Source: Alphaproteobacteria bacterium
Lineage (GTDB): Bacteria; Pseudomonadota; Alphaproteobacteria; CAAHEQ01; UBA3637
Direction: 5' to 3'
Assembly (NCBI GenBank): GCA_015062385.1
Contig: SUUT01000017.1
Location: 1-32,205 of the forward strand
DNA length: 32,205 bases
Positions within the stretch are counted from its first letter, which is position 1. Each line of letters begins with the position of its first letter. The notes beneath the pieces were generated by a model. The model searched no databases and was not told where the DNA came from. It worked only from the letters and a program-made list of their open reading frames with translations. The position numbers and the translations under genes are program-made. This document shows positions 1 through 32,205 of this stretch, piece after piece.

Positions 1-94
1 GTTTACGGGAAGTAAGTAACAATCGCCTGTGCAGACCGTCAGAGACCCCCTTAAGGGGTCTGCTGGTAATATGAGGCTTATAGCCGTTGATGAA
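1..94 (+). other. GC-rich tail of an off-window gene or RNA
   Basis: This stretch is clearly richer in G+C than the rest of the window and holds a hairpin, AGACCCC paired with GGGGTCT (43-49 with 55-61), upstream of the terminator at 95-127. One forward frame stays open from base 3 to a TGA at about 72-74, but its codons are unlike the AT-rich genes nearby. The words GGTAATATGAGG and GGCTTATAGCC resemble parts of structured RNAs. I could not match them to RNase P RNA, tmRNA, 5S rRNA or a tRNA. It is either the end of a stable RNA or the end of a gene lying to the left; I make no functional call. Confidence 0.3.
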
Positions 95-127
95 GAACCG
101 CCGGCTAGGCCGGCGGGTTCCTTTTTT
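95..127 (+). terminator. Rho-independent terminator, GC-rich hairpin with T6
   Basis: CCGCCGGC (98-105) pairs perfectly with GCCGGCGG (109-116) around a three-base loop. The outer GAA/TTC extends the stem with one bulged G, and CTTTTTT follows at 121-127. The T run lies on the plus strand, so it ends transcription coming from the left. On the minus strand the hairpin is followed only by TTCTTCATC, so it may also work weakly for the pilin-like gene ending at 156. Confidence 0.8.
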
Positions 128-155
128 ATACTTATCTATTCAAAAACGCAAAATT

Positions 156-1520
156 CTAGTTTGTTAAGCAATAATCTACGACTTTATGGAGTTTAAAATT
201 CATACTACCGCAGTTATTATCACATTCATTATCCCAAAATTGAATAGTCACATCTTCAACACCATTAAATGTAAAATATTTAATCGGTTGATTTCTTAAT
301 GCATTTGTTAATCCATTAATATCTTGTGTTGATTTGTATTCCCATTCAGTTCCAAAAGTTTTATCCATATGAATAATATATCCTAAATCTGCTACCCCCT
401 CTAAAATATGTGTTCCAAATCCAACCCAAGGATCTGCCTCTGAACAATTATAATAATGGTATCCATCAACCCATTCAAAATAATATGTTCCTTTTAGTTT
501 ACCTAAGTTATTTGTTGTAATACGACACTCCCAAACAGAACTATTAATTCCGGTTGAAGCAATATCCATTTCAACCACATCTTCTGTTTTACAGACACAT
601 TCTCCATTTTGATTGGGTTCTAATTCGTATTTTGCCGTATCACAATAACACGCACATGTTTCCCCATCCTGAATCTGTCCCGTTGGACAGGATGTTGCAC
701 AAGGCGTACACATTTTTGTTGTCGCATCCCAATGTATTTTATCTGTCGGACAAGATTCACACATATTGTTTGTTCCGCAAATCGGTGTCGGATTTGTACA
801 ATCTTCATTTGTTAAACATTCTACACATTTTTCATCTTTCCAAATCGGAGAGAAATCCGGACAGCGACACATAACTTCATCTTCAAACCATTCTTTGGGA
901 GGATAACATCGTTCACAATTATCCCCGAACTCATATTCATGCCGACAAATACATCCGTATGTACCGTCTTCTTTTTGTCGCCATACCATTTTATCGGGGC
1001 AGGTTTCCGGTTCAGCATATCCTCTCCCCGCTCCATCAGCCCCGTTTCCGTTATCAAAGTGGCTGCCCAAATTGACAACGGGTATTGTATCAAACACAAA
1101 TACCATATTCGTTTTCATGTTTTTATTGCCACAACTTCGAGTTAATATAGATATACCCATATCATTTAAAATACTTTCTTTTTGAAGGACTTTTTCACAT
1201 ACGTTATAAACAACTTTAAACGCTGTTACCTGATAATTACTATCAATCAGTTTAACCATAGATTTTTTATCATCCGGCGTATATTCAGACAAGGAAGATT
1301 TTAAAAATCGATTGACTTCCAATGCATGCGAAGCCCGAGAATCCGTTTGTGCCAATGTTTTGGCTTTTCCGAGAATATCCTGTATTTTTCCTGCTTGATA
1401 AGCGGTTAACGCATATTGATAGGTTGCCCCCCCCCCAACGGATAACACCCCGATAATTGCCAATACCCCTAGCATTTCCACCATACTTCGTCCGGTTTCA
1501 TTCAGTTTGATTTTAAACAT
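156..1520 (-). CDS. Pilin-like Cys-rich surface protein A
   Basis: A 454-residue protein with a type IV prepilin-like N-terminus: a short basic leader ending at Gly10, then RSMVE with the conserved Glu at +5 (Glu15), then a hydrophobic helix to about residue 36. This is the pattern cut by prepilin peptidase. After a region of about 130 residues resembling a pilin head come many Cys-rich segments (CxC, CxxC spacing, about residues 170-310) and a C-terminal domain with fewer Cys. Disulphide-stabilised export to the cell surface is inferred. The start at 1520 has an upstream GAGGGA ribosome site and gives the expected leader. Codons 29-31 plus the next base form a run of ten G (1427-1436), a possible slippage site. 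No function is known to me; it belongs with the genes at 22621-24912 and 31856-32205. Confidence 0.8.
   Translation of the reverse strand: MFKIKLNETGRSMVEMLGVLAIIGVLSVGGGATYQYALTAYQAGKIQDILGKAKTLAQTDSRASHALEVNRFLKSSLSEYTPDDKKSMVKLIDSNYQVTAFKVVYNVCEKVLQKESILNDMGISILTRSCGNKNMKTNMVFVFDTIPVVNLGSHFDNGNGADGAGRGYAEPETCPDKMVWRQKEDGTYGCICRHEYEFGDNCERCYPPKEWFEDEVMCRCPDFSPIWKDEKCVECLTNEDCTNPTPICGTNNMCESCPTDKIHWDATTKMCTPCATSCPTGQIQDGETCACYCDTAKYELEPNQNGECVCKTEDVVEMDIASTGINSSVWECRITTNNLGKLKGTYYFEWVDGYHYYNCSEADPWVGFGTHILEGVADLGYIIHMDKTFGTEWEYKSTQDINGLTNALRNQPIKYFTFNGVEDVTIQFWDNECDNNCGSMNFKLHKVVDYCLTN
1427..1436 (-). repeat. G10 homopolymer inside the pilin-like gene
   Basis: Ten consecutive C on the plus strand (G on the coding strand) encode Gly29-Gly30-Gly31 and the first base of Ala32, directly within the hydrophobic N-terminal helix. 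In so AT-rich a sequence a ten-base G run is unexpected, although GGG is also used for nearby Gly18 and Gly24. Gain or loss of one G would shift the frame and abolish the product, as in known contingency genes. The paralogue at 24912 lacks the run at the same place. Confidence 0.85.
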
Positions 1521-1558
1521 TTGTCCCTCACTACAAAAAAACTACTCCTTTATATTAT

Positions 1559-1709
1559 AAAAAAAGGGACCTTTTTTTCCCTATACGATTCGGCAAAATC
1601 GAATTTTTGAAAAAGTGAAAGATTATTATTTTAATTGAATATGTTAATTAAAATCAAAAAAAACACTAAAAAGTGAAAAAAAATGTTGCATTTATACGTC
1701 CCTTTTTTT
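1559..1709 (-). promoter_or_regulatory. 151-bp upstream cassette with terminal inverted repeats, copy 1
   Basis: Bounded by AAAAAAAGGGAC (1559-1570) and its exact reverse complement GTCCCTTTTTTT (1698-1709), with 127 bp between. The copy at 24958-25108 has the same two end repeats and exactly the same total length. In the sense of the pilin-like gene the far end reads AAAAAAAGGGACGTATAA followed by ATGCAAC. The near end, AAAAAAAGGTCCCTTTTTTT, abuts TATAAT (complement of 1554-1559), a likely -10 box about 34 bp from the start codon. The near end would therefore occupy the -35/spacer region and could be an operator. An invertible segment or a small transposon-derived repeat are alternatives. 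Confidence 0.65.
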
Positions 1710-2192
1710 GCAACAAGATGTTTTTTTATTTATTATAATTTTATGATATTTGAGTGCGAATCCTCCATCAGATGTTTGAAGCAAGTTCAACATAACGAAG
1801 ATATCAAAGTTTTTTTATCATTCCCACCCCAACTCTCAGCAAAATCTGATTTTTAAGAAAATAAGAGTATTTGTACTAGTTCTTCCCTCGATTCCGGATT
1901 AAATTCGGAGTGTTACTTAAAAGTGTGATATAATAAATTCAGAACCGGAGGACTATTCCAACATAGAAACAGAAAAAATTGTACCAAATCAAAAATTTTT
2001 ATTCGTTTTCTTTAACGGATATTTCCCCAAAAAATCTGTAAAAATACAAAAATCTATTTTAATTTTATACATACATAAATTATCCATATCAATATATCTC
2101 ACACATTATATAAAGAAAACAAACAAAACACACATTTTAAGGTAATGTATTGATATTTTGATATAAAAAAGAAGTTTTGTTTATTTTTTTTC

Positions 2193-2221
2193 TGGAAACA
2201 TTTTCAAAAATATGATACAAT
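2193..2221 (+). promoter_or_regulatory. Candidate promoter of the coiled-coil gene
   Basis: TGGAAA (2193-2198) and TACAAT (2216-2221) lie 17 bp apart. The predicted transcript start is near 2228, leaving a leader of about 35 bases with AAAGGAG eight bases before the ATG at 2264. The -35 match is weak. Confidence 0.4.
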
Positions 2222-2263
2222 AAAAACAGTTTTAAACAATCTCGTTGCAAAGGAGTACTACCC

Positions 2264-3667
2264 ATGGCTGATAACAAACCCGTTAATTATGATGCATATT
2301 TAAGTCGCAAAGAAGCAGAAATCCAACAAGAATCAAGAGAAGCGGCAAAAACTGCAAGGGACAATGCTGAACGCACACTTGAAACTACCCGAAACAGATA
2401 TTATGATGCGTCAGACAATGCATTGAAAGATGAATACGAAAAAGCACAAGAAGCATATAATAGTGCAAATCAAGCTTATAATGATATATTAGAGGAACAA
2501 CAAGAGGCTGCACAAGAAAGGATTGAAGAACAACAAAGACAAGATCGTCGAACCAGAGGGGATTTAGATTGGACAGACAGACGCCCGGAAATTTTCGGCG
2601 GAGCAACCGAAGAACAGCGAAATACGGCTGATCGTGTTGCAGCAGATAAAGAAATTGAAAATGCAAGACGGGAAAAAGAAGAAGCTGAAAAAAGAGTCAG
2701 AGATATTCAGGCACGATTAAGAAATAGAGGATTAAGCAATGCCGAACGAGAAGCTCTTGAAAGTGATTTAAAGGATGCGCGTGACGATGTTGCAGATGCG
2801 ACAAAAGATTTACAAGATGCTGAAAAAGACAAAGCTGATATTTTAAAATCGCAAGATGAAGATGCCAAAGAAGATGCCGCTGAAAAAGCCCGAATGGATG
2901 CTGGCAACTTAACATGGTGGGAACGCAATGCCCCATTTGAATGGATGGGTCGTGCATCTGACGAACAAATTAAAGCCTATGATGCAAAAGAAGCGGCGGC
3001 AGATGCTAAAGAAGATAACGCCGAAAAAGCCCGAATGGATGCTGGCAACTTAACATGGTGGGAACGCAATGCCCCATTTGAATGGATGGGTCGTGCATCT
3101 GACGAACAAATTAAAGCCTATGATGCAAAAGAACGAGAAGCCAATATCCAAGAAGCGAAAAAGAAAGAAGCAGAAATTAAAACAAAATTAAAAGATCCTA
3201 AATTAAGTAATGATGATCGGGAAGATCTTGAAGAAGATTTGAAAGATGTTCGAGATGACTTACAGGGATTACAATCTCAAACAAACAATAATGCTAATAA
3301 CAACAACACTGGAGCTTTAAGCGATGGTGTTATTTCAAGTTATGAACGTTATGCGCCAACAGAGGCCGGTGGAGCCACCCAAGAGGAAATCGAAGCTTAC
3401 GATAATGCAGAAAGCATTAATATTAAAGGCGTTTCAACAAATGAACTCGTCAGCTCTCCGGTTCTACGTCAAAATTTAACACAAATTAAAAAAGCACAAG
3501 AATTGGCAGCCAAAACTGATGGACAAGTTGATATCCAAGATTACATTGATGCTGGTCTTCGTCCGGAATTAGCAAAACAAGTAGCTCGTGAAATTTATCA
3601 AGCCAATCAAACTAATGATGGTACAGAAAGACCACAAGCTCCAAAAGTAGCAGACAACAGCAGATAA
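2264..3667 (+). CDS. Charged coiled-coil protein with duplicated W-x-R-x-A-P motif
   Basis: A 467-residue, highly charged protein rich in Ala, Glu, Lys, Asp and Gln with no signal peptide or membrane segment. Long heptad-like helices (about residues 10-90, 120-200, 290-340) alternate with a short motif seen four times: near residues 97-125 and 365-390 in diverged form, and twice identically (GNLTWWERNAPFEWMG followed by an SDEQIKAYD segment) at about 212-290. A generic form is E-R-x-A-P-x-E-x-x-G, then A-x-x-E-x-I-x-A-Y-D. The two identical copies come from a very recent DNA duplication. AAAGGAG precedes the ATG and a strong terminator follows at 3692-3740, so it is a single-gene unit. I do not recognise the family. 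A structural or scaffold protein, or a secreted effector, is possible but unsupported. Confidence 0.75.
   Translation: MADNKPVNYDAYLSRKEAEIQQESREAAKTARDNAERTLETTRNRYYDASDNALKDEYEKAQEAYNSANQAYNDILEEQQEAAQERIEEQQRQDRRTRGDLDWTDRRPEIFGGATEEQRNTADRVAADKEIENARREKEEAEKRVRDIQARLRNRGLSNAEREALESDLKDARDDVADATKDLQDAEKDKADILKSQDEDAKEDAAEKARMDAGNLTWWERNAPFEWMGRASDEQIKAYDAKEAAADAKEDNAEKARMDAGNLTWWERNAPFEWMGRASDEQIKAYDAKEREANIQEAKKKEAEIKTKLKDPKLSNDDREDLEEDLKDVRDDLQGLQSQTNNNANNNNTGALSDGVISSYERYAPTEAGGATQEEIEAYDNAESINIKGVSTNELVSSPVLRQNLTQIKKAQELAAKTDGQVDIQDYIDAGLRPELAKQVAREIYQANQTNDGTERPQAPKVADNSR
2882..3133 (+). repeat. Tandem duplication, 141-bp unit with 111 identical bases
   Basis: Bases 2882-2992 and 3023-3133 are identical over 111 bp, at an offset of 141 bp (47 codons). 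The 30-bp joint between them is similar to the sequence flanking the first copy. In-frame units of this identity can expand or contract by recombination, changing the protein in steps of 47 residues. Confidence 0.95.
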
Positions 3668-3691
3668 TTCATTTTTTGCTAAAAATATGTT

Positions 3692-3740
3692 CCCCGCATT
3701 TGAATCCAATTTCAAAAACACATTCAATGCGGGGCTTTTT
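3692..3740 (+). terminator. Terminator after the coiled-coil gene
   Basis: CCCCGCATTTGAAT (3692-3705) pairs with ATTCAATGCGGGG (3722-3734), allowing one bulge, and is followed by CTTTTT. The poly-T side is on the plus strand. Confidence 0.85.
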
Positions 3741-3919
3741 GTAATCTGAAAACCATCGAACAGGAACGGAAAGGTATCTTTTTTTTATAATTTTCTGAAT
3801 ATACTGACAAACTTTCCCATCAAAAAAACAATCACTTTATCCTGTTTTTTTTACTTTATAGTACAATCTGTAATCTTGTAAAATATTATATCAAAAATCT
3901 TTCTGTACGAGGGTTATTA

Positions 3920-6139
3920 TTAAGCTCTTTGTATGGTTTTGGAACAATTCAAAACATAATCGGAATTAACTTTTTGAAGCATATTTTTCGCATAATGATA
4001 AGCCTTATGAAAACCGGCACAATTTACACCTAAATCCTTTAATTCCTGGTCGTATCGCTTTATAAAGGTCAACAATCCTTCACTATCCATGCATATACAA
4101 ACATGACCGCTTGGTTGACGAACGTACCTAAACAATGCTTGTTTACATGAATGATTTTTTGTGCATTTCAAAAATGTATCTTGCATACATTTGCTTTGAA
4201 TAAAATCTGAAAATCTTTTCTTTGAAGCTTCGGAAGTTTTTCCAAATATTTTACATAAATCTTTAATCGTTATCAAATCAGCTGTTTTTGAAATAACTTG
4301 AACACGACCAAACAACTCATCAACAACAATCGGTTGAATATTCAATTCTTTCTGATGGCGTTCAGCGAAATACGGCAATGCTTCTTTGTAAATACAGATA
4401 CAGCCTATCCCCTTATTTCTGACTGTTGCCCAAACAAACATATCTTTTTCAACAATTTTTCCGGTTTCATCTCTACCAAAATAAGTTTCATTCAAATAAT
4501 TATTTCGAATATGACGAATAATCTGATAATCTGAAAAATGTAAAACTTTATCTAAATCTGTTATTGGAATTACCTTATCGGACATTGGCACAATCGGTTT
4601 TTCTCCGATTAAATCTTTAATAATATAAAGATTAATCCCTTTATCCGTTAAAAAATCGCAATGTTTTGAAACAAACGATTGCATCGCCTTTTCACTTGTA
4701 AAAACAGAGATATACATCGGACCGGATTTTACCCGTTCAAATATAGGTAAAACAATCGTATTACCTCTGTCATCCGTTTCCGAATATGTTTCATCTCCAA
4801 ATTTTTCCAATATCTCTTTTGTCGTCTCTTGATGTTTTCTTGATTGTTCAGCAAGCATTGGATAAAAATCATTAAAAGATATCATTTCTTTTGTTTTTTT
4901 ACGAACTTTACCAACACCGGATAACTCGTCCAACACCTCCGGTAACGCCCCCAATTCCAAAAATTTATTACGATACCTAAAAACAACCTGTTTCAAATCA
5001 TTTTTTGTAATATAATATCTTTTTTCGCCATTCCACATGTATGGCATAAATAACTGACGTTTAACAGTTTCTCCTTTGTTATTTGTTCGTTCAATAACGG
5101 CATTGAGTAAATGTTCTTGTATCCAATTATAAAAAGCATCATATTTTTTTGAAAAGCCCAATCGGGTTGCTACTTGTTGAATTGTGTACATATTCTTCGG
5201 CTTTTGAATTTTTTGAACACCCTCTGCAATATATGAAAAATTATTTAAACCCAACGCTCTTAATTCTGAACGATGATTAATAACAAAAGATTGAATCCCA
5301 CTCTTACGGATGTATAATTCATTCCCTTTACCAAATTCAAATATCTTCTTTATTTGTTCTTCACCGTTTTCATTGGTTTCAACAAATGTATCATCTAAAC
5401 AATTTTCTTCAATAAACCGTTTTAAATCGCTATCCAATAAAATATATTGCGTATTTAATTGACGGGATAAATATCTCAAAGAAACAAATTCTGTATCTTT
5501 CTCTGCTTTTCTTGCAACTCTACCCAAAACCGTACCAAATTGTTTCATAAATGAATCAAGAGCCTGTTTTTTTAAAAAGAATCGTGGCGTTCCGTTATTC
5601 GGAACCCACGAAACAAACATTTTTTCTGTTTTTAACTTTCCGTGTTCATCCTGAATACTGTATGTCGCCGTTAATAAATTTTGATATATAAAATCAACAA
5701 TCGGTTGAACAGATTTTCGATTTTGGGTAAATTTTAATCCAACATCCCATAACCGCATATAATCATTTGTATATTTTTCAATCCGAGTAAAGTCATTTTC
5801 TATCACATACAAAATATCTTTTGAAACACCCATTTCTTCCAATTCCGAATGATGTAGCCGAACAAAACTCGGAAGAGCCTCTTTTAGGATATAAAACGAT
5901 TTTAAACCATACCCTGCCCGTCCCCGATAAAAAACAGGCACCTGAATCTGCTTCCCATCCGATGTTGTTTTTTCAAAATGCTCAAACAAATAATCATCAA
6001 CAATCCAGTTGAAAAACACCTGATTAAAGCTATTTTTTTCCCCTAACAAACGACAAACTTCCGGTATGGTGTAAAACATATTCGGATTTTGAATTTCGGA
6101 AATTTGTGGATACTTTCTATTATATTTATTTGTTCGCAT
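3920..6139 (-). CDS. Large protein of about seven tandem ~105-residue modules
   Basis: A 739-residue soluble protein with no signal peptide, built of about seven diverged copies of one module starting near residues 18, 120, 217, 318, 422, 524 and 622. Each has a helix-turn-helix-like opening (for example YTIPEVCRLLG, YTIQQVATRLG, ITIKDLCKIFG), then an F-x-x-(W/F)-I helix, a D-x-F or T-Y element before a charged D-x-x-G-K turn, a hydrophobic strand ending in a Y-I-x-K-E-A-L-P-like segment, and x-x-H-x-x-E-L-x-x-L-G. I know no named family with this layout. The openings resemble the first helices of MerR/excisionase-type winged helices, so repeated DNA or protein binding is plausible but is inference. 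A near-consensus promoter (6173-6201) and an AAGGGAT ribosome site support the start. It is transcribed alone, divergent from the MORN_2 gene. Confidence 0.75.
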   Translation of the reverse strand: MRTNKYNRKYPQISEIQNPNMFYTIPEVCRLLGEKNSFNQVFFNWIVDDYLFEHFEKTTSDGKQIQVPVFYRGRAGYGLKSFYILKEALPSFVRLHHSELEEMGVSKDILYVIENDFTRIEKYTNDYMRLWDVGLKFTQNRKSVQPIVDFIYQNLLTATYSIQDEHGKLKTEKMFVSWVPNNGTPRFFLKKQALDSFMKQFGTVLGRVARKAEKDTEFVSLRYLSRQLNTQYILLDSDLKRFIEENCLDDTFVETNENGEEQIKKIFEFGKGNELYIRKSGIQSFVINHRSELRALGLNNFSYIAEGVQKIQKPKNMYTIQQVATRLGFSKKYDAFYNWIQEHLLNAVIERTNNKGETVKRQLFMPYMWNGEKRYYITKNDLKQVVFRYRNKFLELGALPEVLDELSGVGKVRKKTKEMISFNDFYPMLAEQSRKHQETTKEILEKFGDETYSETDDRGNTIVLPIFERVKSGPMYISVFTSEKAMQSFVSKHCDFLTDKGINLYIIKDLIGEKPIVPMSDKVIPITDLDKVLHFSDYQIIRHIRNNYLNETYFGRDETGKIVEKDMFVWATVRNKGIGCICIYKEALPYFAERHQKELNIQPIVVDELFGRVQVISKTADLITIKDLCKIFGKTSEASKKRFSDFIQSKCMQDTFLKCTKNHSCKQALFRYVRQPSGHVCICMDSEGLLTFIKRYDQELKDLGVNCAGFHKAYHYAKNMLQKVNSDYVLNCSKTIQRA

Positions 6140-6172
6140 TTTTATCCCTTTTGAAATTACGTAAGTGAATAT

Positions 6173-6201
6173 AGTATATCAGTATCCTTAATTTTTGTCA
6201 A
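6173..6201 (-). promoter_or_regulatory. Strong sigma-70-type promoter for the modular protein
   Basis: On the minus strand TTGACA (complement of 6196-6201), 17 bp, TATACT (complement of 6173-6178). The transcript would begin near 6166, leaving about 26 bases of leader before the ATG at 6139. Confidence 0.8.
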
Positions 6202-6248
6202 TCATTTTTAAAATCATTTTTTTGAAATAATTTTATATCGAATACGTA

Positions 6249-6278
6249 TTGACAAATAAGAAAACAAAAATCATCTAT
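6249..6278 (+). promoter_or_regulatory. Promoter placing the transcript start at the MORN_2 start codon
   Basis: TTGACA (6249-6254) then 18 bp then ATCTAT (6273-6278), a weak -10. Transcription would start at about 6284-6285, that is on the ATG, and no ribosome site lies before that ATG, so a leaderless mRNA is likely. Confidence 0.5.
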
Positions 6279-6283
6279 TTTTT

Positions 6284-7117
6284 ATGAAAATATTTTATCA
6301 TTTTTTATTTCTGTTAACTGTTTTTCCACTGTTTTCTCATGCCGAACCATTCGGGGATTGCATTCCATATCCTGTTTTATATGGAAAGGACATCATTTAC
6401 GATTTGAATCAAAAACCGATTTTAAGCCTAATAGAATCTGATTTAAAAATATCCAATTTATTGGGACGGATTCCTTCTTTTAATTTATTTCAGCAAACAC
6501 AGGATAATCAATATTATCCCAACGGGGATATAATGGTTAATTTTCAATTTAATGAATCCACGCAATCCGGTGTACAAAATATTTTTTACGAAAACGGCAA
6601 TTTAATGAGTGTTATCCCGTTTAGTAATAACTTAATAAACGGTACACAAAAAATTTATTACCGTAACGGCCCCATTATGGCAACAATTCCATATGTAAAC
6701 GGCCTGTTAAACGGACAGTTAAAAACATATTACCCGAATGGCAATATACAAATGAAACAATCTTATTTAAACAACAGACCGATTGATACAGGAGAAATGT
6801 TTTATGATAACGGTTCATTACAGCTTATCCAATCATATCAAAACGGAAAAATTCAAGGAACGCAACTGCAATATTATAATGACGGTGAAACTGTACAAGC
6901 ACAAATGGAATACACTGCCGGAATTTTAAATGGAACTACCCGATTATATTATAATAACAATGCCTTATTGGGAACGGTTGTTTTTGAAAATGGCAATCCT
7001 GTGAGCAATACTTGTCAAACTCAAACGGGGCAACAATCCACCTTTGATAACTTGGCACTTTATCAGATTCAAAACGGTATGCAACCCGTAAAATGTCATT
7101 ATCAAACGCAAGATTAA
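6284..7117 (+). CDS. Secreted MORN_2 / YwqK-family repeat protein
   Basis: A 277-residue protein with a signal peptide (hydrophobic residues 2-18, cut after the Ala in SHA near residue 20), so probably periplasmic or exported. From about residue 75 it has seven copies of the MORN_2-type repeat, a beta-hairpin unit of pattern (Y/F)Y-x-N-G-x-(I/L) followed 10-15 residues on by NG, for example YYPNGNIQ, FYENGNLM, YYRNGPIM, FYDNGSLQ. Such proteins are often labelled YwqK-family antitoxins, but that name rests on little experiment and a secreted form need not be an antitoxin. There is no Shine-Dalgarno before the ATG, and the promoter at 6249-6278 would give a leaderless mRNA. The next gene, a periplasmic nuclease, has its own promoter. 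Confidence 0.8.
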   Translation: MKIFYHFLFLLTVFPLFSHAEPFGDCIPYPVLYGKDIIYDLNQKPILSLIESDLKISNLLGRIPSFNLFQQTQDNQYYPNGDIMVNFQFNESTQSGVQNIFYENGNLMSVIPFSNNLINGTQKIYYRNGPIMATIPYVNGLLNGQLKTYYPNGNIQMKQSYLNNRPIDTGEMFYDNGSLQLIQSYQNGKIQGTQLQYYNDGETVQAQMEYTAGILNGTTRLYYNNNALLGTVVFENGNPVSNTCQTQTGQQSTFDNLALYQIQNGMQPVKCHYQTQD

Positions 7118-7131
7118 ATCATAAAATCGTA

Positions 7132-7160
7132 TTGACAGCGAATGTAAAATAAAGTATCCT
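7132..7160 (+). promoter_or_regulatory. Promoter of the endonuclease I gene, with overlapping inverted repeat
   Basis: TTGACA (7132-7137), 17 bp, TATCCT (7155-7160). An inverted repeat CCTCAAA (7158-7164) / TTTGAGG (7174-7180) starts inside the -10 box and ends on the GAGG ribosome site. It could be an operator or a small hairpin masking that site. Confidence 0.75.
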
Positions 7161-7187
7161 CAAACAAAATAAATTTGAGGATATAAA

Positions 7188-7946
7188 ATGATTTCAAAAG
7201 TACTTATAATCGGGTTAATCAGCTTATTACCAACTCTAGCAACGGCTCAAAACACAACAATAACTTCTTTTGCAAAAGCAAAAAAAATCTTATTAAAAGA
7301 TATTTATACGGATTACCATAAAACCATTTACTGTAATGCAGTTTATAACCCCAAAGATAAAAGCATTATCAGTTATCCGGATGGATTTGATGATACGATT
7401 TTATCCACTCGGGCAAAACGGATTGAATATGAACATATTGTGCCGGCACAAAATTTCGGTCGAACTTTTAAGGAATGGCGTGAAGGTAGCCCGTTGTGCA
7501 TCAATAATAAAGGCGAATCATATAAGGGTCGTAAATGTGCCGAAAAAGCGAGCATCTTATACAACTTTATGCAATCTGATATGTATAATCTGTATCCGGC
7601 AATCGGCTCGGTAAACGGATTACGATCTAATTTAGCCTATACTGAATTACCGGAAAACATTCCAAATGCTTTTGGCGGTTGTGCTTTTAAAATTGCCGAC
7701 AAGCGAGCAGAACCACCAGAAGAAGTTAAAGGTATTGTTGCACGGGCAACTCTATATTTCGAAGAAGCGTATAAACCCCGTTTTAAAATAAATGACAGAC
7801 AACGTAAAATTATGCAAAAATGGCATGCCGACCATCCGGTAACCGAATGGGAGTGTATTCGAACGTATCGGATTGAAAACATCCAATTTTCGGAAAACAA
7901 AATTGTAAAAGATGCTTGCATTTCTGCCGGATTATGGCCAAATTAA
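7188..7946 (+). CDS. Periplasmic endonuclease I (His-Me finger nuclease)
   Basis: A 252-residue non-specific DNA/RNA nuclease of the endonuclease I family (EndA / Vvn type). Signal peptide at residues 1-20, cut before Gln21. The catalytic core YEHIVPAQNFG (81-91) holds the general base His83. The REGSPLC segment (98-104) and the SDMYNLYPAIGSVNGLRS segment (130-147) contribute the metal-binding Asn134 and the usual Cys residues. The length fits the family. It acts in the periplasm on foreign or released nucleic acid. It has its own promoter and is followed 18 bp later by nfo, so the two nucleases are probably co-transcribed. Confidence 0.9.
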   Translation: MISKVLIIGLISLLPTLATAQNTTITSFAKAKKILLKDIYTDYHKTIYCNAVYNPKDKSIISYPDGFDDTILSTRAKRIEYEHIVPAQNFGRTFKEWREGSPLCINNKGESYKGRKCAEKASILYNFMQSDMYNLYPAIGSVNGLRSNLAYTELPENIPNAFGGCAFKIADKRAEPPEEVKGIVARATLYFEEAYKPRFKINDRQRKIMQKWHADHPVTEWECIRTYRIENIQFSENKIVKDACISAGLWPN

Positions 7947-7964
7947 ACAGATGAAGGAGAAAAA

Positions 7965-8798
7965 ATGTTAAAAATCGGGGCACACTTATCATCATCAAAA
8001 GGATTTTACTCTATGGGAGAGGAAATGCTTGACATGGGGGCAAACACCTGTCAGTTTTTTACCCGCAATCCACGAGGCGGACAAGCAAAGGAAATTAGAC
8101 CGAGTGATGTTGAAAAGTTTTTACGATTAATGAAAGAAAACGATGTTGAATCCATTTTGGCTCATGCTTCCTACACCATTAATCCCTGCTCTGACAAAGA
8201 GGAAACCCGTATTTTTGCCCTTAATACGATGATTGATGATATGAAACGGATGGAATGGATTCCTAATCAATATTACAATTTTCACCCCGGTTCACATGTG
8301 GGACAAGGTGTTGAACAAGGGATTTCCTACATTTGTGAAACCCTCAATCATTTATTAAAACCGGAAATGAAAACACAAATCTTATTAGAAACCATGTCCG
8401 GCAAAGGCAGTGAAATCGGATCAACATTTGAAGAACTCCGTCAAATTATCAACCAAACAGAAAATGGGCACTTATTGGGTGTTTGTATGGATACATGCCA
8501 TATTTTTTCTGCCGGATACGACATTGTCAACAAATTAGATGATGTTTTGGAAAATTTTGATTCCGTTATCGGCTTAGAAAAACTGAAAATGATTCATTTA
8601 AACGATAGTCTAACTCCATTTAACAGCCATAAAGACAGACATGCCAAAATAGGAGAAGGCAGTATCGGGGCGGAAGCACTTGTTCGATTTGTTAATCATC
8701 CGAGATTAAAGCATCTGTCATTTATTTTGGAAACCCCGAATGAATTTGACGGTTATAAAAAAGAAATAGCCTTTTTTAGAGCTAATTATTCAGAATAA
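7965..8798 (+). CDS. nfo: Endonuclease IV, apurinic/apyrimidinic endonuclease
   Basis: A 277-residue enzyme that nicks DNA 5' to abasic sites in base excision repair. All nine zinc ligands known in the E. coli enzyme have counterparts: His67, His107, Glu142, Asp176, His179, His211, Asp224, His226 and Glu256, within the motifs [29 protein letters not shown] and LETPNE. Full length. The start is supported by GAAGGAGAAAAA just before the ATG. It lies 18 bp behind the endonuclease I gene and probably shares its promoter. Confidence 0.97.
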
Positions 8799-8833
8799 TA
8801 AAAACAATACAAACAATTATCAAAAATAGCTGA

Positions 8834-8867
8834 TAAACGGATGTTCGATTAATGACATATCCGTTTA
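8834..8867 (+). terminator. Hairpin after nfo, possible terminator
   Basis: TAAACGGAT (8834-8842) pairs perfectly with ATCCGTTTA (8859-8867). No T run follows, so it may stabilise the 3' end or end transcription only weakly. Confidence 0.45.
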
Positions 8868-8881
8868 AAAGCAACGACTTA

Positions 8882-8909
8882 TTGACAAATTGTATTTTTT
8901 TGATATATT
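8882..8909 (+). promoter_or_regulatory. Promoter of the small gene
   Basis: TTGACA (8882-8887), 16 bp, TATATT (8904-8909); TATTAT at 8906-8911 with 18 bp is an alternative. The transcript would start near 8916, about 30 bases before the ATG. Confidence 0.75.
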
Positions 8910-8944
8910 ATTACTTCTGTTTATAAAAATGAAAGGATTTTTGA

Positions 8945-9166
8945 ATGTTTTTCTCTCGTCAGGGTAATCGTTTAGCAGATATGATTTGCGGTCGCAGTCC
9001 CGAATTAATCGTAGATTTAGAAGGTGTTTGTGTTCCCTTACCTCAATCAAAAGGAATACAAGACAAACCAAATCAAAACAATCAACCAAACGTTCAGGCA
9101 CAACAAATTACCACACATTCAACGACTTCTGTGTATCGGATGAAATCAGATTTTCAGAACGGGTAA
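8945..9166 (+). CDS. Small orphan protein, 73 residues
   Basis: A short protein of unknown function with its own promoter, an AAAGGA ribosome site before the ATG and its own terminator, which together make it a real single-gene unit. The N-terminal 40 residues look folded, with a Cys in MICGR and a DLEGVCVPL segment. The C-terminal 30 are rich in Gln, Asn, Thr and Ser and look disordered. No signal peptide or membrane helix. I do not recognise it. An overlapping frame (8986-9201) lacks a ribosome site and is less likely. Confidence 0.65.
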   Translation: MFFSRQGNRLADMICGRSPELIVDLEGVCVPLPQSKGIQDKPNQNNQPNVQAQQITTHSTTSVYRMKSDFQNG

Positions 9167-9183
9167 AACATTTTCAATATATC

Positions 9184-9209
9184 AAATCCCCGATTTTATA
9201 GGGATTTTT
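9184..9209 (+). terminator. Terminator of the small gene
   Basis: AAATCCC (9184-9190) pairs with GGGATTT (9201-9207), loop of ten bases, with the T run continuing to 9210. Confidence 0.85.
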
Positions 9210-9233
9210 TACATACAATATAATATCTCTGTA

Positions 9234-9380
9234 AAAAAAAGGGACGTATAATTGCAACTTTTTTTACGGTTTTTTAAATTTTTTTTAATTTTAAATAAGT
9301 GATTCAATTAAAATAATAATCTCTCATTTTCTCAAAAATCCGATTTTTCAATTTTGAATTGAAAAAAAGGTACTTAAACA
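9234..9380 (+). repeat. Degenerate third copy of the 151-bp cassette
   Basis: Starts AAAAAAAGGGACGTATAA then TTGCAAC, runs through a TTCAATTAAAATAATAATCT core shared with copy 1, and ends GAAAAAAAGGTACTTAAAC. Spacing between its two GG cores is 128 bp against 131 bp in the intact copies. The second half of the near palindrome and the -10 box are lost. AAAGGAG and a TTG at 9400 lie where a gene should start, but the frame stops after 14 codons. It looks like the upstream remnant of a lost pilin-like gene, or an independently inserted element. Confidence 0.6.
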
Positions 9381-9427
9381 AAAAAATTAAAGGAGATTAT
9401 TGCGTATTGATTTAAAATTTTCAAATA

Positions 9428-9475
9428 CCCCGTTTATGAATTAAACATCACTGCTTCAACGATTCACAAACGGGG
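9428..9475 (-). terminator. Hairpin closing the hydrolase-tspO operon
   Basis: CCCCGTTTATGAAT (9428-9441) faces ATTCACAAACGGGG (9462-9475). The one mismatch becomes a G-U pair only in the minus-strand transcript, which fits a role for the TspO unit. The U tract after it (UAUUUGAAAAUUUU) is imperfect. Confidence 0.6.
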
Positions 9476-9499
9476 ATTATATTTAAGTCATTGAATCTT

Positions 9500-9976
9500 T
9501 TAACCGATTAAAATAATACCGTTTAAATACAACGCAAACAAACCCCATAAAAACTGCGGTACTAACAAAAACGCCGCCGTTTTTGATACCGGATAAAATG
9601 TTTTAATCGTCATTGCCAAGAAAACCAACATTGCCAAAATAACAAAAACACCACCAATAACACTATGTAGATAAAAGAACACAAACGGCCAAATAACCGT
9701 TGTTACCAACTGTAAAGCAAAATAGCGAGGGGATGCCTTATTCCATGTTAAAAAGGCCGATATGGTCATTAAGAAATATAAAACAATCCAAACAACGCTA
9801 AACATCCAATCCGGCGGTGTTAAATCAGATAATGGTAATGTACGATACCACGCTAATCGGTCCGGCGTAACAAAACTGCCACCGACAAAACCAACGGCAT
9901 TAACACAAATTAAAATAAATAGCAAACGTAAGGCTTTTGTATAAACAGACGGTTGAGATTGATTTTTATCCGTCAT
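9500..9976 (-). CDS. TspO/MBR family membrane protein
   Basis: A 158-residue inner-membrane protein with about five transmembrane helices, the usual size for bacterial TspO. Family features are W-Y-x-x-L preceding the helix-1/2 loop, the TPPDWMFSVVW segment (about 53-63), and the C-terminal W-G-L-F-A-x-Y-L-N-G segment (about 144-154). Family members bind porphyrins and related tetrapyrroles and are tied to stress responses; the role here is not shown. The start overlaps the end of the upstream hydrolase gene by 11 bp, so the pair is translationally coupled. Confidence 0.88.
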   Translation of the reverse strand: MTDKNQSQPSVYTKALRLLFILICVNAVGFVGGSFVTPDRLAWYRTLPLSDLTPPDWMFSVVWIVLYFLMTISAFLTWNKASPRYFALQLVTTVIWPFVFFYLHSVIGGVFVILAMLVFLAMTIKTFYPVSKTAAFLLVPQFLWGLFALYLNGIILIG

Positions 9977-10724
9977 TTTCTTCTCCTTTATGAATTAATA
10001 AATCCAATGCATTTTCCATTGGGTAAGACAGTAAGGCGTGCCCTTCCCCTTTTATTAAATGGCATTGAACATCCGTTGATTCAAGAGCATCTTTAATCTT
10101 AAATGAATTTTGATAAGGAATTAAATCATCTTTATCCCCGTGAACTAAAATAACAGGTCCTGTATATAAAATCCGCCGATTGAGTAATAAATACGGTTCG
10201 GCTTCGGTAAACATGGCATACGAAAAACAATATCCTTTTGTTAATTCATTGGGTCCCAAAACAATACCTTTTTTTAACAAATTTCTGATTTCATCCGTAA
10301 ATAAGTGTTCCCATATCATCGGTAAAAAATCAACACCGGCAGCAAATGTCAATACCCCTTTTACTTGTGCTGATAATTTTTCCGCTGTTAAAAAAGCAAT
10401 CCATCCGCCTAATGAACTACCGGCTAAATAGAGCGGATTGGATATATTTTCTGCTTGTATCACTTCCAACACATCTTTTAAGCATCGTTCAATGCGAAAA
10501 TCGGCAGGTTCTCCGGATGAATTTCCATGAGATGTATAATCAACGGCCAAAAAACCATAATTTTTGTTCCGAGCATAATTTTCCAACCGTTGTCCTTTTT
10601 CACTGTATCGGGATGATTTTAGCCCGTGTAAATAAATAACAATAGGTGTTTTATCGGTTAACGGTGAAATAAATGTGTAGGCAAGCAAATGTCCTGCCGT
10701 ATTTTTTAGTTTTTTTGTATTCAT
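9966..10724 (-). CDS. Alpha/beta hydrolase
   Basis: A 252-residue cytoplasmic serine hydrolase of the alpha/beta fold (serine aminopeptidase S33-like). Visible elements: oxyanion-loop YLHGLKSSR (31-39), nucleophile Ser104 in GSSLG (102-106), acid Asp199 in HGDKDDLIP (195-203), and His229 in GEGHAL. No signal peptide. The substrate cannot be told. First gene of a two-gene unit with tspO. AAGGA lies nine bases before the ATG, and the gene is divergent from comF across only 47 bp. Confidence 0.85.
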   Translation of the reverse strand: MNTKKLKNTAGHLLAYTFISPLTDKTPIVIYLHGLKSSRYSEKGQRLENYARNKNYGFLAVDYTSHGNSSGEPADFRIERCLKDVLEVIQAENISNPLYLAGSSLGGWIAFLTAEKLSAQVKGVLTFAAGVDFLPMIWEHLFTDEIRNLLKKGIVLGPNELTKGYCFSYAMFTEAEPYLLLNRRILYTGPVILVHGDKDDLIPYQNSFKIKDALESTDVQCHLIKGEGHALLSYPMENALDLLIHKGEENDG

Positions 10725-10736
10725 TCTAAAATATCC

Positions 10737-10765
10737 TTGCTTTTTGTTTAGGGATAAGGTAATCT
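10737..10765 (+). promoter_or_regulatory. comF promoter giving a leaderless transcript
   Basis: TTGCTT (10737-10742), 17 bp, TAATCT (10760-10765). Six bases later is 10772, the A of the comF ATG. No Shine-Dalgarno lies between, so transcript start and start codon appear to coincide. Confidence 0.65.
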
Positions 10766-10771
10766 GTTTTT

Positions 10772-11521
10772 ATGAAAATTACAAGTTTTTTTACACAAAT
10801 TTTAAAACAAACAACACAAACAATTTGTGATTTTGTCTTTCCGCCACAATGCCCGTATTGCGAAAAAACAATTACCAGAGAAGAAATGTTATGTACGGAA
10901 TGTTTTAAAAAAATTCCATTTATTACGGGACCCAAATGCTATCGATGCGGATGCCCTTTACCATTTGCCGAAAGTGAAGAAAAACTACTCTGTCCCAAAT
11001 GTTTAACCTCCCGTTCAGCATACGACTTATCTCGTTCCGTTTTTGAATATGATTCTTTTTCACGCAATGCCATTTTAAAGCTAAAATACGCCGACAGAAC
11101 GGATTTACGTCATTTTTTTGTTGAATATATGTGTCGAGCCGGTATTGATTTATTCGATAAAGCCGACATTGTTTTGCCCGTTCCCCTTTATTGGACTCGT
11201 CGCCTTAAACGCAAATACAATCAATCCGCCATTTTAGCTGAATTAATTGCAAAAAAGATGTCCCTAACCTATTCTCCCCATATTTTGTATCGTAAACGAG
11301 CAACAAAAGCTCAAGCAGGGCAAACAAAACAAGAGCGGTTAAAAAACGTTCATTCTGCCTTCTCGATACGAAATGCCGATAAAATAAAAGGAAAACACGT
11401 TTTGTTAATTGATGATGTTTTAACCACCGGTGCAACTGCTAATGCCTGTGCCAAAATATTAAAGGAAAACGGTGCAAAGGCAGTTTATGTTCTTACCATT
11501 GCACAGGCGGTTATTAAATAA
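10772..11521 (+). CDS. comF: ComF family phosphoribosyltransferase-like protein
   Basis: A 249-residue protein with an N-terminal zinc-binding part (CPYC 27-30 with CTEC 41-44, then CYRCGC 56-61 with CPKC 74-77) and a C-terminal type I phosphoribosyltransferase fold with the PRPP motif LLIDDVLTTGAT near residues 212-223. The PVPLYWTRRLKRKYNQS segment is typical. ComF proteins are linked to DNA uptake or recombination in competent bacteria, but are also widespread without competence. The ATG is chosen because it gives full length and coincides with the predicted transcript start. Confidence 0.92.
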   Translation: MKITSFFTQILKQTTQTICDFVFPPQCPYCEKTITREEMLCTECFKKIPFITGPKCYRCGCPLPFAESEEKLLCPKCLTSRSAYDLSRSVFEYDSFSRNAILKLKYADRTDLRHFFVEYMCRAGIDLFDKADIVLPVPLYWTRRLKRKYNQSAILAELIAKKMSLTYSPHILYRKRATKAQAGQTKQERLKNVHSAFSIRNADKIKGKHVLLIDDVLTTGATANACAKILKENGAKAVYVLTIAQAVIK

Positions 11522-11618
11522 AATTATCTGCATAAACAGTATAATCCCTAAATTCAACTAATTTATACCGTTTAAAGTTCATACTCATTCATGCAACATC
11601 TATCCTCTTTTTACTGTT

Positions 11619-11652
11619 TCGTCATCTGAACTTGTTTCAGGGTCTCATTATG
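11619..11652. repeat. REP-like palindromic intergenic repeat
   Basis: A segment reading TCGTCATCTGAACTTG then TTTCAGGGTCTCAT, with inner palindrome CTGAA-CTTGT-TTCAG (11626-11640). Near-identical TCATCCTGAACTTGTTTCAG elements are dispersed in many bacterial genomes (from memory). Only one copy is in this window, so its repeat status here is inferred. Confidence 0.45.
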
Positions 11653-11821
11653 ATAATTGATGAATATTCGTGCCATATTTCCTTGAGACAATAAGGTGTA
11701 AAGAATTATCCCCTCCCCCAAAAACAAGTTCAAAACTGTTAGAATGCACACGAATAGTAACGTTTGGATTAAACGAAATAACAATAAAACGCTTATCCGT
11801 TTGGACTAAGCACGGAAACAT
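11648..11821 (-). CDS. Possible 57-residue ORF overlapping the virD4 end
   Basis: An open frame starting at an ATG inside the last codons of the VirD4 gene, in another frame, running 145 bp beyond its stop. The translation past the overlap (RFIVISFNPNVTIRVHSNS, then FELVFGGGDNS and LHLIVSRKYG) has the codon choice and composition of a real beta-rich protein. No ribosome site is visible, so it may be made by translational coupling or a frameshift, or be the remnant of a longer VirD4 tail. It ends beside the REP-like repeat. Confidence 0.35.
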   Translation of the reverse strand: MFPCLVQTDKRFIVISFNPNVTIRVHSNSFELVFGGGDNSLHLIVSRKYGTNIHQLS

Positions 11822-14009
11822 GCATTTGACTGATTGTACTAACCTCATCAGCCTCACGTATAATATTATCCGGTATTGCTGGGGCCGGTTTCATCGCAGT
11901 CAACGCCTTATATTCTGGATATTTAAAACATAAAGGAGTCATTGCCTTGTTAATCGGACGGCGTAAATGACCGGCATATAAAACTAATTGTTTATCAACC
12001 GCCATAGATAACACTCCGGATCCGCCGATAACCGTATCGGCCATTGTTTTAGTTGTTCGGCTCCATTTCATTCGCAAATCTTCCCAACCGAAAGTTGCCT
12101 GTTTAACCGGCACCAGCGAACCCGTAAAATCAAATCGAGTTAAATCTTCTTTGATGGTATAAGTCACTTTTGTTAAGGTTTCAATCCCCTTTAAAAGTGG
12201 TTGTCGTGTAACAGTATTGTTTTGTCGTTTAATAATTCGAACAGCAACAGAACTCATAATAATATCGGCTGTTTCCTGACTGTATTTAGAAGATATTTGA
12301 TGCCAATCTTGTACACAAACCAAAAATTTATTTTGTTTTGTTCGTCCGAAAATAATACCGTCCGTTATACTTTCCAATGACGGCATATGTTGAAACTCAT
12401 CCAAAATAAAACTAACAGGGAACGGACCGGCCGACCCCTGATTAGGACCAAATTCCATTAAATATTGTGTCGCCATGTTAATAAACAATGTACTTAACAA
12501 GACGGATGATTTTAAATCTTCATACGGTACAGACATATATAATGTAACCGGTTTATATTCGCCCGTTTCTTCGTCTTTCATTCCTCGTAATTGTTCATAA
12601 TTAAAATCATTCATGGATGTTCGACAACGAACAGCTGAATTTTTAAAGATATTAACCCCCGACAAAGCCATTGACATCACAGATCCTCTTTGTTTGTCCG
12701 GCAAACTTAACACCTGATTTAATTCTAACAATGTTCTGCGACCATATCCGTAATAAGCTGTTTCTAAAACAATTTTTTCAAAAATCATTTGCCAGGCGTC
12801 TAAATTTAATGCTGAAATATCCTGATTACGTTGCCGTTCGGCAATTTCAGCATTACACCGAATTTGTGCCGTATTCAAAATATCCAACAACATGGCAAAA
12901 CAGGCATCATGTCCATGCCAACTATCCGGAATTAAATCCCATGAGCCGACAGGCAGATATGTTTGTGAATTGATATTCCGCTTTATGGCATTTGCTTTGG
13001 CTTCCAAAACTTCCGGAAAATCACGCATAGATTCATAGTAAGAAACCAAGACTTCATAATCTTCCTCATCCAATGTTTTATTTTGAATACGGGACAGAAA
13101 ATAATCATTTGCCTGTGCTTGTTCGACTTTTCCGCATAAATAACCGGTTAATCCGGTTAAACATCCTCTTCCTGTCTTAACCCAATACGGGTCTGTTCCG
13201 CTGGGACCATCCGGTATTAAAAACGAAATCAATCCGTCAATATACCCTTCCCGACCGCTACTTAACGGAGGTAAATTTCCACCACCAATCGGGTTCCATG
13301 ACGGCCAACGAATATTTTGTTTGGGATTATCTTTTCCCATCCAATTCATTTTAAAAACAGGACCAAGTGTTGCCCGATAACCACTTGTTAAACGGGCAAT
13401 TTCTCCTTTGGGGTCATGAATGATTAAACTGGATTCCTTTTCTTCCAAAATAGCCGGAATAATCACCCCCATTGTTTTGCCTGAACCGGGACAACCGATA
13501 CAAAATACGGAACGAGTATCCGGCAAACGCATTTTTCGTCCGGCAAAAATACCGACCATTAAATGTTTACCATCATACAATCCCATTTTTTCAATTTCTT
13601 TTGGAATGGCTTCCCGTCCGTCACCAAACCGCTGTGGAAACAGATAATGCGGATTCAAATTGAACAATAAAAATTCATACCCCAAAAAGATAAATGTCGG
13701 TATTAATAAAATACGCCAAGCGGCAAATGTTGTCCAATTATAATGTAGCGGTTCGGCAAATGCAAAATTATATAACCATCTTCCGTAATCTTTGAATGGC
13801 TGAAAAAAATTACCTTTAAATGTATGAACGATATAATCAGGAATAAATCCCCATGATGCCGAATCAAACTGTGCAGAAATAACCGTTATAAAGGGTACAA
13901 AAAACAACAATAAAAACCACAACAACGGAAAACCAAGCAGTGCCCGCCAACTCCACCATTTCAGGCAGTCACGTGTTGATTGTTTTTCCGGTGCAAAGCG
14001 TATAACCAT
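11793..14009 (-). CDS. virD4: VirD4/TraG-type type IV secretion coupling ATPase
   Basis: A 738-residue inner-membrane ATPase that recruits substrates to a type IV secretion channel. Two N-terminal membrane segments (about 24-46 and 97-117) precede the motor. Walker A is GCPGSGKT (172-179), followed by the HDPKGE motif typical of VirD4 and a WNP segment. Walker B is FILDEFQHMPS near residue 535, and the downstream VQDWHQISSKYS segment matches the TraG/VirD4 sensor region. Its start is 2 bp from the stop of the pentapeptide-repeat gene, with AAGGGG as ribosome site inside that gene's end, so the two form one operon. No virB genes lie in this window, so the channel must be encoded elsewhere. Confidence 0.93.
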   Translation of the reverse strand: MVIRFAPEKQSTRDCLKWWSWRALLGFPLLWFLLLFFVPFITVISAQFDSASWGFIPDYIVHTFKGNFFQPFKDYGRWLYNFAFAEPLHYNWTTFAAWRILLIPTFIFLGYEFLLFNLNPHYLFPQRFGDGREAIPKEIEKMGLYDGKHLMVGIFAGRKMRLPDTRSVFCIGCPGSGKTMGVIIPAILEEKESSLIIHDPKGEIARLTSGYRATLGPVFKMNWMGKDNPKQNIRWPSWNPIGGGNLPPLSSGREGYIDGLISFLIPDGPSGTDPYWVKTGRGCLTGLTGYLCGKVEQAQANDYFLSRIQNKTLDEEDYEVLVSYYESMRDFPEVLEAKANAIKRNINSQTYLPVGSWDLIPDSWHGHDACFAMLLDILNTAQIRCNAEIAERQRNQDISALNLDAWQMIFEKIVLETAYYGYGRRTLLELNQVLSLPDKQRGSVMSMALSGVNIFKNSAVRCRTSMNDFNYEQLRGMKDEETGEYKPVTLYMSVPYEDLKSSVLLSTLFINMATQYLMEFGPNQGSAGPFPVSFILDEFQHMPSLESITDGIIFGRTKQNKFLVCVQDWHQISSKYSQETADIIMSSVAVRIIKRQNNTVTRQPLLKGIETLTKVTYTIKEDLTRFDFTGSLVPVKQATFGWEDLRMKWSRTTKTMADTVIGGSGVLSMAVDKQLVLYAGHLRRPINKAMTPLCFKYPEYKALTAMKPAPAIPDNIIREADEVSTISQMHVSVLSPNG

Positions 14010-14011
14010 TT

Positions 14012-15664
14012 TTACCCCTTTGTTTTTGATTTAGTAGGTTTACTCCCCTTTGTTTGTGCCACTACTTTTATCGGTCCTTTATCACGAACAATACCTGCAA
14101 TTTCAGTTATAGTATAGCCCGCATTTATCAAGTCATGAATTGTTTCCTCACCTTCGTCCGCTTCTGTTTTTTTGGGATATACAATTCTTTCCTCTGACCC
14201 TGTTTCATCCGCTCCAATATCTGTTATGCGAGCTTCAGATTTTAATTGTTCTTCTTCAAATCTCTGATTTTGTTGTTCCTGATGTGCCTGAGCCGATTGA
14301 TTAGCCTGTTTATCCGTTTCGGTGGAATGAGCAACAATTACTTGGGGCTTAAACCCTGTTTTATCAGACGTGTTCAATTCAATTTTGCTTTCTGATTTAT
14401 CCGTTTGTTGTTCTATTAAAATATCTGTTTTAGATTTTACTTCCTCCGTTTTAGAAACAATCGGAACTTTCTTTAACATTTCGGTCGGAACAACTCTTAA
14501 TCCGGTCGGTAAGTTTTCATCCGGATAGGGTAATATTATTTGCTCTGCTGATTTTGACAATGCCTCCGATTGATTTTGTGATTCTTTACTTGAAACATTT
14601 GTTAATTCAACAGATTTATCCGGATTGTTTGAAACAACCGTTTCTCTTTGATTTTCTGCCTGCTGCATTTCCTCTTTTTGAATACGTTGTCGTTCGGATT
14701 CCTTATGCATATCTTCTGCCTGTGCCTGACGGGCAGCCTCCTGCATTTTATATATTTTATCCATCCGTTCCAATTCCGAACGAACTTTTTCTATTCCCCA
14801 AGCTCGATTTTCTTCTTTTTCGGCTTCTTTACGGATCGGACGTTTTAATTTTTTTGTTTTTATTTCCTGTTTTTGACGATTTTGTTCTTGTTCCAAGCGA
14901 AATTGATTAAGTTTATTTTCTTTTTCCAAAAAAATTTGACGACACAAACGTTCCCGTGTTTTTTCATTTGTATTACGAACATATAAACAATAACTGTTCC
15001 ACCCCTCTAAACTCATCAACTGTTTCGGATCAATATACGTTCCGCACAAATTAATCCCATCCAAAGCAAAAACAGATAAATCCAGTTCCGATAAATCAAT
15101 ATTGCTAAAATCTAATCGCCGAATATCCAAACAAAGCAAATCGGACTTCGATAACATACGAATATCCAATTTCCCCGCTTCTATTAATCGAATAATTTTT
15201 TCCAAAGAAGTTAAGTACTTTTCGACATCTTCATCTAAAAAGGCTTTTTGCGTATTATTGTTTTTCCAAAAAGCACGTTTAAATGTTGCCCCCGTTAAAT
15301 CACACCCCATTAAATCCGTATCTTCAAAATACGCTTCATCAAAACAACAATTTGTAAAATCACAGGTCTGTGCATTTGTTTTATAAAAAACAGCCCCTTT
15401 AAAACTACATCCTTCAAAATAACCGCCTGATAAATCTGCCCCTTTAAAATTAATGCCTGAAAAATCCACATTAGATAATCGTTTACCGGCCTTAACAGCC
15501 TCAACAACAAGAACAGCACGTTCATCTGAACGATAATCATTACGCTGTGAGGGCAATATAAATTCCCGACTATCACCCAACCCTAATGAAAAATAAACCA
15601 TATCCGCATCTGTCACTTTGACATCGGCTGTTTTTTTAGACGGTCGTTTTAATTCTTTTATCAT
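14012..15664 (-). CDS. Pentapeptide-repeat, Gln/Glu-rich coiled-coil protein
   Basis: A 550-residue soluble protein upstream of virD4. Pentapeptide repeats of A(D/N)LxG type occupy about residues 43-120 and a second short set about 178-215. Next comes a long charged Lys/Glu/Gln coiled coil (about 255-340), a low-complexity Ser/Thr/Glu/Gln linker, and a C-terminal 45-residue segment with a compact helix (IHDLINAGYTITEIAGIV) and a basic tail. No start has a ribosome site: a TTG at 15712 would add 16 residues, and ATGs stand at 15670 and 15664. TATAAT at 15672-15677 (complement) puts the transcript start at the second ATG, so I chose 15664 as a leaderless start. Operon position suggests a partner, adaptor or substrate of VirD4; this is inference. 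Confidence 0.75.
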   Translation of the reverse strand: MIKELKRPSKKTADVKVTDADMVYFSLGLGDSREFILPSQRNDYRSDERAVLVVEAVKAGKRLSNVDFSGINFKGADLSGGYFEGCSFKGAVFYKTNAQTCDFTNCCFDEAYFEDTDLMGCDLTGATFKRAFWKNNNTQKAFLDEDVEKYLTSLEKIIRLIEAGKLDIRMLSKSDLLCLDIRRLDFSNIDLSELDLSVFALDGINLCGTYIDPKQLMSLEGWNSYCLYVRNTNEKTRERLCRQIFLEKENKLNQFRLEQEQNRQKQEIKTKKLKRPIRKEAEKEENRAWGIEKVRSELERMDKIYKMQEAARQAQAEDMHKESERQRIQKEEMQQAENQRETVVSNNPDKSVELTNVSSKESQNQSEALSKSAEQIILPYPDENLPTGLRVVPTEMLKKVPIVSKTEEVKSKTDILIEQQTDKSESKIELNTSDKTGFKPQVIVAHSTETDKQANQSAQAHQEQQNQRFEEEQLKSEARITDIGADETGSEERIVYPKKTEADEGEETIHDLINAGYTITEIAGIVRDKGPIKVVAQTKGSKPTKSKTKG

Positions 15665-15671
15665 ACTCATT

Positions 15672-15677
15672 ATTATA
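15672..15677 (-). promoter_or_regulatory. -10 box of the pentapeptide-virD4 operon
   Basis: TATAAT on the minus strand (complement of ATTATA), immediately before ATG-AGT-ATG. No good -35 is seen; TTGTTT about 19 bp upstream is the best. If used, transcription begins at or next to the ATG at 15664. Confidence 0.45.
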
Positions 15678-15821
15678 TCACTAAAAACCAAAAAGGAAAC
15701 AAAAAAAATCAACTAATATCATAAAAAAAGAACAAAAAATTTAAAAGAATGAGGAAAAAACACTAAATAATGAAAAAATCTTTATAAAAAAACAAGAAAA
15801 TACTTTAAATATAAAAAAAAG

Positions 15822-15850
15822 ATGACAAGTTTATTTAATTGTGTTATAAT
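15822..15850 (+). promoter_or_regulatory. Promoter of the lspA operon
   Basis: ATGACA (15822-15827), 17 bp, perfect TATAAT (15845-15850). The leader would be about 14 bases and contains GAGAGGA before the lspA ATG. Confidence 0.8.
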
Positions 15851-15870
15851 TCCCGCACGAGAGGAAAGAA

Positions 15871-16326
15871 ATGATTTATATTGTATCACTTTTAACCCTT
15901 ATTTTAGACCAAGTTTCTAAATTAAGTGCTTATTATTTTTTGCCGGAACATCAATTTGTTCCGATTATGCCTTGTTTTAACTTATTCTTAACATACAACA
16001 AAGGGGTTAGTTTTTCGGCATTTGCAACTAATGCTTCTTACGGACCTTGGATATTAAGCGGGATTTCTTTTGCTATTTGTATCGGGGTTATTTGTTGGAT
16101 GCGAACGGAAACAAACAAAACAATTCGTTTTGCTCTGGCTATGGTGTTAGGCGGGGCAATCGGAAATATTATTGATCGAATTCGTTTAGGGGCCGTTATT
16201 GACTTTTTGGACTTTTATTACGGTACTCATCATTGGCCAGCATTTAATATTGCAGATTCGGCAATTTGCTGTGGTGCCGCCTTGATTGCTTGGCAACTTT
16301 TTACACAAAAAAAGGAGATAAAATGA
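15871..16326 (+). CDS. lspA: Lipoprotein signal peptidase II
   Basis: A 151-residue integral membrane aspartyl protease that removes the signal peptide from diacylglyceryl-modified prolipoproteins. It has four membrane segments, the [15 protein letters not shown] motif (98-112) with catalytic Asp111, and FNIADSAI (125-132) with catalytic Asp129. Usual family length. The ATG follows AGAGGAAAGAA. Its TGA overlaps the ATG of a small lipoprotein gene (ATGA), so its likely substrate is translated with it. Confidence 0.96.
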
Positions 16327-16493
16327 AAAAAATATGTCTGTTAATTCTGTGTGGTTTATTGGTCTGTGCCTGCTCCGCCAATAAAAAACCGCCTTTGGAA
16401 CAAACACAAATCGTTGACGGCAAGTCCATTGTTATGCCCCCTGAATTTTATGTTTTACCAAAAGCAAAAAATCAATCAGAAACAACAAATTAA
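16323..16493 (+). CDS. Small DUF3035-like lipoprotein
   Basis: A 56-residue lipoprotein. The signal peptide (residues 1-16) ends in the lipobox V-C-A-C, with Cys17 as the lipidated residue. The mature part carries a [15 protein letters not shown] segment like the PPdFxLP core of the DUF3035 lipoproteins that commonly follow lspA in Alphaproteobacteria. The ATG at 16323 overlaps the lspA stop and is preceded by AAAGGAGATAA. A start further upstream at 16266 would run through lspA in another frame and destroy the signal peptide. The DUF assignment is from memory of gene order and motif. Confidence 0.75.
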
Positions 16494-16561
16494 ACAACAC
16501 TCTTAAACAAAAAAAATAAATAAAAATTTTCGTTTAACCATAAAAACATCGGAGTATTTGA

Positions 16562-18163
<1,602 letters not shown>

Positions 18164-18178
18164 TTGAAAGGCAAAAAA

Positions 18179-18829
18179 ATGACTCAAGATGAGCAAGATT
18201 TAATCACATATCTGATCAAAGAAAACTATTTTTTATATACGGAAAAAAAAACAAATCCGGATAAAAGGGTTTCTGATTTGATAAAAATTTTGCCATCTTG
18301 TTTGCTTCAACAGGCAGAAAAAACAGGTAAACAAATTAATGCAGCGTTAAAACCAAAAACAAAACAACATATCCGTTTTTTAATAAAAGCTCTACGAAAA
18401 CTACCGTATCATACCCGTAAAAACATTGTAAAATATGATTTAAGTACAGGACAAACTTCTCAAATCATTACACATAAAATTTATACAGCTTTAACGGCAG
18501 CAGTTTCTCCAAATGAAAAAAGTGAATTAGCGATATTAGAAGATGTTCAGGATGCTATGTTTTCAGCCGTTAGTTGTCCTTTTGCCCAACAAACAAAAAC
18601 GCCGGAAGGCAGAAAAGCTCTTTATCAAAATTTATATAAAGCCATTCAAACAACAACAACATTGCTAGATGCTGATTTTCAAGCAGTCTGTCATCTCATT
18701 TGTGAGCCGGATAACGTAATGGACAGAGTAAAACGACATTTAAGAATCGGACGACATTTGTTTTATATACAAGGTTACGATGAAAATCATCCATCTCAAT
18801 CAAACAAACCCAAACAACGGGGAGAATAA
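18179..18829 (+). CDS. Unknown protein, first of three tandem paralogues
   Basis: A 216-residue predicted soluble, helical, Lys/Gln-rich protein of no family I recognise. Shared signatures with the next two genes are I-x-x-L-x-x-x-L-R-x-L-P then R-x-x-I (about residues 60-85) and a C-terminal F-x-x-V-C-x-x-I-C-x-P-D then V-K-R-H-L-R segment (about 170-195). The ATG at 18179 follows GAAAGG; a TTG at 18164 directly behind the pgi stop would add five residues and has no ribosome site. It lacks the N-terminal domain of about 60 residues seen in the second paralogue. Co-transcribed with pgi upstream and its paralogues downstream. Confidence 0.7.
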   Translation: MTQDEQDLITYLIKENYFLYTEKKTNPDKRVSDLIKILPSCLLQQAEKTGKQINAALKPKTKQHIRFLIKALRKLPYHTRKNIVKYDLSTGQTSQIITHKIYTALTAAVSPNEKSELAILEDVQDAMFSAVSCPFAQQTKTPEGRKALYQNLYKAIQTTTTLLDADFQAVCHLICEPDNVMDRVKRHLRIGRHLFYIQGYDENHPSQSNKPKQRGE

Positions 18830-18832
18830 TCA

Positions 18833-19732
18833 ATGGATTTAAAAAACATCACGACATTATTTCAAAAATTACAAAGAGCAGAAAAAAAAGTACATTTGTA
18901 TCCACAATCACAAACTAGCATTATTCCATTACGGCAATTAATTACCGAACGACTTAAATTGCAAATAACGGATTCGGATTTATTTGGTGCCTCCCAAAAA
19001 TTTCAGCAGTTTTTCAAGACTTATCAATTACGTATAATTCCCGCTTGTATTCAACAATATAAAGCCCGTCAAGTTTCCAAAATGCTACCGGAAGCAATCA
19101 CGGAAACAGCCCAAAATTACGGATATCAATTTACAATTGATCAAACACCTGAAACAAAAATACAAATAAAATATTTAACGGCACTTTTACGATTACTACC
19201 CGAAAAAGATCGAAAAGAAACCATTCAGTTTTTAAAAGATAACAAAACAGAATCTATTGAAAATTTGGCATTTGAAACGAATCTAAAATTAACAGGATTA
19301 ATTTCCGATTCCTATAAAGACAAATATACAGTTGATTTTTTATTAAAACACCCACTTGCATTACGGGGAGAAACCGAAGAGTACTTGGAAAAATCAGAAC
19401 AACGCATTAAAACAGCTTTAACATATATACAACCGCTTTTAACAGACGACTTCAACCGTTTCGTAAAATCGGTATGCAAACCGGACACCCGTTTGGAAAA
19501 AACAGGAAAACGCATTCGGGCACAACGCCTTATTATGTGGCACAATCGAGAAGAAGCATACATCAATCCGGATACACTTCGGTATAATATTATCATGCGA
19601 CCCAATGTTCTTGATTCCTTATCAACTGATCAAATTGATTTAATTTTAGGAGACATAAAAGAACCGTATCCCGTTTCAACTCAAAGAAAACCGCTTATTC
19701 AAAAAACAAGGAACAGAGAAAATGAGAACTAA
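18833..19732 (+). CDS. Unknown protein, second of three tandem paralogues
   Basis: A 299-residue soluble helical protein. The segment KYLTALLRLLPEKDRKET (about 110-127) and the C-terminal FVKSVCKPDT segment followed by GKRIRAQRLIMWHN (about 204-233) match the first and third paralogues. A terminal L-S-T-D-Q-I-D-L-I-L-G motif matches L-T-E-E-D-I-D-I-I-L-G in the third. Starts 3 bp after the previous stop with GGGGAGAAT as ribosome site, and its end overlaps the next start by 11 bp. No catalytic motif, signal peptide or membrane segment is seen. Confidence 0.7.
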   Translation: MDLKNITTLFQKLQRAEKKVHLYPQSQTSIIPLRQLITERLKLQITDSDLFGASQKFQQFFKTYQLRIIPACIQQYKARQVSKMLPEAITETAQNYGYQFTIDQTPETKIQIKYLTALLRLLPEKDRKETIQFLKDNKTESIENLAFETNLKLTGLISDSYKDKYTVDFLLKHPLALRGETEEYLEKSEQRIKTALTYIQPLLTDDFNRFVKSVCKPDTRLEKTGKRIRAQRLIMWHNREEAYINPDTLRYNIIMRPNVLDSLSTDQIDLILGDIKEPYPVSTQRKPLIQKTRNRENEN

Positions 19733-20594
19733 CAAACAAACAAATCCAATTGAAGAAAAGAAAGCACAAATACGCGCAGAAGCAATTGAAGAAGTTCGAC
19801 AGGAATTCGCCTACAATCATAACGATTGGATGATGGGATTATTTTGTACCTTTCATAACGTTGAACCACACAATATTAATGGTAACTGGCGAACAATTAT
19901 TGCTTTAAAACCAGAAGCACAAAAAGAACTGGATGAATTGCAAGAAACACTTCGTTTATTACCATTGGAAAAAAGAAATATTTTGGCTGATTTCATTTTA
20001 GAAGAAAGGGAACATGGTATCTTTTACATTGAAAAAGAAATTATGGAATATTTAACATCGGGTATGATTATCTCACCTATTCGCCCAAATAATAAACATA
20101 TCGATTCCGAAATATTATTTTCCGTTTACTCAGAGGATTTAAGAGAATTACCGAACATTGATTCAAAATACCCGTTATATATAGAATGTCAAAAAGGAAA
20201 TCTCCAAGATATTGCCGATAAAATTCATAAACAGGCAACTATTCTCGTTTCATTAAGAGAACCGGAAGTGATTAATTTTGCCCGTAATGTCAGTGATCCT
20301 GATACACCGGAAGAAATAGCACACAAAAGAATCCGCCATGAAAAAATAACCAAATGGGCAAATGCATTACATCATAAAAAATATACAACAAATAATTATT
20401 ACCGAATGTTAATTGATGAATTTCATGCGGATGATCTTTGTAAAGAAGCAATTTCAAAAACACCAACAATTAAAACACTTACTGAAGAAGATATTGATAT
20501 CATATTAGGGCCTCAACAAAGTAAAATCCCAACCCAACCAACTTCCATTGTTCATACAATTGCACAAAATGGGAAAAAACATCAAAACGGATAA
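19722..20594 (+). CDS. Unknown protein, third of three tandem paralogues
   Basis: A 290-residue soluble protein. Shared elements are LQETLRLLPLEKRN (about 72-85), F-A-R-N-V-S-D-P-D-T followed by HKRIRHEKITKWAN (about 187-214), and LTEEDIDIILG near residue 260. The N-terminus is a charged helix. Overlaps the preceding gene by 11 bp and ends 4 bp before mutL, so the three genes sit inside a pgi-to-mutL unit. No known function; the family has diverged strongly, which points to an old duplication. Confidence 0.7.
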   Translation: MRTNKQTNPIEEKKAQIRAEAIEEVRQEFAYNHNDWMMGLFCTFHNVEPHNINGNWRTIIALKPEAQKELDELQETLRLLPLEKRNILADFILEEREHGIFYIEKEIMEYLTSGMIISPIRPNNKHIDSEILFSVYSEDLRELPNIDSKYPLYIECQKGNLQDIADKIHKQATILVSLREPEVINFARNVSDPDTPEEIAHKRIRHEKITKWANALHHKKYTTNNYYRMLIDEFHADDLCKEAISKTPTIKTLTEEDIDIILGPQQSKIPTQPTSIVHTIAQNGKKHQNG

Positions 20595-20598
20595 AAAT

Positions 20599-22542
20599 AT
20601 GTCAATACGTCTACTGCCTCAAACCCTGATTAATCAAATAGCTGCTGGAGAAGTGGTTGAGCGTCCGTCTGCGGCTTTAAAAGAATTGATTGAAAATGCC
20701 ATTGATGCCGGCAGTACCCGTATTGAAATTAAAATTCAAGATGGGGGAAAAACATATTTTTCCATCACAGACAATGGGAAAGGCATGACACCGGCCGAAC
20801 TGGAATTAGCTGTTGAACGCCATGCAACCAGTAAATTACCGACAGATGATTTATTTCAAATCAATTTTTTGGGATTTCGAGGAGAAGCTTTACCATCTAT
20901 TGCGTCTGTTGCAAAAATGAACATTACATCCCGCACAAAAGAAGCAGACGAAGGGTGGCAAATTCAGGTACACGGCGGACAAAAAAGAAAACCATTCCCT
21001 GCCCCTCATCCGCAAGGAACAACTGTTGAAGTACGAGATTTATTTTACGCAACACCTGCCCGTCTAAAATTTTTAAAAACAGCACAAAGTGAATATTTAA
21101 GTATTAAGGAAATCGTCAATCGAACCGCAATGGCTTATCCCCATATTCATTTTATTTTATCAGATGAAAAAAGAATTGTTTTAAATTATGCTCCCCAACA
21201 AACATTATTTCAACGTGTTGCACAGGTCATCGGAAAATCTTTTGACGACAATGCTGTCCCCGTAGAAGGAGAATATGAAAATATTCACTTAAACGGATTT
21301 GTCGGGTTGCCCACTTATACCCGTTCAACCAGTACGGAACAGTATTTGTTTGTTAATGGTAGGTACATTAAAGATAAAATGTTATTGGGAGCTATTCGCG
21401 GAGCTTATCAAGGTCTTATCGGTCATGATACCTATCCCGTTTTGGCATTATTTTTATCTGTTCCACCAACAGAGGTTGATGTAAATGTTCATCCGGCTAA
21501 AATCGAAGTGCGATTTAAAGATGCCGCCCGTATTCGTGGATTTATGATTGCATCCATTCGCAATGCTTTGGCTGAAAATGGATTTAAAACTGCCTCAACT
21601 ATCGGAATTGGAGCTTTGGAAAAAAGCGTATCATCCATTATACCTAATCGTGTCCATGTACCGTCTGCATTCAAAAATTTACCGGAATCCAATCGTCTTA
21701 ATCATTCAGATATCATTCATTCTTACGCTCAATCTTCAAATCGTATCGATAATGAGATGCTTAAAGAGAATACATATTCGACTGGCTTATCAAAAATCTA
21801 TCTTGGTGGTGATTTGTGCGAGCCGATGGCAGAACAAAAAAAACTACCGCATATCGGATACAGTGTCAAAGAGGATTTGCCCAAACAATCACATAATATT
21901 AAATCAGAAAACATTTTTACAGAACCTGCAAAATTTGATAATAATGAGGAAACAACAGATTTTCCTCCGTTGGGTTTTGCAAAAGCCCAACTTCATAAAA
22001 CATACATTATCTCTCAAACGCAAGATAGTATTATTATTACCGATCAACATGCTGCCCATGAACGATTAACGTATGAACATCTCTCACAAAGCATGCAATC
22101 ACTCGGTCAAACACAACTCCTTTTAATACCTGAAATCATTGATTTAAAACCGGAAGAAGTAGATATTTTAAATACGCGCTCTGCCGAATTAAAAGAAATG
22201 GGATTTGTAATAGATGCATTTGGAGATGATTGTGTTGCCGTTCGTGAAATTCCGGCATTATTAAATAAAACAAACATTGTTAAATTAGTGCAAGATTTAG
22301 CCGATACCATTCGTGAATTTGATGATACTGTTTTATTAAAGGATAAAATCAAGGATATTTGTGCCCGTATTGCCTGTCATGGGTCTATCAGAGCTGGACG
22401 AACATTAACACCCGATGAAATGAATGCCCTACTCCGTCAAATGGAAAATTGCGGAACATCCGGTCAATGTATTCATGGTCGCCCAACATATATTGAACTC
22501 AAGTTAACCGATATTGAAAAGTTGTTCGGACGAGCAAAGTAG
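20599..22542 (+). CDS. mutL: DNA mismatch repair protein MutL with endonuclease motif
   Basis: A 647-residue GHKL ATPase linking mismatch recognition by MutS to strand removal. N-terminal motifs are ENAIDAG (32-38), DNGKGM (58-63) and GFRGEAL (92-98). The C-terminal domain has DQHAAHERLTYE (482-493), the DQHA(x)2E(x)4E metal-binding motif of nicking MutL proteins, plus ACHGSIRAG and GQCIHGRPT. So it should nick DNA itself, as expected where MutH is absent. I start at the ATG at 20599 (MSIRLLPQ), where homologues start; the longer frame from 20548 runs through the end of the previous gene. Confidence 0.96.
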   Translation: MSIRLLPQTLINQIAAGEVVERPSAALKELIENAIDAGSTRIEIKIQDGGKTYFSITDNGKGMTPAELELAVERHATSKLPTDDLFQINFLGFRGEALPSIASVAKMNITSRTKEADEGWQIQVHGGQKRKPFPAPHPQGTTVEVRDLFYATPARLKFLKTAQSEYLSIKEIVNRTAMAYPHIHFILSDEKRIVLNYAPQQTLFQRVAQVIGKSFDDNAVPVEGEYENIHLNGFVGLPTYTRSTSTEQYLFVNGRYIKDKMLLGAIRGAYQGLIGHDTYPVLALFLSVPPTEVDVNVHPAKIEVRFKDAARIRGFMIASIRNALAENGFKTASTIGIGALEKSVSSIIPNRVHVPSAFKNLPESNRLNHSDIIHSYAQSSNRIDNEMLKENTYSTGLSKIYLGGDLCEPMAEQKKLPHIGYSVKEDLPKQSHNIKSENIFTEPAKFDNNEETTDFPPLGFAKAQLHKTYIISQTQDSIIITDQHAAHERLTYEHLSQSMQSLGQTQLLLIPEIIDLKPEEVDILNTRSAELKEMGFVIDAFGDDCVAVREIPALLNKTNIVKLVQDLADTIREFDDTVLLKDKIKDICARIACHGSIRAGRTLTPDEMNALLRQMENCGTSGQCIHGRPTYIELKLTDIEKLFGRAK

Positions 22543-22572
22543 GTTTTATAAAACATACGATTATAAAAAAAA

Positions 22573-22598
22573 TTTCCCCATATTTTACTATGGGGAAA
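22573..22598 (-). terminator. Terminator of the large pilin-like gene
   Basis: TTTCCCCATA (22573-22582) pairs perfectly with TATGGGGAAA (22589-22598) around a six-base loop. On the minus strand it is followed by a run of eight T, so it serves the gene ending at 22621. Confidence 0.85.
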
Positions 22599-22620
22599 GT
22601 AAAAAGCATATATATATAAA

Positions 22621-24912
22621 TTAACTACCACTCGGAGGATAACAATATCCATCTTTATAAGAACGATTGACACACACATCACAATCTTTTTTGTCTGTCA
22701 CTTTTATCGGCGTTGTAATATTGCATTCATAACATTCCTTATCAGCTCCTAATAATTGTTTATCATCAGAACATTTTTCACGATTACACATGGTTCCGTT
22801 TAAAACTCTATTCGGACAAATTTTAGTACAACGCCCTTTATTATTACCATTCACATTAACAGATGTTGCTGTCTCACAACTATAACATGTTCCATATTCC
22901 TCATTTAAAGGTTTCCCTGCTGTTCCATTTTCTTCCGAATCACATTTCAGATAGCAATAATTACCGGGATTTGCATTATCAACAAACCGATTCGGACAAG
23001 CATCACAATTACTTTCTACCCCATGAACAGGCTGTGCAGATTTAGTATAGCAATCATGACAACTGCCATTTTTATCCATAAAATATCCCTTTTCACATGC
23101 TTTTAATACACAATAACCATTTTTTTCTTCCCGATTAGGACATAACTTGGAACAAGAATCCGTTAATGCAGAAATCGCAACTCTTTCGGGATAATTACAT
23201 GCCTTACAGGTTCCGGATCCATCAATCAACAGAGGGGTATCAGGATCAGAACAACCCAACTGACACATTGATCCACTTAAAACCCGATTTGGACAAATTT
23301 TGGAACACCGCTCCTTATTTGTACCATTCACATTAACAGACGTTGCTGTCTCACAACTATAACACGTTCCATATTCTTCGTTTAATTTTAAACCTTTTGT
23401 TCCATTTTCTTCCGAATCACATTTCAAATAACAATAGTTACCGGGATTTGCATTATCAACAAAACGATTCGGACAAGCATCACAATTACTTTCTACCCCT
23501 TGAACAGGTTGTGCAGATTTAGTATAACAATCATGACAACTACCATTTTTATCCATAAAATATCCTTTTTCGCATTCTTTCAATACACAATATCCGTTTT
23601 TTTCTTCCCGATTAGAACAGAGTTTTGAACAAGAATCTGTTAATGCAGAAATTGCAACTCTTCCGGGATAATTACATGCCTTACAGGTTCCGGATCCATC
23701 AATCAACAGAGGTGTATCAGGATCAGAACAACCCAACTGACACATTGATCCACTTAAAACTCGATTTGGGCAAATTTTGGAACACCGCTCTTTATTCGTA
23801 CCATTTACATTAATGGATGTTGTTGTATCACAACTATAACATGTTCCATATTCCTCATTTAAAGGTTTCCCTGCTGTTCCATTTTCTGCCGAATCACATT
23901 TCAGATAGCAATAATTACCGGGGTTTGCATTGTCAACAAACCGATTCGGACAGGCATCACAATAATTCTCTACCCCATGAACAGAATATGCCGTCGTTGA
24001 TTTACAAGAACGACAATTGCCGTCTTTATCCATAAAATAGTCCTTATCACATTTGCTCACACAGACATTTCCCTGTACAAAACGATTTGGGCAGACATTA
24101 CAGTTTTTTTTCATATTTTTTACATCTACTTTTGCCTTGTCATCACAAGAATAACACTTGCCATCTGTACCTCTTAAAGGTTTATCTGCCGGACAACAAT
24201 TTCCATCCCAATCACAGCATTTTCCATCTTCTGTGACAGATGCACAACAATATGAACCCACAATGTTAGATTTTCGGCAACATATCATCCATTCAGGCTC
24301 ACTGTAATCTTTAACACATTTTTCATTATCTAAACAATTTGTTTCACATAATCCGATTTGTACATTACATGTGCCACAATTACAATCGTTTGAATGACGA
24401 CAACGCATAATTTCGTGACGGTCTTTTTCTTCTATTTCTGCCTCAGGCAATAAATCTTTGTGAAACTCATAAGCTAATTCCACTTTTTCAGCTTGCGTAC
24501 AAATATCAACACTGGATTCGTATTGTGTCGTCCCGATAAAAATAGAATACGGTGCCTGCCATTGACTTTGTAAGAGCAATTTACAAATTTCACTCGGTAC
24601 TTCTGATATAAATATTTCAAAATAATCAACATATTGTGGATGCATTCGGGCCGTTATCGGATAGCCCATCCGCATAACCGGCCCCATTTCCATTGGAATA
24701 TCTCCTGCATAATTATTTTCAATATATTGTTCCATGTGGTGAGATATTGCCGATGCCCGAATATTGAGTTCATTTATCGTTTCGTTAGCTATATACTTGT
24801 TCATTGCGAATTTATATCCCAAAATACCACTCACACTTAATACGCCGATAACGGCTAAAACCCCTAGAATTTCTACCATACTTCGTCCGTGTTCATTAAA
24901 TCTGATTTGCAT
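22621..24912 (-). CDS. Pilin-like Cys-rich repeat protein B
   Basis: A 763-residue protein with a prepilin-like leader ending at Gly9, RSMVE with Glu14 at +5, and a hydrophobic helix. A pilin-like head of about 150 residues follows, then some 600 residues of Cys-rich units. Each unit has C-x-x-C pairs and a C-P-N-R-(F/V) word, alternating with YFMDKNGSCHDCYTKSAQ-like and LLIDGSGTCKACNYP-like blocks, and resembles small disulphide-linked growth-factor-like modules. Two units of 159 residues are nearly identical and a third is partial. The C-terminal NRSYKDGYCYPP tail recurs in the protein at the right window edge. The ATG follows TGAGGAG. Inferred to be an exported, surface-displayed fibre or adhesin-like protein; no specific family is known to me. 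Confidence 0.8.
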   Translation of the reverse strand: MQIRFNEHGRSMVEILGVLAVIGVLSVSGILGYKFAMNKYIANETINELNIRASAISHHMEQYIENNYAGDIPMEMGPVMRMGYPITARMHPQYVDYFEIFISEVPSEICKLLLQSQWQAPYSIFIGTTQYESSVDICTQAEKVELAYEFHKDLLPEAEIEEKDRHEIMRCRHSNDCNCGTCNVQIGLCETNCLDNEKCVKDYSEPEWMICCRKSNIVGSYCCASVTEDGKCCDWDGNCCPADKPLRGTDGKCYSCDDKAKVDVKNMKKNCNVCPNRFVQGNVCVSKCDKDYFMDKDGNCRSCKSTTAYSVHGVENYCDACPNRFVDNANPGNYCYLKCDSAENGTAGKPLNEEYGTCYSCDTTTSINVNGTNKERCSKICPNRVLSGSMCQLGCSDPDTPLLIDGSGTCKACNYPGRVAISALTDSCSKLCSNREEKNGYCVLKECEKGYFMDKNGSCHDCYTKSAQPVQGVESNCDACPNRFVDNANPGNYCYLKCDSEENGTKGLKLNEEYGTCYSCETATSVNVNGTNKERCSKICPNRVLSGSMCQLGCSDPDTPLLIDGSGTCKACNYPERVAISALTDSCSKLCPNREEKNGYCVLKACEKGYFMDKNGSCHDCYTKSAQPVHGVESNCDACPNRFVDNANPGNYCYLKCDSEENGTAGKPLNEEYGTCYSCETATSVNVNGNNKGRCTKICPNRVLNGTMCNREKCSDDKQLLGADKECYECNITTPIKVTDKKDCDVCVNRSYKDGYCYPPSGS
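22832..23985 (-). repeat. 477-bp tandem repeats inside the pilin-like gene
   Basis: Units begin near 22832, 23309 and 23786, spaced exactly 477 bp (159 codons); for example TTCCGGATCC recurs at 23211 and 23688. The first two are near-identical at DNA level; the third is a partial copy ending near 23985. The high identity implies recent expansion, and the array could gain or lose units by recombination. Confidence 0.9.
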
Positions 24913-24921
24913 TCTCTTCTC

Positions 24922-24954
24922 CTCACATCTTAAATGTTGCTCTTATGATGTGAG
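24922..24954 (-). promoter_or_regulatory. Inverted repeat overlapping the ribosome site of the pilin-like gene
   Basis: CTCACATC (24922-24929) and GATGTGAG (24947-24954) are perfect complements with a 17-base loop. On the transcript the 3' arm runs into GAGGAG, the ribosome site. It could mask that site as a hairpin, or be an operator, since the 5' arm abuts the -10 box TATACT (24953-24958, complement). Confidence 0.6.
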
Positions 24955-24957
24955 TAT

Positions 24958-25108
24958 AAAAAAAGGTACCTTTTTTTCCCTATTCGAATCGCAAAAATCA
25001 TTTTTTTTCAAAAACAAAAAATTATTCTTTTACTTTAATAATTTATTTAATATCAAAAAAAATTCAAAAATGTGTAAAAAATTGTTGCATTTATACGTAC
25101 CTTTTTTT
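24958..25108 (-). promoter_or_regulatory. 151-bp upstream cassette with terminal inverted repeats, copy 2
   Basis: Bounded by AAAAAAAGGTAC (24958-24969) and GTACCTTTTTTT (25097-25108), with 127 bp between, the same dimensions as copy 1 at 1559-1709 although the interior has diverged. The gene-proximal end is a perfect 20-bp palindrome, AAAAAAAGGTACCTTTTTTT (24958-24977), lying against the -10 box TATACT. Where copy 1 has GGGAC at both ends this copy has GGTAC at both ends, so the two ends have changed together. It begins 46 bp upstream of the start codon (39 bp in copy 1). Confidence 0.7.
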
Positions 25109-25172
25109 GTAGATATAAAAAAAATCCTTTCAATAAATACAACATCGCCATTTCTACCAAAATAGATACAAC

Positions 25173-25209
25173 CCCTCTCCAAAAATGAATTTAATCATAA
25201 TGGAGAGGG
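25173..25209. terminator. Hairpin between the HTH gene and the cassette
   Basis: CCCTCTCCA (25173-25181) pairs perfectly with TGGAGAGGG (25201-25209). It lies just past the end of the HTH gene. No U run follows on the minus strand; AATTTTAA follows on the plus strand. Likely a transcript end or insulator. Confidence 0.5.
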
Positions 25210-25221
25210 AATTTTAACTGA

Positions 25222-25485
25222 TTAATTAAAACCTGAAAAAAGCGAAATTTCCATTTTTCCACCAAATTCTTTAATAATACGAATTATTACGCCAAAATTA
25301 ATGTGTGTTTTGTTTGGATAAAGCCCTAATTCTATTTCTTCTAATTCTGCTTTGGAAATATTTAATAATTGAGCCGCTTCTTCTAAACTAACTCCTTTAT
25401 TGTGTCTTAACGTGTACAATTCCATCCCTAAACACGATAATCCGCTTTCAACAAATAATTCTTTTGATAATAATATATTTTCCAT
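25222..25485 (-). CDS. Small HTH (XRE-like) DNA-binding protein
   Basis: An 87-residue protein with an XRE/Cro-type helix-turn-helix: LRHNKGVSLEEAAQLLNISK covers helices 1-3 (about residues 27-46), then ELEEIELGLYP as helix 4 onset. An N-terminal extension of about 20 residues may form a dimer arm. AGAAAGGATG precedes the ATG. It is encoded next to, and reads towards, the cassette of the pilin-like gene, so it is a candidate regulator of that cassette. This is only positional inference; no partner toxin gene is seen. Confidence 0.75.
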   Translation of the reverse strand: MENILLSKELFVESGLSCLGMELYTLRHNKGVSLEEAAQLLNISKAELEEIELGLYPNKTHINFGVIIRIIKEFGGKMEISLFSGFN

Positions 25486-25826
25486 ATTTCATCCTTTCTG
25501 TTGCATACTTTTGTTTAAAACATTTTTAAAATTAAATTAAATATTTTTTTTGTCAATATCCCAATTTTTGAGCAAAAATACAACTTTAAATTTAATAAAA
25601 AATTAAAAATTAAATTTATAATTATTCATTTTTTTTATTTTTCTTAAATATAAATTATATTCTAAAATATCACATTAAAATTTTGTTAAGCTAAAAAAAA
25701 ATGATTTTTTTTAAAAAAAATTAAAAACATCTTAAAAAATCCCCTAAAACACATCAAAAAGACTGTTTTTAGGATAAAGTTAAGACTGAATTTTCGAATC
25801 AAAAAATAAAGATATCTTGTTAAATT
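25486..25826. other. 341-bp extremely AT-rich spacer
   Basis: No gene. On the minus strand TTGACA (complement of 25551-25556) followed by 16 bp and TAATTT is a weak promoter for the HTH gene. The murD terminator is at 25734-25774. Between them, 25570-25730 is almost pure A and T with repeated AAATTAAATTTA words. The composition suggests curved DNA, but I see no defined element. Confidence 0.5.
25734..25774 (-). terminator. Terminator of the murL-murD unit
   Basis: On the minus strand CCTAAAAACA pairs with TGTTTTAGG (one bulge) and is followed by GGATTTTTT. Confidence 0.55.
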
Positions 25827-27113
25827 TTATAAAAATTCTTTTTCAAGAGAAATGATTTTATCTTTAAAATCCCGACCTCTTTCTTCAAAATTACGATAAC
25901 TATTATAACTGGGGGCTGCCGGAGATAAAATAACCGTTCCGCCAATCGGTGTTATTTTATATGCACTCTGAATAGCTTTATACATATTTTCAACAAAAAA
26001 AGCATTCAATCCGTTTATTTTTGCTTCTTCATACAATCGAGTACCCGTATCCGGCAATGCAATAAAAGAAATTCTGTTTTTAATAGAAAGCACATATTCA
26101 ATTAATTCATGATACACCTGACCTCTATCAAAACCGCCAACAATTAGGGTTATCGGTTGTCCGTTATCCATTGCTTTAACGGCAGCAATTGCCGATTGAG
26201 GCGTTGTAGATATGCTATCATCAATAAATGTTCGTCCGGCATATGTTCCTACCGTTTGTAACCGATGAGGCAATGCCGACATTGTTTGAAAAGCTGATGC
26301 AATTTGCTCCGGTGTTAATTGAATATTTAATTTATCCAAAACAGACAATACGGCACAAGCATTTTGTGCATTGTGAATACCTTTTAAATTTAAAACATCC
26401 GTTGCAACGATTTTTTTTGCGCCCTGATAAAACGAATTATCTGTTATATGAATTCCTCCCATATCATTATAATAAGTCACATTTTTATGATTATTTAGCA
26501 AAGGAACGAGTGTTTCGTTATCCCCGTTTGCAATGACAAGCGTTGACAATTCAGCCAACCGACATTTATCCGAATAATAATTTTGATGTGTTAAATGCCA
26601 TTGTAAATGTTCCGGATATAAGTTTAAAATAACACCCACATCACATCCGGTTGTTAAAGAGGCACATTGATAACTGGATAATTCTGCAATAATATATGTT
26701 GCTTTTGAACCCAACAAGTCTAACAACGGTTTTCCAATATTTCCTGCCAATTCAACATTATATCCCAGACTTTTCAACAAATGATACAATAAAGAAGTTG
26801 TCGTGCTTTTTCCTTTTGTCCCTGTAATACCGACTACTTTTGTATTTTGAGGACGATTGGATAAAAATAAATCCGTACCGGTTGTAAAGCAAACACCTCG
26901 TTGTTTTGCCTGTTGAATTTCAGAACGGTATAAGCTAACCCCCGGAGAAGTAATAACAACATCAAAATCAAACAACTCCGACAAATCAGAATCATCAAAA
27001 AGTGTTACCAATGCGGCAGACGTATATTTTTCGATGACATTACGTGCCGATAGACCTTCTTTTCCTTTACCCCAAATTCCTATTTTTTTATTATCTAAAT
27101 CCTTAAAAAGCAT
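25827..27113 (-). CDS. murD: Mur ligase, MurD2-like (UDP-MurNAc-L-Ala--L-Glu ligase)
   Basis: A 428-residue cytoplasmic Mur ligase adding glutamate to UDP-MurNAc-L-alanine. An N-terminal GIWGKGKEG (12-20) UDP-binding loop precedes VVITSPGVSLYR (52-63), ATP loop GITGTKGKSTTT (95-106), the ELSSYQ motif (about 145) and a C-terminal LSPAAPSYNSYRNFEERG segment. The W-G-x-G-(K/R)-E-G opening, the SISTTPxSAIAA segment and the E-R-G-R-D-F end recall Xanthomonas MurD2, which uses L-glutamate, more than ordinary MurD. The adjacent MurL-like epimerase supports this. Starts 8 bp after the murL stop. If a separate canonical murD and murI exist in the genome the reading would weaken. Family certain, MurD2 subtype probable. 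Confidence 0.88.
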   Translation of the reverse strand: MLFKDLDNKKIGIWGKGKEGLSARNVIEKYTSAALVTLFDDSDLSELFDFDVVITSPGVSLYRSEIQQAKQRGVCFTTGTDLFLSNRPQNTKVVGITGTKGKSTTTSLLYHLLKSLGYNVELAGNIGKPLLDLLGSKATYIIAELSSYQCASLTTGCDVGVILNLYPEHLQWHLTHQNYYSDKCRLAELSTLVIANGDNETLVPLLNNHKNVTYYNDMGGIHITDNSFYQGAKKIVATDVLNLKGIHNAQNACAVLSVLDKLNIQLTPEQIASAFQTMSALPHRLQTVGTYAGRTFIDDSISTTPQSAIAAVKAMDNGQPITLIVGGFDRGQVYHELIEYVLSIKNRISFIALPDTGTRLYEEAKINGLNAFFVENMYKAIQSAYKITPIGGTVILSPAAPSYNSYRNFEERGRDFKDKIISLEKEFL

Positions 27114-27121
27114 TGTTTTTA

Positions 27122-28462
27122 TTATCCATTTCTGTTAAATAGCCGAATTATTTCATCTTGAATAAGTTCCGGTATTAAATGTTCGGTTGATAGCGTGAAT
27201 AAGTTCTCATCAGGCTGACTATTTTTCATCACATCGGTTTTTAGTGTCTGAATTATATAATCTGTTTTCCAAGAGGGATGCTCTGATAAAAGTTGAAATG
27301 CATATTGAGACTCGGCAATTTCACCAACACATTCAAATGGTTTATGTCCGCTTAATCCAAGCAATTCACAATACCCGTTTGTTTGTGTTTCATCATTTAA
27401 CGGATTATTTCCAAGTGCCTGTATTAATGTTTCTTTATCCATAAATGGGGCCAAAATCAAAAAAACGAACCGACATTTATCACAACAACCACACCAGCGG
27501 TTCAAACGTTTACTTTCATCCAATTTAAAGGCTTTGTTACAACTGGTAAAAATCGAAAAATAATCGGAGCAATTTTGTGCGAACAATTTTGCAATAGACA
27601 ATTCACTCAATGGTCGTAATAATGAAAAATATCTAAAATCAGGTAAAACCCCTTTTGTTAAATTATAAAAATCATATTCAAATTCAAAAGATTTACTGTA
27701 TTGATGATTGATACTTAAATCACCCTGCATTAAATTACCGCTGTTTGCTGATTTTTCACAAGACAGGGCAACAAAACGATAGTCATAGATAACAGCACTT
27801 GCCCATAATAAAAAGGCAAGCATTCCTGTAATGGGAACGTGTCCGTTTTTTACGGTTCCCGATTGGTTAAGGGTAATTAGATACGGATCAATTTTTCGGG
27901 TTAATGTTAAAGACGACAACCCAGACATTTCAATACATTCTCTAATCGGACGAGGGATACCAACCGATATAGCACAACAATCTGCATTTATTTTTTTTAA
28001 CAATTCCATACTGACACACGAATCCTTACCCCCGCCAACGGGCACAAGAAATCGGCTTTTTAAATTCAAAGAATGAACCGATTGTTTTTTATCGACAAAC
28101 GGAAATTTAATTTTTCCTTGCAAATTTAATTGGTTCTTAACAGCAAACTCTCCTAATCCGTTCACATAAAATTTTTCAAAAAATGCCGCTTGTTCTTTTG
28201 AAAGGTTTCCTGTTTCAATAATTATTTTTTCAGGACACACCGTTTTATAATAACTGATACCAAAAGCAATATGCGTTAAAAAGAAAATATCATTTAAAAC
28301 CAATTCTTTTTCCGGAGTTAAATCAAGCGGAGTGTTTGGAAAATAAATGTGTTCCGTAAACTCTAAAATTTCTTTTTGTTCAGTTATTATTTGATAATTT
28401 AAACTCAAATCACCCGTTTTCGCATCAAAAGAATATTTTTTATAATAAAAAACCTTGCACAT
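27122..28462 (-). CDS. murL: MurL-like UDP-MurNAc-L-Ala-L-Glu epimerase
   Basis: A 446-residue protein with a PP-loop-like GGGKDS motif (143-148) and a zinc-type WCGCCDKC cluster (323-330) followed by a helical C-terminal domain. This matches the MurL proteins described in Xanthomonas, which use ATP to epimerise the terminal L-Glu of UDP-MurNAc-L-Ala-L-Glu to D-Glu after MurD2. Its gene partner here is just such a ligase. The ATG at 28462 has AAAAGGAAAAATAATT before it; a longer frame from a TTG at 28537 has no ribosome site and runs into the divergent gene's start. Alternative: an unrelated PP-loop ATPase. The identification is from memory of motifs and pairing. Confidence 0.75.
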   Translation of the reverse strand: MCKVFYYKKYSFDAKTGDLSLNYQIITEQKEILEFTEHIYFPNTPLDLTPEKELVLNDIFFLTHIAFGISYYKTVCPEKIIIETGNLSKEQAAFFEKFYVNGLGEFAVKNQLNLQGKIKFPFVDKKQSVHSLNLKSRFLVPVGGGKDSCVSMELLKKINADCCAISVGIPRPIRECIEMSGLSSLTLTRKIDPYLITLNQSGTVKNGHVPITGMLAFLLWASAVIYDYRFVALSCEKSANSGNLMQGDLSINHQYSKSFEFEYDFYNLTKGVLPDFRYFSLLRPLSELSIAKLFAQNCSDYFSIFTSCNKAFKLDESKRLNRWCGCCDKCRFVFLILAPFMDKETLIQALGNNPLNDETQTNGYCELLGLSGHKPFECVGEIAESQYAFQLLSEHPSWKTDYIIQTLKTDVMKNSQPDENLFTLSTEHLIPELIQDEIIRLFNRNG

Positions 28463-28537
28463 AATTATTTTTCCTTTTAAAATACCTTTTGACTTACTTA
28501 TATACGCAAATAGAAAAAAATGCAAAGGATATCTCAA

Positions 28538-29242
28538 ATGAAAAATGTGAAAAAATCATCTTATTTAACCCGAACGTTGTTTTTATTGATAATTATTGCC
28601 GTATCCGGTGTTATTTATACTTCATTTAAAGATTTTACCCTCTCTCCGGCAGAGCAATTTGAATTAGCACAAAAAGCCGAAAAAGAAAATTCACCGTTTA
28701 AAGCTGAACGCTACTATTTAATGGCATCAACATCTTCAGATAAAAACGTATCAAAATTAGCTGCTTATTACTTAGGCAATTTATATCGATTGGGCGGAAA
28801 CGGTTTTCCGATAAACGGGCCTAAGGCTGAAATATTTTTAGAACAGGCCGCCTTGCAAAATTTACCTCAAGCCCAATATGAATTGGCACTGATGTATGAT
28901 GTAGGGGATAAAATTTTGGAAAATCGTGAAAAAGCAGCTCGCTGGATGAATTTGGCTGCCCAAAACGGATACATTGATGCCATTTACAGTTTAGGCGTTT
29001 GGGTTGAACGAGGATATTTGGGAGAACCGGATATGCAAAAAGTATTAGCACTTTATGAACAAGCTGCCCAACACGGACATATTTACGCCATTACCAGTTT
29101 GATAGCATTATATTCCGGCGGTTCAAAAAAAGTTGAACCCAATCCAGAAAAAGCAACGTATTGGATGAATAAAATCGTTGAAATGAACAAACAAGGATCT
29201 GTTCAGACAACACAAAAACAAACACAATCAAAAACAAAATAA
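28538..29242 (+). CDS. Membrane-anchored Sel1-repeat (TPR-like) protein
   Basis: A 234-residue protein with one N-terminal membrane helix (about residues 11-27) or uncleaved signal, then four or more Sel1-like repeats of about 36 residues, such as A-x-x-x-L-x-x-x-Y with A-A-x-x-G-(Y/H)-x-x-A (QAQYELALMYD, DAIYSLGVWVE, YAITSLIALYS). Such proteins are periplasm-facing or membrane-bound scaffolds for protein interactions. AAAGGAT lies eight bases before the ATG at 28538, which is why I prefer it to an ATG at 28520. Divergent from murL, and 25 bp upstream of pepN, with which it may be co-transcribed. Confidence 0.82.
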   Translation: MKNVKKSSYLTRTLFLLIIIAVSGVIYTSFKDFTLSPAEQFELAQKAEKENSPFKAERYYLMASTSSDKNVSKLAAYYLGNLYRLGGNGFPINGPKAEIFLEQAALQNLPQAQYELALMYDVGDKILENREKAARWMNLAAQNGYIDAIYSLGVWVERGYLGEPDMQKVLALYEQAAQHGHIYAITSLIALYSGGSKKVEPNPEKATYWMNKIVEMNKQGSVQTTQKQTQSKTK

Positions 29243-29267
29243 ATTTAAAACAAAGAGGAAAAACAAA

Positions 29268-31778
29268 ATGGCACTTAAATTTCGTAAAGATTATGTAGCT
29301 CCACATTATGAATTACCACTGACAGAATTAGATTTTACGTTACATCCGACAAAAACAATTGTAAAAGCAAAATTGCATTTTGAAAAAACTGATATAAAAA
29401 AACCGATTATTCTCAACGGTCAATATATGAAGTTAAATAAAATTCTTTTAAACGGAGAAGAATTAACATCGGACAACTATGTATTAACCGACGAAACATT
29501 AACAATTTATCCACAATGCAAACAATTTTTAATAGAAACGGAAGTGGAAATAAACCCACAGGAAAATACCCGTTTAATGGGGCTTTATATGTCAAACGGC
29601 ATTTTCTGCACACAATGTGAACCGGAAGGATTTAGAAACATTACTTATTATCCGGATCATTCAGACGTACCAAGTAAATACATTGTAACAATTCACGCCG
29701 ACAGAAAAAAATATCCTGTATTGCTGTCAAACGGCAACGTTATACGTGATGACGGAGATACGATTGTTTATGAAGACCCTTACAATAAGCCCTGTTATTT
29801 ATTTGCATTGGTTGCCGGTAATTTAGATAGCATTGAAGATACTTATACAACCGGTTCAGGAAAAAAAGTGGATTTACGATTATTTTGCGAAAAAGGGAAA
29901 TCTGAGCGTTTAACATATGCGATGGATGCCTTAAAACGGTCAATGGCATGGGATGAAAAGGTCTTTAATTTAGAATATGATTTAAATCGTTTCAGCATTG
30001 TTGCCGTTCCACACTTTAACGCCGGAGCTATGGAAAATAAATCACTTAATATTTTTAATGATGCCGCTTTATTAGCATCGCCGGACACAGCAACCGATGC
30101 TACATATGAATATATTGAACACGTTGTTGCTCATGAATATTTCCATAATTACAGCGGTGATCGTGTCACACTCCGAAGTTGGTTTGAATTATCCTTAAAA
30201 GAAGGCTTTACTGTTTTTAGAGACTCAGAATATGGATATGACACCTTTTCACGAGCCGTTGCCCGTATTGATGATGTGGCAACTTTGCGTGCTTATCAGT
30301 TTCCGGAAGATGACGGACCTTTGGCACATCCTGTTCGTCCGGATTCCTATCATGAAATAGATAATTTTTATACAACAACCATTTATGAAAAAGGTGCTGA
30401 AGTTATTCGTATGCAAAAAGCGTTGGTTGGCAACAAAAACTTTGCACGAGGATGTGCTTTATACTTTAAACGTCATGATGGGCAAGCAGTTACCATTGAT
30501 GATTTTGTGAAAGCTATTGAAGACGCATCAAAACAAGATTTAACAAAGTTCAAACAATGGTATTCCGTTCCCGGACGCCCCAAAATACGGGTAAAAACCC
30601 ATTACGAAGATGGGATTTATACAATTAAAATGTCACAAAAAAGCAGATTTACACGTAAACCATTTGTTATTCCGATGCATTACGGTTTAGTCGGTAAAAA
30701 CGGAGAAGATTTAAAAAGCGGAACACTGGTATTGGAACGTAAATCACAAACATTTACGTTTGATGTGCCATATGAACCGGCATTATCTTTAAATCGTTTT
30801 TTCACATCTCCGATTGACATTGAATTAAAGCATAAAAAAGCCATGCGTTTACGATTAATGAAATATGATTCCGATTTATTTAATCGATATGATGTCGGAC
30901 ATCAATATGCATTGGATGCAATGGTCCGAATGTATCAACAACAAAAAGAAACCCCTGATATGGATGTAATTGAAGCATTAGGTTCATATTTAACACAAAA
31001 AGGACTGGATAAAGCCTTCATCGCCCGTGCTATTGTTTTGCCGACAGAAGAAGAAATGCTTGGAAAATTAGAACAAGTCGATATTAAACGACTTAAAAAT
31101 GTGCGAGAAGTAATGCGTCATGCTTTTGCCGAAAAATATGAAACAGAACTGTTAAAATTATATCAGGAAAACCACACAAAAGAAAAATACATTCCGGATT
31201 CATCTTCTTTTGCAAAACGGGCAATCAAAAATGTAGCTCTTGGATATTTAGCTTTAACAGGTCATACGGAACTTGTCAAAAAACAATTCGATGAAGCCGA
31301 TAATTTAACGGATAGAATTGCAGCATTAGGCATTTTGGTAAATAACAATTTACCAGAAGCCCAAGCAACTTTAAATGCATTTTATAAACAATATGAAAAT
31401 GAAGATTTGGTTTTAAATAAATGGTTTGCTTTACAAGCACGCAATCCGTCCATTAACACTTTACCGATTGTAAAAGAACTCGTGAAGCATCCGAAATTTG
31501 ATATTAAAAATCCAAACAAAGTTCGAGGATTAATCGGTGCATTCAGTGGTCATTTGGAAGCATTCCATACAAAAGAAGGATATGAATTTTTTGCAGAACA
31601 AGCATTGATAATTGATAAAATCAATCCACATTTAGCTGCCCGTTTATTTACGGCATTTTCAAAATACCGGAAATTTGATGCAGCCACGCAGACAACGGCA
31701 AAAGCAGTTCTTACCCGTTTAGCGGAAGATAAAACTTTATCCAACGTTTCCAGAGAAACGATTGAACGGATGCTTTAA
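29268..31778 (+). CDS. pepN: Aminopeptidase N, M1 family zinc metallopeptidase
   Basis: An 836-residue cytoplasmic aminopeptidase releasing N-terminal residues from peptides. The exopeptidase motif GAMEN is near 253-257, and the zinc site HEYFH near 289-293 is followed 18 residues on by Glu in LKEGFTVFRD. A catalytic Tyr in the TTIYEKGAEVIRMQ region is consistent. The N-terminal beta domain, the catalytic domain and the helical C-terminal half give a length slightly below E. coli PepN (870). AGAGGAAAAA precedes the ATG. Terminator at 31796-31830. Confidence 0.96.
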   Translation: MALKFRKDYVAPHYELPLTELDFTLHPTKTIVKAKLHFEKTDIKKPIILNGQYMKLNKILLNGEELTSDNYVLTDETLTIYPQCKQFLIETEVEINPQENTRLMGLYMSNGIFCTQCEPEGFRNITYYPDHSDVPSKYIVTIHADRKKYPVLLSNGNVIRDDGDTIVYEDPYNKPCYLFALVAGNLDSIEDTYTTGSGKKVDLRLFCEKGKSERLTYAMDALKRSMAWDEKVFNLEYDLNRFSIVAVPHFNAGAMENKSLNIFNDAALLASPDTATDATYEYIEHVVAHEYFHNYSGDRVTLRSWFELSLKEGFTVFRDSEYGYDTFSRAVARIDDVATLRAYQFPEDDGPLAHPVRPDSYHEIDNFYTTTIYEKGAEVIRMQKALVGNKNFARGCALYFKRHDGQAVTIDDFVKAIEDASKQDLTKFKQWYSVPGRPKIRVKTHYEDGIYTIKMSQKSRFTRKPFVIPMHYGLVGKNGEDLKSGTLVLERKSQTFTFDVPYEPALSLNRFFTSPIDIELKHKKAMRLRLMKYDSDLFNRYDVGHQYALDAMVRMYQQQKETPDMDVIEALGSYLTQKGLDKAFIARAIVLPTEEEMLGKLEQVDIKRLKNVREVMRHAFAEKYETELLKLYQENHTKEKYIPDSSSFAKRAIKNVALGYLALTGHTELVKKQFDEADNLTDRIAALGILVNNNLPEAQATLNAFYKQYENEDLVLNKWFALQARNPSINTLPIVKELVKHPKFDIKNPNKVRGLIGAFSGHLEAFHTKEGYEFFAEQALIIDKINPHLAARLFTAFSKYRKFDAATQTTAKAVLTRLAEDKTLSNVSRETIERML

Positions 31779-31795
31779 ATGAAGGCTTATGCTTT

Positions 31796-31830
31796 AAAAA
31801 TCGGGATAGTAAACTGTCCCGATTTTTTTT
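31796..31830 (+). terminator. Bidirectional terminator between pepN and the Cys-rich gene
   Basis: AAAAATCGGGA (31796-31806) pairs with TCCCGATTTTT (31817-31827), followed by three more T. On the minus strand the stem is followed by TTTTTAAAGC, so it can also end the convergent gene that stops at 31856. Confidence 0.9.
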
Positions 31831-31855
31831 ATAGAATATCACACTTTTTATCAAT

Positions 31856-32205
31856 TCAACTTTCGGCTGGTGGATAACAATATCCATCCTTATATGACCG
31901 ATTAAGACAACTTTTGCAATTATCTTCTGATGTTTCTATAACGGATTGAATATTACACATTTGACAGGTTCCGTTTTTATCTGCAAACGTTCCCGTTAAA
32001 CATTTTGTGCGAACACAATATCCATCTTTTATCGTTCGGTTTGAACAAACATCCGAACAGGGTGTTGACAATGCTTTTCCGGAATAATTGCAATCGTAAC
32101 AAGCTCCGTCTGCTCCAGTTAATGGCGTATCATCTGAACATTTTGGATAACAATATTCTCCAATATTATATCTATTACCATCACATAAATCGGAACACAA
32201 ATGCC
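31856..32205 (-). CDS. C-terminus of a third Cys-rich pilin-like protein (cut by window edge)
   Basis: The frame is open to the right edge, so only the last roughly 116 residues are seen; a TTG at 32200 is merely inside the gene. The visible part has Cys-rich units of the same kind as the protein at 22621-24912: C-S-x-x-C-x-x-R, GYCVRTKC, DKNGTCQMC. It ends in NRSYKDGYCYPP plus three residues, the same ending as protein B. An N-terminal prepilin-like leader is expected beyond the window but not seen. Convergent with pepN, sharing its terminator. Confidence 0.75.
   Translation of the reverse strand, partial: HLCSDLCDGNRYNIGEYCYPKCSDDTPLTGADGACYDCNYSGKALSTPCSDVCSNRTIKDGYCVRTKCLTGTFADKNGTCQMCNIQSVIETSEDNCKSCLNRSYKDGYCYPPAES

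Follow-up and report, generated by a model that had tools for sequence, protein, structure and literature searches.

A G10 tract in a pilin-like surface protein gene as a candidate contingency locus, and poly-G/C tracts in related Alphaproteobacteria

In meningococci, most tracts that reach 8 nt are variable (PMC5084427). In Neisseria such repeats are found in promoter spacers, as at fetA and porA (PMC5320596), as well as in the 5' part of coding sequences (PMC5084427). A G-tract also switches the pili of Bifidobacterium breve, where a tract of ten G slips much less than one of eleven (PMC9187656), an observation that counts against switching at the locus described here. A 2025 review listed among the open questions why only pathogens seem to have genomes rich in phase-variable loci (PMC11868660).

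We analyzed a stretch of 32,205 nucleotides from an alphaproteobacterial assembly, here called the window, in which a G10 tract lies inside the gene for a pilin-like surface protein. As in the translational poly-G/C loci of Campylobacter and Neisseria (PMC5084427) the tract sits towards the 5' end of a gene for a surface protein and follows the same on/off logic of the frameshift, but proteins and lineage are unrelated and the window is known from one assembly. It also resembles the sortase-dependent pilus switch of B. breve (PMC9187656), in which a G-tract of 10–11 lies within the coding sequence of a pilus gene of a gut bacterium and slippage sets the frame. In contrast to the window, the pili of B. 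breve are Gram-positive LPXTG pili, its tract separates the signal and body ORFs, and variation was measured. The arrangement at fetA and porA (PMC5320596), poly-C/G between -35 and -10, recurs in the relatives G025, G027, G030, G031 and G035 of the same bacterial family, with the difference that one genome can carry the pattern at dozens of loci; the window gene itself does not have a promoter tract. The mechanism considered here, the slipped-strand contingency locus, is of a known kind, while the lineage and the protein family are new for it. Open-access papers, whose silence is no proof as subscription papers and preprints lie outside them, yielded no description of loci of this type for the lineage or for the protein family.

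The tract and the pilin-like protein

On the + strand window positions 1427–1436 read CCCCCCCCCC between TTG and AAC, the ten C corresponding to G10 on the coding strand. The codons across the tract are GTT GGG GGG GGG GCA (V28 G29 G30 G31 A32). The tract is thus in frame within an intact ORF, as the preliminary description had stated for Gly29–Gly31 and the first base of Ala32, and since the ORF is intact the assembled allele is the full-length one. The same description had placed the tract in a hydrophobic helix following a prepilin-like site and had predicted that a one-base change frameshifts everything behind it. Both points are borne out by the features in Table 1 and by computed slips, in which loss of one base leads to a product of 37 aa and gain of one base to a product of 78 aa.

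Table 1. Positions of the features in the window
Feature	Position	Strand	Remarks
Pilin-like surface protein gene	156..1520	-	454 aa, ATG, without internal stop; full-length 82% identical paralogue in the same genome
G10 tract	1427..1436	-	fills codons 29-31 and opens codon 32
Prepilin-type cleavage motif G10/R11SMVE15 (Gly -1, Glu +5)	1476..1493	-	(nearly) invariant in 16 aligned paralogues
Hydrophobic helix at the N-terminus of the mature protein, conserved	1419..1490	-	contains the G10 tract
Ribosome-binding sequence GAGGGACAA	1521..1530	-	ahead of ATG
Near-palindrome AAAAAAAGGTCCCTTTTTTT	1559..1578		adjoining TATAAT, without poly-G; conserved upstream of paralogues
Paralogue in the window	22621..24912	-	763 aa, without G run

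Gly10 and Glu15 are invariant in the alignment of 16 paralogues, and the protein is presumably cleaved between Gly10 and Arg11. With type IV pilins and pseudopilins it shares Gly at -1, Glu at +5, a long hydrophobic N-terminal helix and the presence of a prepilin peptidase in the genome (PF01478, 55.3 bits, C3:29636-29962). Unlike type IV pilins, the family has large cysteine-rich bodies of 400 to more than 1000 aa, Arg at +1 and more than 100 matching places per genome. The Pfam model N_methyl scored 12 bits on the window protein, below the cut-off of 21.2, and NCBIfam gave no match for it. The predicted structure consists of a long helix (residues 9–59) followed by a helix and strands, at a mean pLDDT of only 58; a Foldseek search with this low-confidence model returned no pilin among its matches and no usable fold match. 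We describe the protein as pilin-like and not as a proven pilin.

No G tract is present in the region upstream of the window gene, where one could have served as promoter spacer. A near-palindrome lies beside TATAAT in the forms AAAAAAGGTACCTTTTTT / AAAGGTCCCTTTT, both here (1559-1578) and upstream of the pilin-like genes L018-L022, L025 and L047. Near-palindrome and TATAAT are possibly a shared operator/promoter of the pilin-like genes. Further along the window (2264-3667) we noticed an ORF of 467 aa with a long internal repeat near 2866-3135, in which AEKARMDAGNLTWWERNAPFEWMGRASDEQIKAYDAKE occurs twice; no Pfam family was found for this ORF.

A tract of at least 8 nt near the 5' end of the coding sequence, as present here in codons 29-32, supports a contingency locus. 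At such a locus the assembled G10 would have been caught in the full-length frame, replication slippage by one base would shift the frame and turn the gene off with a product of one of the two computed lengths, and a reverse slip would restore the full-length frame. The length of G10 would then vary in the population and this variation would be selected. A slip by three bases would alter the helix used for packing. Against switching speaks the position of the tract in the conserved helix of the mature protein, whereas tracts in relatives lie in the leader or promoter.

Homopolymer runs can also cause transcriptional slippage or ribosomal frameshifting, in which case two products would arise from one fixed DNA length. 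We regard this as very improbable for the window gene, as the -1 and +1 frames run into a stop some 6 to 47 codons after the run and no useful alternative C-terminus is visible.

Paralogues and the origin of the run

The window protein has 119 matching places in its own genome, and 90 genes of the genome fit a degenerate N-terminal motif pattern; these 90 are the paralogue set. Only the window gene carries the G run; the other 89 have no comparable run, including the one at 24912 for which this had been noted before. The earlier remark that the run is dispensable for the family is right. Residue 31 is V, I, L or M (codon NTN) in 89 of the 90 paralogues, and Gly is found in the window gene only. 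The comparison of the tract with related genomes, which the preliminary description had proposed as a check, went against conservation: the run is kept neither in 89 of the 90 paralogues nor in the relatives' copies of the gene that were examined. In the orthologue of the nearest species (MAG RGIG7750, apparently G008) the contig ends before the tract and the 5' end is absent.

At the site of the tract the two nearest copies read GTTGGGGGTGTTGCAACC and the window gene GTTGGGGGGGGGGCAACC, with equal length and three T-to-G differences. Since the nearest paralogues have GGGGGTGTTG at equal length, the run arose via T-to-G changes and not by expansion. In its leader and upstream of the run the gene resembles C11:33554 (96% over 53 nt) and C36:25046, at the run and just 3' of it the copy at C9:129611. 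As different copies are matched on either part, the window gene may be a mosaic of paralogues. The 119 matching places and the shared 5' ends could feed recombination between copies.

A rival explanation is an incidental tract, in which GGGGGTGTTG became G10 in one copy through point changes, either alone or after conversion between paralogues. Such a tract would slip at the rate usual for a G10, but switching would be unselected and without a role. Equal length to the two nearest paralogues (GTTGGGGGTGTTGCAACC), uniqueness among 90 copies and the unusual Gly31 in the helix agree with this, as does the location of several other tracts of the genome in intergenic regions or in housekeeping-type genes such as UvrD. 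However, three T-to-G changes within one 10-base stretch are disfavoured under neutral drift, runs of at least 10 are in excess in the genome and relatives use such tracts strongly (see below). We therefore consider an incidental tract possible, but at less than even chance.

The same three differences bear on the quality of the assembly. A false G10 could have resulted from the collapse of reads that stem from the near-identical paralogues, or of reads in which T was miscalled as G behind a G run. The 5' end of the gene is a high-copy repeat inside which several contigs of the assembly end, the paralogue sequence differs by T-to-G at three sites only, and trouble in reading G-tracts by Illumina sequencing has been reported (PMC9187656). 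On the other hand, the bases flanking the tract are gene-specific (e.g. GTG TTA vs GTA TTA), the frame is intact across 454 codons, and eight other G/C runs of at least 9 exist elsewhere in the genome, one G10 being identical in a second genome. An error of assembly or base calling is accordingly unlikely. The contigs of the genome (G000) in question are C4, C7, C18, C25, C28, C30 and C45, which end within the conserved 5' end of pilin-like genes.

Long G/C runs in the genome and in related species

The genome of the window comprises 1.81 Mb with about 35% G+C. Using a third-order extrapolation from a 292 kb sample of it as background, a rough estimate given the rarity of long runs under any model, about 5 G/C runs of at least 9 are expected per genome and 9 were seen; for runs of at least 10 the expectation is about 1.3 and 8 were seen. 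Lengths were 9 (once), 10 (five times), 11 (twice) and 20 (once). A/T runs of at least 10 were absent from the 292 kb sample, the longest being 9. The excess is confined to runs of at least 10, as expected if runs past a threshold turn unstable. In-frame coding tracts were found in a glycosyltransferase (G10), a DUF6782-type protein (G11) and UvrD (C9). A coding enrichment of the tracts was dropped as an idea because about half of the nine are intergenic. The G10 of the glycosyltransferase is identical in G008, but this is void as a test of conservation since the flanks in G008 are nearly identical as well.

The longest run, C20, is located on the minus strand at G000:C42:57219-57238 (L016), 17 codons after an ATG with GTGGAGG ahead. 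The actual ORF has 27 aa, and 507 open codons follow downstream in another frame; the function of the protein is unassigned. Distant paralogues in the same genome (C6:22294) and in G008 have an intact leader and similar upstream sequence, which argues that the start of the C20 gene is probably right and the assembled allele off. The C20 locus is apparently a contingency locus in the off state. Use of promoter-spacer tracts by this genome was rejected, as the pattern gave no match in it.

Genomes of the genus to which the window belongs have only 2-10 tracts each, which, like the missing promoter-spacer tracts, speaks against switching of the window gene. A side observation from five species of this genus is a hairpin GAAAGAGGAAC...GTTCTCTCTTTC with a loop of A7-9 followed by G9-10 (L015:2975-3020; L252, L240, L241, L232), for which Rfam holds no family; in most of the five species a ATAGGGAGAC-like sequence lies 3' of it. 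A separate observation is a G11 run 12 codons into an ORF of 369 aa (L257, G001:C21:26555). We take its start, NKNKNDEFYTQ, to recall adenine DNA methylases, and the ORF is possibly a phase-variable methylase.

Across the genomes of the bacterial family poly-G counts differ sharply, some genomes having no match and others over 300 overlapping ones, with 61 separate G runs of at least 9 in G030 and 74 in G025, members of two other genera. When reading the placement from 40 stretches around poly-G runs, we found two recurrent positions. In the first, poly-G immediately follows a TTGACA-like box and precedes a TATAAT-like one, as in TTGACTCT-G11-TATGCTATAAT and TTGACA-G14-TATGGTATTAT. A TTGAC/TAnnnT promoter-spacer pattern gave 75 matches in 42 genomes of the family, some sites being counted repeatedly where several -10 boxes fit, versus 1 match for the reversed control. 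Outside the family, at a stricter run length, 12 matches were found in 8 of 286 genomes of the class (control: 2). The distance to the best -10 box was 14 to 25, most often 19; as the box was searched for, this spread is only indicative. Among 47 unique promoter-type tracts 40 had enough downstream sequence to be scored, and 24 of these have a pilin-like gene within 700 nt downstream on the same strand, compared to 0 of 14 on the diverging side. Targets of the remaining promoter tracts include ankyrin-type proteins, recognised by eye. In the second position, poly-C follows the start codon at a distance of 4-31 bases, in genes for pilin-like proteins or for small secreted ones; where ribosome-binding sites are present, about 8 of these leaders are in frame and about 8 out of frame.

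We further compared tract lengths using 115 tracts with 80-base flanks. Lengths differ in 20 of 29 pairs with similar flanks, the pairs being gene copies or species and not one locus resampled. In G027, paralogous promoters with flanks 85-99% similar carry 8, 9, 10, 18 or 19 G. Because different copies or species are compared, this indicates that the tracts are unstable on an evolutionary scale and does not demonstrate switching within a population. In G025 and G030 a large share of tracts is located near contig ends, which fits mixed tract lengths and equally plain assembly trouble. Taken together, the placement in relation to the reversed control, the mixture of frames and the differences in length are, for the family, most naturally read as signs of slipped-strand contingency loci.

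Proposed switching of the window gene and of the family

The proposal of the preliminary description that the window gene is possibly phase-variable stands in part. It is backed by the slippable length, the truncating slips, the excess of runs of at least 10, the poly-G/C loci at the level of the family and the C20 locus of the same genome. Lack of the run in 89 of 90 paralogues, its position in the mature helix and its origin without a change in length weigh against it. Switching at this locus is plausible, though unproven, and for G10 as a slippage-prone translational contingency locus that functionally switches the window gene we see an evenly balanced case.

In the wider setting, poly-G/C tracts of relatives would govern many pilin-like genes via promoter spacing and early-codon frameshifts. 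We are somewhat more confident about the family as a whole: it probably has a phasome in which poly-G promoter spacers, in some members dozens per 1.3-Mb genome, and poly-C leaders individually switch an expanded pilin-like family as well as ankyrin-type and small secreted proteins; the window gene would be atypical among its members in that the tract falls within the mature helix. The set of tracts in relatives apparently represents a large, undescribed on/off switching repertoire. Its bearers are uncultured and probably gut-dwelling Alphaproteobacteria. The MAG of the close relative RGIG7750, also assigned to Alphaproteobacteria, comes from the rectum of water buffalo, and we infer a gut habitat for the whole bacterial family.

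Taken by itself, the window gene matters less, as it concerns the possible switching of a single surface protein. In the family, if the above is true, two levels of switching would act on one huge surface protein family, which metagenome reads allow to be tested directly and without culture. If reads confirm variation, this uncultured lineage of gut Alphaproteobacteria, which is probably commensal, would clearly contradict a restriction of genomes with many phase-variable loci to pathogens.
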